Shown here one piece after another: positions 1 through 50,138 of a stretch of DNA of 50,138 bases. A program made the position numbers and the translations under genes. Below the pieces are notes generated by a model that worked only from the letters and a program-made list of their open reading frames with translations, was not told the origin of the DNA and did not search any database. Location: the IMG/VR virus record IMGVR_UViG_3300021376_000090, positions 1 through 50,138 of that record. One strand, given 5' to 3'. The number at the start of each line of letters is the position of its first letter. Position 1 is the first letter of the stretch. The stretch is from a virus.

Positions 1-1
1 C

Positions 2-3000
2 ATAGCCGCCACAGCGGCATCCGGTACTCCAGTGACAGCGGTTGGCGGGTTTGCAAATGTTGCCAAAGCTGCAAAGGCGGTCTCTGCTGCCAAAGCTGCT
101 AAAGAAGCTGCTGCCGGTGTCAAATCTCCTTCTGCAGTCCTCGAGCCGATTCAGACGATTAAATCTGTCACTGGCAAAGTAGATGATATTATTGATGAAG
201 TTGTGGAAGCAACTGCAGGATCATCTTTAGGAACAGAGATCTCGTCATTCGTTAAGAATATTCCTACTAGAATTAAGAATATTCCTACTAATATTAAGAA
301 ATTTAAATATGGTACTATTTTTGAAGAAGGTATAAGGAATATACCAAAAAGATGGTATATGGAGAATTTTCCAAATTCTAGACCTATTATAGACTTTGCT
401 GCTGGCAATTCTCCTAACTATGTAGACGCATTACCTTTTAACTATAGACCTCTGCAGGCATATACTGACGCGCTAAAAATAAATCCTAAAGGTAATCCAA
501 ATCTAAAAATCGGAAGAGGTATTCTTGATGAAGTGACAGGGCAAGCTGATAGAGATATTCTTGATCTTTGGGATGAACTAGATTATCTAACAGGTGTTAC
601 TAAAGGTCATACACTAAACCAAGCTGAAAAAGTTGTCGCTGCTAGATTGTTTACAAAAGCTCAACTACAAAGACTAGGTATAATGCCAAAAATTTTAAAT
701 TCGCCAGAAGAGCTAACTTATTGGAATAGATATATTGATGAAATATTAGGGCTGTTTGAAAAAGAGGGTACAAGATCAAACATAGCTCTGATGATAGAAC
801 GCGATCCACTTTTTCACGGAATGAGGATTGATCTAACCGCTTTTAAAGACGCGCTAGCTGGAAAAGCACCCCTTATTAAAGACCCAAGAATCATTCCTCA
901 ATCAAAAGAAGTTACTAAATTTGAAGGTGTAAAACGTTGGCTAGCTCGGAGTATTGCTGAATATGTAGCAAAAATACATGGCGGCGGCTTCATGCAAGGT
1001 CCTGGCGGCTCAGTTAAGGAATCAGCAGCGAACGCCTGGGCAAGAAAGCTTGGTAAAGCTATGGGTGTCCGACCACATAAAAGAGCATACTTTCCTCATC
1101 TTTATGATTTATTTTTAACCAAAGCGGAGCAATCGCTTGGTAGTCTGGCATTAAATGAAAATACATGGAAGTTTCCTATTAAAGACACAATAAAATCAAT
1201 TTTACCAAAACGATCTTCTCGTTCTATTTGGAATGAGTTTGATGGTAAAGGTCCAAGATCTTTCATTTCAAGATTATTTGGTGGAGCTGCAGATATCGGT
1301 AAAAAACTTTTGGATATGACTAAAGGCTTTGATTCGGGTCAAGTTTCTATACCAAATGTTAAAGGATTATTTAATAAATTGTTTCCAAAAACTAATAAAG
1401 AATTTAGTGTTGGTGGTCAATATCGTAAATTTGAACAATTTATAAAAAGTAAATTGGGCTTAGCGGGTAAAAAAGCAAAAACAAAGGAGCTTTCCGATAT
1501 TCATGATAAATTAAGAGATGATTATCATGAAGCAATGCATGCAAAACTAAAAAAGATGTTCCCCAGGGCTAATGATAGATTGCCGGATGGCAAGATTCAT
1601 CCAGATCATTATAAATATCTTGACGCAATGCTCAAATTATTTCACAATCCGCCTTCTGAAGTAACTGCTGCATACAATGCAATGCGGGCAGCTGAGAAGA
1701 CACAAAGGGGGACTGAAAGAATTGTATCAGGTGTACGTAAAACTTTTAAATATGGTGCATTTGTAGGTTTAAATTATCTACTTGATAAACCTCTTGAAGC
1801 ATTACTTGGACCAATTGGGCTCGGTAGGGAATATGTAACGCCAGCAAAAACATATACTCCAACTTTGAAAGATAAACTTTTTGGATACGACAGCGCTTAC
1901 ATGACAGATCCTGAGTATATTAATAAGCCAGATCTCCGAGCGCCAAGTATTCTAGGAATGTACGAGCCGATAACTAGCGATACTGAGTGGTTAAACAACA
2001 TGTCCTGGTACGAAATTTACAATCAATTAAAAGAATTGGGTGTTATAACTGTTCTTGATAGAATTAAAAAAACCGATTTTGGTAACTGGCAATTAAGTTC
2101 AAGCGGTTATGATGAAAGCAATACAGGTTTCATGTGGACTCATACAGTTGAAAAAGCTATATGGGACGCACTACTCAGACATTATACTCGCCAGCAACCA
2201 AAAGGTGCTTTGGAAAACTTTATTGCGGGAGGGGGTTCAGTTAAGCGTCAGCATGAAGAAAAAGAGTACAGTTCGTTCTTAAGCTTACAAGGACGCATTA
2301 GAGAACAGGTAAAAGCATTTGGTTTTGGTGGAAAGTATGAATCATTTAAAACCTTAATACCATCAATACGAACACTTCCAGAAATGTTTGACTATCATGA
2401 TAATACAATCCAGACTGTTGATTTTACAGGTGGTGTGCTGGGTGGAATAATGAGGAAAGTCAATGCAGAGATATCAAAAATTCTTGGCGTAGATGTACTT
2501 TATTCTAAATATCCAAGTAAAGTTCGTCAGACACCAGAAGATACCTCATCAGGTATTATAGCAAATCTGCTTTATCATTTCACAAGAAATAAAAAAGGTT
2601 TTGGTCTTGGAGTTGCACCAGGAAAAGGTAGCTATGCTGGATATGGAGATTGGCTTATGGATCTCGCAGATTATAGAGAACATAATTTGCCAAAAATGGA
2701 CAATCTTTTCCTTGATTATCTAAAAGGTATAAAACCTAAAATGGGGAGTATGATTTCAATTGATGAGTTACAAGGTTACTCAAACCCTGTAGTAAAAGGT
2801 ATATTTAAAATTGGTTCAATTTTAACTCCTGATGCACTAATGACTACATATCAAGCTCTTGCTAAGAGCCTTATGGGTTTGGTTCAACCTGAACACGCAA
2901 CTGTTCATGAACATGGTCCCGAGTGGATGAAATACGATAGGGATAAAGTAAAGCCAAACTGGTGGGATAAAGTAAAGGCAATAATAGGACTTGGCAATCT

Positions 3001-3787
3001 GATGATTAGTGCTCTCACAATGGAGGGGCAGTCTGGGATACGTGTATTAAGGCATGAAATGGGACATTCCTTTTTCCTACCGCATCCACACGGACTTGAA
3101 ATACCAGAGACTTTTAATAAAAATAAAGAAAGTGTAATGGATTATAGCGGCTGGTTAACTTCTTATGGCGCAAGTGATTTAATTGCTTGGCAGCAAATGT
3201 TAAATGCGGCAATGTTGGACCCACGTATAAAGGGTGTATATACTAATACACCAACTATAGAGCAGCAATTTTTAGATGCAATAAAAAATATAAAGAAAGG
3301 TGTGATAACGCCGGAAGATATAAAAACAATTAATGATTATAGACATTTATTTCATGATCCGGATCAATCTTGGAAAAATTATTTAGGCAGAAAGGGCGCT
3401 GTAATAGATCGTAAAAAAGGCGGATTTGTACCCGGCGCTCCATCTATGCCAATTCCTGCAACTCTGCATGGTGGTGAATTTGTTCTAAATGCAGAGGCTG
3501 TAAGGAAGATTGGCATACCTGCTCTGAATCAGCTTAATAAAGCAAAGTTCTCTGTCCCGCAAATTCCATCAATGAGGGTTCCAGCGCCAGCAATGCAGTC
3601 TGCTGGTGGAACGAGTTCATCAACGCAGAATGTAAATATCTATGTTGACACATTTGTTGGAGAGCCAGAATGGTTTAATTCAATGATGAAAGAATATAAT
3701 ACAAAAGTTTTGCCAAGAAATCAAAAAACAGCTGGTTTAGAAAATAGGGTAATTAAAACATATACAGGTTTAAATAGAGGCGTGTGA
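2..3787 (+). CDS. Tape-measure protein, C-terminal part, with metzincin-like protease motif (partial)
   Basis: The reading frame is open from the first bases of the window, so the N-terminus lies outside; the GTG at 32 is only an internal candidate. More than 1,250 residues are visible. The far C-terminus (about bases 3415-3540) carries a Gly-rich GGFVPG stretch and an HGGEFVLNAEAVRKIG motif, which I recognise from phage tape-measure proteins. These set tail length and sit in the tail lumen. At 3053-3067 the frame encodes HEMGH, with a third His at 3083-3085 (HExxHxxxxxH), and SVMDY at 3131-3145 fits a metzincin Met-turn. The usual Gly before the third His is Phe. I infer a zinc peptidase domain that could cut cell-surface protein during DNA entry. 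It overlaps the next gene as TGATG. Confidence 0.85.
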   Translation: MAATAASGTPVTAVGGFANVAKAAKAVSAAKAAKEAAAGVKSPSAVLEPIQTIKSVTGKVDDIIDEVVEATAGSSLGTEISSFVKNIPTRIKNIPTNIKKFKYGTIFEEGIRNIPKRWYMENFPNSRPIIDFAAGNSPNYVDALPFNYRPLQAYTDALKINPKGNPNLKIGRGILDEVTGQADRDILDLWDELDYLTGVTKGHTLNQAEKVVAARLFTKAQLQRLGIMPKILNSPEELTYWNRYIDEILGLFEKEGTRSNIALMIERDPLFHGMRIDLTAFKDALAGKAPLIKDPRIIPQSKEVTKFEGVKRWLARSIAEYVAKIHGGGFMQGPGGSVKESAANAWARKLGKAMGVRPHKRAYFPHLYDLFLTKAEQSLGSLALNENTWKFPIKDTIKSILPKRSSRSIWNEFDGKGPRSFISRLFGGAADIGKKLLDMTKGFDSGQVSIPNVKGLFNKLFPKTNKEFSVGGQYRKFEQFIKSKLGLAGKKAKTKELSDIHDKLRDDYHEAMHAKLKKMFPRANDRLPDGKIHPDHYKYLDAMLKLFHNPPSEVTAAYNAMRAAEKTQRGTERIVSGVRKTFKYGAFVGLNYLLDKPLEALLGPIGLGREYVTPAKTYTPTLKDKLFGYDSAYMTDPEYINKPDLRAPSILGMYEPITSDTEWLNNMSWYEIYNQLKELGVITVLDRIKKTDFGNWQLSSSGYDESNTGFMWTHTVEKAIWDALLRHYTRQQPKGALENFIAGGGSVKRQHEEKEYSSFLSLQGRIREQVKAFGFGGKYESFKTLIPSIRTLPEMFDYHDNTIQTVDFTGGVLGGIMRKVNAEISKILGVDVLYSKYPSKVRQTPEDTSSGIIANLLYHFTRNKKGFGLGVAPGKGSYAGYGDWLMDLADYREHNLPKMDNLFLDYLKGIKPKMGSMISIDELQGYSNPVVKGIFKIGSILTPDALMTTYQALAKSLMGLVQPEHATVHEHGPEWMKYDRDKVKPNWWDKVKAIIGLGNLMISALTMEGQSGIRVLRHEMGHSFFLPHPHGLEIPETFNKNKESVMDYSGWLTSYGASDLIAWQQMLNAAMLDPRIKGVYTNTPTIEQQFLDAIKNIKKGVITPEDIKTINDYRHLFHDPDQSWKNYLGRKGAVIDRKKGGFVPGAPSMPIPATLHGGEFVLNAEAVRKIGIPALNQLNKAKFSVPQIPSMRVPAPAMQSAGGTSSSTQNVNIYVDTFVGEPEWFNSMMKEYNTKVLPRNQKTAGLENRVIKTYTGLNRGV

Positions 3788-4179
3788 TGTCAATACATAA
3801 ACTTTTATCAATTAACTCAACAGAAATAACAGAACATAACAGAAAAATATCTATTAGTGAACAGATTGCTGCTAATGATATTGATTTAGCATCGGGTCAT
3901 AAACGTAGATATTATTCAAGGAATAAAAAACAATTTTCTTTAAACTGGTCATATTTACCAAGCCAGCAATCAAAAACTGTTGATGGGCGTGTTGGAAGAG
4001 ATTTTCTTTATTCTTTAGCTAATGGCTCAGCTGCTGCGACAATTATTATTGAATTATCGCCAGGTGAGTATCAAACATTAGATTGTTATATAGATTCATA
4101 TAGCGAAGATCTAATAAGACGAGATTATACTACTCAGTGTTCTTATTACGATGTTTCTTTAACTTTAACGGAGAGATAA
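3787..4179 (+). CDS. Tail protein, paralogous to the C-terminus of the next gene
   Basis: 130 residues from ATG 3787, which shares its A with the tape-measure stop (TGATG); an in-frame GTG at 3784 is less likely. The protein aligns by eye with the last ~130 residues of the gene at 4181: HNRK near the start, then RRYYSR versus SRYYKS, LNWSYLP versus LSWSYVP, KTVDGRVGRDFL versus HTVDGKRGRDYL, and EDLIRRD versus ETLIRRD. This is therefore one conserved domain present both alone and fused. Its place directly after the tape measure is where distal-tail or tail-tip components lie in siphoviruses, so a baseplate-ring role is inferred. No enzymatic motif is seen. Confidence 0.7.
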   Translation: MSIHKLLSINSTEITEHNRKISISEQIAANDIDLASGHKRRYYSRNKKQFSLNWSYLPSQQSKTVDGRVGRDFLYSLANGSAAATIIIELSPGEYQTLDCYIDSYSEDLIRRDYTTQCSYYDVSLTLTER

Positions 4180-4180
4180 A

Positions 4181-5257
4181 ATGACAACAAGTTTTTACTC
4201 ATTTTCTGAACCGTTAAAATCAGGTTTAGATTTTTTTAATCCAGATGAGGCTAAAGAAGCACAAATACAAATATCAATTAGTTCATCCGCGATAGCAACT
4301 TTGACTTTTAATCCTGGTCTTATTTATTCTAATATTTCTGTTGAAAGTAATTTAATTATATCTGCTACTAAAGTTAAACTTGCACAATCTATAATTATAA
4401 TAGATGGTGCAACGTTAACTCTTGGAACAAAAATTAAACTTGCATCAGCTGTTCTTTCTATTGAATCTAGTGCTACAGTAATTGCTAAAGAAATTTTGTT
4501 TGCCTCGGTATCAATTTCTGCAAGTATTACGTCTACTATAGCAATTGCGCAAGAAATTTTGAAGGCTCAAATTTTAATTAACATTGAAAGTAATATGGTT
4601 ACAGTAATTAAAAAAGATTCATTTGCCGCGTCTGTCATAGCGCCATCCTCAGAAGTTTTTGCGGTAGCAGTAAGTGTTAAATCTATATCTTCTGCATTAA
4701 GTGGTTCTGTTAATCTAACAATTGTTGGTAAAATTGTATTGGCAACAATAAGAATTATTATCAATAATATGGGCAATGTTACTACCAAAGCGATTAAATT
4801 TATTGTTGGAAATGTAATATCTGCAAGCGATTTATCTGATATAAGAACAGTTTTGTTAATCGATGACAAGCCAATAACAAATCATAATAGAAAACTAGGG
4901 GTTTCTGTTGATCCTATTTTTGTAGAAAATATTAACTGGAATAATAGAAAATCTAGATATTATAAATCGTCTGCTAGACCTGCAAGAAGAACCTTTAATT
5001 TGTCATGGTCATATGTGCCAAATTCTCATTCTCATACAGTTGATGGGAAACGAGGCAGGGACTATCTAAAAGAAATAGCTGGTAAACCTCAGCATCATGT
5101 ATTAAAAATAGTAAATATGGACGAAAATAGTAATGTGCCGTACACAGAAACAAGTTATAATGTATTGGTGAAAGATTACAGTGAAACTCTAATTCGACGG
5201 GATTTGGTTGATGATATTTATTTCTTTGACTGCTCTATGAGTTTGGAAGAGGTCTAA
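4181..5257 (+). CDS. Tail protein: degenerate ~21-residue repeats plus shared C-terminal tail domain
   Basis: 358 residues; GGAGAG lies just before ATG 4181. Residues ~45-215 are built of about seven degenerate repeats of 20-22 residues, each roughly K-x-x-L-A-x-x-x-I-x-I-x-S/G-x-x-x-x-I (for example TKIKLASAVLSIESSATVI). They are rich in beta-branched residues and almost free of Trp and Cys, suggesting a beta-rich rod or solenoid. Residues ~228-358 repeat the domain of the preceding gene. I infer a tail-tip protein whose shared domain docks in the tail while the repeats project. The exact role is unknown. Confidence 0.7.
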   Translation: MTTSFYSFSEPLKSGLDFFNPDEAKEAQIQISISSSAIATLTFNPGLIYSNISVESNLIISATKVKLAQSIIIIDGATLTLGTKIKLASAVLSIESSATVIAKEILFASVSISASITSTIAIAQEILKAQILINIESNMVTVIKKDSFAASVIAPSSEVFAVAVSVKSISSALSGSVNLTIVGKIVLATIRIIINNMGNVTTKAIKFIVGNVISASDLSDIRTVLLIDDKPITNHNRKLGVSVDPIFVENINWNNRKSRYYKSSARPARRTFNLSWSYVPNSHSHTVDGKRGRDYLKEIAGKPQHHVLKIVNMDENSNVPYTETSYNVLVKDYSETLIRRDLVDDIYFFDCSMSLEEV

Positions 5258-8200
5258 ATGCTTACAAAAGGCAAATATAATATTGATCTTTCATCTTCTT
5301 ATAATACTGCTATATCTGCAATTTCACAAAGAGTTAAACCATTAATTATTATAGACTGGCTGGACAGCAGGCATGTTGATAAAGTTGGAAATACGGAAAT
5401 AGCATCGTCTAATTCTACCTACACATCAAAGTCCAATCAAGATATAATTAATAATACCAACGGACTTCTCGCAGACCAAAGAGCGATTTCTGCTAACGAA
5501 ATAGTTTTTAACAAAGCTAGGCAAAAAGATTTTTATTTTACGCCAAATGAATCTATAAATGGAATTGAAAGGCAATCTTTTACGTGGGGTGTTTGTGATG
5601 CAAAAGATAAATATGGTAAAACAATTACGGCAAATGGTCAGTGGCACTGTCTGCCGACCACAAAAGAAGAAAATTATGAATTTGGTTATGAATCATCTAC
5701 TAAAACTACATCAAATCTTCATGCTACATTTACAGGTTATGAATTTGCATCCCCAGTAATATTAACATATTTGTTTGCAGAAAGAAAAGTAAATTTAATT
5801 AAAATAATTACTTCTGAGTATAATGGTCAAATATGTGCTTATAATATTAAAGCATATCATAATACCAATACACTTGTTTATAATGAAGATGGAGAAATAC
5901 CAGCTAATTCTTATTACTTTAATCATTATTTAGAATCTATTAGTAATGATAATATTAACAAAATATTATTAACAATTTATACAACTAAAAATCCATTAGA
6001 TCATGCAAGGGTTAATGAGGTATGTCCAATTTATAGATATGATTTAACAGATTATATTATGGACTTTAATAGTTCTAAAACTAGAGATGTTCATGAAAGT
6101 AGTTTGCCGATTGCAGGCGGTGGCAGTAATTCTGCTTCTATAAGTTTAGACAACTCACTTAAAGATTTTAATATTTTCAACTCTTCCTCAACATTTGGAA
6201 AGTACATGAAAAAAGATTTACGTTGTCATATATATTTAGGGTGGGAGAGGCAATCACACTCTAGTGATCAAATTACCACAACCATTGCATCAAATGTTTC
6301 AACTGTTGCTAATACAATTAGCGTTTTTAATGTAAACGATTTCCCAACCGGTGGGGCTGGTGATGATTATCTCTTAACAATAAATCCCGGAACCACAAAT
6401 CAAGAAAGAATCATTGCAAGAAAAGGAAATGGAAATTCTTTTAATGTTATAGAGAGAGGGGTGGGGGATACAAAAGCAAGAAATCACACAGTTAATTCGT
6501 CAATAGTATTTGACATATTTGAATATGTTCCAGTTGGTGTTTTTTATGTTGATGAGTGGCAGGGGTCATCAAGCAGTATGTCTATAAAAGCTAATCTAAC
6601 AGATAGAGGGAAATTTTCTAAAGATAAAATGATTACAAAAGGTTATTTAATTCAAGAAAGCACTGTTGGCAAAGCTATTGAACAATTGTTAATGATGACA
6701 AATTTTCCTAAAAAAGATATAAAATATTTAAAAAAACCAAAAGAATTTTATTGTAAAAATAGTGCAGTATTGCATTTTGGTTTTGATGAAAATAGTGTTG
6801 ATAGAGCTAATAATCAAAGAACTGTAGCTACTTCTTTGAGAGCAAGATTGTTTAAAGTTCCAAATACCGATCTTAACTCGGTAAGGGATATTGTTCTAGA
6901 TGCTAATGACAAATATTTATCATCATATGAAAGAGCTTTAGAGATAAGAACATTTGTTTCTCCATCTCTACATACAACATCAAAAGAAATATCCACTCAA
7001 GCTGGGGCTAGCAAAGCTTTAAATTTTATATCCGGTCAATTTGTTTCAAAAACAAATGAGACAGTAACAAGTTATTTTAATGGTGTATTTGATGGCTACT
7101 ATATTCCAAAAAATACCGGTAATCAAAGATTAATTTTAGGTTTAAATAATGGTGGTGCAAGGCTGTATTTAAATAATGTAAAAATTATTGATAGATGGTA
7201 CAACCTGGATACAGGAACTAATAGTGCCGAATATGTATCTTCTGCTTTATACAACCTAGCTGCTGGTAAAGTTTATGATATTAGAATTGAATTTTTTACA
7301 GAACAAAATCCTGCAAATGAACCATTTCAAATTTTTCTACAAAAAGAATTTAATGCAAATATTGACTGGGTATACAGTAACGAATGCTTTACAATTGCTG
7401 CGGTCGATTATGTAGGTTCTAAAAATAGTAACTCATATCTTACTTTTTCGTCTAATTCGTGGACACCTACGCTTCCAATGGTAAATAGTATTCCAAACGT
7501 AAATATTGTTGAGAGATCTAGAACCAGAAATAATGGACTGTATTTATCTGAACCAAAAATTTCTGAACTTTCTGGGGTAGTTTCCGATTCTGACAACAGA
7601 AGCGTTTTGTTAAATTCTAATAGCTATATTAGAATCCCATATCACCAGTCTTTTGATGTTTTTAATTCTGCTGGAGATAATTATACAGGTAAATTTTCTA
7701 TAGAATTATATGGTAAATTTCATAATGGATCTTTCTCAAATGATGGTGAATATTTAAGTTGTTTTAACAATTCATCTCCTTCTAATGGATTTGAATTCTA
7801 TTCTAATTCTTCATCAAATGGTTTTAAATTTATAACTTCTAACGGAATACAAACTATTTCTTCTAATTCAGCTTTGTCAAATACTAATTCTAGTTTAATT
7901 AGTATTACTTTTAGTAATAATTCTTTAAAATATTATGTAAACGGAGATTTGAAAAATACTGTTACAACATCAGGAAGTCTTTTGGCTTTTACAGATAAAG
8001 ATGTAACAATCGGTGGTCGTGGTTCAAGTTTTAATGCTGGCACTGGAGAGGTTGCCCCGGCAACTACTAGATCTTTTTACATAGATGAATTTGCAATTTT
8101 TAATGATTTATTTGATGCGCAACAAGTAAAAGAAAACTATATACAAACACAAATGCAACCAATACAAATTTTACCATTTATATATGGAAATGATACTACA

Positions 8201-9283
8201 ATAGAATCTATTATAAATGATATAACAATAGCTGATTTAGGTAGATTATATTTTGATGAGTTAAATAATGCAAAATATGATCATTATTTTAGATTTTTTG
8301 AACCATCTATTGATCAACATGCAAATGTTCAATATACATTTTCAGATTCAACTAATATTATTGAAGCAGATTTTAATATTCAATTGCAAACAAATAAGGT
8401 TGTAATTAAAGTAGCTGGTGTTTCAAAACCAGAATCTTCTAAACAAGGTCTTTGGCAACCAGAAACTACATCTGTAGCGGTTACAAATTTAACTAGCGCA
8501 ATGACAAGCGCTGACGTAAGTATGAGTGTAAAATCAACAAATGAGCCGTACTTTCCAAAAAGTGGTTATGTTAAAATTGATGATGAAATAATTAAATATT
8601 CAAACGCTACTTCAAATTCACTTCTAATACTTGATAGAGCTCAATATGATACGGCTGCCGCCAGTCACAATCAAAACGCTCTCGTTCGAGAAGTTAAGGT
8701 ATACGATCAATTAAAATTCGACAAGTCTCCCGCCTTTATGGTCCAGCTTCCGCTAATAACAAATATAACAGATGTTAAACCTCCAAAGTTAGAATTGATT
8801 AGATTTAATCCAACACCTTATGGTGCAACGATGATTATTGCTGCATCAAATAACACTTTTTCTGGTGATATTGTTTATTTAGAAGGAACAAATGCAGAAA
8901 CGGGTGAAACTCATCAATCTCGTATAGCTGGTATACCTGTTGTAATAACTGATGCAAATGGAGATGTTAAAGAACAAAAACAAGTGCTTGATGACAACAT
9001 TAGAAAATATGGTTTGAAAGAGCTAGTTATAGAAAATGAATATATAACAAATCTAGAACATGCTAAAAAATTAGCTAGTTTTATAATTTCAAAAATGGGT
9101 GAGCCCGTACCAATTATTAATATTTCAATACTACCAGTTGCAAAACTTCAATTGGGGGATAGAATAAGAATATCTAGCTTTAATGCTTTTGATATAATAA
9201 ATGGTGACTATTGGGTGATTAGCAGTGATCTTGATTATAATAAATCACTAAATCAAAAATTAGTTATAAGGAAGGTTGTGTAA
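5258..9283 (+). CDS. Large tail-tip / receptor-binding protein with PA14-like and LamG-like regions
   Basis: 1341 residues; ATG directly follows the previous stop. Two regions (~345-425 and ~1075-1150) share the pattern FPxxG...I..E.I.....N.L.V.R...T.A..H, a small beta module I know from phage tail proteins. Residues ~594-698 resemble a PA14 domain (SYFNGVFDGYYIP, LYLNNVKIID), and ~781-955 resemble a LamG/concanavalin-like jelly roll ending in FYIDEFAIFNDLFDAQQVKEN. Both are carbohydrate-binding folds. The C-terminus (LQLGDRIRISS...GDYWVISSDLDY) looks like the end of phage tail-hub proteins. Size, position and sugar-binding folds point to host recognition at the tail tip. Domain limits are by eye. 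Confidence 0.75.
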   Translation: MLTKGKYNIDLSSSYNTAISAISQRVKPLIIIDWLDSRHVDKVGNTEIASSNSTYTSKSNQDIINNTNGLLADQRAISANEIVFNKARQKDFYFTPNESINGIERQSFTWGVCDAKDKYGKTITANGQWHCLPTTKEENYEFGYESSTKTTSNLHATFTGYEFASPVILTYLFAERKVNLIKIITSEYNGQICAYNIKAYHNTNTLVYNEDGEIPANSYYFNHYLESISNDNINKILLTIYTTKNPLDHARVNEVCPIYRYDLTDYIMDFNSSKTRDVHESSLPIAGGGSNSASISLDNSLKDFNIFNSSSTFGKYMKKDLRCHIYLGWERQSHSSDQITTTIASNVSTVANTISVFNVNDFPTGGAGDDYLLTINPGTTNQERIIARKGNGNSFNVIERGVGDTKARNHTVNSSIVFDIFEYVPVGVFYVDEWQGSSSSMSIKANLTDRGKFSKDKMITKGYLIQESTVGKAIEQLLMMTNFPKKDIKYLKKPKEFYCKNSAVLHFGFDENSVDRANNQRTVATSLRARLFKVPNTDLNSVRDIVLDANDKYLSSYERALEIRTFVSPSLHTTSKEISTQAGASKALNFISGQFVSKTNETVTSYFNGVFDGYYIPKNTGNQRLILGLNNGGARLYLNNVKIIDRWYNLDTGTNSAEYVSSALYNLAAGKVYDIRIEFFTEQNPANEPFQIFLQKEFNANIDWVYSNECFTIAAVDYVGSKNSNSYLTFSSNSWTPTLPMVNSIPNVNIVERSRTRNNGLYLSEPKISELSGVVSDSDNRSVLLNSNSYIRIPYHQSFDVFNSAGDNYTGKFSIELYGKFHNGSFSNDGEYLSCFNNSSPSNGFEFYSNSSSNGFKFITSNGIQTISSNSALSNTNSSLISITFSNNSLKYYVNGDLKNTVTTSGSLLAFTDKDVTIGGRGSSFNAGTGEVAPATTRSFYIDEFAIFNDLFDAQQVKENYIQTQMQPIQILPFIYGNDTTIESIINDITIADLGRLYFDELNNAKYDHYFRFFEPSIDQHANVQYTFSDSTNIIEADFNIQLQTNKVVIKVAGVSKPESSKQGLWQPETTSVAVTNLTSAMTSADVSMSVKSTNEPYFPKSGYVKIDDEIIKYSNATSNSLLILDRAQYDTAAASHNQNALVREVKVYDQLKFDKSPAFMVQLPLITNITDVKPPKLELIRFNPTPYGATMIIAASNNTFSGDIVYLEGTNAETGETHQSRIAGIPVVITDANGDVKEQKQVLDDNIRKYGLKELVIENEYITNLEHAKKLASFIISKMGEPVPIINISILPVAKLQLGDRIRISSFNAFDIINGDYWVISSDLDYNKSLNQKLVIRKVV

Positions 9284-10743
9284 TGACATCTGAAAACTCT
9301 ATAATATTTTTTCAAGGTGGTCACAATCATGATGGTGATGCATCTTCTTTAATTAAAACTGATAAATATTCTATATATGATTTTAATATAGGATTTACAG
9401 GCACAATTAGTAGCGCAAGAAGGAATAGGCAGGAAGCCAATTTTCAATCATTTAAGGCTGTTATTGCAAATATTGTTAGCTCAGACGTTCTTGGTCCTGC
9501 CGGAATCAGACTGTTGCCAAATTCAATTCAATCTGTTCATATTTCAGCTGGAGCCGTTACTGCCACTGAACTATCTGCAAATATTGTTTTAATTAACAAT
9601 GTTATACGAAGTAGTAACTTTGATGGAACAATTGCAGCAAATGGCATTATAACATCAGATGGTACAGCGGGCTGGGCTATAACATATGCTGGAGATGCTA
9701 CATTTGATGCAACCAGTATTCGAGGAACACTCACAGCCGGTGCTTTATTTATTAATAATAATAATTATTGGTATTCCAATGGAATCTTTAGAGTCGGCAG
9801 CAATTCTGAATTTATGTCATTTAATGGGTCAGATTTGTCTGTTACAGGAGATGTCACAACTGGTAATTTGCAAGCTACAGGTGGGAAGATTGCTGGATTT
9901 GATATTGGGTACGCTAATTCCCCAGACAGCATGCATACCGGTGGAAATTTTCTTGGGACGATGGATATGGGTAAATTATTTCCATACGGATCTGGACTTG
10001 CCCCACTGCACAGTAATTGGCAAAATAATAACGAAGTTAGAGCAGGGGTTCGAATAGATGGACCAGGCAGTAATCCGCCAGCTGGAGTTTTTGTAGGTGC
10101 AGAATATTTGTATGACAATTGGATATTACAAAATGGTGCAAATTATTCTTATGCTACATATTCTAAAATAGAAACAAGCGGAGTTATTGAGGGAGACGTT
10201 ATTGTTGCTAATGACACTATTTATGCTAGTGCAGATATTGTTTCGTTTGGAACCATAGGCTCAGATGGTATGATTACCGCTGGGGGGACTGGTGTTTATT
10301 ATAACGCATCTAATCTTGCTGGTGAAAGATATGGAATAGCGTTTGGTTGGAGCAACGCTGCCGGCAGGCTGACATGTGCAGTTAACAATGACGTAAATGT
10401 TCTGCCGTTCTTTTACCCAGATGGCTATGATTCAGATAGAAGATTAAAAGAAAATATTCAATCAATTACTCCTGATGTATTGCAAAAAATTTATAATACA
10501 AAAATCTATGAATTCGATTATAAAAAAGACATTTCCAGCTCTTGGCTTCAGGGCAAACATAGTGTTGGTGTTATGGCGGATGAATTAGAGGTTAATTTCC
10601 CAGAATTTGTAGAAGCCCCTCAAACCCCAGGAGGGTATTATCAAGTTGTTTATGCAAAAATGATCCCTCATCTACTGGCAGCTATTGTAGATTTAAATGC
10701 CAGATTAACAGCGCTTGAGGAACAATTGGGGTATAATAGTTAA
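9283..10743 (+). CDS. Tail fibre/spike with C-terminal S74 intramolecular chaperone
   Basis: 486 residues, starting in TAATG overlap with the previous stop. The centre is Gly/Ser/Asn-rich with short beta-repeat character typical of trimeric fibres (for example LSVTGDVTTGNLQATGGKI). The last ~110 residues match the peptidase S74 / endosialidase chaperone family: SDRRLKENIQSI, then GVMADELE, then a helical ALEEQL end. In this family the Ser of the SDRRLK motif is the self-cleavage nucleophile and the domain is released after trimer assembly. A host-binding fibre is inferred; no glycosidase motif was found. Confidence 0.85.
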   Translation: MTSENSIIFFQGGHNHDGDASSLIKTDKYSIYDFNIGFTGTISSARRNRQEANFQSFKAVIANIVSSDVLGPAGIRLLPNSIQSVHISAGAVTATELSANIVLINNVIRSSNFDGTIAANGIITSDGTAGWAITYAGDATFDATSIRGTLTAGALFINNNNYWYSNGIFRVGSNSEFMSFNGSDLSVTGDVTTGNLQATGGKIAGFDIGYANSPDSMHTGGNFLGTMDMGKLFPYGSGLAPLHSNWQNNNEVRAGVRIDGPGSNPPAGVFVGAEYLYDNWILQNGANYSYATYSKIETSGVIEGDVIVANDTIYASADIVSFGTIGSDGMITAGGTGVYYNASNLAGERYGIAFGWSNAAGRLTCAVNNDVNVLPFFYPDGYDSDRRLKENIQSITPDVLQKIYNTKIYEFDYKKDISSSWLQGKHSVGVMADELEVNFPEFVEAPQTPGGYYQVVYAKMIPHLLAAIVDLNARLTALEEQLGYNS

Positions 10744-11403
10744 ATGGCATACGAAAATTACGTTTTTGTTTCATGGACCGATGGAACACCTCTCTCATCT
10801 GACCGTCTCGCTCAGATGTCTTTAAATATAGAACAAATTAGGGATGCTAATGATTCAAAACCACAGGGTGTTTTGGAATACATAGAGCATACAAGTGGAA
10901 CCTTAGTTGCAAATGTAACAAGTAATACTCAAATATTAGCCTTGACAAATCCAAATGGTGGTTCTGATCAAAGAGTAACCGTCGATCAAAATCGTTTGTA
11001 TAAAATAACATGTGTGTTTCCTGGTTTTCAAATTACCGGAAAAGGCGCGGAGGATGCAAAATTATCATTAAAGATATGGAATGCCTTATCGGCTGGCTAC
11101 GGGGCTACAACCCCAAGAGCTGTGTGGAATTTTACACCTTTTGCTTATGAACTTTACAATGTATCTGCAAATGCAAATACAATAGTTACAACTATAAAAT
11201 CTGGTGACATTGCTTATGTTGGAGCCGGAACGTATTCTGTTTTGCTACCAAGCGGTGGTGGGTTAACTGCGGAATCATTTTCAGTTTCTGTCGAAAGAAC
11301 TGGCGGTACATCTAACTTATCAAACGCTCCACAAATTGCCGTTGTTTCTAGTCAAACTGAAAGATTACAATTAATGATAGAAGATGCTGGCGCTGCTGTT
11401 TAA
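10744..11403 (+). CDS. Small virion-associated protein, unrecognised
   Basis: 219 residues, ATG directly after the fibre stop. The start MAYENYVFVSWTDGTPLSS and the following helix (LAQMSLNIEQIRDAN) look like the opening of many minor structural proteins placed after tail fibres. The remainder is beta-rich and Thr/Asn-rich with no Cys-based sites. Because it follows the fibre and ends the tail module, a fibre-tip or accessory virion role is inferred. It overlaps the next start as TAATG. Confidence 0.65.
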   Translation: MAYENYVFVSWTDGTPLSSDRLAQMSLNIEQIRDANDSKPQGVLEYIEHTSGTLVANVTSNTQILALTNPNGGSDQRVTVDQNRLYKITCVFPGFQITGKGAEDAKLSLKIWNALSAGYGATTPRAVWNFTPFAYELYNVSANANTIVTTIKSGDIAYVGAGTYSVLLPSGGGLTAESFSVSVERTGGTSNLSNAPQIAVVSSQTERLQLMIEDAGAAV

Positions 11404-11852
11404 TGAAAGAAACTTTAGCTTCTAAAAGAAAAGATATTGAATGGACAGCTAAAACAATTCATGGAGAAAATAATCCAAATTATGGTGGTGGTAAATATAT
11501 AGATGATAAAGGCTATGTTAGGATTTTAAATCCAGAACATCAGTATAATATTAAAGGATATGTGTATGAGCATCGGCTTGTTTTTGAAGCATATCTAAAT
11601 AGATACCTTGAACCTTGGGAAACCGTTCATCATATAAATGAAATAAAAACAGACAATCGTGTAGAAAATTTATTTTTATGTACAGTTCCTGAACACAGTG
11701 CGATACACAGAGAAGGCAGAAAGCCATCTGAAAAGCACCGTGCTAAAATGAGAGAAACGATGCGCCGGAAAAATGATGAATTAAGAGAAAAGTCTAAAAT
11801 AAATTTAAAGAATGTTTCGGGCAACCCAAAATTTCACAGCGATGGTGTATAA
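11403..11852 (+). CDS. HNH endonuclease (probably homing type)
   Basis: 149 residues. The core reads EHRLVFEAYL, then ETVHHINEIKTDNRVENLFL, then EHSAIH, the HNH_3-type arrangement: His pair, Asn between, and a further Asn/His in the second half. The C-terminal half (KHRAKMRETMRRKNDELREK) is strongly basic and helical, suitable for DNA binding. It sits between the tail module and the DNA-metabolism genes, a common place for free-standing homing endonucleases. It could also be a packaging-associated HNH nuclease, but those usually neighbour the terminase. The last codons overlap the -10 element of the next gene. Confidence 0.8.
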   Translation: MKETLASKRKDIEWTAKTIHGENNPNYGGGKYIDDKGYVRILNPEHQYNIKGYVYEHRLVFEAYLNRYLEPWETVHHINEIKTDNRVENLFLCTVPEHSAIHREGRKPSEKHRAKMRETMRRKNDELREKSKINLKNVSGNPKFHSDGV

Positions 11853-11853
11853 T
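11848..11853 (+). promoter_or_regulatory. -10 promoter element of a leaderless gene
   Basis: A perfect TATAAT ends 7 bases before the ATG at 11861, putting transcription start at or next to the A of the start codon. No Shine-Dalgarno sequence precedes that ATG. Leaderless mRNAs with this geometry are common in Actinobacteria. No convincing -35 hexamer is seen. The element overlaps the stop codon of the HNH gene. Confidence 0.6.
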
Positions 11854-11860
11854 TGACCTT

Positions 11861-13033
11861 ATGAAAATTTGCGACACAGATGGTTGCGACCAAGAATTCG
11901 AACCCAAAACAGCAAATCAAAAATATGCGGATAAAGAATGTCGCAGGTCGGTCGATGTTAATGGTCTTTGTAAATTTCGTAGAGAAAAGGGGTTATTTGA
12001 AGTGCCAACAGATCCAGTTTCAGGCAAGAAGCCTGAGTCAGAAGCGGAAATAAAAGTTGCATATACTAGATTGTTGCAAGAGTATAATAAATTAAAGACA
12101 AAGAGTGATGATCTTGCTTCGGCAGTATATGAAGCTGTAAGGGACGAAATTGTTTCAGCAAAATATAAGCCAGCACCAAAGCCAAAAATTGATAAAAGAC
12201 GCGGCAATGAAGAAGTTGCTGCTGCTATTTTATCCGACTGGCAGTTATCAAAGATAACACCGGATTATAATTCTTCTATATGTGAACAAAGAATTTATAA
12301 GTATGCAGAAAAAGTTATTAATCTTACAAATATACAAAGAAAAGATCATCCAGTAAAAGAGATAAGAATATGGGCTCTTGGTGATTTAATAGAAGGTGAG
12401 CTTATATTTCCTGGTCAATCATTCTTAGTAGATGGTGGTTTGTATAGACAAATTACTGTAGATGGTCCAAGAATAATAAAAAACTTTATCAATATTATGC
12501 TTGAAAATTTTGAAAAGGTTACATTTATTGGAGTTATTGGTAATCACGGCAGAATCGGTGGTAGGGCAAGCAGAGACCACGACCCGGAAACAAACGGAGA
12601 TAGAATGCTATACCGTATTACTCAGTTAATGTTTGAGAAAGAACCTCGAGTTAAATTTATTATTCCAGATGGACGTGGTGAACGACATTGGTATGCAATT
12701 GATAAAGTTGGTAAATATAGAGCACTGCTCTGTCATGGCGATCAATTTGGAAGTTTATCTTCTCTTTATACCTTTCAAAAGAAAGCGTATGGTTGGAAAG
12801 TTGGTGCAATAGAAGAAGACTTTGATGATATTTATATTGGTCATTTTCACGCCCCAACGAAGATGACTTTTAATACTGTTCAATTAAGAATCTCAGGCAG
12901 TCCAGAATCTGTAAATACCTATGCTGCTGAAACTTTAGCTGCTGCAGGCAGACCATCACAATCATTAATATTTATACATCCCGAGAAAGGAATGGTAACA
13001 GCAGAATATAATTGCTGGTTAGATGATGAATGA
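11861..13033 (+). CDS. Calcineurin-like metallophosphoesterase with N-terminal zinc-finger remnant
   Basis: 390 residues. Phosphoesterase motifs are in order: LGDLIEGE (G174-D175), GNHGR (N228, H229), CHGDQ (H292) and GHFH (H328, H330), the two-metal site of the SbcD/Mre11 and calcineurin-like superfamily. The upstream DxH motif is not obvious; the segment AAILSDWQL may stand in for it. Residues 4-29 align spacing-for-spacing with the zinc finger of the gene at 24392 (C4, C9, C27), but the third Cys is Ala23, so metal binding there is doubtful. Nuclease or nucleotide phosphoesterase activity is inferred. It is probably translated from a leaderless mRNA. Confidence 0.8.
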   Translation: MKICDTDGCDQEFEPKTANQKYADKECRRSVDVNGLCKFRREKGLFEVPTDPVSGKKPESEAEIKVAYTRLLQEYNKLKTKSDDLASAVYEAVRDEIVSAKYKPAPKPKIDKRRGNEEVAAAILSDWQLSKITPDYNSSICEQRIYKYAEKVINLTNIQRKDHPVKEIRIWALGDLIEGELIFPGQSFLVDGGLYRQITVDGPRIIKNFINIMLENFEKVTFIGVIGNHGRIGGRASRDHDPETNGDRMLYRITQLMFEKEPRVKFIIPDGRGERHWYAIDKVGKYRALLCHGDQFGSLSSLYTFQKKAYGWKVGAIEEDFDDIYIGHFHAPTKMTFNTVQLRISGSPESVNTYAAETLAAAGRPSQSLIFIHPEKGMVTAEYNCWLDDE

Positions 13034-13280
13034 TAAATCTAAAAATGAAAGAATCGATATACCAGAGTTAAAAAGTTATTATCGCAATAAAGAGTTAAGA
13101 TGTGTAAGGTGTCATAATAAAATGCTACTGGGTGTTCAATACTTTGCATTAAAGAAAAATTATATTGATTTAACATGTATTGGGTGCGCTAGGGGTGCTG
13201 ATATAGAAATAGGAGAGTTAAACGTAATTCTTAAAGAGTTTGGATTTAAGCCAGTTAAGGAAAGATATGTCATTACATGA
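13023..13280 (+). CDS. Small zinc-ribbon protein
   Basis: 85 residues; the start overlaps the phosphoesterase stop by 11 bases (ATGATG at 13023/13026). C27-x2-C30 and C52-x2-C55 make a classic four-Cys zinc ribbon separated by 21 residues. The N- and C-terminal arms are charged. Nucleic-acid or protein binding is the usual role of such ribbons; nothing more specific can be said. Confidence 0.65.
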   Translation: MMNDKSKNERIDIPELKSYYRNKELRCVRCHNKMLLGVQYFALKKNYIDLTCIGCARGADIEIGELNVILKEFGFKPVKERYVIT

Positions 13281-13701
13281 CAAAATTATCAAAAATAAAT
13301 TTTACAAATATTCCAATACAATTGTTAAAATAAAAAAAATTGTTAAGAATATGAATCAAGTTTATGCGGTTGATTTATTGACAAAGCAAGAAAATGTATT
13401 TCCATTTCAAAATGCAGAACTTATTTTGCATAGAATATATACAATAGGGGAGGTTGCAAAGATAGTTGAGAAAAGACCAGATACGATTAGAAAATATGAA
13501 AAACGTAATCTAATACCAAGCGGGAAAAAGTTTAGCGAAACTTGCGATGGGTATAAAAATTGGCGATATTATGAAAAGCAAGATGTCTACGACATGGTTG
13601 CTTTTTTCAATGGCAGAACACCTGGGAGACCGTCTAGCAATAAACCAGTTCAGGCTAAGGTTATAAGAATGTCACAAAAAATAAAATTAAAAAGGAGATA
13701 G
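13267..13701 (+). CDS. MerR-like helix-turn-helix regulator
   Basis: 144 residues from ATG 13267, which has AAGGAAAG just upstream; an upstream TTG at 13240 is disfavoured. Residues ~60-115 are a MerR-type winged helix: YTIGEVAKIVEKRPDTIRKY, then YEKRNLIPSG and NWRYYEKQDVYDMVAFF. The N-terminal third is basic and Lys-rich (IVKIKKIVKNMNQVYAVDLL) and may be a small SH3-like or DNA-binding part. The tail is Arg/Lys-rich. It lies at the head of the replication operon and could regulate it. No effector-binding domain is visible. Confidence 0.75.
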   Translation: MSLHDKIIKNKFYKYSNTIVKIKKIVKNMNQVYAVDLLTKQENVFPFQNAELILHRIYTIGEVAKIVEKRPDTIRKYEKRNLIPSGKKFSETCDGYKNWRYYEKQDVYDMVAFFNGRTPGRPSSNKPVQAKVIRMSQKIKLKRR

Positions 13702-13703
13702 TT

Positions 13704-13925
13704 ATGGCACAAGTAAATAAACAACTACAACAAGATCAGGTTGAGATTTGGGCATCTGTTGGTATTACCAAAAATCTTGGTAACTACGAGTCACTCAGAT
13801 TAGATGCCGGTGCAAGAGTTGTTTGCAAAGGAATTGAAGACGAAGATGGTTGGAAGAAATTATGGGAAGCAGTTGACTCTCAAATTGAAGCTAAACTGCA
13901 GGAGCTGGATACAGAAAAATCATGA
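13704..13925 (+). CDS. Unrecognised 73-residue protein
   Basis: Strong AAGGAGAT ribosome site 7 bases before ATG 13704. The sequence has a beta-rich middle (WASVGITKNLGNYESLRLDA) and an acidic helical C-terminus. It overlaps the WhiB gene start by 4 bases (ATGA), so the two are probably translated together. No motif is recognised. Confidence 0.65.
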   Translation: MAQVNKQLQQDQVEIWASVGITKNLGNYESLRLDAGARVVCKGIEDEDGWKKLWEAVDSQIEAKLQELDTEKS

Positions 13926-14212
13926 GTTCTTGGAGAAAGCGTGCGCTTTGCCTTATAGATAAAAATAGTAAACATTGGTTTTCTTATAAATATGAAGAAG
14001 TGCAGTATGCAAAAAATGTTTGCAAGTCATGCACTGTAAGAAAAGAATGTATTCTCAATATGTGGCAAACGGATTCTTTTTACGGCGTAAATGGTGGTTT
14101 GTCAGAGTTTGATGTAATGCAAGAGACTTGGAAAGAGGTGAGTAAAGGCGATGATACTAACTGGAAGCGAACTGATAGAGTACTTCAAAAATTGTTGCAA
14201 AAGGTATCATAA
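13922..14212 (+). CDS. WhiB-like Fe-S regulator (divergent)
   Basis: 96 residues. C10, C34, C37 and C43 give the WhiB pattern C-xn-C-x2-C-x5-C that binds a 4Fe-4S cluster. The turn motif GVWGG is here GVNGG (residues 56-60), with Trp replaced by Asn, then LSEFD. Known WhiB proteins bind the principal sigma factor and alter promoter choice; phage copies such as TM4 WhiBTM4 inhibit host WhiB2. The family is confined to Actinobacteria and their phages, which is the main host clue. ATGA overlap with the gene before. Confidence 0.85.
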   Translation: MSSWRKRALCLIDKNSKHWFSYKYEEVQYAKNVCKSCTVRKECILNMWQTDSFYGVNGGLSEFDVMQETWKEVSKGDDTNWKRTDRVLQKLLQKVS

Positions 14213-14453
14213 GCTTTTTATACCCGATTCTCCAAGGCAAGAGCAAGTTGCTGATGCATTGGCATCTTTTTATAAAAAAGATAATCTTGAGGCAGCCGTT
14301 GAATATTTTATAAAAAATCGTCCGGGTCCATTTTTAGTATTTGATTTTGCGATAGAATCTAGAACATTCGTTGAAAGGGTAGAATTTGAGAAGAAATCAC
14401 AGGATAAGTTTAAGGACATTGTACAGGAAACTAAAAAAAGACTGGAATCGTAA
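14151..14453 (+). CDS. Unrecognised protein upstream of the helicase
   Basis: 100 residues; ATG 14151 lies 62 bases inside the WhiB gene, preceded by AAAGGC. It is mostly helical and charged, with a central NRPGPFLVFDFAIES segment. Its stop (TAA) immediately precedes the helicase ATG, so a helicase-loader or accessory role is possible by position only. No AAA+ motif is present, so it is not a DnaC-type loader. Confidence 0.6.
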   Translation: MILTGSELIEYFKNCCKRYHKLFIPDSPRQEQVADALASFYKKDNLEAAVEYFIKNRPGPFLVFDFAIESRTFVERVEFEKKSQDKFKDIVQETKKRLES

Positions 14454-15668
14454 ATGAATTACGAAGTTAGATTGCTTAATGCAATTATTGAGTCCAAAGA
14501 TTATATTTCTTCCGTAAATGGTGGAGTTGAAAATGTTTTCTTAGAGCACCGTGATATCTGGAATTTTATTGTCAATCATTATGAAAATCACAAGCGTGTA
14601 CCATCTAAAGAAACAATTAAGCAACATCATCCAGATTTTGAGTTTATATCAACACCTGAGCCAATTGAATATTATATTGATGAGGCAAAAAAAGAATCTT
14701 TAGCATATCAAACAAGAAGCATCGTCTCTAAAGCCCACAGCCTTATTAGTGAAACCGGCGCAAGGCAAGCGTTGTCTTATTTAATGGAGGAGACATCTAA
14801 GCTCTACAAGTTTTCAAGTAATTTAAAAGATACTGACTTGGTTGGTGAGTGGAAAGAAAGGTCAGAGGATTTAAAGGAAAGATCTAAGAATAAAAAAGAA
14901 ATTCAAGGAATACCATCAGGCATCAATGTTATTGACAAAGTGTTTGGTGGCTGGCAACCTGGAGACTTTGTTGTTCTTTTAGGCTGGACAGGCGTTGGTA
15001 AATCATTTATTGCAAGACTGTTTGCAGTGAACGCATGGAAAGCTGGATATAGACCTTTAATTATTTCTCTTGAAATGAATAAACAACAAGAGGGGCAAAG
15101 GTTAGATACTCTTTTAAATAATGGCGAAGGGCATTTTACCAATAGCGATTTGGTAAAAGCCAATCCAGCGATTATTGAGACATACGAAAAATGGGCTGAA
15201 GCAACATTTACTGGCAAACATGCAATTCATCTTGTTACGTCAGAAGGTCTTGAAACTGCAGACCAAAATATGGTGCAAGCAAAGATAGATCAATATCATC
15301 CGGACATTGTTATTTTAGATTATCATGGCTTATTTGATGATGCATCAGGTTCTAGAACAGAGACTGAAAAGGCAAAAAACTTATCTAAAGCTTTTAAACG
15401 AATGGCGGTAAAAAATAATGTTCCAATCGTAGATGTTGCTGCGGTAACAATGGCTGATGGTCATTCGGAAAGACCACCGGAGTTGGAAGAAGTCGCTTGG
15501 AGTAAACAGTTGGCATATGATGCCGACTTAGTATTGGCGATACATAGAGAAATGTCGTCAGACTTATTTCAAGTGGTATCTAGGAAAGTAAGGCGAGCTT
15601 CACATTTCGGCTTCTATCTTAGGTGGAACTTAGAAACAGGAAAATGGACAGAGGAGTGGGATATTTAA
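14454..15668 (+). CDS. dnaB: Replicative DNA helicase, DnaB family
   Basis: 404 residues, shorter than the ~450 of bacterial DnaB. Residues 1-130 form a helical N-terminal region. The RecA-like core has Walker A GWTGVGKS (177-184), LIISLEMNKQQ (the E of the DnaB EM motif), Walker B VILDYHG (D289), and a KAFKRMAVKNNVPIVDVAAV block like the family K-x-LA-x-E-x-x-x-P. A C-terminal R-KVRRASHFGFYLRWN segment resembles the arginine-finger region. It unwinds DNA at the fork and works with the primase encoded two genes on. Confidence 0.92.
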   Translation: MNYEVRLLNAIIESKDYISSVNGGVENVFLEHRDIWNFIVNHYENHKRVPSKETIKQHHPDFEFISTPEPIEYYIDEAKKESLAYQTRSIVSKAHSLISETGARQALSYLMEETSKLYKFSSNLKDTDLVGEWKERSEDLKERSKNKKEIQGIPSGINVIDKVFGGWQPGDFVVLLGWTGVGKSFIARLFAVNAWKAGYRPLIISLEMNKQQEGQRLDTLLNNGEGHFTNSDLVKANPAIIETYEKWAEATFTGKHAIHLVTSEGLETADQNMVQAKIDQYHPDIVILDYHGLFDDASGSRTETEKAKNLSKAFKRMAVKNNVPIVDVAAVTMADGHSERPPELEEVAWSKQLAYDADLVLAIHREMSSDLFQVVSRKVRRASHFGFYLRWNLETGKWTEEWDI

Positions 15669-15850
15669 TGCGTAAGAAAATTAACAAAGTTATTGTCTCA
15701 GGCGAAGTTCTAGATATTGAAACGCTGTCTAGATTAAGACCCTGGATGGAAGAGGAAGCAAAAAAGAAAAAGGGTGAGTTTGGAAAAACAAGTTTAATTA
15801 CAGACTATGATGCAAAACGTAATGTCTATAAATTCAAAATTTTCGTCTAA
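15668..15850 (+). CDS. Unrecognised 60-residue basic protein
   Basis: ATG 15668 shares its A with the helicase stop (TAATG); an in-frame start at 15623 inside the helicase is less likely. The protein is Lys-rich (EEEAKKKKGEFGKTSL) and ends 44 bases inside the primase gene. Its place between helicase and primase suggests a replication accessory. No motif is recognised. Confidence 0.55.
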   Translation: MRKKINKVIVSGEVLDIETLSRLRPWMEEEAKKKKGEFGKTSLITDYDAKRNVYKFKIFV

Positions 15851-16748
15851 ACAATTAGAAGAAGAGATTTATAATCTCTTTGCAAAATACTCTGTGCCGG
15901 TGCAGTCTGCAGCTGGTGAGGAGTTAAATGTATTTTGCCCTTTTCACAAAAATGTACATACAGCCGCTATGTACATTAATGTTAAAACAGGTTTATGGCA
16001 GTGCTTTAATCCATCATGCGGTAAGAAAGGTAATTTTAGGCAACTATATTTTCATTTTACAGGAAAGTCATATGGTAAAGACTTTGCACTGGACAAGTTA
16101 TCTGTTGAAAAACAACTTAATAGTTACAAATATGTAAAAGAAGATATTGATGAACTTGTGATTGACAGTGTTTTAATTAATTATGATGATGATAGTCAGG
16201 TGCAAAAGGTAAAAACATTAATTGAAAGGGGGTTGTCAATTAATACCTTAAAATATTTTGAGGTTGGCTTCTCCGATCAAAAGAACAGGGTGGTTATTCC
16301 GGTGAGGTCGCACAACTATAGGTTAACAGGCTTTATTGGTAGAGCGATAGAATCACATCAAGAGCCAAGGTATCTCTATAATAAAGGCTTTAAAAGAGCA
16401 GATAATTTGTTCAACATATCAAATGCAAAAAAACACCCATCGTGTATAATTGTTGAGGGTAGTATTGATTGCATGTTTGTTCACCAAGCTGGTTTTCCAA
16501 ACACTGTCGCAACACTTGGGGCGGCTGTGTCTGAAAAACAAATAAAAATGATACGAAAATTTTTTGATGAAATTATCATATTTTCTGACAACGACGAGGC
16601 TGGACATGCCATGCGGCGTGCTATCATAGAGATGTGTCGAGGGAAAAATCTCTCGTTCGCAAGCATCCCGCTGGGATTAAAAGATCCTGGTGAGATGAGT
16701 AGTAATGAAATACAACAAGCAATTAACAACAAAAATCAAATTATATAG
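15807..16748 (+). CDS. DnaG-type primase (short form)
   Basis: 313 residues, about half the length of bacterial DnaG. A CHC2 zinc finger is at C44-x2-H47 and C66-x4-C71. The TOPRIM region has IVEGSID (E217) and the metal-binding SDNDEAG (D261, D263). The C-terminal helicase-binding domain of bacterial DnaG is missing. Possible starts are ATG 15807, 15810 and 15822, none with a good ribosome site. It makes RNA primers for the phage fork. Confidence 0.9.
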   Translation: MMQNVMSINSKFSSKQLEEEIYNLFAKYSVPVQSAAGEELNVFCPFHKNVHTAAMYINVKTGLWQCFNPSCGKKGNFRQLYFHFTGKSYGKDFALDKLSVEKQLNSYKYVKEDIDELVIDSVLINYDDDSQVQKVKTLIERGLSINTLKYFEVGFSDQKNRVVIPVRSHNYRLTGFIGRAIESHQEPRYLYNKGFKRADNLFNISNAKKHPSCIIVEGSIDCMFVHQAGFPNTVATLGAAVSEKQIKMIRKFFDEIIIFSDNDEAGHAMRRAIIEMCRGKNLSFASIPLGLKDPGEMSSNEIQQAINNKNQII

Positions 16749-16759
16749 GAGAAAATTAC

Positions 16760-17401
16760 ATGGCATTTACATCAGTTAAAACACTAAAAGACCTTGAAAA
16801 GGCAGTAGCACCGGCAGGTGGAAAGAACGGTCCGAAACGATTCTTTACTGTTCAAGCAGGGCAGTCATTTAGAATTAGATTTAGACAAGAATTAACAGAA
16901 GACTCTAAAAATTATTCTGAAACTATTGGCACAGGCATTACTGTTCCGGTTGTAACCTCACCAGTCAATTGGAAATGGAGAATTGCATCCACCGCATCTA
17001 TGGAAGAATTTAATTATAGATGTTGGGCAAGTGAGCAGGCAGTAGTTGATAAAGCGTGGAGACCAAAGCCACACTTGCTTATCAATATTGCGGTTGAAAC
17101 AGAGCCGGGTGTTTGGGAGCCAAGAGTCTTGGATACAACATTTAACCAACGACATGTTGGTTTGACACTTATTGAATATGCAAAAGAGTTTAGTACGGTT
17201 ACTGATAGATATTATAAGTATTCACGTACTGGCTCAACGGCAGCGGATACAAATTATTCGCTTATTCCTCTGGATGTGTCGCCCGAGCTTAAGGCTATAA
17301 CAGATCTACCAATGCATCAGTTAGACAATGTTTACATGAGACTGCCATATGAAAAGCAGCAAGTGTTCTTGACTACCGGTGAATTAAAAGATAGTTGGTG
17401 A
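16760..17401 (+). CDS. Candidate single-stranded DNA-binding protein
   Basis: 213 residues with AGGAGAAA before ATG 16760. The sequence is beta-rich with many aromatic and Arg residues in the middle (FRIRFRQEL, VNWKWRIAS, YYKYSRTGSTAADTNY), as in OB-fold phage SSBs. Unlike many SSBs the C-terminus (GELKDSW) is only mildly acidic. The call leans on position, directly after primase and before polymerase, and on overall look; no diagnostic motif exists. A different replication accessory remains possible. Confidence 0.5.
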   Translation: MAFTSVKTLKDLEKAVAPAGGKNGPKRFFTVQAGQSFRIRFRQELTEDSKNYSETIGTGITVPVVTSPVNWKWRIASTASMEEFNYRCWASEQAVVDKAWRPKPHLLINIAVETEPGVWEPRVLDTTFNQRHVGLTLIEYAKEFSTVTDRYYKYSRTGSTAADTNYSLIPLDVSPELKAITDLPMHQLDNVYMRLPYEKQQVFLTTGELKDSW

Positions 17402-17409
17402 TTAAGGCA

Positions 17410-17483
17410 GGGGGCATAGCTCAACTGGCAAGAGCATCTGCTTTGCAAGCAGAAGGCTAAGGGTTCAAGTCCCTTTGTCTCCA
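17410..17483 (+). tRNA. tRNA-Ala(TGC)
   Basis: Full cloverleaf: acceptor GGGGGCA pairs with TGTCTCC (two G-U pairs), D arm AGCTC...GAGC, anticodon stem TCTGC/GCAGA with loop TTTGCAA (anticodon TGC at 17444-17446, reading GCA), and T arm AAGGG-TTCAAGT-CCCTT. Discriminator base is A. CCA is not encoded (CGA follows), so the host must add it. It lies between the SSB candidate and the HAD gene in the replication operon. Confidence 0.95.
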
Positions 17484-17496
17484 CGAAAGAGGAAAA

Positions 17497-18060
17497 ATGA
17501 AAATAACAAAAAGCAATCCTACAATGGTGTTTGATTTAGATGGCGTTATTGCCGATATTGACACTTCAATGTACAATTGGCTTTGCGGTATTGGTGTGCC
17601 AGTTGATGAAATGGATTATGGCGACTCACTAATATCTAAAGTAAATGACCCGGACATGTTAAAAATATTTAACAATGCATTATTTTGGGCAAATATGAAG
17701 CCGTATGAAGATGCTTGGTATCAAATAAACTATTGGTTTAGCATTGGATACGATATTGAAATTGTTACAGCACGACAACAGGTGGCATCAAAAGAGCAGG
17801 CGTTGCCTTGGCTGGAAAAGTGGAATATAAACTCAAGGTTGCCACATTTCTCAACAGTTGGAAATAAAATTGACATTATTAAAAATATTAATCCAATATT
17901 TGTTGTAGAAGACAATCCTGCAGAAATAAGTAAATTGCAGGAAAACGGTATTAAGTGCTATCTTAGAAAACAATGGTACAACCAAAAGTATTGGGGAGAA
18001 TATAATACCATTGATACATTATTTGATATTACGGTAAGTTCAGATCCTTCTAAGCTTTAA
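17497..18060 (+). CDS. HAD-family 5'(3')-nucleotidase-like phosphatase
   Basis: 187 residues; AGAGGAAA precedes ATG. HAD motif I is VFDLDGVIAD (nucleophile D13, acid D15), motif II is the Thr of EIVTARQQ, and the late acidic motif is VVEDNPAE after a Lys in NKIDIIKN. The size and cap arrangement match phage deoxyribonucleotidases of the NT5C type. A role in nucleotide salvage or balancing dNTP pools beside the DNA polymerase is inferred. A polynucleotide phosphatase is the main alternative. Confidence 0.75.
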   Translation: MKITKSNPTMVFDLDGVIADIDTSMYNWLCGIGVPVDEMDYGDSLISKVNDPDMLKIFNNALFWANMKPYEDAWYQINYWFSIGYDIEIVTARQQVASKEQALPWLEKWNINSRLPHFSTVGNKIDIIKNINPIFVVEDNPAEISKLQENGIKCYLRKQWYNQKYWGEYNTIDTLFDITVSSDPSKL

Positions 18061-18069
18061 GGAGAAAAA

Positions 18070-21000
18070 GTGACTGAATTTGTTCACTTACATTGTCATT
18101 CTGAATATTCACTGCTTGATGGGATGTCAACGCCGGATGAAATTGCAAAAATTACTAGCACTAACGGACAAATTGCCGCCGCAATTACAGACCACGGCAC
18201 AATGGGCGGTGTGTTAAAGTTCCAAGATGCTTGTAATAAACACAATGTTAAACCATTGTTCGGTATTGAAGCCTACTTTGTACCATCAATTGAACACGAT
18301 GCAAAAGACACAAGCGAAAGGTTTCATTTAATACTGCTTGCTAAAACAAATGAAGGTTTGCAAAAATTATTCAAGATGAATCAAAGAGCTTGGAGCGACA
18401 ATTTTTATTACAAGCCTAGAATGGATTTTAATCTTCTTGAAGAACTGGTGGACAATGATATTATTGCGCTTTCGGGTTGTATGGCGAGTGCTATATCAAA
18501 ATCAATTTTGGCGGGAGATACAAATAGGGCTCAAGAGTTATCGGAGCGCTTTTTAAAGATATTTAAAGATGACTTCTACTACGAAATACAGGCTTGGAAT
18601 CCAAAAGAATTAAATGACGGTCTTATAAGTTTGGCGGGTACATATAATAGACCTGTCGTAGCAACAGCAGATTGTCATTTCCCAACAAAGCATGATAAAG
18701 GATGTGAAGAAATCCTACTAATGCTTTCACAATATCCCAGCCTTAACGCAGCAGAACAAAGGCATGCTAAAGAGCATGCTGATTGCATTCATGTGGCTGG
18801 AATTGATATGGTGGCAAAAATTAATAATATGTATCCTAACCGGTTTCTTAGGTTTGATAAGATTAATCCATATGTGGCAAATGTAGACGAGGTGGCTTCG
18901 TGGTTTAAAGATGCCGGGTATGATCGTACCGATATTCTGGAAAATACGATAGAGATAGCGCAGAAATGCACTGCCAAGTTGGAAAAGCGAAAGAATCTGT
19001 TGCCAAAATTTATGCGTACAATAAATTCGGACGATTACTTGGCTGAAGTTACAAGCTTTCGCTTAAAAGAGCTGGGCTTGGGTGAAGAATATGTGCAACG
19101 ACTTAACGAGGAGTTGGGGATTATTAAACAGCTCGGCTTTGCCGACTATTTCTTGATTGTATGGGATCTTGTTAAATGGGCAGACAACAACAACATTGGC
19201 AGAGGCACAGGGCGAGGCTCTGTTGGCGGTAGCGTGCTGGCGTACTTGCTCGACATTACCAAGGTAGACCCGATAAAATACAACCTTTTGTTTTCCCGAT
19301 TTATAAACCCCGAAAGAAACGACTATCCCGACATTGACCTGGACTTTGAAGATAAACGCAGAGATGAAGTCAAAAATTATCTTGCCACGCGCTGGGGTGA
19401 AGATAAGGTTGCGGCAATTTCGATCTATGGCACGTTTAAGCCAAAGAGTGCGGTCAAAGATGTTGCACGAATTCTACAGGTTCCGTATGCTGAAATCAAT
19501 TCCATCACCCCATTCTTTGAAACAATCGAAGAATTAAAGAATACGGAAAAAGGAAAGATATTTGTTCGCAAATATCCCGATATTCCGGTATTGGCAGAGA
19601 GATTGCAAGAGCGTGTGCGTACAGCAGGCGTGCATGCTGCAGGAATGGTGGTATCTGCCGTACCATTAACAGAAGTATGCCCTGTGGAGTCAAGAAAAGA
19701 CTCTCAAGGCGGGGAGCGAAGTGCGGTTACAGCCTTTGCGATGGAAGACGCAGAAGCCGTTGGGCTTATAAAAATAGATGTTTTGGGTCTAAAGACCGTA
19801 TCTGTCATTAAAGACGCGCTAGCGATGATTAGAGAGCGCTACGGGCTTGATGTGGAAGCACAATCCCTGGCTCTGGATGACCAAAGGGTGTATGAGAACT
19901 TTAATAACATCAATACGGTGGGTATTTTCCAAACAGATGCCGCCGCCTATCGTAATTTGATTGAAAGAATGGGTATTGATAACTTTAACGACCTTGTGGT
20001 GTCAAACGCCCTTGTTAGACCCGGCGCTTTGTTGTCGCAAGGGCAGAAATATATTGACTGTAAGAAGGGTGATGCTGATCCGAAGTATCCACATGAGGTT
20101 GTGAAGTCAATTTTAGAAGAAACATATGGCACAGTTATCTTCCAAGAGCAACTCATGCAAATGGCGGTGCTGTTGGCGGGATTTTCTTGGTCAGAAGCAG
20201 ACTCATTGCGCAAAATTATTGGTAAAAAACGTGATGTAGCCGAGTTTGATAAATTCAAAGAGAAGTTTATTAGCAATCCTTACTTAACCAAATCAAAATC
20301 GGACAAAATATGGTCTGAGTTTGAGATGTCGGCGTTGTATATGTTTAATAAATCCCATGCTGTTGCCTATTCTTTGATGTCGTATCAGACAATGTGGTTA
20401 AAAGTCAATTATCCGCTCGAATTTGTATGGGCTCTTTTGTACAATGAGTCAGCAACTGACAAAATCACTGCCTATTTGATGGAAGCACAACGCTTGGGGC
20501 TTAAAATTTATCCGCCAGACATCAATAAGTCACAAGAATTCTTCTCAATGTCACTGCCGGGTGAAGATGAAGGCATTAGGTTCGGTCTTACTAATGTAAC
20601 TGGCTGTGGTGTGAGCGCAATTAAAGAGATTTTTGACAAAAGACCTTTTAATTCCTTTGAAGAGTTTAATAATAAGTGTTCTAAATCTGCGGTGAAGGCT
20701 CCATTGCGAGAGAATTTTGATAAAGTTGGCGCATTTGATTCAATGGGTCACGTATCGCAGTTTGATCATCAAAGATATTACCTACCTGTGCTTGGATTTC
20801 CAATCAAGTCAAGTGAATTTAAGACAGAGATTGATGAATTTGTTGAAAATGCTGCGGATTTTCATGAAACAATGTCAAGCCTTACCTTGATTAAAGCTGT
20901 AGTGAGGTCTACAAAGAAAGCTCAGAATTATTTGCGTGTTGAATTTGAAGACCATTCCGGCTCCTGCACTGTTTTTGGTGAAAGAAATACAGAATTGGCA

Positions 21001-21471
21001 CAGAGGGATTATGTTTATGCTCTAATTGGCGACAGAACATTGCACGCATATTGTGACGTGTATCAAGCACAAGATTCGAAATTGTTTAATGTAATGATGA
21101 TGAAGAAACAAGGGCTAGATCACAAATATGCCTGGGTGTATAAGCATGATATTGGGTTTATCAACGATCCAAAAACAATGATGTATGTGTTTAACATTAG
21201 AAACTTCATAACATCATCAGGAAAAGAAATGGCAAGCGTATATTGTTGGGATGGCAAACAATTCTTCAAAGTTGTTATCTTTGCAGCAGTGTATAAAAAA
21301 GTAAAAAGTTTGTTAAAGGAAGGTGAGTGGTATGTAGCACGACTATCAAGAGTCGAAGATAAGGAAACACTTAATCGACTTGACTCTTTCAAGCTCGATT
21401 CTGCTGATAAACTGATTACCATAGAAGATTATATTAAAAGAAAAAACATCAAACAGGAGGAATATGTCTGA
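18070..21471 (+). CDS. dnaE: DNA polymerase III alpha subunit (DnaE-type) with intact PHP domain
   Basis: 1133 residues, slightly shorter than bacterial DnaE. GTG start with AAGGAG five bases upstream. The PHP domain has HLHCHSEYSLLDG (H8, H10, D17), TDHG (H42), GIEAY, RFHLI, SGCM and ADCHFP, so all nine usual metal ligands seem present, unlike E. coli DnaE. This suggests built-in 3'-5' proofreading. The palm has GRGTGRGSVGGS, PDIDLDF (D421, D423) and KIDVLGLKT (D570). An OB-like region is near 935-1005. It ends 8 bases inside the methyltransferase gene. No sliding clamp or loader was seen, so the host clamp is probably used. Confidence 0.95.
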   Translation: MTEFVHLHCHSEYSLLDGMSTPDEIAKITSTNGQIAAAITDHGTMGGVLKFQDACNKHNVKPLFGIEAYFVPSIEHDAKDTSERFHLILLAKTNEGLQKLFKMNQRAWSDNFYYKPRMDFNLLEELVDNDIIALSGCMASAISKSILAGDTNRAQELSERFLKIFKDDFYYEIQAWNPKELNDGLISLAGTYNRPVVATADCHFPTKHDKGCEEILLMLSQYPSLNAAEQRHAKEHADCIHVAGIDMVAKINNMYPNRFLRFDKINPYVANVDEVASWFKDAGYDRTDILENTIEIAQKCTAKLEKRKNLLPKFMRTINSDDYLAEVTSFRLKELGLGEEYVQRLNEELGIIKQLGFADYFLIVWDLVKWADNNNIGRGTGRGSVGGSVLAYLLDITKVDPIKYNLLFSRFINPERNDYPDIDLDFEDKRRDEVKNYLATRWGEDKVAAISIYGTFKPKSAVKDVARILQVPYAEINSITPFFETIEELKNTEKGKIFVRKYPDIPVLAERLQERVRTAGVHAAGMVVSAVPLTEVCPVESRKDSQGGERSAVTAFAMEDAEAVGLIKIDVLGLKTVSVIKDALAMIRERYGLDVEAQSLALDDQRVYENFNNINTVGIFQTDAAAYRNLIERMGIDNFNDLVVSNALVRPGALLSQGQKYIDCKKGDADPKYPHEVVKSILEETYGTVIFQEQLMQMAVLLAGFSWSEADSLRKIIGKKRDVAEFDKFKEKFISNPYLTKSKSDKIWSEFEMSALYMFNKSHAVAYSLMSYQTMWLKVNYPLEFVWALLYNESATDKITAYLMEAQRLGLKIYPPDINKSQEFFSMSLPGEDEGIRFGLTNVTGCGVSAIKEIFDKRPFNSFEEFNNKCSKSAVKAPLRENFDKVGAFDSMGHVSQFDHQRYYLPVLGFPIKSSEFKTEIDEFVENAADFHETMSSLTLIKAVVRSTKKAQNYLRVEFEDHSGSCTVFGERNTELAQRDYVYALIGDRTLHAYCDVYQAQDSKLFNVMMMKKQGLDHKYAWVYKHDIGFINDPKTMMYVFNIRNFITSSGKEMASVYCWDGKQFFKVVIFAAVYKKVKSLLKEGEWYVARLSRVEDKETLNRLDSFKLDSADKLITIEDYIKRKNIKQEEYV

Positions 21472-22144
21472 TAGTCTTTTGGAAAAAATAAACAGTATTA
21501 ACTGGTGGCATTGTATTGATATCAATGGCACTGTTACACCGGGACTAAACAAGGAATCACAGGATACTTTTGACAACCTAGGCTTGCCGAAAGATATGAC
21601 AGGTATGACTGTTTTTGACATTGGAGCCTGGGATGGATTTTATTCATTTGCCTGTGAGAAAAGAAATGCGCAAAGAATCGTAGCGTCAGATAAATTTGTT
21701 TGGGAAGAGAAATGGGAGATGGGTGGGGGTGTTTATGGCACTGGTGATGCAGGTTTTGAGCTTGCTCGCAAACAACTTAGTTCTAAGGTTGAAAAACTTG
21801 TTGCAAGCGTTGAAGATCTTCAATCTATAAATATAGGAAAATTTGATGTTGTATTAATGCTTGGTGTTATATATCATGCAAAAAATCCAATGCAATATCT
21901 TGAGATAGCAAAATCTTTATGTAGTGGTACAGTTTACATAGAAACTCATGTTGATATGTTAGATTTTAAACACCCTGCGGCAAGATATTATGTCGGGGAT
22001 GAATTGAATAAAGATGCTACAAATTACTGGGGATTTAATCCGCCGGCAGTTAGGGGGATGATGCAGGATCTAGGGTATCATAATATTACTGATACTCAGT
22101 TAAGAACAGTAAACCGTTGGATATTCAGAGGGAGTGTAAAATAA
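21464..22144 (+). CDS. Class I SAM methyltransferase, CmoB/DUF1698-like
   Basis: 226 residues with AGGAGG before ATG 21464. The SAM motif is TVFDIGAWDGFYSF, followed by an acidic loop-end VASDKFVW. The lead-in WHCIDINGTVTPG and LGLPKDMTG resembles the CmoB-type tRNA uridine-34 methyltransferase family; motif IV region is FDVVLMLGVIYHAKNP. Many proteins of this shape act on tRNA wobble uridine or on sugars, so the substrate is not settled. Overlaps DnaE by 8 bases and the recombinase start by 1. Confidence 0.7.
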   Translation: MSDSLLEKINSINWWHCIDINGTVTPGLNKESQDTFDNLGLPKDMTGMTVFDIGAWDGFYSFACEKRNAQRIVASDKFVWEEKWEMGGGVYGTGDAGFELARKQLSSKVEKLVASVEDLQSINIGKFDVVLMLGVIYHAKNPMQYLEIAKSLCSGTVYIETHVDMLDFKHPAARYYVGDELNKDATNYWGFNPPAVRGMMQDLGYHNITDTQLRTVNRWIFRGSVK

Positions 22145-23058
22145 TGTTATTAGTAGATAAAAGAAAAGGCGATTTAATGCCGGTACACGAAGTGATACCG
22201 ACACCAAGCATTGGATTGAATAGAGCACTTGGTGGTGGGTTGAATACTGGTGCAACGCATTTATTCTGGGGCACACCTTCTGTTGGTAAAACAACAATGT
22301 GCTTTAGAATTCTTGCTGAAGCACAGAAACTGGGATATCGACCAATAATTATTGATTCAGAATCGTCTTATAATGATGAATATGCAGCTAAGTGCGGTAT
22401 CGATATTAAAGATATTGTGGTAGTGCAGTCAACAATTGTAGAAGAGATATTAAAAAATATTTATGAATATCTGACACATCCAAACGAAAAGCACATCTTT
22501 TTATTTGACAGTCTTTCTAACATTATTAAAGAAGAGTTCTATGATAAGCCGGAGGGCGGCAAGGCAATGGGCTTGCAATCAAGATCGCAAGGATTCCTCT
22601 TACAGAAGTTAGTAAACTATTTGCATAAAGAAAGAAATGTTATGCTCTTTGTTGCTCACCAGACAGTCGATCTTAGCGGTATGTTTGCTGTAACAAAAGC
22701 AAAGATGGGTAATACAGTGCATCACAATATGCATAATATTGTTAAACTGTTTCTGTCAATGTCAAAGAGTGAAATGGAAAGAGATGACACAAACCTTATT
22801 ACTAGTCAACGTGCTACATGGACAATTGAAAAGACAAAGCAGTTACCAAGCATCGGCACTACGGGTTATTATTATGTTCTTCCACAAGAAGGTAAGATAG
22901 ATGTTGATAGAGAACTAATCGATATCGCTGTTGCAATGGAAATCATTCAGCGCAAAGGCGCGTGGTATTCTTATGAAGATCAGAAGTGGAACGGTCTTAC
23001 CGCCATTGAATTCACAGACAAGCAGCGTGCGGAAATTGGTAAAGCGATTCTAGGATGA
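22144..23058 (+). CDS. RecA/RadA-like recombinase (UvsX/Sak4 type)
   Basis: 304 residues from ATG 22144 with GAGGGAG upstream; a TTG at 22117 is in frame but disfavoured. Walker A is GTPSVGKT (43-50), after the typical TPSIGLNRALGGGL substrate-side lead; IIIDSES holds the conserved catalytic acidic residue, and IFLFDSLSN is Walker B. The KAMGLQSRSQGFLLQ region matches RecA loop L1 surroundings and LFVAHQ the Gln switch. It would load on ssDNA for strand exchange and repair. ATGA overlap with the nuclease gene after it. Confidence 0.88.
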   Translation: MLLVDKRKGDLMPVHEVIPTPSIGLNRALGGGLNTGATHLFWGTPSVGKTTMCFRILAEAQKLGYRPIIIDSESSYNDEYAAKCGIDIKDIVVVQSTIVEEILKNIYEYLTHPNEKHIFLFDSLSNIIKEEFYDKPEGGKAMGLQSRSQGFLLQKLVNYLHKERNVMLFVAHQTVDLSGMFAVTKAKMGNTVHHNMHNIVKLFLSMSKSEMERDDTNLITSQRATWTIEKTKQLPSIGTTGYYYVLPQEGKIDVDRELIDIAVAMEIIQRKGAWYSYEDQKWNGLTAIEFTDKQRAEIGKAILG

Positions 23059-23354
23059 AAAGAACTGAGAAAGAAGAAATAAAAAAAGACAAGGCAAAGG
23101 CTGTTAAAAATTCCGGTAGGGGAATTAAGAAGGGCGATGCTGTTATGAATAAATTTGTGGTTGACTATAAGCATAATGAAAAAACATTTACCCTTACACA
23201 TAAATTTTGGAAAAAGATTACAAAAGATGCTTGGAATAGCAATTATAGATATCCGTGCGTATCTGTAGTAATGGGCAAAGATTCTGAAACAAAAGTTGCA
23301 ATAATTGATTGGGAAGTTTTTAAAGAATTAGTTAAAGGAAGCGAGTACGAATAA
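23055..23354 (+). CDS. Putative PD-(D/E)XK nuclease, Holliday-junction-resolvase-like
   Basis: 99 residues. The segment NSGRGIKKGDAVMNKFVVDY then KHNEKTFTLT fits a compact PD-(D/E)XK core: Asp in KGDA, then V-D-Y-K as the D-x-K pair, then a beta strand with Ser/Thr, and a closing CVSVVMG strand. Archaeal-type resolvases look like this, but the family is so diverse that by-eye calls are risky. ATGA overlap with the recombinase and 1-base overlap with the next gene. It could instead be a small DNA-binding protein. Confidence 0.55.
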   Translation: MKRTEKEEIKKDKAKAVKNSGRGIKKGDAVMNKFVVDYKHNEKTFTLTHKFWKKITKDAWNSNYRYPCVSVVMGKDSETKVAIIDWEVFKELVKGSEYE

Positions 23355-23677
23355 TGCCAGACATTATTATTAATAAAGAAATTATTGCTGAGCAAATGGG
23401 TGATAAAGCTGATGAATTTATTGAATGCATCAGGGTTGTCCAAGACATTATTGACAATCCAGATCACTATTTAGGAACTCAAGCGATTAAGTATGCTAAT
23501 ATACTTGCTGCGTATAGAACACTAATGATTGTAAAATCACAGGCATTCAAAAGAAAGTCTGCGGTTATGACAGACCAAGATAAGTTTGTAAATGATATTT
23601 GGAAAACTATGTACGAAGCTCTAACAGAAAATATAAATGCATTAAAAATTGCCGGAAAGGGCGGTTATAACCAATGA
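23354..23677 (+). CDS. Unrecognised helical protein in the recombination operon
   Basis: 107 residues; TAATG overlap before and ATGA overlap after, so tightly coupled to the nuclease genes on both sides. The sequence is largely helical (ADEFIECIRVVQDIIDNPDH, YANILAAYRTLMIVKSQAFK) with no Cys and no catalytic motif. A partner for one of the neighbouring nucleases is possible from position. Confidence 0.6.
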   Translation: MPDIIINKEIIAEQMGDKADEFIECIRVVQDIIDNPDHYLGTQAIKYANILAAYRTLMIVKSQAFKRKSAVMTDQDKFVNDIWKTMYEALTENINALKIAGKGGYNQ

Positions 23678-24399
23678 AATCATTAAAACAGTTAAGAAAG
23701 CCAAAGGATGTGGTTGTTGTTGAATCTAAATCTCCAACGGATTTAGAAAACACTTTGTGTAAAGCAATAGATGACCAGCTTTTAAAGAAAAACGAGACAA
23801 TATTTAAAAAAGTTAGTGGGTTTCATCCAAGCTATACCAATCAATGCTCTAGATATTGGTATTATTTATTTGATGGTGTAGATGTAACTTCAGATTTTAG
23901 TCCACAAACGCATAGAATATTTGATAATGGTCATGCTGTACATGACAGATTATACGGATATTTTAGAGATATGGGTATTCTTGTAGATGAAGAAATATCA
24001 GTTACTTATTCTGATCCGCCAATTGAGGGCACGGCAGATGGTATTATTAATTGGTATGGAGATAAGCTGATAGAGTTAAAATCAATTAGCTCTGAGGGTT
24101 TCCATTATAGACAGATTTATAAAAAACCAAAAGATGAACACTATCGTCAAGCTCAAATATACATGCAATGTTTAAATCTTGATTCTGGTTTCGTAATTTA
24201 TGAAAACAAAAATAATCAAGAGATATTACCAATATATATTCAAAAAGATCAAGACTTTATAAATAAATTATTCAAAAAGTACAGAGAATATTATGGAAAC
24301 TTTGTAACACAAAGTATTCCTGACAGACCATACAAGCGAACATCAAAAAATTGTTCTTCTTGTGATTTGGCTGCTTTATGCTGGGGAGACAGTGGGTAG
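23674..24399 (+). CDS. Cas4/RecB-like PD-(D/E)XK exonuclease with Fe-S cysteines
   Basis: 241 residues. Nuclease motifs: GHAVHDRL (His), EGTADGII (Asp), LIELKSIS (E-x-K) and HYRQAQIYM (Q-x3-Y), in the RecB/AddB/Cas4 order. C58 in NQCSRYWYY and C227, C230, C236 near the C-terminus are spaced like the 4Fe-4S ligands of Cas4 and AddB. These enzymes resect DNA ends to ssDNA, which suits the RecA-like gene two genes upstream. No CRISPR array or other cas gene is present, so recombination or host-DNA breakdown is the likelier job. Confidence 0.85.
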   Translation: MKSLKQLRKPKDVVVVESKSPTDLENTLCKAIDDQLLKKNETIFKKVSGFHPSYTNQCSRYWYYLFDGVDVTSDFSPQTHRIFDNGHAVHDRLYGYFRDMGILVDEEISVTYSDPPIEGTADGIINWYGDKLIELKSISSEGFHYRQIYKKPKDEHYRQAQIYMQCLNLDSGFVIYENKNNQEILPIYIQKDQDFINKLFKKYREYYGNFVTQSIPDRPYKRTSKNCSSCDLAALCWGDSG

Positions 24400-24703
24400 T
24401 GGTGTTTTTAGAATTTGCAAAAACGAAAAATGCAAAAAGAGGTTTGAAGCAAAAGTTTACAACAGTATATATTGTTCTGCAGAATGCAGAAGGATAGTTA
24501 CTAACAAAAAATTATTAGAAAATTATTACGAAAAAAAACGTAACAAAGGTAAAAAAAGAGTCTGTGAAACACCGGAGTGTAATACAATTTTATCTCGTTA
24601 CAATAAGGAAAACATATGCGAAAGATGCAAAGACGAAAGATTCATTCAAAGACTCGTAAGCTGGGGATGGGACGAAGAAAAGCTTCGAAAAGAAAAAATG
24701 TGA
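24392..24703 (+). CDS. Double zinc-finger protein
   Basis: 103 residues from GTG 24392 with GGGGAG upstream; an earlier in-frame GTG at 24362 is possible. Two Cys4 sites: C9-x4-C14...C28-x3-C32 and C58-x4-C63...C76-x2-C79, joined by a basic helix (NYYEKKRNKGKKR). The first site aligns exactly in spacing with the N-terminus of the phosphoesterase at 11861 (F-x-x-x-x-x-N-x-x-Y-x-x-x-x-C-R-R). DNA binding is inferred. It overlaps the nuclease before it and the RuvC-like gene after it. Confidence 0.65.
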   Translation: MGSGVFRICKNEKCKKRFEAKVYNSIYCSAECRRIVTNKKLLENYYEKKRNKGKKRVCETPECNTILSRYNKENICERCKDERFIQRLVSWGWDEEKLRKEKM

Positions 24704-25281
24704 GTATAAAGTCTATTGCTAAAAATAATTTTACTAAAGTTTTATCTATAGATCCATCATCACATTCTTTAGGTTGGGCTGTAATTGAGATGGGGGTTAA
24801 GCAACCTCGTTTGATAAAGTGTGGAAAGATTAAATTCCCCAAGTCCTCAGAAATGCATATTAAATTTCAGGCAATAAATGATGGATTGGCTGAGATATGC
24901 AATGAGTATAAACCAAATGAATGTGTTATAGAGCAATCTGTATATATTCAAAATTTTCAAACAAGTAGAATCATTTCTTACATCATTGGCTATTCGTGGG
25001 GTATTGCACAGAACTATTGTTCTAAAGTTATTGATATAAATCCGATGATATGGAAGCGTGGAATAGGGTATAAAAATCTTTCTAAACAAGATAAAGAATA
25101 TCTACTTACAGAGGCTAGCAAGAAGAAAGAAAGAAAAGACCGTGTGCGTGATATTATTACCGGGCATTTTGAAATGACCGAAGAAGATCTTGATGACGAT
25201 GACATCATTGATGCAGTCGGTATTGGTTTGTGGTATTATTTAATGTTGAGCGCAAATGGCACTAGAACCGTACAAAGATAA
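24616..25281 (+). CDS. RuvC-like Holliday-junction resolvase
   Basis: 221 residues from ATG 24616, which has AAGGAAAA upstream but overlaps the zinc-finger gene by 88 bases; in-frame ATG 24667 and GTG 24700 are alternatives and remove a very basic N-terminal tail. RNase H-like catalytic acids: VLSIDPSS (D46), CVIEQS (E106), and the DDDIIDAVGIG cluster (D196, D199). RuvC-family enzymes cut four-way junctions, needed to resolve recombination intermediates before packaging. Context with recombinase and exonuclease supports this. Confidence 0.85.
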   Translation: MRKMQRRKIHSKTRKLGMGRRKASKRKNVSIKSIAKNNFTKVLSIDPSSHSLGWAVIEMGVKQPRLIKCGKIKFPKSSEMHIKFQAINDGLAEICNEYKPNECVIEQSVYIQNFQTSRIISYIIGYSWGIAQNYCSKVIDINPMIWKRGIGYKNLSKQDKEYLLTEASKKKERKDRVRDIITGHFEMTEEDLDDDDIIDAVGIGLWYYLMLSANGTRTVQR

Positions 25282-25552
25282 AAGCTGGCTTTACGAACAT
25301 TATGTTCGCAAGAGGATGAACCTTACAGACATAGTTAAACTATTAAAACAAACTTATAATATAGAAATCACCCCACAAGGTTTGTATAACTGGTGTGAAA
25401 AATATCAATTGTTAAGATTTAGAGGAAAAGGCAGAAATCTTGCTTCAACAGTAAAGCGAAGACCGCAATCGCCAATGCAAAAAGAAGTTGAAAAACGAAA
25501 GCGACAAAAAAGAAAAGAAATACAAATGAGAAAGAAAGGTTACGGTAGATAA
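25256..25552 (+). CDS. Helix-turn-helix DNA-binding protein with basic tail
   Basis: 98 residues; ATG 25256 lies inside the end of the RuvC-like gene. Residues ~8-50 (WLYEHYVRKRMNLTDIVKLL then ITPQGLYNWCEKYQL) form a homeodomain-like HTH as found in phage regulators and transposase-type HTHs. Residues 60-98 are almost all Lys/Arg/Gln (EVEKRKRQKRKEIQMRKKGY). A DNA-binding role is likely; the target is unknown. TAATG overlap with the next gene. Confidence 0.7.
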   Translation: MALEPYKDKSWLYEHYVRKRMNLTDIVKLLKQTYNIEITPQGLYNWCEKYQLLRFRGKGRNLASTVKRRPQSPMQKEVEKRKRQKRKEIQMRKKGYGR

Positions 25553-26343
25553 TGCAAAGAAAAGTAGCACTTAGTGATATTGCAATTTTTGGCGAAATCG
25601 ATATGCTTTATAATCATGTTCGGGTGCTTGAGGCTCGTCAAAATACTAGTAAGTTTAAGTGCCTCGGCACAGGTAAATGTTGTAAGATTGGTATTACTAT
25701 TCATATGGCTGAATGTGCAAATATTGCATATAATATAAATAGAAAATATTATTTAGATCTAGAAAATAAAGGTGAAGAATTTGCCAAACAATCTTTTAAT
25801 GAAGTTATATCAAAGTTAAAAGAAGCAATGAATGACACTAGTTGGGAATTTGGCGGTGAAACTGAAAAGTGGTGCGCATTCTATAAAAATGGATGCACAA
25901 TTTATGATCATCGCCCGATGGTTTGTAGAAGTTTTGGTACGATTGTAGGAGTTGATGATTACTGCCCTCGGATTAGAAATGCATATGGTAATATTGATTT
26001 TTTTGCCGGCGAGCCTGTAGAGAATACAATTAGACAATTTCAATTGCTTTTAAAAAAATATGCAGAGGGAAAAAATTCAAACTATGACGTGGTTGTATAT
26101 ATGCCATTGGGCGTTCTTAGTTTTTTAATATCAACTGAAGAGCTTGAAGAGCTTGCACGAACTACTGATGACAGAATGTGGCGAGCTGTTCAAGGATGGT
26201 ATAATTATAGAGTTGAATATACAAAAATTCACGGCTTACCTTTGCCAAGATTGAAAGAAGAAGCGGCTGCGGCAGGCGGAGAGATTGGGTTTAAAATAGA
26301 TGAAAGTGCAATGGACTACAGCAGTAGTATTGAACAAGTCTGA
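25552..26343 (+). CDS. YkgJ/UPF0153-type cysteine-cluster protein
   Basis: 263 residues. Cysteines are grouped as FKCLGTGKCCKIG near residue 40, then WCAFYKNGCTIYDHRPMVCR around residue 110-125. The second half matches the YkgJ family signature (C...C-x-I-Y-x-x-R-P-x-x-C-R). The family is thought to bind a metal or Fe-S centre; its reaction is unproven. In phages it is rare enough to note. The last 44 bases overlap the glycosyltransferase gene. Confidence 0.7.
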   Translation: MQRKVALSDIAIFGEIDMLYNHVRVLEARQNTSKFKCLGTGKCCKIGITIHMAECANIAYNINRKYYLDLENKGEEFAKQSFNEVISKLKEAMNDTSWEFGGETEKWCAFYKNGCTIYDHRPMVCRSFGTIVGVDDYCPRIRNAYGNIDFFAGEPVENTIRQFQLLLKKYAEGKNSNYDVVVYMPLGVLSFLISTEELEELARTTDDRMWRAVQGWYNYRVEYTKIHGLPLPRLKEEAAAAGGEIGFKIDESAMDYSSSIEQV

Positions 26344-27394
26344 AGGGTACAGTGATTCTGCTTCATATCTAAAATCATATTTGAAAAATGATTTTGACTT
26401 AATAGAAGAAAATATTGGCGATCCAAGCAGGGAAAAAATAGAAGAAATTAGCAAATTACATAATGCCGGCATAGGTTTTTTGTACGAAAAATCTACAAAG
26501 CTTGCTGATGTATATATTCATAATGCTTTGCCAATAATTTTTAATAAAAAATCTGGCTACAATGTTTGTTTTACATATTGGGAAACAAATAAAATACCAT
26601 TTAAATGGATTGATGTAATTAATACTGCTGATGAGTTATGGACAACATCTGAATGGGCTAAAGATGTTTTTATCAACTCTGGAGTTAAGATACCTGTTTA
26701 TGATTTTAAACTTGGTATTAATGATGTAATCTACTCAATGCCCTCTGAGCCAAGAATATTGAGGAAACCGGGGCAATTTACTTTTTTAAGCATAGGTTCT
26801 CCGTCGACCAGAAAGAACTCCCAGATGTCTGTAGACGCTTTTCTAAAGCTGTTTGGCAAAGATGACCGGTTTAATCTCATTTATAAATCAAATGGGCATG
26901 CAGATGCAAGAATTTACCTTAATGATGGTTCTAGAATGTATTTGAAAGACCACGATAGAATTAAAGTAATTGATTGGCAAACCACTGATTCAGATCTTGC
27001 AAAGATTTATGATGAAGTGGACTGCGTTTTATATCCCACAAGCGGTGAAGGGTGGGGCTTGCTTCCATTGCAAGGTATAGCAAAAGGTATTCCAACTATT
27101 TGCACTAATGCTACTGCTTGTACTGAGTTTGCACATCTGTCTGTGCCGCTTAATTATAAGTGGGGAACTATGAATATGTTTGGAATATACGAAGGGTGCG
27201 GTGACTGGGCAGAGCCGGATTTCGATGATTTATGTGATAAAATGTTATATGTTGTAAATAACTACGATGAAGTAGCAGATAAGACTTTTCATGGCGCAAA
27301 ATGGGTCCATAGCAATCTTACCTGGGAGAGGGTAAGCCAAAAGTATAAAGAGAGATTATGTCAGATATCGAACCAGTTAAAAGTAAATCTTTAA
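26300..27394 (+). CDS. GT-B glycosyltransferase (GT4-like)
   Basis: 364 residues from ATG 26300. The C-terminal half has the GT4 donor-binding signature: FTFLSIGSPSTRKNSQMSVD, then ADVD-like YDEVDCVLYPTSGEGWGLLP with the E of SGEGWG, and LQGIAKGIPTICTNATACTE. The N-terminal half is the acceptor Rossmann domain (CFTYWETNKIPFKW, ADELWTTSEWAKDVF). It could glycosylate phage DNA, virion proteins or host surface polymer. It overlaps both neighbours (44 and 37 bases). Confidence 0.8.
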   Translation: MKVQWTTAVVLNKSEGYSDSASYLKSYLKNDFDLIEENIGDPSREKIEEISKLHNAGIGFLYEKSTKLADVYIHNALPIIFNKKSGYNVCFTYWETNKIPFKWIDVINTADELWTTSEWAKDVFINSGVKIPVYDFKLGINDVIYSMPSEPRILRKPGQFTFLSIGSPSTRKNSQMSVDAFLKLFGKDDRFNLIYKSNGHADARIYLNDGSRMYLKDHDRIKVIDWQTTDSDLAKIYDEVDCVLYPTSGEGWGLLPLQGIAKGIPTICTNATACTEFAHLSVPLNYKWGTMNMFGIYEGCGDWAEPDFDDLCDKMLYVVNNYDEVADKTFHGAKWVHSNLTWERVSQKYKERLCQISNQLKVNL

Positions 27395-27966
27395 TTGATA
27401 AAATTAAAGATGTAGAACAAGTTGGTTTACTTCATGTAAAAGGCTATAGTAATAGAGAGATTGGCGCATTGATGTCTCTAAAACCAAATGAAGTAAAAGA
27501 ATATGTAGAAGAATATAAAATTATTTTAAATAAAACTGTTGATGAAGATCCTTATTTTCTTGAGAGGGTTCAGTTTAATACAATTAAAGCACTCCAAGAG
27601 TTTGATCAGCTAAGCAAAGAAGCTTGGGAGACAATTACGATTGCAACAGACAATGGAATGGTTGCCGCCAGAATTCAGGCAATCAAGCTTGCCGGAGAGA
27701 TTGCATCTAAAAAAGCTCAATTACATAAACTTATGGGTGGCAATCAGGCTGATGGTGAGTACATTGCAAGAATGCAGAAAGCGGAAAATGTTAATCAAAT
27801 TCTTTCTAAAATATTAAGAGATGTTATTGCAAAACATCCAGCAATTGCAGAAGAGGTAAGAAAAGAATTAGAAATTGCATTTGAAATTATGTCAGGTGAA
27901 AGAATAGATCTTTCAAAAGAATCAGCGATTGATGCAAACTCATCAGAATTTGAGAACGGTAATTAA
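27358..27966 (+). CDS. Candidate terminase small subunit
   Basis: 202 residues. An N-terminal HTH (VKGYSNREIGALMSLKPNEV, about residues 22-42) is followed by long helices suited to oligomerisation (RIQAIKLAGEIASKKAQLHK), the plan of phage TerS proteins. It lies directly before the large terminase, with a repeat array starting inside its last codons (SSEFENGN at the end). TerS binds the packaging site and presents DNA to the large subunit. The family assignment is from layout and context rather than a signature. Confidence 0.6.
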   Translation: MSDIEPVKSKSLIDKIKDVEQVGLLHVKGYSNREIGALMSLKPNEVKEYVEEYKIILNKTVDEDPYFLERVQFNTIKALQEFDQLSKEAWETITIATDNGMVAARIQAIKLAGEIASKKAQLHKLMGGNQADGEYIARMQKAENVNQILSKILRDVIAKHPAIAEEVRKELEIAFEIMSGERIDLSKESAIDANSSEFENGN

Positions 27967-28088
27967 GGGGTTTTATGTCAGAATTTGAGAACGGGTTTTT
28001 GAGCCTTTATGCCCAGAGTTTGAGAACTGGTTTTGAAGCCTTTATGGGCATCTGTCAGAATTTGAGAACTGGTTTTGACCCCTTTATG
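27943..28088 (+). repeat. Four-copy direct repeat between terminase genes; candidate packaging site
   Basis: The core CAGAATTTGAGAAC(G/T)GG occurs at 27943-27959, 27978-27995, 28014-28030 (one change) and 28055-28072, spaced 35, 36 and 41 bases. Copies 2-4 continue with GGTTTTTGAGCCTTTATG-like sequence, giving full units of about 34 bases. Copy 1 is inside the end of the small-terminase gene. Iterated sites next to terminase genes are typical of cos or pac recognition regions, so TerS binding is inferred. Confidence 0.7.
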
Positions 28089-28106
28089 TCATATGTTGGT
28101 AAATAA
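27975..28106 (+). CDS. Short open frame across the repeats (doubtful gene)
   Basis: 43 codons with AAGGGG four bases before ATG 27975, ending two bases before the large terminase start. The product would be a repeat peptide: SEFENGF, then SLRTGFEAF, then NLRTGFDPF. Copies 3 and 4 share a reading phase; copy 2 is read in another. It may be translated simply to carry ribosomes through to the terminase gene, or may not be a gene at all. Confidence 0.3.
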   Translation: MSEFENGFLSLYAQSLRTGFEAFMGICQNLRTGFDPFMSYVGK

Positions 28107-28108
28107 TT

Positions 28109-29848
28109 ATGTCTGAGTATCTTGGAATTAATTTGGAATTTGCAGACTTTGATAGATTGCTTAGGCAGGATGAATTGATGGAACAACCGGTATCTATTGA
28201 AACATTTGTACAAGAAAAGAAATATCTTGGCTTGCCGCCATTGTCTAATATACAGCTTGAAATAGTTCGACATAGTACGCAAATATTTAAGCTGCCTACT
28301 TTGCAAAAGCTTATGGGTGAACATAATGGTCTCGAATACTATAAAAAATATACTGATAATGAAGTAATTTGTATGTTAGGTAAGGGGTCTGGCAAAGACC
28401 ACTGTAGCAGAATTTCAATCGCATATACGGCTTATTTGCTACATTGTTTACGCGATCCTCTCAGTTACTATGGTAAAGCAAACGGCGTATATGTTGACCT
28501 ACTAAACCTAGCTGTAAACGCACAACAAGCTCAAAGGGTTTTCTTTGAGCCGTTAAAAAACCTATTGCTTGGATCTCCGTATTTTAATAGCGTTGGATTT
28601 GAACCCAGAGTGTCAGAAATCTTTTTCTTTTCCAGACCAGTAAGGCTATTCTCCGGTCACTCAGAAAGTGAAGGGTGGGAAGGTTATGAAGTATTAACTA
28701 TAGTCTTAGACGAGATCTCTGCTTTTAAAACAGATATCGAATTAAAAGGTGATACAAGAGCTAAAGGGTCAGCTTCTGCAATATATAATATGAGCAAGTT
28801 ATCTGTGATGTCACGATTCCCAGAAGTAGGTAAAGTAATTTTATTGTCATTCCCTAGATATAAGGGTGATTTTATTCAACAAAGATATTTTGGTGCTCAG
28901 GAAAAAAACGAGCCAAAAACATGGTATATAAAAGCAGCTACCTGGGAAGTCAATCCAACAATTAAAAGATCTGATCTTGAGTCTGAATACATAAGAAATC
29001 CTATTGAAGCTGCATCGAGATTTGAATGTGAACCACCTACAATGGAAGACGCATATTTTAGAGATGAAGATTTAGTTAGAAAAGCATTTATGTATGCAGA
29101 TGATCCGGTTGATGAAGATGGAAGGTTTCATAAATGGTTTAATAATTCAGATGGTCACAGAAGATTTATACATGTTGACTTAGGATTTAAAAGAGATAGA
29201 TCAGCTCTTTGTTTAACACATTGTGCTGGATTTAAAGAAGTTAAAACTTCTATGGGTGTAGAAAAACTTCCGGTAATAAATGTTGATTTAATATATTCTT
29301 GGGAAGCCGCACCAGGCGAAGAAATTAATTTTGCATCTGTGAGGCAAATGATAGTCGATTTGTGTAGAAAGTTTGATGTAGCTAAAGTTACATTTGATAG
29401 ATGGCAATCTATTGAAATGATTCAGAGTTTGAGAGCACAAGGAATCGCAGCTGATTTTCATAGCGTAAAAAAGACTGACTATGACACATTAATGACATCT
29501 ATATACGATACAAGATTAAGAGGATATTGGAACGAGATATTGGTAAATGAAGAACTGCTTAAGCTTAGATTATTTAGTAATAATAAAATTGATCACCCAT
29601 CTGGTGGTTCAAAAGATATGGCAGATGCTTTGGCTGGTTCGGTATTTAATTGTGTAGAAAATATGGCGGTTGAACAAGAAGTAGAAATAGAGGTGTTAGA
29701 TTTTTCTATGCAGTCAGAGATTGATGAAGATCTCGAAGAATTTGGTACAGTAAGCGTGTATAATCATAATTTGAGAGAATTCACGCCCGGATATAAAGAA
29801 TTAAATGTACCAGGACAGGAGGTGGGGAAGTGGATAGAATCGATATAA
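28109..29848 (+). CDS. terL: Terminase large subunit
   Basis: 579 residues. ATPase: Walker A-like GKGSGKD (91-97) and Walker B TIVLDEIS (D201, E202). Nuclease of the RNase H type: HVDLGFKRD (D357), VTFDRW, and the C-terminal DMADALAGS acid. It cuts the concatemer and drives DNA into the prohead. The ribosome site is weak, so coupling to the short frame ahead may matter. The gene is far from the tail genes here, so head genes must lie outside the window. Confidence 0.93.
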   Translation: MSEYLGINLEFADFDRLLRQDELMEQPVSIETFVQEKKYLGLPPLSNIQLEIVRHSTQIFKLPTLQKLMGEHNGLEYYKKYTDNEVICMLGKGSGKDHCSRISIAYTAYLLHCLRDPLSYYGKANGVYVDLLNLAVNAQQAQRVFFEPLKNLLLGSPYFNSVGFEPRVSEIFFFSRPVRLFSGHSESEGWEGYEVLTIVLDEISAFKTDIELKGDTRAKGSASAIYNMSKLSVMSRFPEVGKVILLSFPRYKGDFIQQRYFGAQEKNEPKTWYIKAATWEVNPTIKRSDLESEYIRNPIEAASRFECEPPTMEDAYFRDEDLVRKAFMYADDPVDEDGRFHKWFNNSDGHRRFIHVDLGFKRDRSALCLTHCAGFKEVKTSMGVEKLPVINVDLIYSWEAAPGEEINFASVRQMIVDLCRKFDVAKVTFDRWQSIEMIQSLRAQGIAADFHSVKKTDYDTLMTSIYDTRLRGYWNEILVNEELLKLRLFSNNKIDHPSGGSKDMADALAGSVFNCVENMAVEQEVEIEVLDFSMQSEIDEDLEEFGTVSVYNHNLREFTPGYKELNVPGQEVGKWIESI

Positions 29849-30006
29849 ACAAAAACATACAGGTAGAAGCAGCAGATGTCATAGCAATTCTTACAGACAA
29901 AATTGCTGACCTAATAGCTCAAAATGCGGTGCTTACTGCACAGGTAAATGGTTTGGTAAAGATGATGAGACAGGAACAAGAAAAAAACTCTTCGAAAATA
30001 GTTTAG
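29830..30006 (+). CDS. Small coiled-coil protein after the terminase
   Basis: 58 residues, GTG start at 29830 with AGGAGG eight bases before it, overlapping the terminase end by 19 bases. One long amphipathic helix (ILTDKIADLIAQNAVLTAQV) suggests a coiled-coil dimer. It ends with a charged tail. It could be a terminase or virion accessory; no family is recognised. Confidence 0.65.
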   Translation: MDRIDINKNIQVEAADVIAILTDKIADLIAQNAVLTAQVNGLVKMMRQEQEKNSSKIV

Positions 30007-30047
30007 CGAACGCTGTATAGTTTTTAGCTGACCTGCTACTATCTGTG

Positions 30048-30067
30048 TTGTCGTCACAAGACGGCAA
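30048..30067 (+). promoter_or_regulatory. Hairpin in the leader of the gene at 30094
   Basis: TTGTCGTC-ACAA-GACGGCAA folds into an 8-bp stem (one G-T/U pair) with a 4-base loop, 26 bases before the next ATG. No T-run follows on this strand, so it is not a terminator here. An operator or mRNA-stability hairpin is possible. No clear promoter is recognised in 30007-30093. Confidence 0.4.
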
Positions 30068-30093
30068 AAACAACTAGTAAATAGGAGCATAAA

Positions 30094-30435
30094 ATGCAAA
30101 TTAATCAAGCAAGCAATTTCCCTGTTATTTCACGCAGTGGTCGTACATCTGCTGAGTTACAGCAAATTATCGACACATTGGTGTTGTCATCTGAAACCGG
30201 TAATGCATTCTCAATTACGGGAATTGTTGCTGGTAAGAGATACAATTCAATGCAACAGAGAATTAGAGCGCAGGCTAAAAAGTTGAATCTGCAAGTTCAG
30301 ATTCACTTTGATAAAGTCAATGAAACACTCTATTTCAGAGTGCCGGGGAAGAATGATGCTGAAGTTACGATTACAAAAAATGCTTCAGTAAAGGCAAAAG
30401 ATGTTAAAAACGTCAAGACAACTGTTAAGGCGTAA
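30094..30435 (+). CDS. Unrecognised 113-residue basic protein
   Basis: TAGGAGC ribosome site before ATG 30094; it has its own leader and a strong terminator after it, so it is probably a separate transcript. The middle (GIVAGKRYNSMQQRIRAQAK) is a basic helix and the end alternates beta strands with a Lys-rich tail (KAKDVKNVKTTVKA). The build suggests a DNA- or RNA-binding protein made in quantity. No family is recognised. Confidence 0.65.
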   Translation: MQINQASNFPVISRSGRTSAELQQIIDTLVLSSETGNAFSITGIVAGKRYNSMQQRIRAQAKKLNLQVQIHFDKVNETLYFRVPGKNDAEVTITKNASVKAKDVKNVKTTVKA

Positions 30436-30471
30436 TTAGTAATTTAGAAAAAAATAGCAATATTTTTTCGG

Positions 30472-30498
30472 GTGGGGCGCAAGCCCCACTTTTTTTTT
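30472..30498 (+). terminator. Rho-independent terminator
   Basis: GTGGGGC-GCAA-GCCCCAC is a perfect 7-bp GC-rich stem with a four-base loop, followed by nine T. It ends the packaging-region transcript and lies directly before the promoter of the next gene. Confidence 0.92.
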
Positions 30499-30500
30499 AG

Positions 30501-30506
30501 TATAAT
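30501..30506 (+). promoter_or_regulatory. -10 element for a leaderless gene
   Basis: A perfect TATAAT ends 6 bases before ATG 30513, directly after the terminator T-run. Transcription would start at about the ATG. There is no ribosome-binding site, and the -35 position falls inside the terminator stem without a TTGACA match. This is the same arrangement as at 11848. Confidence 0.65.
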
Positions 30507-30512
30507 TTTTGT

Positions 30513-31331
30513 ATGCCATTATTTGAGACACAAAAAATCGAGATTAGTAAAGATGTAACTTCCAAATGGAATGTTCTATTCGCAATACCTTGCTATGATC
30601 AATTAATATCTGAACCAACAGTTTTATCATTAATCAAAACTATGATGTACTTTAGAGATCACGGAATTAAATTTGGTCTCTGTACAATTACTGACAGTTT
30701 AATTAATCGAGCGCGTAATAATGTAATCGCTAAGTTTATGGCGTATGAACAAGCAACGCATTTAATGTTTATTGATGCAGATATTGCGTGGGAGCCGGAA
30801 GCAATTATAAAACTTCTCTGGCATAATAAAGAGGTTATTACTGCAGCCTATCCAATAAAGCAAATTGAGTGGAATAGGGTTGAGGAGAATGTAAAAGCTG
30901 GTATGTCAAAAGATCTGCTATTAGAAAATAGCGTAAGATTTGTAGTCAATCCTGTTAGAAGTGCAGACAATAAAACTCTTAATGTAAGTAATGGTGCAAT
31001 AGAAATCTTTGATGCCGGCACTGGGTTTATGTTGATTAAAAGGGAAGTTATTCATAAATTAATTGAGAAGTATCCAGAGTTAAAATATAATGATGACACC
31101 GGCGCTTTAAATGATGCAGAAAAGAAATGGACTTATGCATTCTTCAATTCGTATATTGATCCGCATCTCAATAGATTTCTTTCTGAAGATTATGGTTTCT
31201 GTAGGTATTGGCAAAACATTGATGGAAAGATTTGGGTAGAGCCGGGTATTGAATTAACACATATAGGTCGTATGAAATATAAAGGAACTATGATGTCATT
31301 CATAGAGAAGTACGCAACGGTATTAGAATAA
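30513..31331 (+). CDS. GT-A (family 2-like) glycosyltransferase
   Basis: 272 residues. The start WNVLFAIPCYDQLISEPTVL is the opening strand of GT-A enzymes; FIDADIAW carries the DxD metal site; GTGFMLIKREV and SEDYGFCRYW hold the catalytic acid region. This layout is shared by phage and viral glycosyltransferases that modify hypermodified DNA bases or surface sugars. It is a single-gene unit, flanked by a terminator before it and 402 non-coding bases after it, and probably leaderless. Confidence 0.78.
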   Translation: MPLFETQKIEISKDVTSKWNVLFAIPCYDQLISEPTVLSLIKTMMYFRDHGIKFGLCTITDSLINRARNNVIAKFMAYEQATHLMFIDADIAWEPEAIIKLLWHNKEVITAAYPIKQIEWNRVEENVKAGMSKDLLLENSVRFVVNPVRSADNKTLNVSNGAIEIFDAGTGFMLIKREVIHKLIEKYPELKYNDDTGALNDAEKKWTYAFFNSYIDPHLNRFLSEDYGFCRYWQNIDGKIWVEPGIELTHIGRMKYKGTMMSFIEKYATVLE

Positions 31332-31733
31332 TCTGAAATCAGTTACGAAAATGGATTTTTTTCTCAGACCCTTAGACCCTGAAAAATATATACTCAAATT
31401 TTCCTGTAAATAGAAAAAAACACGGGTAGTTCATATATCATATTATTTAGTAATACTCGGTAAGCGTATACTAAATTTCGTTTATTATTGACTTCATAAC
31501 GAGCCCCGCGAAATAGTTATTTACATAGCTGTCCGATCATTCTTTAATAAAGCCTTTATGATGGCTGTTTAGCCCTGTGCGATTGCCTATGCGAAATAAT
31601 CTTTTTAAAATATTTATTTGCTGTGAGGTTGCTGTTTTTTATTCTATGCCTTACCCTTGCCCCCACGACCACGATTACGCCCACAAATAACTATCCAAAT
31701 AAATAAATCAACAACCAACGAAAGGTATTTATT
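31332..31733 (+). other. 402-base non-coding junction between gene blocks
   Basis: No supported gene. It is AT-rich at the start, with a C-rich stretch at 31648-31683. Seen features: GCGAAATA twice (31508-31515 and 31590-31597); ATAAAG-C-CTTTAT within a wider ATCAT...ATGAT hairpin near 31537-31562; and TTGACT at 31488-31493 without a good -10 at the right distance. It separates the packaging block from the small-gene region. A control region or origin is inferred only from position and repeats. Confidence 0.5.
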
Positions 31734-32159
31734 ATGACAAATCTATCGGATTACAAACAGTCTTACACAGACGCATTGGCATACGCATTGCGTAATGCCA
31801 AAATAGATTATTATTTCCTCAAAGTTTATCGCAAACTCTTTGGATTAGAGTTGGCGTTTGGCACAACTGAGTATGGTACTATTACTCATTTCAAATCTTG
31901 TGACAAACAACGAGACATACGCACATACGCAGTCACAGACAAAGGCTTTGAGTTTGAGTGTGAACAACTAATGTATTTGCTCAGACTTATTGAATTGAAA
32001 GCAAATGGCGTAGAAATTGTTTATCCACAAGGTTCTGATTACGCAGAAAATTGGGTAAAGCCAAAGCGTAGTAGAAAAGCAAGTGTTATTACAAGTTCAT
32101 CATTTATTCACCCGTCACAATTTGATTATTACACTTATGGAAAGAAAGGTAAAAAGTAA
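31734..32159 (+). CDS. Unrecognised, first gene of the accessory region
   Basis: 141 residues with GAAAGG eight bases before the ATG. Rich in Tyr and Lys; the C-terminal third is basic (KPKRSRK) and ends in GKKGKK. Its leader contains the AATCAACAACCAAC motif that recurs before two later genes. It overlaps the next gene as TAATG. No family recognised. Confidence 0.65.
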   Translation: MTNLSDYKQSYTDALAYALRNAKIDYYFLKVYRKLFGLELAFGTTEYGTITHFKSCDKQRDIRTYAVTDKGFEFECEQLMYLLRLIELKANGVEIVYPQGSDYAENWVKPKRSRKASVITSSSFIHPSQFDYYTYGKKGKK

Positions 32160-32737
32160 TGACTAAAATCAAACTCACAGACTTGGAAGCCCGTATTGTA
32201 AAGCATAAGGCTATTCCAAATCCAAACTCTAAGAAAGTCAATCTATCTGATTTGATAAAGTCTGGTCGTATTCGCAGGCGAAAGAAAAAGCCGGCAGTAA
32301 AGCAGTTTGTAAAGTGTGTGACATACGATACACCAGAAGAAATTCAATTTATTATTTCATCACTTCGTGTAAAAGTGATTACAAATAATCGCAAAGGTAT
32401 TGCTATTGACTTAGGTGAAGAACGACTATTCCTTCGACTAAATCAAATCAATCAACTCAAACTTATTATTGGTCTACTTCAATCAGGTATTGATGTAACT
32501 ATTGATGATTGTGTTGAGCAATCTAATGATGAAAACATCAACAAAATTAAAATTGAACTTGATAAGTTGGAGAAAGATGAAATTGAAAGACAAGAAAGTA
32601 AGAAACAAACTTTGGAAAAACTAATGTGGATTCGTTATGGTAGCAAAACCAATAACAATCCTGAACAAAAGCAAAAAGAGTTAGAAGAGTTTAGAAAACA
32701 AATTGCTGAAGTTCGAAAAGCAAAGGGATTAGAGTGA
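32159..32737 (+). CDS. Unrecognised; basic N-terminus and C-terminal coiled coil
   Basis: 192 residues. Residues ~35-45 are RIRRRKKKPA; the middle is beta-like (KVITNNRKGIAIDLGEERLF); residues ~125-190 are a highly charged helix (KIELDKLEKDEIERQESKKQ). The basic patch hints at nucleic-acid binding. Overlaps neighbours by 1 and 4 bases, so it is co-translated with them. Confidence 0.62.
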   Translation: MTKIKLTDLEARIVKHKAIPNPNSKKVNLSDLIKSGRIRRRKKKPAVKQFVKCVTYDTPEEIQFIISSLRVKVITNNRKGIAIDLGEERLFLRLNQINQLKLIIGLLQSGIDVTIDDCVEQSNDENINKIKIELDKLEKDEIERQESKKQTLEKLMWIRYGSKTNNNPEQKQKELEEFRKQIAEVRKAKGLE

Positions 32738-32931
32738 TAGATAACAAAACCAAAAATCAACTTCTCAATGAACTTGAAAATTTGACAAAGGTAATGGATA
32801 TTCCTATTCAAAGACAAAGAGACCCACATTGGTTATTGCGTAATGCGGGTATAAATAATCCAGATCATAAAAACCTAAATAAAATATTCAAGATTTGTAA
32901 ATATCTAATAAGCGAGGAACATTATGGCTAA
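32734..32931 (+). CDS. Unrecognised 65-residue protein
   Basis: GTG start overlapping the previous stop (GTGA). Two short helices flank QRQRDPHWLLRNAGINN. Fully helical by eye; no motif. It overlaps the next gene by 8 bases, where GAGGAAC supplies that gene's ribosome site. Confidence 0.55.
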   Translation: MIDNKTKNQLLNELENLTKVMDIPIQRQRDPHWLLRNAGINNPDHKNLNKIFKICKYLISEEHYG

Positions 32932-33148
32932 GTGTATTTATTGCGATAATGAGTTTATAGAAGAAAGAAAAGAAGCTGGCTATGATTATTGTTTGGCAGA
33001 TGATTGCCAAAAACAAGGTCTTGATAAATCAGAGCGTGAATTTAGAAAGATTTACACGCCGGCACTATTACATAAATCAAACTATTTCTGGATTAAAAAA
33101 ACAGAACTAGCAACCCTAAACACAAGAGGAGATTTACCAAACCAATGA
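32924..33148 (+). CDS. Small zinc-finger protein
   Basis: 74 residues. C4-x2-C7 and C23-x4-C28 form a probable four-Cys zinc site in the first 30 residues (MAKCIYCDNEF...DYCLADDC). The rest is a charged helix and a polar tail. It neighbours another Cys-rich gene. DNA or protein binding is possible. Confidence 0.62.
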   Translation: MAKCIYCDNEFIEERKEAGYDYCLADDCQKQGLDKSEREFRKIYTPALLHKSNYFWIKKTELATLNTRGDLPNQ

Positions 33149-33468
33149 GTAAAAAATGTACATCTTGTAATCAAGAACTAAAACCGGTATTTGAAAACTT
33201 TCCATTTACCTTTCATAAATTACTTCAAATAGATTCCGGCATTTCATTTGTTATTCACGGTGGATATGGTGAATTTTTTGATTCTCCATTTGAAAAAGAT
33301 GGTTATGAAGAACCTAGTGAATTCAATCTTTGTCACGATTGTGCTGTGAAAGTATTTGAAATACTTGATCCAAAACTTAGATTTAAAGGTGGTCATCCAA
33401 CAATAAATGAAGATGATTCAAGATGCTGTAAATGGTGTTGGACAAAAAAAGAAATGGAAATTCAATGA
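33145..33468 (+). CDS. Cys-rich zinc-ribbon protein
   Basis: 107 residues, ATGA overlap with the gene before. C5-x2-C8 and C63-x2-C66 are a split zinc ribbon with a 54-residue insert; C94-C95-x2-C98 near the end may add a second site. The insert is aromatic and Gly-rich (HGGYGEFFDSPF). I know similar ribbon-plus-insert hypothetical proteins from phages but no function. Confidence 0.62.
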   Translation: MSKKCTSCNQELKPVFENFPFTFHKLLQIDSGISFVIHGGYGEFFDSPFEKDGYEEPSEFNLCHDCAVKVFEILDPKLRFKGGHPTINEDDSRCCKWCWTKKEMEIQ

Positions 33469-33803
33469 CTAAAATTTACGATAAACAAACATTGTTCCAT
33501 CGAGAAACCGAAATACTTGCTTGGAAAAAGCAAAAAGATAAAAATCACGAAAACTTTGAATCATACTATATGATTCGTATGGTAATTTTACATTATGATG
33601 GAGATAGAGATGTCTTTGTTAGATTTACCAACAAATACAAAATAATTAATTATATAGATTTAGTGCTATCTAATGGTGAGAGAAGCAACAATTTTGTTAT
33701 CAATGGTGCAATTTATTGTGGTGAAAGTGCTCTTGATTGCGTATTTAGTATTGATAAATTTGTTCGAATTATGGAGTTAAAAGAAGGGAAACTTTATGGA
33801 TAA
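33465..33803 (+). CDS. Unrecognised 112-residue protein
   Basis: ATG 33465 overlaps the previous stop as ATGA and is preferred to an in-frame start at 33432. Alternating strands (MIRMVILHYDGDRDVFVRFT) then a helix near FSIDKFVRIMELKEGK. Tyr- and Asp-rich. It overlaps the next gene by 8 bases; no motif. Confidence 0.58.
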   Translation: MTKIYDKQTLFHRETEILAWKKQKDKNHENFESYYMIRMVILHYDGDRDVFVRFTNKYKIINYIDLVLSNGERSNNFVINGAIYCGESALDCVFSIDKFVRIMELKEGKLYG

Positions 33804-33984
33804 GCAACAAGAATGGAAAGAGTGGGAAGAATTGGGAAACCATTACTATGCCATTGGAAAACATCGAGAAGGAAATGAATGCTATAACATTGCTGAAAAA
33901 ATTCGTGGAATGACAGATGCTGATAAAGCAATAATTATAGCTAAACTTTGGGAAGCAAAGAAAGAAGGTAAATTTGATGAGTAA
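33796..33984 (+). CDS. Short TPR-like protein
   Basis: 62 residues. The stretch EELGNHYYAIGKHREGNECY followed by NIAEKI fits one tetratricopeptide repeat (LG..Y...G.......CY..A), with Gly instead of the usual small Ala at position 20. A single repeat cannot form a superhelix alone, so it may pair with a partner. The call is by pattern only. Confidence 0.55.
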   Translation: MDKQQEWKEWEELGNHYYAIGKHREGNECYNIAEKIRGMTDADKAIIIAKLWEAKKEGKFDE

Positions 33985-34246
33985 TGAATTTTATAAATGG
34001 GTGTTTGAAAATCAAAAAATAATCAAAAAGTTAGCAAATGTTAAAAATGAAAAAACAATCAAAATCAAATGGAAAGGTACAACAATGAAGAATTATCGAA
34101 AAAATTGGCAATATTGCATTACAAAAGAAGTTCTTGGTATGCACGAAATAATTGATCCATACGATTGGAAATTGGATTTAGAAATGAATGCGGATTTTAA
34201 ATTATGGGATTTAGAAATGCAAAACAAAGGAGACCAATATGAGTGA
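33977..34246 (+). CDS. Unrecognised 89-residue protein
   Basis: ATG 33977, inside the end of the previous gene; GAAGGT lies upstream. Lys- and Trp-rich with a central YRKNWQYCITKEVLGMHEII and an acidic C-terminus (WKLDLEMNADFKLWDLEMQN). It overlaps the next gene by 8 bases. No family recognised. Confidence 0.55.
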   Translation: MSNEFYKWVFENQKIIKKLANVKNEKTIKIKWKGTTMKNYRKNWQYCITKEVLGMHEIIDPYDWKLDLEMNADFKLWDLEMQNKGDQYE

Positions 34247-34439
34247 AATTGACAGTAACGAAATTATAAAGTTTGCTGAATTAATGCAGCAAGCAATTGC
34301 TCAGGAATCATCAAATACAAAAGTTGTAATGGAGATATTGGAAAATCTTAAAAACTCCACATCTAATTTGTCAAATAGAGTATCTCTATTAGAAGATCAA
34401 ATTATTAACATAGTCAAAACTTTAAAGGAGAATCAGTAA
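34239..34439 (+). CDS. Coiled-coil small protein
   Basis: 66 residues, GGAGACC before the ATG. Almost wholly one amphipathic helix with heptad spacing (LENLKNSTSNLSNRVSLLED, then QIINIVKTL), predicting a coiled coil. Similar small coiled coils occur widely in phages without known role. TAATG overlap with the next gene. Confidence 0.58.
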   Translation: MSEIDSNEIIKFAELMQQAIAQESSNTKVVMEILENLKNSTSNLSNRVSLLEDQIINIVKTLKENQ

Positions 34440-34819
34440 TGAAAAACCACTACAATAAATTCAAGACAACCACTGATGGGCAACATCTTATGGTTTTGGA
34501 AAAGCAATGGTTATTTGATAATGCAATTAAAAATGATGGATTTACGCCAAGACCAGTGCCAGATAAATACTTTGAATATGTATTTCTTGGAACTATTAAA
34601 GAATATTTGAATACTGATTACAACATTACTCAGTATAAATGGAATAGCAATAATCGAGACAATGTTAAATTTATTCGTAAATGGAAATTTGCAATTCAAA
34701 TGATTTATCCATACATTGGTTCAGATGATAGAAAACTTGGAAAACACGTAATCTCATTATATTTAGTTGGTAATGATGATGAAGTTTTTCAATATCGTAG
34801 AATCTGGGAAGAACTATAA
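34439..34819 (+). CDS. Unrecognised 126-residue protein
   Basis: Start in TAATG overlap with AAGGAG upstream. Aromatic- and Lys-rich (KQWLFDNAIKNDGFTPRPVP, FIRKWKFAIQMIYPYIGSDD). Its stop codon lies inside the 5' arm of the long inverted repeat that begins at 34815, so this gene ends directly in the structured element. Confidence 0.6.
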   Translation: MKNHYNKFKTTTDGQHLMVLEKQWLFDNAIKNDGFTPRPVPDKYFEYVFLGTIKEYLNTDYNITQYKWNSNNRDNVKFIRKWKFAIQMIYPYIGSDDRKLGKHVISLYLVGNDDEVFQYRRIWEEL

Positions 34820-35002
34820 ATAGAATAGAAATAGGCTAGCCCTCTCCTTTCACGGGTGAAGGGAAATATGTATGATTGTAATGATCATATTAAAGTATTT
34901 GTTATCATAATGATAACTATATCTGTAAGGCTTAGTTGGGTTTGTACTTACAGATGAAGACACGGGTATAAATGTTTCCCGCCTATTTCTATTGTATTTA
35001 TA
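34815..35002 (+). ncRNA. Structured element closed by a 22-base inverted repeat; candidate non-coding RNA
   Basis: Bases 34815-34836 and 34981-35002 are inverted repeats matching at 21 of 22 positions. Between them lie further helices: CCTTTCA-CGGG-TGAAGGG (34847-34864), a stem using TATGAT/ATCATA (34871-34889), GTTATCA-TAA-TGATAAC (34901-34917), and ATCTGTAAG/CTTACAGAT (34921-34929 with 34947-34955) with a 17-base loop. GGGAAA (34861-34866) can also pair with TTTCCC (34975-34980). CACGGGT occurs twice (34851 and 34961). No gene lies inside. It could be a free RNA, a 5' leader of the gene at 35033, or a small inverted-repeat element. The name is unknown. Confidence 0.65.
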
Positions 35003-35032
35003 ATATCAATAAACAACGACAGGAGAAAAGCA

Positions 35033-35440
35033 ATGCCAACAGATTATTTAGAATATGACACAGTTCCTTCTAATGAACCTTGTGTACAAATTGGTCATGA
35101 AAATTATTGGAATCTAGCAACTTTAGAAGCCGATGTATTGATTGATCAATTGAAGCGAACATTTCCACAAGCATACCCACTTGGTTTAGACTTCAAAAAA
35201 ACATATAATGACCACGATTTTGGTAAGTATATAGGTATCAAGATAGTTTATAATTCAGACATTCTAGACCACGAACTTGTGTATGATATTGATAAAAATT
35301 TCCCGGAACAATGGGATGAAGTATCATTGAATAAATTAATGAAGGTGGAAGATTACTTCTTTATGATAAAAAAGCGTCTTGAAATTCAAAATGATAGAAC
35401 AGATGAAATAGCATTTAACCAACTAGCGAGGGGGTATTAA
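35033..35440 (+). CDS. Unrecognised protein after the structured element
   Basis: 135 residues with CAGGAGAA ribosome site and the recurrent ATCAATAAACAAC leader motif. Acidic, with YLEYDTVPSNEPCVQIGHEN at the start and a helical end. It begins 31 bases after the inverted repeat, so the element may control it. No motif recognised. Confidence 0.62.
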   Translation: MPTDYLEYDTVPSNEPCVQIGHENYWNLATLEADVLIDQLKRTFPQAYPLGLDFKKTYNDHDFGKYIGIKIVYNSDILDHELVYDIDKNFPEQWDEVSLNKLMKVEDYFFMIKKRLEIQNDRTDEIAFNQLARGY

Positions 35441-35442
35441 TA

Positions 35443-35931
35443 ATGGAATCTACATTAGAAAAGCTCAAGGAAAGAATTATTCATTTTGATCATACATTTG
35501 AATACTCAGATGACCATAGTGTATGGCGAGCAAATTTTCCAATACAAGAAGGTATTCTAAAAGATACTGTAAATTTATCTCTTGTTGATAAAGAAAGACT
35601 TCTTGCCGCCTGTAAAGCTGAATATAATTCCTGGTATCCAGGCAATGATTTTGATAATGGAAAAGATCAAGTTGTTCAAAATAAAATACGTGTATTGTGT
35701 GGATTTTCATTTAAAACCAGCAATAAATTAGAAGATCTTTCTGAAGAATATATGGAAAGATTTATCGAAAAAACATTTGACAGAATGACGGAAAATGGAC
35801 ATTTACATTTGTTTGATGGTCCAATGGAAGATCATCCAAAATTTGAATGGGTTTGTGAAGTAGCCGAAGAAAATTTTGAAGATAAATACGGTGAAATTGG
35901 ATTTACAGAAGATGGAAGGCAAAATGTTTGA
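35443..35931 (+). CDS. Unrecognised acidic protein
   Basis: 162 residues, start three bases after the previous stop. Acidic and aromatic; EELSEEYMERFIEKTFDRMT-like helix near residue 95-115, then GHLHLFDGPMEDH. No Cys pairs or catalytic motif. It overlaps the small membrane-protein gene that follows by 8 bases. Confidence 0.6.
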   Translation: MESTLEKLKERIIHFDHTFEYSDDHSVWRANFPIQEGILKDTVNLSLVDKERLLAACKAEYNSWYPGNDFDNGKDQVVQNKIRVLCGFSFKTSNKLEDLSEEYMERFIEKTFDRMTENGHLHLFDGPMEDHPKFEWVCEVAEENFEDKYGEIGFTEDGRQNV

Positions 35932-36028
35932 AGCATCTTTAATGTTATTTATTCTATCAATAGCCGGCATTATGGTAGCAGTAGCAATTAAAAACTTAAC
36001 AATGGAGGATAAAGAAAATGGCAATTAG
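35924..36028 (+). CDS. Single-pass small membrane protein
   Basis: 34 residues, GGAAGG just before ATG 35924, overlapping genes on both sides (8 and 11 bases). Residues 2-22 (FEASLMLFILSIAGIMVAVA) form one membrane helix, followed by a short charged tail. Such mini-proteins may be holin partners or inner-membrane effectors. The start context and tight overlaps favour a real gene. Confidence 0.5.
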   Translation: MFEASLMLFILSIAGIMVAVAIKNLTMEDKENGN

Positions 36029-36212
36029 TGAATCAGCTGCATTACGACACATAATGAAAATAGTAGCAACACCTGGTGAAGAAATGAATGATGGTGAAGT
36101 CCTAGACCAAATCATTTTTATTCTTGAAGAACTAGGTATGCCTGTTCAAGAAGAAATTAGTGCCGCAAGAAAAGAATACGAGAAAAATAATACACCACAA
36201 GGAGATGAATAA
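36018..36212 (+). CDS. Unrecognised 64-residue acidic helical protein
   Basis: ATG 36018 inside the previous small gene, with GGAGGA about ten bases upstream. Helical and acidic (DGEVLDQIIFILEELGMPVQ). TAATG overlap with the next gene. No motif recognised. Confidence 0.55.
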   Translation: MAISESAALRHIMKIVATPGEEMNDGEVLDQIIFILEELGMPVQEEISAARKEYEKNNTPQGDE

Positions 36213-36688
36213 TGCCATTATCATGGAATATTGGTGAAATTGCAATGTATAAAGACAATATTGATTCTGCCTATATTGAAAGATTGGAAGGCGGAGTCAA
36301 AGTCTTTGATTTAGTACCGGTAACTAAAACATTTATATTCTGGGGTGGTGCTGTTGCCATTGGTGAAATTAAAGAAAGCAACGCTGCTGAATACTATGGT
36401 CGTTCTAAAGCAATTGAAGAAATTACTGGTCGATCATTTATGGAAGAGTGGAAGAAAGATGAAAATGACGAATGGAAGCCATTTGATTTGTTTATGACAA
36501 TGAATGATGTAAAAAGTCATATTGGTCTTAGCACAAATCACAGTACTAGAACACTTTCTGAATGGGTTAATAACTTTATTCGAAATAACAAATCTGTTTC
36601 CCCAGATGCTAAATTCGTAAAAGCAATTGTTAATTACCATATATATCAATACGATAAATGGAGTGGAAGATATGAAATCACTGAGTAA
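36212..36688 (+). CDS. Unrecognised 158-residue protein
   Basis: GGAGAT before the ATG. The N-terminal part is beta-rich (VKVFDLVPVTKTFIFWGGAV); the middle has Trp-rich charged turns (EEWKKDENDEWKPFDLF). The last ~60 residues are helical with LSEWVNNFIRNNK. No domain recognised; overlaps the next gene by 17 bases. Confidence 0.58.
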   Translation: MPLSWNIGEIAMYKDNIDSAYIERLEGGVKVFDLVPVTKTFIFWGGAVAIGEIKESNAAEYYGRSKAIEEITGRSFMEEWKKDENDEWKPFDLFMTMNDVKSHIGLSTNHSTRTLSEWVNNFIRNNKSVSPDAKFVKAIVNYHIYQYDKWSGRYEITE

Positions 36689-37025
36689 ATTAAAAACAAA
36701 TCATCAGGTTATTGAATATGTTCGTGATCACTTAATTAGTCAAGGAAAAAAAAGTCTATCAACCTATAATGGTAACTGTAAGTATCGTGGTGGTAAAGAT
36801 TACGATTTAAAGTGTGCTATTGGTTGGCTTATAGATGATGAATGGTATCAAACATCTTTTGAAGATAAAACAATAACTGACCGTAGAGTGTATAGTGCTG
36901 TTGAAAAATCAGTTCCAAATTGGAAAATTGATATGGAGTTATTGCAAGAATTTCAAAATATTCACGATCATTTTCAACCAAATGAATGGGAATGGAAATT
37001 TAGTAGATTGATGGCAAGGTACTAA
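36672..37025 (+). CDS. Phage hypothetical protein with C-A-I-G-W motif
   Basis: 117 residues from ATG 36672 (GGAAGA upstream); an in-frame start at 36627 is disfavoured. Contains KYRGGKDYDLKCAIGWLIDD, a short Cys-x-x-Gly-Trp block like those in the genes at 47547, 48828 and 49896. I know this block from many phage hypothetical proteins but no function is established. The C-terminal third is helical (LLQEFQNIHDHF). Confidence 0.6.
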   Translation: MKSLSKLKTNHQVIEYVRDHLISQGKKSLSTYNGNCKYRGGKDYDLKCAIGWLIDDEWYQTSFEDKTITDRRVYSAVEKSVPNWKIDMELLQEFQNIHDHFQPNEWEWKFSRLMARY

Positions 37026-37026
37026 T

Positions 37027-37383
37027 ATGACAGAAGTAAATGCATACCCAATGAAATTTAGATGGTTTGATATTGATAAAGCAGATAAGACAGGTATGAC
37101 TGTTTTACACGATTGGGTTAAAACATACGATTTTCAAAAAGAAGATAACCCGATTGGGTCATTTACAAATAAAATTGTAACTGTTTATATTTGGTCATCT
37201 AGTGGATATGATCAAAAACAAAATCGTACATACGGTGGAATGTTTGCCTATGCCGAAGTATGGCGCGAAGAAATAAATGAAGTAAGATGTGAGCAATTTT
37301 TTGGTGAAACATCAGAAGATGATGCTTTTAGATGGGCAAACGATAAAATTAATCAAATGTTATACAACAACAACAACAAATAG
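37027..37383 (+). CDS. Unrecognised 118-residue protein
   Basis: Begins two bases after the previous stop. A beta-rich centre (GSFTNKIVTVYIWSSSGYDQ) followed by GGMFAYAEVWREE and an acidic helix. Ends with poly-Asn coded by an AAC repeat. Possible small alpha/beta domain; no motif. Confidence 0.55.
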   Translation: MTEVNAYPMKFRWFDIDKADKTGMTVLHDWVKTYDFQKEDNPIGSFTNKIVTVYIWSSSGYDQKQNRTYGGMFAYAEVWREEINEVRCEQFFGETSEDDAFRWANDKINQMLYNNNNK

Positions 37384-37392
37384 GAGAAAATA

Positions 37393-37860
37393 ATGACTAA
37401 AGTATATCCAGAAGAGCTATTTGAACAAATTGTAAGAAATGTTCATGCAGATGTAGAAGAATACAGAGAAGCAAAAACTGCAACACTAATTGGCATTAAA
37501 ATGTCAGATGAAGGTGTTCAATACGAAACCATTAATTCAAATAATGATATTTACAAATTGCTAAGTAGCAATAAATCAATTAAAACAATCAAGTTAAATG
37601 AATATAATTTACTTGCCGTATTGACTGCTGGTTGGGCTGCGCCTAATAATGAAGATGATGAATATAACAATATACCACCATCTGAACATCCTGATAGAAA
37701 AAGAGTTAGAATGACATTGGTTGGTAATACGGCTATTCAATATGGTTCTGTGCTATCAATTGATGGTCAAGATGAAGATATGTTTGATTATATGACTGCC
37801 AGAGGTACATTGCAAGAAGCATTTACAGAGTTTATGGAAAACTGGAGATCAAATGACTAA
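37393..37860 (+). CDS. Unrecognised 155-residue acidic protein
   Basis: TAGGAGAA ribosome site. Acidic N-terminal helix (LFEQIVRNVHADVEEYREAK), a beta middle, then NNIPPSEHPDRKRVRMTLVG, a proline/charged turn leading to a strand. The segment LLAVLTAGWAAPNNEDDE looks like a conserved phage hypothetical core. No catalytic residues identified; overlaps the next start by 8 bases. Confidence 0.58.
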   Translation: MTKVYPEELFEQIVRNVHADVEEYREAKTATLIGIKMSDEGVQYETINSNNDIYKLLSSNKSIKTIKLNEYNLLAVLTAGWAAPNNEDDEYNNIPPSEHPDRKRVRMTLVGNTAIQYGSVLSIDGQDEDMFDYMTARGTLQEAFTEFMENWRSND

Positions 37861-38275
37861 ATTTATTTATTCGGAAAATCTTTTAAAGTGTGCTGGTGAT
37901 GCAATTGAAAAGCCAGAAGACTTTGGGTATTGGGGTCCAGAAGATACATTTGTAACTTGGGGATTTTGTGGATTTGATAAAACCAGAGATTCAGATGCTC
38001 TTGAGTTGTCAAATTTTAAAGTAATTTCCTCAGACCTAATGGAGAGATTTCCAGATGATTTCCGAATAGAAACATACAGGCATTGGGCTGTCGGTAGTAT
38101 TGATAGACTATTATGCCGTGTGCTAAAAGATAAAGAATCTGGTGTAGTAATTAATAATATTACTGAAGCTTTTAAATCAGCAATGTTCTGGCAAGATAAA
38201 TTGCAAAATTATCCTGTGGCTGATGAAGAAGATTTTATGGAAATGGAAGCACAATTTGGAGAAGATTATGAGTAG
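37853..38275 (+). CDS. Unrecognised 140-residue protein
   Basis: GGAGATC precedes ATG 37853. Glu/Asp-rich, with the aromatic cluster GYWGPEDTFVTWGFCGFDKT and RHWAVGSIDRLLCRVLKD. The end is acidic. Its final codons overlap the next gene. No family recognised. Confidence 0.58.
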   Translation: MTKFIYSENLLKCAGDAIEKPEDFGYWGPEDTFVTWGFCGFDKTRDSDALELSNFKVISSDLMERFPDDFRIETYRHWAVGSIDRLLCRVLKDKESGVVINNITEAFKSAMFWQDKLQNYPVADEEDFMEMEAQFGEDYE

Positions 38276-38639
38276 TAGAAAAAAGATAAGTAAAGTATTT
38301 GATGACATTGTTCTCAATAAAGCAAAATTTGATTACAATACATCTAGTAACATTGGTAAATTAGTAGTTGAATATCAAAGTGGTCTTGAGTATCATTACA
38401 AAAATGTAGATATTCTATCAGTAAAGATGCTATTTGAACACGATGAAAAGTATGCCTTTACTGCCCACAATAAATGGATTGAGTCTAAATTTAGAGACAA
38501 AAAAATTGTCAAGACTCCTAAGTGGGAAAAAACTATTGATATTGCAAGGCAAAAGCAATACAAAGCTAAGAATAATGAAGCAAGAAGAGCTAGAAAACAA
38601 AAAGCAAGAGAGGAGAAACAAAGTTATGGGGTTAGATAA
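38268..38639 (+). CDS. Basic-tailed protein, possibly nucleic-acid binding
   Basis: 123 residues from ATG 38268 (GAGAAG upstream); an in-frame ATG at 38223 deep in the previous gene is less likely. The first 80 residues are a mixed domain; the last 40 are dominated by Lys/Arg (NEARRARKQKAREEKQS), predicting a basic helix. Nucleic-acid binding is inferred from charge alone. Confidence 0.57.
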   Translation: MSSRKKISKVFDDIVLNKAKFDYNTSSNIGKLVVEYQSGLEYHYKNVDILSVKMLFEHDEKYAFTAHNKWIESKFRDKKIVKTPKWEKTIDIARQKQYKAKNNEARRARKQKAREEKQSYGVR

Positions 38640-39132
38640 TATACCACACAAATATCCGTGCGTAAAAGCCGGAACTGTTATATATACTGAAGATGGGAAA
38701 ATAGACTGTGATACAACAATTGCTAAAAACAATTGTCCTTGGCATATTGAGTTTAATTTAGATCCAATAGTATCTAAATCAAAACCATCATACGGAATGC
38801 TTGGAACTGGTTGTTGGTATAGAGGAAAGTATGGCAATGCTTTGCTTAGATTATTAGAACACGGAGACTTTGATGGATATTATGATGATACAAAATATTC
38901 ATTTTATGGTGAAGGATTTGAAGATGGTCAAGAAGGTATGTCAGCAGAATATTGTTCAGAAATGTCAAAATGGATGAAAGATAATGCAGAAAAATTTGCT
39001 GAGCAGGCATACGCTTATGCATCAAAAGAAGAAGATTGTAATCCACAAGAATTAATTGCCGATTGGATATACGCTGCTTGGTGGTTAAATTTTGTATCAA
39101 AAAACGCCGATGGTTCATCAATTTGGTATTAA
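38626..39132 (+). CDS. Unrecognised 168-residue protein
   Basis: Strong AGGAGAAA site before ATG 38626; an upstream in-frame ATG at 38434 would read through the previous gene in another frame and is rejected. Acidic, aromatic and Gly-rich in the middle (DGYYDDTKYSFYGEGFEDGQ). Cys at KIDCD, NNCPW, TGCWY, EYCSEM and DCNP are dispersed and do not make a clear metal site. C-terminal helix with ADWIYAAWWLNFV. Confidence 0.6.
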   Translation: MGLDNIPHKYPCVKAGTVIYTEDGKIDCDTTIAKNNCPWHIEFNLDPIVSKSKPSYGMLGTGCWYRGKYGNALLRLLEHGDFDGYYDDTKYSFYGEGFEDGQEGMSAEYCSEMSKWMKDNAEKFAEQAYAYASKEEDCNPQELIADWIYAAWWLNFVSKNADGSSIWY

Positions 39133-39139
39133 GGAAAAT

Positions 39140-39508
39140 ATGTACAACAAAAAAGACATGGAAAATGCAAACGTAGAAAACAGAATTCCTGATGGAATGT
39201 CTGACGAGACAGATTTCGTCAATACATTACAACAGGTAACTAATCTGTTTAAATCTACAAACTATGATACATCACAAGGCAGGACAGTTTATGGTCTTGA
39301 ACTAATCAATTTGTGTTGTGGAGAAGATGGAGAAGTAGATGTTAACAAAGCGGTGAATGTTATTATTGCAATGTCATCGCACATCTCACATCTAATTTCT
39401 TCACTAAAAACAATTGGTTTGCCAATTGAAAAGTATTATGAATCTTATGAGAAAACATTACTTAATCCACTAGTAGAAAAGCCAGTTATTCCTTACTATG
39501 AATCGTAA
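39140..39508 (+). CDS. Unrecognised 122-residue protein before the second WhiB
   Basis: ATG 39140 has AAGGAAAA upstream; an in-frame TTG at 39092 is disfavoured. The middle (LFKSTNYDTSQGRTVYGLEL) precedes a long helical segment (AVNVIIAMSSHISHLISSLK). The last 11 bases overlap the WhiB gene. No motif recognised. Confidence 0.57.
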   Translation: MYNKKDMENANVENRIPDGMSDETDFVNTLQQVTNLFKSTNYDTSQGRTVYGLELINLCCGEDGEVDVNKAVNVIIAMSSHISHLISSLKTIGLPIEKYYESYEKTLLNPLVEKPVIPYYES

Positions 39509-39848
39509 ACTATTTAGTCCAGTCAAAGAAATATGGCGCGATAAGGCAGCCTGTAAAGGCGTACCTATTGATGTGTTCTACTTTGAATCAGATGAAGAGA
39601 ATAGAAATCTAAAGAAAGAAACAGACAAAGCAAAAGCTTATTGTAAAGAATGCCCTGTTATTGAACAATGCTTAACCTATGCTCTAAATGAAGATATTAA
39701 ATTTGGCGTATGGGGTGGTTTTACTTCAAGAGAACGCGGTACTTTACGCAATTTATTTGGACAAGAAGATTACAAATCTGTTGCTTCTAAAGTAGTAAAT
39801 AAAACTATGCATATGATTAAATATAAGCTTCAGAAAAATGAGCTCTAA
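39498..39848 (+). CDS. WhiB-family Fe-S transcription factor (canonical)
   Basis: 116 residues. Four Cys ligands C19, C49, C52 and C58, with AYCKECPVIEQCLTYAL, and the turn GVWGGFTSRER (intact Trp), match cellular WhiB. The N-terminal WRDKAACKG is also typical. The C-terminal tail (LFGQEDYKSVASKVVNKTMH) is Lys-rich and may touch DNA. It could redirect host sigma-A promoters during infection. This is a second, more canonical paralogue of the gene at 13922. Confidence 0.92.
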   Translation: MNRKLFSPVKEIWRDKAACKGVPIDVFYFESDEENRNLKKETDKAKAYCKECPVIEQCLTYALNEDIKFGVWGGFTSRERGTLRNLFGQEDYKSVASKVVNKTMHMIKYKLQKNEL

Positions 39849-40057
39849 TGGCATATAGTGTTAAATCTAAAGGTGTTTCTTATACAGCCAAGTATTGGTT
39901 TGCTATTGGATACAATGATTGTATGAATAATGTAAACAATCCACCCAATCTTGATTTACAAGAATATTTTTTAGAAACTTTAAAAGTAAATGTTATAGAA
40001 GAATACAACCACGGCAGAAAAATTGCCGAAAGAGATAAGATTAACCTAGGAGGCTAA
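39848..40057 (+). CDS. Unrecognised 69-residue protein
   Basis: TAATG overlap with the WhiB gene. Starts VKSKGVSYTAKYWFAIGYND, then helical and basic near the end. Co-translation with WhiB suggests a shared time of expression. No motif. Confidence 0.55.
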   Translation: MAYSVKSKGVSYTAKYWFAIGYNDCMNNVNNPPNLDLQEYFLETLKVNVIEEYNHGRKIAERDKINLGG

Positions 40058-40059
40058 TC

Positions 40060-41025
40060 ATGAAAAATAAGCAATTATCCAAATCAAAAAACAAGGAGAC
40101 AGTAGTGAAAAACAAAACTACATCCAAGCAATTAACCACAAAACAAGCAAAGAAAGATTTGAAAGTAGCAATTGCTACTAAACACGAATCTCTTGGTGCA
40201 AACTTTGATGTTGGACACATCTCAAAGATGTCGTCTTTGATCAAAGTTTCTGATATGTTTGTTGATTACACCTATCAACGAGAGCCGTTGAAGGCAAAAA
40301 TCAACCGTATCACAAAGAATTTCAACCCAGATTTGCTTGGTGTAATCACTTGCTCAATGCGTGAAGATAATACATTGGCAATCATTGACGGTAGCCATAG
40401 GTATCACTCGCTCATTGCTATGGGAATGAAAAACGCAAATGTAAACGCGCTTGTTTACTTTGGTCTATCAATTGAAGATGAAGCACACATCTTTGCTCTG
40501 ACTAATAAAGAACACACAAAGCCAACGCCTGCTCAAATCTTTAAAGCTGGTATTGTTGCTGGTGATAAGTCAGCAATTGCAATCAATGAAGTTGTTGAGA
40601 AAGCCGGAGCGAAAATTCATTTCTCTCCCGGTCCAGATAATATTCGTTGTGTTGCAACATTGCGTAAAGCGTATGACAATGCCGGTGCAGCCGTATTGCT
40701 AAAGACACTACAGACGCTAAAAGCTGCCTATCCAAACAACAATGAAATGTTTCGTGATCAAATGATTTCTGCTGTTGCCTGTATATTTAACAGATACGGT
40801 AAGAAAGTTGATCAACAACGATTGTCAGAAGTATTGGCAAAGATTGGTAACCCTTCATTAGTGATTGCTCAAGCACAAGCAATGATTAGTAGTGGTCAAG
40901 TAGTTACTTTCACTTCATTGCCATATCTTATTGTCAGTAGATACAATGTGAAATTGAAGACTAATCGCCTTACCGATTTCCCAATGAATTTACTTGCTCA
41001 ACAAGTATGGACTCAAAAAGGTTAA
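40060..41025 (+). CDS. ParB/sulfiredoxin-fold (DUF6551-like) protein
   Basis: 321 residues; GGAGG before ATG 40060. After a Lys/Thr-rich 45-residue tail, residues ~65-150 read VDYTYQREPLKAKINRITKN, then LAIIDGSHRYHSLIAMGM and VNALVYFGLSIEDEAHIF. The DGSHR-type block is the ParB nuclease/CTPase box of ParB-like proteins, where it is usually (D/N)G-x-x-R. The helical C-terminus may bind DNA. Phage relatives are unassigned; roles in DNA binding or base modification are known for cousins. Confidence 0.72.
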   Translation: MKNKQLSKSKNKETVVKNKTTSKQLTTKQAKKDLKVAIATKHESLGANFDVGHISKMSSLIKVSDMFVDYTYQREPLKAKINRITKNFNPDLLGVITCSMREDNTLAIIDGSHRYHSLIAMGMKNANVNALVYFGLSIEDEAHIFALTNKEHTKPTPAQIFKAGIVAGDKSAIAINEVVEKAGAKIHFSPGPDNIRCVATLRKAYDNAGAAVLLKTLQTLKAAYPNNNEMFRDQMISAVACIFNRYGKKVDQQRLSEVLAKIGNPSLVIAQAQAMISSGQVVTFTSLPYLIVSRYNVKLKTNRLTDFPMNLLAQQVWTQKG

Positions 41026-41045
41026 TGCAAATTAAGGAGAGTTTT

Positions 41046-41519
41046 ATGGAAAACAAAACTTGTCAAGAACTAATTCAAGAAAAATTTGAATCCCGCGACC
41101 AAATGATTAAAGAAATGACAGCAATGGTTAACGGTGAATTTGATGAACAACTTCGAGAATCAGTTGAAGAGTTTATCGAAAAAGTAACTACTTCATCTGG
41201 CGAAGAGCCAACTGAAAACGAAGTAAGTAGGTTTATTGAAGAGCAATATAAAAATCACGAGTATACAGAAACTAGTCTTGACGAGTTACCAATTGGCATA
41301 ACTTGCTACAGAGTAATTAAAGTTCAATTTAGTTGGGGTGGTCCGGCTGATTTTATTGAGATATTCTTGTCAGGATATCCTGACGAAGAAGATATTGATA
41401 AAGTTGTGTATCATTACCAAGATTGGTTTGATGGTGCATCAATGATAGTCCCAGAAAACTCAGATATGTATGAATATGCTAGTTGGTTTTATGATATGTA
41501 CGGTCATTCTTATAGGTGA
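41046..41519 (+). CDS. Unrecognised 157-residue acidic protein
   Basis: AAGGAGA five bases before ATG 41046, preferred over an in-frame start at 41007. Acidic helical N-terminus (GEFDEQLRESVEEFIEKVTT), then a beta/aromatic C-terminal domain (VIKVQFSWGGPADFIEIFLS). Resembles small phage proteins seen near ParB-like genes only in a general way. Confidence 0.58.
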   Translation: MENKTCQELIQEKFESRDQMIKEMTAMVNGEFDEQLRESVEEFIEKVTTSSGEEPTENEVSRFIEEQYKNHEYTETSLDELPIGITCYRVIKVQFSWGGPADFIEIFLSGYPDEEDIDKVVYHYQDWFDGASMIVPENSDMYEYASWFYDMYGHSYR

Positions 41520-41597
41520 TGTATCTTGAGACATATACTCAAGTTACTAAGCAAATACAAAAGAAACGGCGTAGTGCGATTAGCGCAGGAGAAAGAA

Positions 41598-42452
41598 ATG
41601 ACAAATAGAGATACATACGATATTCAACAAGCAGAGCATCTTGAAAGAACAGAGGCTGCTGGAAATGTAATTACAACTACAACAAAACACCAAATGGAGA
41701 ATAAAATGGAAAATCAAATGGAAGTATTAAGCAATTTAACCGTTACTGTTCCAATGAAAACAGTTATGGATGCTTTGTCAAAAGATGATGCATTTATTGA
41801 TGTTATTTATGGACAAATGAAAGAGTCTATTTCAGATGATGTTGAATCACTAGTTAGTGACAATGTTGATAGTGTAATTGAAGAGAAAATGTCTGGATAT
41901 ATTACAGAAGATAATGTATGGGATACAATTCAGCACGATGTTAATAATGCAATTACCGATGCACAAGAGTCTGAAGTAACACAAGAATGGATTGAAGGTC
42001 AACTTGATTCATATCAAGATCAAAATCCAGCAAATCTTTGTTCACTTGGTAAATCAGTTTGGAATGCTATTTGCCATACTGTTGGTTCAGATATTTCACT
42101 TCATTTGAACAAGATTCAACAAGGCAATGTTGATATTCAAAAGCTTGTCGGTTTAGATACAATGGTTATTGATCTTGTTAAATTAATAACTGCTGTATCA
42201 GAGAATGTTACCAAGAAAGTTATTGAAGAAGAAAAGCAAAAGTATCTTGCCAACAAAGAAGAATATCTCGAGCCAAAAACAGATGTAGTTGACGCACATT
42301 TAGTTGATAAACAAGAAATTTTTGGTCTTAGTCCAGAATTGAGTGTTGAGGATATGCGACATTTTATTAACAAACTTGAGCTTTCTGATAATGTAAAAGC
42401 TTATGTTCGTGATGCATTTATTAAGACAGTAAACGAAAAAAGACTCAAGTAA
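41598..42452 (+). CDS. Long helical protein beside the GHKL-like gene
   Basis: 284 residues from ATG 41598 (AGGAGAAA upstream); an in-frame TTG at 41526 and ATGs at 41706 and 41718 are alternatives. Highly acidic and helical, with repeats of SDDVESLVSDNVDSVIEEKM type and a Glu/Lys-rich C-terminal half. It may be a scaffold or partner for the large gene directly after it. No motif recognised. Confidence 0.6.
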   Translation: MTNRDTYDIQQAEHLERTEAAGNVITTTTKHQMENKMENQMEVLSNLTVTVPMKTVMDALSKDDAFIDVIYGQMKESISDDVESLVSDNVDSVIEEKMSGYITEDNVWDTIQHDVNNAITDAQESEVTQEWIEGQLDSYQDQNPANLCSLGKSVWNAICHTVGSDISLHLNKIQQGNVDIQKLVGLDTMVIDLVKLITAVSENVTKKVIEEEKQKYLANKEEYLEPKTDVVDAHLVDKQEIFGLSPELSVEDMRHFINKLELSDNVKAYVRDAFIKTVNEKRLK

Positions 42453-42461
42453 AGGGGATAT

Positions 42462-44117
42462 ATGTATATTAGAGTATGGAACAAATCAGACGGAGTAAAC
42501 AGACTTCATTTGCAATATCTTGGTCTGTCTACTAAGCGTGATGATGATTCAACTATTGGTCAATTTGGATCCGGTATTAAATATGCACCAATTCTAGCAC
42601 TAAGAAAAGAAATTGATTTTGCAATTTTTGGTGAAGATGAAGATGGGTTGTATGAACTACGATACACCCCAGTCAATATTAAAGGTATTGAAGTCATTCA
42701 TTACGACTACGGAACATATAAAATTCCATCTTCATTTACGGTTGATGCTGGTAAACTTTCTTGGGAGTCTGAATGGCAAATTTATCGAGAAGTTGTTAGC
42801 AATGCCAAAGACAGCGCAATAACTCCATCAGATTGGGGTTTTGAAATTGTAAGTGAAGCTAAACATTATCGTGGAGAGTTTTCTGTATTTATTTCAGCAA
42901 CTCCTGAAATGAGAAGTATTGCTTCAAAACATGAATATTATTATTGCGACAACACTCCAGTGATTCATAGCTACAATGATGATATTTCCATCCTAAAAAA
43001 TAACTACGGGAGTTTAGCTATATATTGCAAGACTGTATTAGTTCATGAAGATGAAGAACAAACAAGCTATTTTCATTACAATGTAAAGTCTGCTAAGTTG
43101 AATGAAGAACGAAAACTTGCAAACTATTATCATCTTCAATATGATATTGCTCGAGCAATTGCTTCAATGACTAATAAAGAAGCAATTGATGAAGTGTTAC
43201 AAAACACAATTGGAGATGATCCATATGATTCAAATTCTACTGAGTTTTGGTCATTCCCAACTACAACATATGAATATCTTAAGGCAAGCAAAATGTGGCA
43301 AGAAAGATTCATCAATAAATTTGGTGAAAAGGCAGTATTGCTGAGTTTATTAGAGTACTCTATCCCCGGAGTTGATAGGAAAGTAAAAGAACTCGATTAT
43401 GTGCCAGTTAGGTGTAAATCGGATAATCTTTATATGATCTTAAAATCTGCCGGTGTAAAAACACTTGCTGCAATTGCTGGTCAAGAACTATCATATGATT
43501 TGTCTTATGATTATGAACAATATCCAAATCTTGTACAGGCAATGAAGATAGTTAGCAGCTACATTCCTGAATTTATTGATATGGAAAAGAAAGTTGCTTT
43601 ATTTTCACCAAACTCTGTAGAAATTCTTGGTCTTACCATAAATGCAAAACAACCTATTTCTCAAAGACAAATTTTGATAACAAAGTCTCACGCTAAAACT
43701 TCACCAATTGAAAGCATTGTTGGTACATTAGTTCATGAATTTGATCATTACTCAACAGGTATAAGCGATAGTCACCCAGATTTTAGAGACTTAGCAGATA
43801 AAAGAATCGGAGAGTTGATGGTTGAAAACTACGAGGCAAAAGTGCTCAATGTGAAGAAAGGTAGTCGATCAATTACAATAAAGATATCAGACCTTCCTTA
43901 CTTACAAGGTTTAAACTTTAAGATTCAAAAATCAACTGCTCTCAATGGAGCAATTGTAACTGTAGGATCTAAAAGTTTCTTAGTAAAGTCAGAACAGATA
44001 GCAGATAATCTAGTTGGTAATCTGACACCCTGTGATGATAATGTTTCTTTATCTATTACAAACGCATTCTTTAGTCCACTGGAAGATGATAGTATTTTCA
44101 TAAAGGAGTTGAGATGA
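42462..44117 (+). CDS. GHKL-like ATPase fold joined to an HExxH metallopeptidase-like region
   Basis: 551 residues, GGGGAT before the ATG. Residues 29-42 (DSTIGQFGSGIKYA) resemble the Gly-rich G2/lid box of GHKL ATPases and residues 109-119 (REVVSNAKDSA; E110, N114, D117) resemble the N-box, but in the reverse of the usual order, with no clear DxGxG box. Residues 424-429 contain VHEFDH (H425, E426, H429), then SHPDF and a downstream Glu (RIGELM), as in zinc peptidases. An ATP-binding sensor coupled to a protease is inferred; function is unknown. It overlaps the following mini-gene as ATGA. Confidence 0.55.
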   Translation: MYIRVWNKSDGVNRLHLQYLGLSTKRDDDSTIGQFGSGIKYAPILALRKEIDFAIFGEDEDGLYELRYTPVNIKGIEVIHYDYGTYKIPSSFTVDAGKLSWESEWQIYREVVSNAKDSAITPSDWGFEIVSEAKHYRGEFSVFISATPEMRSIASKHEYYYCDNTPVIHSYNDDISILKNNYGSLAIYCKTVLVHEDEEQTSYFHYNVKSAKLNEERKLANYYHLQYDIARAIASMTNKEAIDEVLQNTIGDDPYDSNSTEFWSFPTTTYEYLKASKMWQERFINKFGEKAVLLSLLEYSIPGVDRKVKELDYVPVRCKSDNLYMILKSAGVKTLAAIAGQELSYDLSYDYEQYPNLVQAMKIVSSYIPEFIDMEKKVALFSPNSVEILGLTINAKQPISQRQILITKSHAKTSPIESIVGTLVHEFDHYSTGISDSHPDFRDLADKRIGELMVENYEAKVLNVKKGSRSITIKISDLPYLQGLNFKIQKSTALNGAIVTVGSKSFLVKSEQIADNLVGNLTPCDDNVSLSITNAFFSPLEDDSIFIKELR

Positions 44118-44242
44118 CCGAAGAGCAGGTATTGAAGTTCATATTCTTTCCAATTGGTCTTTTCCTATTATTAATTAGTGGTCTTTTCGTATTAGCAATA
44201 CCATTCTTTGTATTACTATTCTATGTTGGCAAAGGATTGTAG
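44114..44242 (+). CDS. Small membrane protein (holin-like candidate)
   Basis: 42 residues in ATGA overlap with the previous gene and ending directly against the next ATG; AAGGAG lies upstream. Residues 8-37 (KFIFFPIGLFLLLISGLFVL, then AIPFFVLLFYV) form one or two membrane helices. Length, acidic start and basic end suit a small holin or a membrane partner. The lysozyme gene lies 1.2 kb on. Confidence 0.55.
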   Translation: MTEEQVLKFIFFPIGLFLLLISGLFVLAIPFFVLLFYVGKGL

Positions 44243-44575
44243 ATGCCAAAATTCGATAACTATTACATAGTTGAGTATCGGTTTCCAGTTAGAGTAGAAG
44301 ATACATCTACTGTAATTGAAGCTGTAGCAATTGCTAACAGAGTTTGCGAAAGATTACACGGCTTTAAGCCGGATAATTGGAACGCAAGAATATTTGAATA
44401 TTCTGTTGGTGAAAAGCAGCCTGGGATAGTTAAAGAATATTTCTACAATCCACATTCTGTATCAATTAGAGAGATAACAAAGAATGTAGCTTATCATAAT
44501 GATCTAATACAGAAAGGTGAATCACCATCTGACATAATTGAATTAACAAAGCAAATGGAAGAAGATGTGGAATAA
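44243..44575 (+). CDS. Unrecognised 110-residue protein
   Basis: Starts immediately after the mini-gene stop. Compact alpha/beta (YYIVEYRFPVRVEDTSTVIE, AVAIANRVCERLHG), ending in an acidic helix. The pattern looks like a small ferredoxin-like fold. It is followed by the tRNA-Leu gene. Confidence 0.58.
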   Translation: MPKFDNYYIVEYRFPVRVEDTSTVIEAVAIANRVCERLHGFKPDNWNARIFEYSVGEKQPGIVKEYFYNPHSVSIREITKNVAYHNDLIQKGESPSDIIELTKQMEEDVE

Positions 44576-44581
44576 TCGTTA

Positions 44582-44654
44582 GGGTGTGTAGCCCAACGGC
44601 AGAGGCAATTGACTTAAAATCAATAAAGTATGGGTTCGAAACCCATCACACCCA
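44582..44654 (+). tRNA. tRNA with anticodon TAA (Leu, UUA codon), short variable loop
   Basis: Acceptor GGGTGTG/CACACCC is perfect; D arm GCC...GGC; anticodon stem ATTGA/TCAAT with loop CTTAAAA (anticodon TAA at 44615-44617); variable loop AAAGT is only 5 bases; T arm ATGGG-TTCGAAA-CCCAT. Discriminator A suits Leu. CCA is not encoded as CCA directly (CAT follows). Bacterial tRNA-Leu normally has a long variable arm, so this class I shape is unusual. Confidence 0.88.
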
Positions 44655-44657
44655 CAT

Positions 44658-44846
44658 ATGAAACAAACAATTATACCAACAAAACTAAAAGAAATAACAA
44701 AACAAATTTCCAAAGAAGGAGGAAATATATACTCATTTCAGTATGTAATTGAATATCTTACTAGACAAAATGAGATAACTATGCTAGAATGGTTAATCTC
44801 TAATCGAGAAGTTTATACATATTACGTACTTAGTGAATATAGGTAA
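44658..44846 (+). CDS. Unrecognised 62-residue helical protein
   Basis: ATG lies 3 bases after the tRNA, so no ribosome site separate from the tRNA sequence is available; translation may depend on processing. Helical (KLKEITKQISKEGGNIYSFQ) with an aromatic end (YTYYVLSEYR). No motif. Confidence 0.5.
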   Translation: MKQTIIPTKLKEITKQISKEGGNIYSFQYVIEYLTRQNEITMLEWLISNREVYTYYVLSEYR

Positions 44847-44852
44847 AAAATT

Positions 44853-45233
44853 ATGAACAACGAAGATGAATTCCTGTACACAGACATTGCATTACAACTG
44901 TTTACTACATTTGCTAATGCTGGGGATAATGAACCGGAAGAAAACAAAAAAATTCTGGAGACATTATTCAACTCAATGAGTACCGAATACGGAGATAATC
45001 CGTTCTTTATGCCTGCATTGATATACGCATTTATGACACACATGAATGTTATATTTACTGAAATTGCTGCGGCACAAAATGCAGACATTAGTGATGTAAG
45101 AAGTGTCTATACAATTCATTACAATAATCATATTAGACCAATACTTTCAGAGAGTATGTCTAACAAGCCAAGTAAACACAAAGAGCTGATGAGTCTAATA
45201 GAATTAGACGATCTATTTGAAGAGGATAATTAA
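44853..45233 (+). CDS. Unrecognised 126-residue acidic helical protein
   Basis: Weak ribosome site (GGTAAA). Helical and acidic (YTDIALQLFTTFANAGDNEP), then a hydrophobic stretch FMPALIYAFMTHMNVIFTEI that is amphipathic rather than a membrane helix. Ends just before the tRNA-like element. No family recognised. Confidence 0.57.
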   Translation: MNNEDEFLYTDIALQLFTTFANAGDNEPEENKKILETLFNSMSTEYGDNPFFMPALIYAFMTHMNVIFTEIAAAQNADISDVRSVYTIHYNNHIRPILSESMSNKPSKHKELMSLIELDDLFEEDN

Positions 45234-45241
45234 TAGCCAAA

Positions 45242-45318
45242 GCTGGCGTATACCCTCACTCTTATAAAGTGTAGAAAGGTTAACTGGTGACATATGAGTT
45301 CAAGTCTCATCGCCAGCA
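45242..45318 (+). tRNA. Aberrant tRNA-like element, possibly tRNA-Ile(TAT), without a clear D arm
   Basis: Acceptor GCTGGCG (45242-45248) pairs perfectly with CGCCAGC (45311-45317), discriminator A. The T arm ATGAG-TTCAAGT-CTCAT (45294-45310) is canonical. The 45 bases between contain one good hairpin, CACT-CTTATAA-AGTG, whose loop would put TAT (AUA codon) at the anticodon. Only 7-8 bases remain for a D arm and about 20 for the variable region. It may be a truncated or rearranged tRNA, a decoy, or a tRNA-like processing signal. Confidence 0.55.
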
Positions 45319-45457
45319 CTTATCGTAAAACTAATAATGGAGGTTATGTATAGAATGAAAGCCAGGATTCGTAAGTAAAGTTGTTGATTTACTGACGTTT
45401 CTTTTCTTAGAAATGCTAATGCGATAAAACGCAAAACCAAACTATGGAGGAAATATT
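45319..45457 (+). other. Leader of the lysozyme gene with a possible 10-codon reading frame
   Basis: GGAGG at 45339-45343 precedes a 10-codon frame (MYRMKARIRK, 45346-45378), rich in Arg and Lys codons. AGTAAA...TTTACT and TTTCT...AGAAA can pair after it. GGAGGA at 45446 is the lysozyme ribosome site. A leader peptide with attenuation is possible; the frame is too short to be sure. Confidence 0.3.
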
Positions 45458-45997
45458 ATGTTTCAATCACAGCCTTATATAGCAATTATAGGCTTAATAT
45501 ATGGCGCTTTTACAGGCGCTATCATTACAAAAACAGTAGTAGACGATAACTACAAAAAGCAACAGGTAATTGAAGTTATTATTGTTGATGAAGAATTAGC
45601 AACTACAACATCAACTACAACATCAACTACAACATCAACTACTACAACAACATTGCCAATGGCAGAAGTTGAGCAAACTACAAAGAATAGAATCCCAAGA
45701 GACAAGTCTCAAAGATGTCCTGAATGGGAGTCTAAATTTGTTGAGTATGGCTTACCACCAAAGCTATTTTCTTATATAGCGTGGCGTGAAAGTAGATGTG
45801 ATCCTAAAGCACACAATACCACATTAAATAAAAATGGCTCAAGTGATTTAGGATTGCTGCAAGTTAATTCAACTTGGAAAACAGTTACAAAAAACATTTG
45901 TGGAACATCAATTGATGGTCTGTTTGATGTTGATTGTAATCTTAAAGTAGCAAGATATTTATACGATAACGGTGGCGCTGGTCACTGGTCATTATAA
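45458..45997 (+). CDS. Membrane-anchored lysozyme-like lytic transglycosylase
   Basis: 179 residues with GGAGGAAA before the ATG. Residues 4-26 form one membrane helix or uncleaved signal anchor (IAIIGLIYGAFTGAIITKTV); residues 49-66 are a Thr/Ser linker; residues ~85-179 are a lysozyme-fold SLT domain: YIAWRESRCDP with catalytic E111, SDLGLLQVN, and NLKVARYLYDNGG...W. It cuts peptidoglycan glycan strands. It may serve lysis or cell-wall penetration. Such anchored, Thr-linked enzymes are typical of Actinobacteria. Its nearest membrane partner is the 42-residue gene at 44114. Confidence 0.85.
   Translation: MFQSQPYIAIIGLIYGAFTGAIITKTVVDDNYKKQQVIEVIIVDEELATTTSTTTSTTTSTTTTTLPMAEVEQTTKNRIPRDKSQRCPEWESKFVEYGLPPKLFSYIAWRESRCDPKAHNTTLNKNGSSDLGLLQVNSTWKTVTKNICGTSIDGLFDVDCNLKVARYLYDNGGAGHWSL
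45602..45637 (+). repeat. Three tandem 12-base units coding the Thr-rich linker
   Basis: ACTACAACATCA is repeated three times perfectly and then decays into ACT/ACA triplets to about 45651. It encodes TTTS units inside the lysozyme. Replication slippage could alter linker length without a frameshift. Confidence 0.85.
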
Positions 45998-46020
45998 CAA
46001 CAAAAGAAAGAAGATAAAAC

Positions 46021-46617
46021 ATGGGTTACTATGTAAGTATTGAGCAATGCTATTCACCTAATGATGTGCTCATCAAGAAAGAAAAATTTGATGAAGCATA
46101 CAAGAATTTATGCTGGTTGAATACAGACCCAGATTTTGATGTAATGAAATCTGGTGGTTCATATGGTGGTGAAATTGACAAAAAATCTAATAGACCAGAT
46201 GGATTAGATTATCATCCAGCCAAATGGTATAGTTGGATGCCAGCAGATTATCACCTACAGTATAAGACACTTCATGAAATATTAAAAGGTCTTGGGTTTG
46301 ATATTCACGAAGATGAAAGAGGAATTAACGCTCTTTGGTATAACAGCAAAACCGGCAATGAAGATATCTTTCTTTGCGCACTAGCACATTATATTGAAGA
46401 TGGATCATATATAATTTGGTCTGGCGAAGAGGGTGAAAAGTGGAAACATACTTTCAAAGATGGAAGGATGTTTTATCATACTGGCAAAGTGGTTTATAAA
46501 ACTACAGGCAGTCTTGTTACCCTGTCAGCTCATAAGAAAAATGCTGAGAGAGAAGATTTAAGGTTCTGGCAAATGATGGAGAAGTATCAACAAGAGCAAG
46601 AAAAATCAACAAAGTAA
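46021..46617 (+). CDS. Unrecognised 198-residue protein
   Basis: GAAAGAAGAT upstream. Aromatic-rich alpha/beta sequence: GGSYGGEIDKKSNRPDGLDY, KWYSWMPADYHLQYKTLHEI, then HIEDG-like YIEDGSYIIWSGEEG. I know proteins with this look from phages without any known role. Ends with a Gln/Glu/Lys helix. The strong inverted repeat after it may end its transcript. Confidence 0.6.
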   Translation: MGYYVSIEQCYSPNDVLIKKEKFDEAYKNLCWLNTDPDFDVMKSGGSYGGEIDKKSNRPDGLDYHPAKWYSWMPADYHLQYKTLHEILKGLGFDIHEDERGINALWYNSKTGNEDIFLCALAHYIEDGSYIIWSGEEGEKWKHTFKDGRMFYHTGKVVYKTTGSLVTLSAHKKNAEREDLRFWQMMEKYQQEQEKSTK

Positions 46618-46634
46618 TCTATACAGTCCCCCTG

Positions 46635-46685
46635 AATACCACGCAAAATAAATAAGTGCTGTGACACTTAATTTTGCGTGGTATT
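46635..46685 (+). terminator. Long inverted repeat before tRNA-Arg; likely terminator or processing hairpin
   Basis: AATACCACGCAAAAT pairs with ATTTTGCGTGGTATT and the stem continues as TAAGTG/CACTTA, with a 3-base bulge on the 5' side and loop CTGTGA. About 21 base pairs in all. Only a short T stretch (TATTTTG) follows on this strand. It sits 3 bases before tRNA-Arg, so it could be an RNase processing signal. Confidence 0.6.
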
Positions 46686-46687
46686 TT

Positions 46688-46764
46688 GTTTCCGTAGCTC
46701 AATTGGATAGAGCAATAGACTTCTAATCTATAGGTTATAGGTTCAAATCCTATCGGAAACGCCA
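46688..46764 (+). tRNA. tRNA-Arg(TCT), with encoded CCA
   Basis: Acceptor GTTTCCG/CGGAAAC, D arm AGCTC...GAGC, anticodon stem ATAGA/TCTAT with loop CTTCTAA (anticodon TCT at 46722-46724, reading AGA), T arm with GTTCAAATC, discriminator G and an encoded CCA end at 46762-46764. AGA is frequent in this phage and usually rare in Actinobacteria, so the tRNA serves phage codon use. Confidence 0.95.
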
Positions 46765-46782
46765 TTATTAAAAAGGAGAGTA

Positions 46783-47148
46783 ATGAAACATATATTAATC
46801 AAAACCACAAATGAAATTTCAATTTATGAAGGTAAGTACAATGAAGGACTTACGCTTGATGAATGTAATGATTTAATTAATGGTTGGATTGAAGTTGTAA
46901 ATTTAGACAGAGGAGAAAATTCCTTCTTCCCGGATAATACAGTTATAGTTGTTGATGAAGAAGGTTTAATAAAAGGTTTAGACATAAACTTTTTTGGAGC
47001 ATGGAGAACAAATAAAATAATTGTTGGTGATGTTATTTTAACAAAAGGTGACGGAGGAGGTGAATTGATTGGATTTAATGACGATGAAATTATTAGTATT
47101 ATGCCATTAGTGAGAAACTATCAAGCAATTATCAACTCTGGAGAGTAG
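46783..47148 (+). CDS. Unrecognised 121-residue protein
   Basis: AAAGGAGAG directly before the ATG. Acidic, beta-rich: WIEVVNLDRGENSFFPDNTV, then GLDINFFGAWRTN and IIVGDVILTKGDGGGELIGF. The pattern (positions, Asp/Asn turns, GD-I) is like a phage family with DUF3846-type look, though I am not sure. No catalytic motif. Confidence 0.58.
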   Translation: MKHILIKTTNEISIYEGKYNEGLTLDECNDLINGWIEVVNLDRGENSFFPDNTVIVVDEEGLIKGLDINFFGAWRTNKIIVGDVILTKGDGGGELIGFNDDEIISIMPLVRNYQAIINSGE

Positions 47149-47149
47149 C

Positions 47150-47356
47150 ATGGAAAAAGACAACTACGCAATTATATTATGGCATAACGATAAAATTCTA
47201 CAAATTAGAACCCTGTATTCAGGTTATCAATTTGTACGCCATCAAGTAAATTATATGAAATCAATTCAAGGTACACAGATTACAGACATTTCTGTGATGA
47301 AAACAGTGGCACATAGTGTGCCAGAAGATAGTGATTATTATGAGGTAGATGTATGA
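47150..47356 (+). CDS. Unrecognised 68-residue protein
   Basis: Starts one base after the previous stop with GGAGAG upstream. A single beta-alpha-beta sequence (YAIILWHNDKILQIRTLYSG, HSVPEDSDYYEVDV). The end overlaps the next gene by 4 bases (ATGA). No motif. Confidence 0.55.
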   Translation: MEKDNYAIILWHNDKILQIRTLYSGYQFVRHQVNYMKSIQGTQITDISVMKTVAHSVPEDSDYYEVDV

Positions 47357-47517
47357 TTAATTGCCCCGGCTGTTATGAACAAAATGGCGTGTTTACAATA
47401 ATGGGTGAAATAGCACATTTTTATTGTAGATATTGTGGGTGCTGGTACAAAACAAAAGTTAGTAACTTAACTGAATATTGGGAAGAATACGAATATCCAG
47501 AAGAATATAACGATTAA
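47353..47517 (+). CDS. Small zinc-ribbon protein
   Basis: 54 residues, ATGA overlap with the gene before. INCPGCYEQNG and FYCRYCGCWY give C4-x2-C7 and C26-x2-C29 (plus C31), a compact zinc ribbon, followed by an acidic Tyr/Glu tail (EYWEEYEYPEEYND). Similar in plan to the ribbons at 13023, 32924 and 33145. Confidence 0.62.
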   Translation: MINCPGCYEQNGVFTIMGEIAHFYCRYCGCWYKTKVSNLTEYWEEYEYPEEYND

Positions 47518-47546
47518 GTAAATCAACAAACAACAGGAGAAAATCA

Positions 47547-48476
47547 ATGAGCACGGTTATGAACAAGAATGAAGTACTCGAAGAAGTAAGAGAACAGTTA
47601 GTCTTAACTAAACCATTAGTTAACGACATTCTTACCACTTACATCAATGTTAATAAAAAGATTCAAGATGCTGGTTGGAGATATTTTGAAGATAATGAGG
47701 TTGCTCACATAGTTAAAGAATGGAGTGATCTTGTAGAGCAAAATGCCTCATATCTTTCTTTGATGAAACCAAAGGACTTTAACATCACAAACTTTAATAA
47801 ACTAATTGCATCAATTGAACTTAACGGTTCAAGGCACTTTAATATGCAGTTGTTTCTTGGAGTCCTTGAAGACATATCTGACTATGATGAAGATGAAGTA
47901 AAAACAACTGATTTAGATGGATTTGAAACAGTAAGTGGAATCAGCTCTGATTATTTTAGTTCACTTCGTTCTAGTGATACAGATACATATAATGCTTTTA
48001 TTACAACAACAAAAGCTTTTAATTGTAGCACTGTTGGTTGTATTGCTGGATTTGCTATGGCAGTAGCATTAGATTGGAAAGAAGATTTGATCGTTGAAGC
48101 TTCAAAGTATTACACTAATCAACAAGTGTTATTTGAACAAGTTGCTTGCAACTTCTTAAATATGCCGGTGACCATAGGCAAAAAGTTATTTTATGGCGAA
48201 GCTAATAGTATTTGGGCTGTGCTGGCTGACCTAAAAGATAGATATCACAATGCTACAGAGCTAGATGTATTTAGAACTCTTGATCAACCATACAATTATG
48301 AAGATGATGAACGATATCCAGAAATAGATATGGCTTCTATTAATTATTCAATGGCTGCAAAAGTACTTGAATTAATTCGTGATGGCTATATTTATTTGGA
48401 TATAGATACAACGCCGGTCATTTCACACGAATACGAGACTATTATTGACAAATCAAACAAATTAAGGACTAACTAA
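47547..48476 (+). CDS. Phage hypothetical protein with GCIAGF motif (paralogue of 48828)
   Basis: 309 residues, AGGAGAAA before the ATG and the recurrent AAATCAACAAACAAC leader. Core motifs: FNMQLFLG, then NCSTVGCIAGFAMAVALDW, then CNFLNMPVTIGKKLFYGE. The gene at 48828 repeats all of these in the same order. The Cys pair around the GCIAGF motif may bind metal or be structural. Widespread in phages, function unknown. Confidence 0.65.
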   Translation: MSTVMNKNEVLEEVREQLVLTKPLVNDILTTYINVNKKIQDAGWRYFEDNEVAHIVKEWSDLVEQNASYLSLMKPKDFNITNFNKLIASIELNGSRHFNMQLFLGVLEDISDYDEDEVKTTDLDGFETVSGISSDYFSSLRSSDTDTYNAFITTTKAFNCSTVGCIAGFAMAVALDWKEDLIVEASKYYTNQQVLFEQVACNFLNMPVTIGKKLFYGEANSIWAVLADLKDRYHNATELDVFRTLDQPYNYEDDERYPEIDMASINYSMAAKVLELIRDGYIYLDIDTTPVISHEYETIIDKSNKLRTN

Positions 48477-48481
48477 TTTAT

Positions 48482-48826
48482 ATGCCATTAAAGCAACAAA
48501 GGAAAGTTGAACAAAAGAAGGATTCTAAGACTGAACTTGAGCTAACAATTCAAGCAGCAATTAATTCAAATTATAGTCTTATTATGCCGGTTGTTGATCA
48601 AACTGTAATTCATATAAAGAATCCTGTTACAAAATTGCTAGTTAAGCTCAAAGTTGACTCTCAAGAGTATTTTGAGTTTTTAGATGCAATGGTTGCTATG
48701 GGGCTCGAGCAAAAATTAGATAAAGATTTTGCTTGGACTGAGCAGTTTGGTTCAGAATACATTATTTCATGGAATAAATATAAAGTAATGAAATTAGTAA
48801 ATAAAATCAAAAAACAAGGAGAATAA
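48482..48826 (+). CDS. Unrecognised protein between the two paralogues
   Basis: 114 residues starting 5 bases after the previous stop. Lys-rich start (QQRKVEQKKDSKTELELTIQ), beta middle (TVIHIKNPVTKLLVKLKVDS) and a helical end. It sits between the GCIAGF paralogues, so the three may act together or have moved as one segment. Confidence 0.57.
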   Translation: MPLKQQRKVEQKKDSKTELELTIQAAINSNYSLIMPVVDQTVIHIKNPVTKLLVKLKVDSQEYFEFLDAMVAMGLEQKLDKDFAWTEQFGSEYIISWNKYKVMKLVNKIKKQGE

Positions 48827-48827
48827 T

Positions 48828-49667
48828 ATGAAATCAAATAGAAGAGTTAAAGCAACACTAAAAGTGGTAGATGAGAAAATAAAACATGTTGAAGCCTATT
48901 TAAAATGTGGTTGGACAGATGAACGTGAAGAAGAACAAGATAGAATTCAAGCAAAGATTGATCGAATTACAGCAAGGTTACATAAAAACACATACAAAGA
49001 TTACGATGTTGAAGCATTTAAAAATTTGATTTCAACTATTGAGCAAAATGGTTTGACAAACTTTAATATGTCTACATTTCTTGGTCATCTTTCTGAGAAC
49101 TGGGATAATTATTACAACTATGTTCACGAAGTTACAAGAACTAGTTTAATCAATACCGTTGACTTATCCAAAGCTCCTCTTTTCGACAAAACAACCAATA
49201 AATTTAATTGCACAAGTGTTGGCTGTATTGCCGGATTTGCAACTGCAGTAGCATTTGATTGGGAAATACCAAAATGGTTGAGCAAAAGTGACTCGCGTGA
49301 TTTTCACCAAGAATTTGAATTAATCGCCTGCAGTTATTTGAATATTCCACTTTGGGTTGGCAAAAAGATATTTTATGGTGATGAAGCAAGTGTTTGGGCA
49401 TTTGCTAAACAAAACAGTTATTCACTAGGTGGTGCTTATAGGCATTTATTAGCTGATGCTTGGTATGATGATGAAGAAAGAGACTTTGATGATGATGATA
49501 ATGCCTGGATGTATGCAAACATTGATCTAAATTCAATATCTTACAAAGATGCAGTTAATATCTTAACAGATATTATTGAAGGTAGAATTATATTCCATCA
49601 AGAGAATCATAATGATGGTGGAATTATGCTTAATCCAAAATTAAAACAAAAGTCTAAAGCAGTATAA
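48828..49667 (+). CDS. GCIAGF-motif protein, paralogue of 47547
   Basis: 279 residues; AAGGAGAA before the ATG. Shares FNMSTFLGHL, NCTSVGCIAGFATAVAFDWE and CSYLNIPLWVGKKIFYGDEA with the gene at 47547, and a matching C-terminal helix (YKDAVNILTDIIEGRI). The N-terminal 60 residues differ (basic helix versus helix of another type). Tandem duplication and divergence is the simplest reading. Confidence 0.65.
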   Translation: MKSNRRVKATLKVVDEKIKHVEAYLKCGWTDEREEEQDRIQAKIDRITARLHKNTYKDYDVEAFKNLISTIEQNGLTNFNMSTFLGHLSENWDNYYNYVHEVTRTSLINTVDLSKAPLFDKTTNKFNCTSVGCIAGFATAVAFDWEIPKWLSKSDSRDFHQEFELIACSYLNIPLWVGKKIFYGDEASVWAFAKQNSYSLGGAYRHLLADAWYDDEERDFDDDDNAWMYANIDLNSISYKDAVNILTDIIEGRIIFHQENHNDGGIMLNPKLKQKSKAV

Positions 49668-49906
49668 TGATGAGTAACTTAAATAGTAAAGAATACCCAT
49701 TTACAGTATCATTTAATACTACTTATTTTGTAAATGCTATTGATGAAGAAAATGCATTAGCAATAGCATCTCTTGCCGCTCTTGGTATGGATCAAAAAGT
49801 AGCAATGAATGGTGAAATAGATATAAACGAAGCTGAAATACAAAATGGTCATAATTATACAATTCCAAATAACAATTCAGAAACAGGAGATAGCAATGAA
49901 AAATAA
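49667..49906 (+). CDS. Unrecognised 79-residue protein
   Basis: ATGATG start in TAATG overlap. Beta start (YPFTVSFNTTYFVNAIDEEN), then a helix ALAIASLAALGM and an Asn/Glu tail. The pattern resembles short phage proteins with a single alpha/beta unit (about 80 residues). It overlaps the next gene by 11 bases. Confidence 0.55.
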   Translation: MMSNLNSKEYPFTVSFNTTYFVNAIDEENALAIASLAALGMDQKVAMNGEIDINEAEIQNGHNYTIPNNNSETGDSNEK

Positions 49907-50138
49907 AAATGCAGAAACAATGCTCAAGACAGATAAGGCAATTTTTTATTATGTCTGGCAAGAAATGAAAAAGCAAGGTGAGAAAGGTATGGATACTTAT
50001 ACCGATGATGAAACTGGTGAAGAAATGCCGGGTGATTCAATGAAATATTTTGGCTGGTCACCAACTAGACATACATCTACTAGATGTGCGCTTGGCTTCA
50101 TAATGAATAGAGGCTTAGCAGATGAAAATGATATTGAA
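49896..50138 (+). CDS. Partial gene at the window edge, C-A-L-G-F motif
   Basis: 81 codons visible, open to the end; ACAGGAGA lies before ATG 49896. Contains HTSTRCALGFIMNRG, which resembles the C-A-I-G-W block of 36672 and the GCIAGF block of 47547/48828. The preceding LKTDKAIFYYVWQEMKKQGE is helical. The remainder is outside the window. Confidence 0.6.
   Translation, partial: MKNKNAETMLKTDKAIFYYVWQEMKKQGEKGMDTYTDDETGEEMPGDSMKYFGWSPTRHTSTRCALGFIMNRGLADENDIE

Follow-up and report, generated by a model that had tools for sequence, protein, structure and literature searches.

The DNA analysed here (the window, a virus record of IMG/VR with 50,138 bases) contains 188 bases closed by a long inverted repeat, and the question that this locus raises is whether such an element is an RNA kept by selection on its fold, a product of chance or a mobile repeat, and what it might do for the phage. 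The element is a conserved structured RNA, neither a chance fold nor a mobile repeat. The virus encodes a WhiB factor (Pfam E 3.7e-21), which has served as a marker for phages of actinobacteria (PMC6802176), and the protein encoded at 28109-29848, which gave no match in Pfam, has ~41% identity to proteins annotated as large terminases in Streptomyces phages of the Stanwilliamsviridae. The viruses carrying this RNA appear to infect (freshwater) actinobacteria.

The preliminary description had reported 22-base arms with one mismatch at the ends of the element, and pairing beyond chance. Both were borne out: 21 of 22 positions are paired, the best match in a list of 11 inverted-repeat pairs from the window, and the RNA of the + strand has a folding energy of -60.9 kcal/mol (z -5.93), as good a value being reached by none of 200 shuffles. 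The - strand folds as well (z -6.43; 0/200 shuffles), as is to be expected of a long inverted repeat. The GGGAAA/TTTCCC pairing seen between the arms also exists and corresponds to helix P2 of the conserved structure (Table 1). The repeated CACGGGT, for which an internal contact had been proposed, is present at 34851 and 34961, but neither repeat nor contact is kept in relatives. Nor is the element the only sizeable gap of the region, as had been stated, there being at least two such gaps; the stretch 31332-31733 does not contain an ORF of at least 50 aa either. This second gap of 402 bases contains an AT-rich inverted repeat of its own (31602-31620 / 31696-31714).

Table 1. Positions of the RNA, its parts and the tRNA-Arg locus in the window
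Feature	Position	Strand	Basis or remark
Whole structured RNA, group A form	34815-35002	+	188 bases; starts at the stop codon of gene 34439-34819
P1 5' arm	34815-34836	+	inverted repeat and covariation
P1 3' arm	34981-35002	+	inverted repeat and covariation
P1a hairpin	34839-34857	+	arms 34839-34842 and 34854-34857; covariation
CTCCTTTC in P1a loop	34844-34851	+	8 bases identical to the 16S rRNA 3' tail
CCTTTC within P1a loop	34846-34851	+	common to 17/17 loops compared
P2 5' arm (GGGAAATAT)	34861-34869	+	covariation
P2 3' arm (ATGTTTCCC)	34972-34980	+	abuts P1; covariation
P3 hairpin	34870-34890	+	arms 34870-34877 and 34883-34890; covariation
TAAA, conserved single-stranded joint after P3	34891-34894	+	by eye
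P5 arm	34895-34969	+	base helix GTAT 34895-34898 with GTAT 34966-34969; by eye
P4, group A hairpin inside P5 arm	34901-34917	+	74.3% of cells paired (group A alignment)
Second group A hairpin inside P5 arm	34920-34956	+	arms 34920-34929 and 34947-34956
tRNA-Arg(TCT)	46688-46764	+	no such RNA 3' of the tRNA
DUF3846 gene	46783-47148	+	

Close homologues (group A) were retrieved by way of the gene upstream of the element (six records) and by way of the terminase (locus L068, among the best 80 loci). Group A comprises eight records including the window, with six distinct RNAs, each of which begins where the same upstream gene has its stop codon. L068 lacks the genes at 35033 and 35443, and another small gene lies downstream of its RNA. 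In the alignment of the six sequences, 96.0% of the cells are paired, and both sides have changed in 17 of 58 pairs, compared with 7.3 in shuffles (0/500 as high). Further pair types were not above shuffles in this alignment (65/500 reach the observed count). When the partners were slid by 1 to 3 columns, pairing fell to 36.9-48.3%.

More distant homologues (group B) were found with a covariance model built from group A (R1), which matched records G002, G003 and G005 at E 1.6e-12 to 7.2e-12 and G013 at 1.2e-11, and with a gapped pattern of the core, which returned 25 viral stretches: 11 already known, 4 due to chance and 10 from new records (G040-G049), the latter being checked for a pairing P1 arm. 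The pattern TAGGCTAN{12,30}AAGNGAAATATG returned 14 stretches, of which 11 were already known and three (L240-L242) were chance matches by eye; of 44 viral stretches with GGTGAAGGNAAATATGTA, six were group A and the others, by eye, chance or coding. The group B alignment contains 11 of the 12 distinct sequences (L164 was omitted, being nearly identical to L162), with 94.0% of the cells paired and both-side changes in 21 of 37 pairs (0/500 shuffles). A second model (R2), built from these 11 sequences alone, recovers group A at E 7.5e-11 to 1.5e-7. Thus, the model of each group finds the other, and by this test groups A and B share ancestry. In the joint alignment of 18 sequences, which was made by R2 and, being fitted to the structure, leans towards it, 95.1% of the cells are paired, both-side changes occur in 25 of 37 pairs (16.1 in shuffles) and covariation is 0.551, compared with 0.205 in shuffles (0/500).

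The core reads, in order, P1, UA, P1a, AA, P2 abutting P1, P3 abutting P2, AAA, P5 and AA (joints read by eye; the third is AAG in L159). Its overall shape is a rod of P1, P2 and P3 with the side arms P1a and P5, and it is kept by compensatory changes. In P2, all cells are paired, with changes from A-U to G-C and C-G, whereas pairing is weaker in the modelled P5 helix (80.8%). Compared with group B, the P5 arm of group A has two extra hairpins inside; its closing helix, GUAU/GUAY by eye, reads GUAU/GUAC in L008, L009 and L068 (by eye). A folded RNA with a multi-branch junction had been proposed at the outset, and compensatory changes in homologues, the test named beforehand, are found; they indicate that the RNA constitutes a structured family of its own. 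A chance fold is ruled out by shuffled folding together with covariation. Two further observations concern the P5 arm: an AGCCC/GGGUU pseudoknot was considered by eye and not counted, and the P5 loop of group B often contains UUCAU, complementary to an AUGAA gene start (e.g., L140, L141, L143 and L151; also L156, L159 and L162).

The element had been called undescribed, and Rfam, in which the 6C family is included, indeed does not match it: at gathering scores, only three tRNAs were detected over the window; at E up to 10, positions 34700-35100 gave nothing credible (three sub-threshold matches, two of them snoRNAs); and five loci with group B or reduced forms (see below) gave no match at E up to 1. 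No tRNA or tmRNA was detected over the element by ARAGORN or Rfam, and no promoter or terminator signal in the scan exceeded shuffles. As a blastn query, the window element matched 215 records, of which the 20 listed have E 2 to 7 and cover 19-22% of the query; neither L139 (E up to 0.1) nor a stretch of G010 (E up to 0.001) matched named phages in blastn, and R2 found nothing in the Streptomyces phages Yaboi and Coruscant. A 2021 survey covered structured RNAs in human microbiomes (PMC8040213); the titles and abstract openings returned by searches of the open-licence literature, a body smaller than the full literature, contain no description of this RNA. A small ORF was discarded as an explanation, the 29-codon frame starting at ATG 34868 meeting an early stop in L008 (by eye). 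A cellular origin was likewise rejected: R2, which works on virus records, matched 0 of 296 genomes of one phylum in a search with stricter filters and no positive control of its own, and 72 pattern stretches in genome contigs were judged to be chance, the best two among the matches listed having 13 of 14 arm pairs (G-U allowed) and, by eye, lacking the rest of the structure.

Outside group A, the RNA has a distinctive genomic place. In 12 of the 14 group B records, ARAGORN detected a tRNA-Arg(UCU) gene beside the element, and in the remaining two (G045 and G049) a tRNA pattern is found there. The RNA lies 3' of the tRNA, at a distance of one or two bases (L151, L162 and L164) to approximately a hundred (L140, L152 and L155); the exception is L159, where it lies 5' of the tRNA, two bases apart. 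A tRNA-Arg pattern matched 20 of 40 records, including three of group A (G006, G007 and G039), and neither these three nor the window carry such an RNA at tRNA-Arg. Of the 20 records without a tRNA match, one (G001) has the group A RNA; the other 19, mostly fragments, gave none. Outside group A, all 17 records with tRNA-Arg(UCU) carry the RNA or a reduced form beside the tRNA, but ten of these 17 came from a pattern demanding CCTTTC, so that the fair count is seven of seven terminase relatives (G002, G003, G005 and G013, plus G008, G009 and G010, the tRNA flanks of these last three having then been read).

The reduced form, present in G008, G009 and G010, has ∼75 to 105 bases and consists of P1, a hairpin with the loop CCCCCUUUC and one further stem. 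G041, G043 and G049 have a second copy of similar form, placed between the tRNA and the main RNA. R2 matched the reduced form at E 0.029 in G009 and at 0.16 to 0.39 in the tandem copies, and gave no match for G008 and G010, so that the link by this model is not convincing. A pattern of the reduced form returned nine stretches, of which only the two already known were real. The fold of the reduced form L288, part of P1 missing, has z -0.97, compared with -3.60 to -5.39 for six group B members; given this weak energy, the reduced form is grouped tentatively with the family by shape, place and loop, not by energy. A second, shorter RNA resembling it, with the loop CCCCUUUC, was seen between tRNA-Arg and the main RNA in L152 (3923-4013) and L155 (8142-8232).

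The RNA is not tied to one neighbouring protein gene. Since it lies beside tRNA-Arg outside group A and elsewhere in group A, a trans-acting RNA gene is favoured, one of the two modes of action proposed originally; the places are unrelated, and the downstream gene differs in one group A relative (L068). From covariation and place, it is close to certain that this is a conserved phage RNA, linked to the tRNA in most records and independent of its neighbours. Other elements were seen near these loci. In the window, a conserved long hairpin, preceded by CCCCCT, is located just 5' of tRNA-Arg (46635-46685) and recurs in G006, G007 and G039 (L264, L270 and L268), where stem letters have changed and still pair by eye; this hairpin may be a further small RNA or else a terminator. 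Stretches that contain TACTCAAGTT and AACTGGAGTTCAGTA and are related to one another recur just downstream of the RNA in L155 and L156 and (partly) upstream of it in L140; these might be another small element.

The part of the RNA that points to a function is the loop of P1a. The CCUUUC common to all 17 loops compared is part of the 3' tail of actinobacterial 16S rRNA, i.e., its anti-Shine-Dalgarno end. The ten loops that were retrieved without the CCTTTC pattern share with the 16S tail an exact stretch that is, at its longest, 7.3 bases on average, compared with 4.68 when shuffled (0/2000), but R1 and R2 carry CCUUUC and four of these ten "unbiased" loops are therefore only partly unbiased. 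The tail TGGATCACCTCCTTTCT is found exactly in 21 of 61 genomes of one actinobacterial order and, at the one locus checked, forms the 3' terminus of a complete 16S match. The 5' side of the loop varies (CUCCUUUC, CCCUUUC or CCCCCUUUC). Against 50 hand-listed ribosome sites, the window loop has a mean binding energy of -6.31 kcal/mol, and -2.52 against coding stretches; shuffled loops bind the same 50 sites almost equally (-5.01), 2 of 200 reaching the observed mean.

Whether the loop is accessible differs between members. Upon free folding, the mean unpaired probability of CCUUUC was 0.46 in the window, 0.03 in L008, 0.92 in L009, 0.44 in L010 and 0.77 in L068, and between 0.44 and 1.00 in eleven members outside group A (16 members examined); three of the five group A members examined are predicted to have a largely paired loop. 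The competing partner in group A is mainly a purine-rich stretch just downstream of the loop; in the window, accessibility is low because CCUUUC can pair with GAAGGG there (34846-34865), and this pairing excludes P1a and P2. The alternative could be a two-state switch, or it may simply hide the loop; the open P1a form is supported by covariation.

How does this RNA relate to known systems? Nearest by mechanism is 6C/B11 of mycobacteria, a structured actinobacterial RNA whose C-rich loops repress by pairing with ribosome-binding sites (PMC10470900), an action that complementarity predicts for the phage RNA; 6C/B11 differs in having two cytosine loops and in being a cellular gene, whereas the phage RNA has one CCUUUC loop and another architecture. 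The c4 antisense RNA of phages P1 and P7, whose loops pair near a ribosome-binding site (PMC12197685), is likewise a phage RNA acting via loops, loop action being predicted for the present RNA; c4 acts on one mRNA (ant), whereas the present RNA has a generic loop and a variable place. Nearest by place are RNAC and RNAD of T4 (139 and 119 bases; also called species 1 and 2 stable RNAs), which lie directly behind a tRNA-Arg gene and to which PMC3014915 and PMC9697503 assign no role. This likeness holds for group B and the reduced forms, not for the group A form of the window; RNAC and RNAD have other folds and are not homologous by these tests, the best match of R2 in the whole T4 genome (E 0.226) lying away from both.

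By analogy with 6C/B11, we infer, at somewhat less than even confidence, that the phage small RNA pairs through its CCUUUC loop with Shine-Dalgarno sites. Where adjacent to tRNA-Arg(UCU), the RNA would be cotranscribed with it, and processing of the tRNA end would release one end of the RNA. The CCUUUC of the P1a loop would then imitate the free 3' tail of host 16S rRNA and base-pair with Shine-Dalgarno sequences such as GAAAGG or AAGGAG, and this pairing would block ribosome binding on host messages, chosen phage messages or both during infection. Anti-Shine-Dalgarno action is the best-supported, though still putative, step. A bolder version, which we regard as unlikely, is that the RNA, set free by tRNA processing, is a dedicated mimic of the 16S tail and reprograms the initiation of translation throughout the infected cell; the reduced forms of 75-105 bases would be its minimal working part, and the RNAs behind tRNA-Arg, including T4 RNAC and RNAD, maybe a convergent class with a common purpose.

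Among the rivals, the one that survives best, although still rather doubtful, is a structured RNA that binds a protein or the ribosome, CCUUUC serving as a binding site (as a decoy of either the 16S tail or a tail-reading factor), not as an antisense sequence. The whole architecture is kept, including the single-stranded UA, AA and AAA joints and not just the loop, and the constancy of CCUUUC exceeds what would be required to pair with Shine-Dalgarno sites, which are variable. A protein partner is, however, purely putative, and the 5' side of the loop is variable, as pairing with variable sites would allow. It is improbable that the RNA serves the processing of the tRNA operon or the end of transcription, P1 and a U run ending the tRNA transcript or guiding its maturation: the P1a loop, P2, P3 and P5 would be superfluous in a terminator, and the RNA precedes the tRNA in L159. 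The position beside tRNA-Arg in 14 of 14 group B records would fit this role, as would the five or more T close after P1 in seven of eight group B members examined, but such a T run was found in none of the five group A members examined, which are also far from the tRNA.

Slightly less probable again is control in cis, the loop pairing with the ribosome site of the downstream gene, which the preliminary description had considered for the gene at 35033. The downstream site is not consistently the best match for the loop: when ranked among all called genes of its locus, it came first in 2 of 12 loci, the window (1/67) and L156 (1/19), but ranked 10/27 in L008, 12/26 in L009, 5/25 in L010, 3/6 in L139, 2/6 in L140, 2/6 in L141, 14/19 in L151, 9/23 in L152, 4/15 in L155 and 17/18 in L162 (L068 and L167, having no called downstream gene, were left out of the ranking). 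A DUF3846 gene follows the RNA in L139, which would suit a cis element, but another gene does so in L068 and the tRNA in L159. The small inverted-repeat mobile element named as the main alternative is hardly tenable, for despite the long terminal inverted repeat and the different places of groups A and B, there is one copy in the window, the place is constant in all group A relatives found, and the inner helices have undergone compensatory changes.

According to a 2025 review, phage-encoded trans-acting RNAs are an underexplored class. The present family adds an RNA that is backed by covariation and has one constant loop, and it leads to the concrete and testable hypothesis that a phage RNA mimics the tail of ribosomal RNA. 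If the anti-Shine-Dalgarno reading is true, this loop may shut down translation initiation on some messages.
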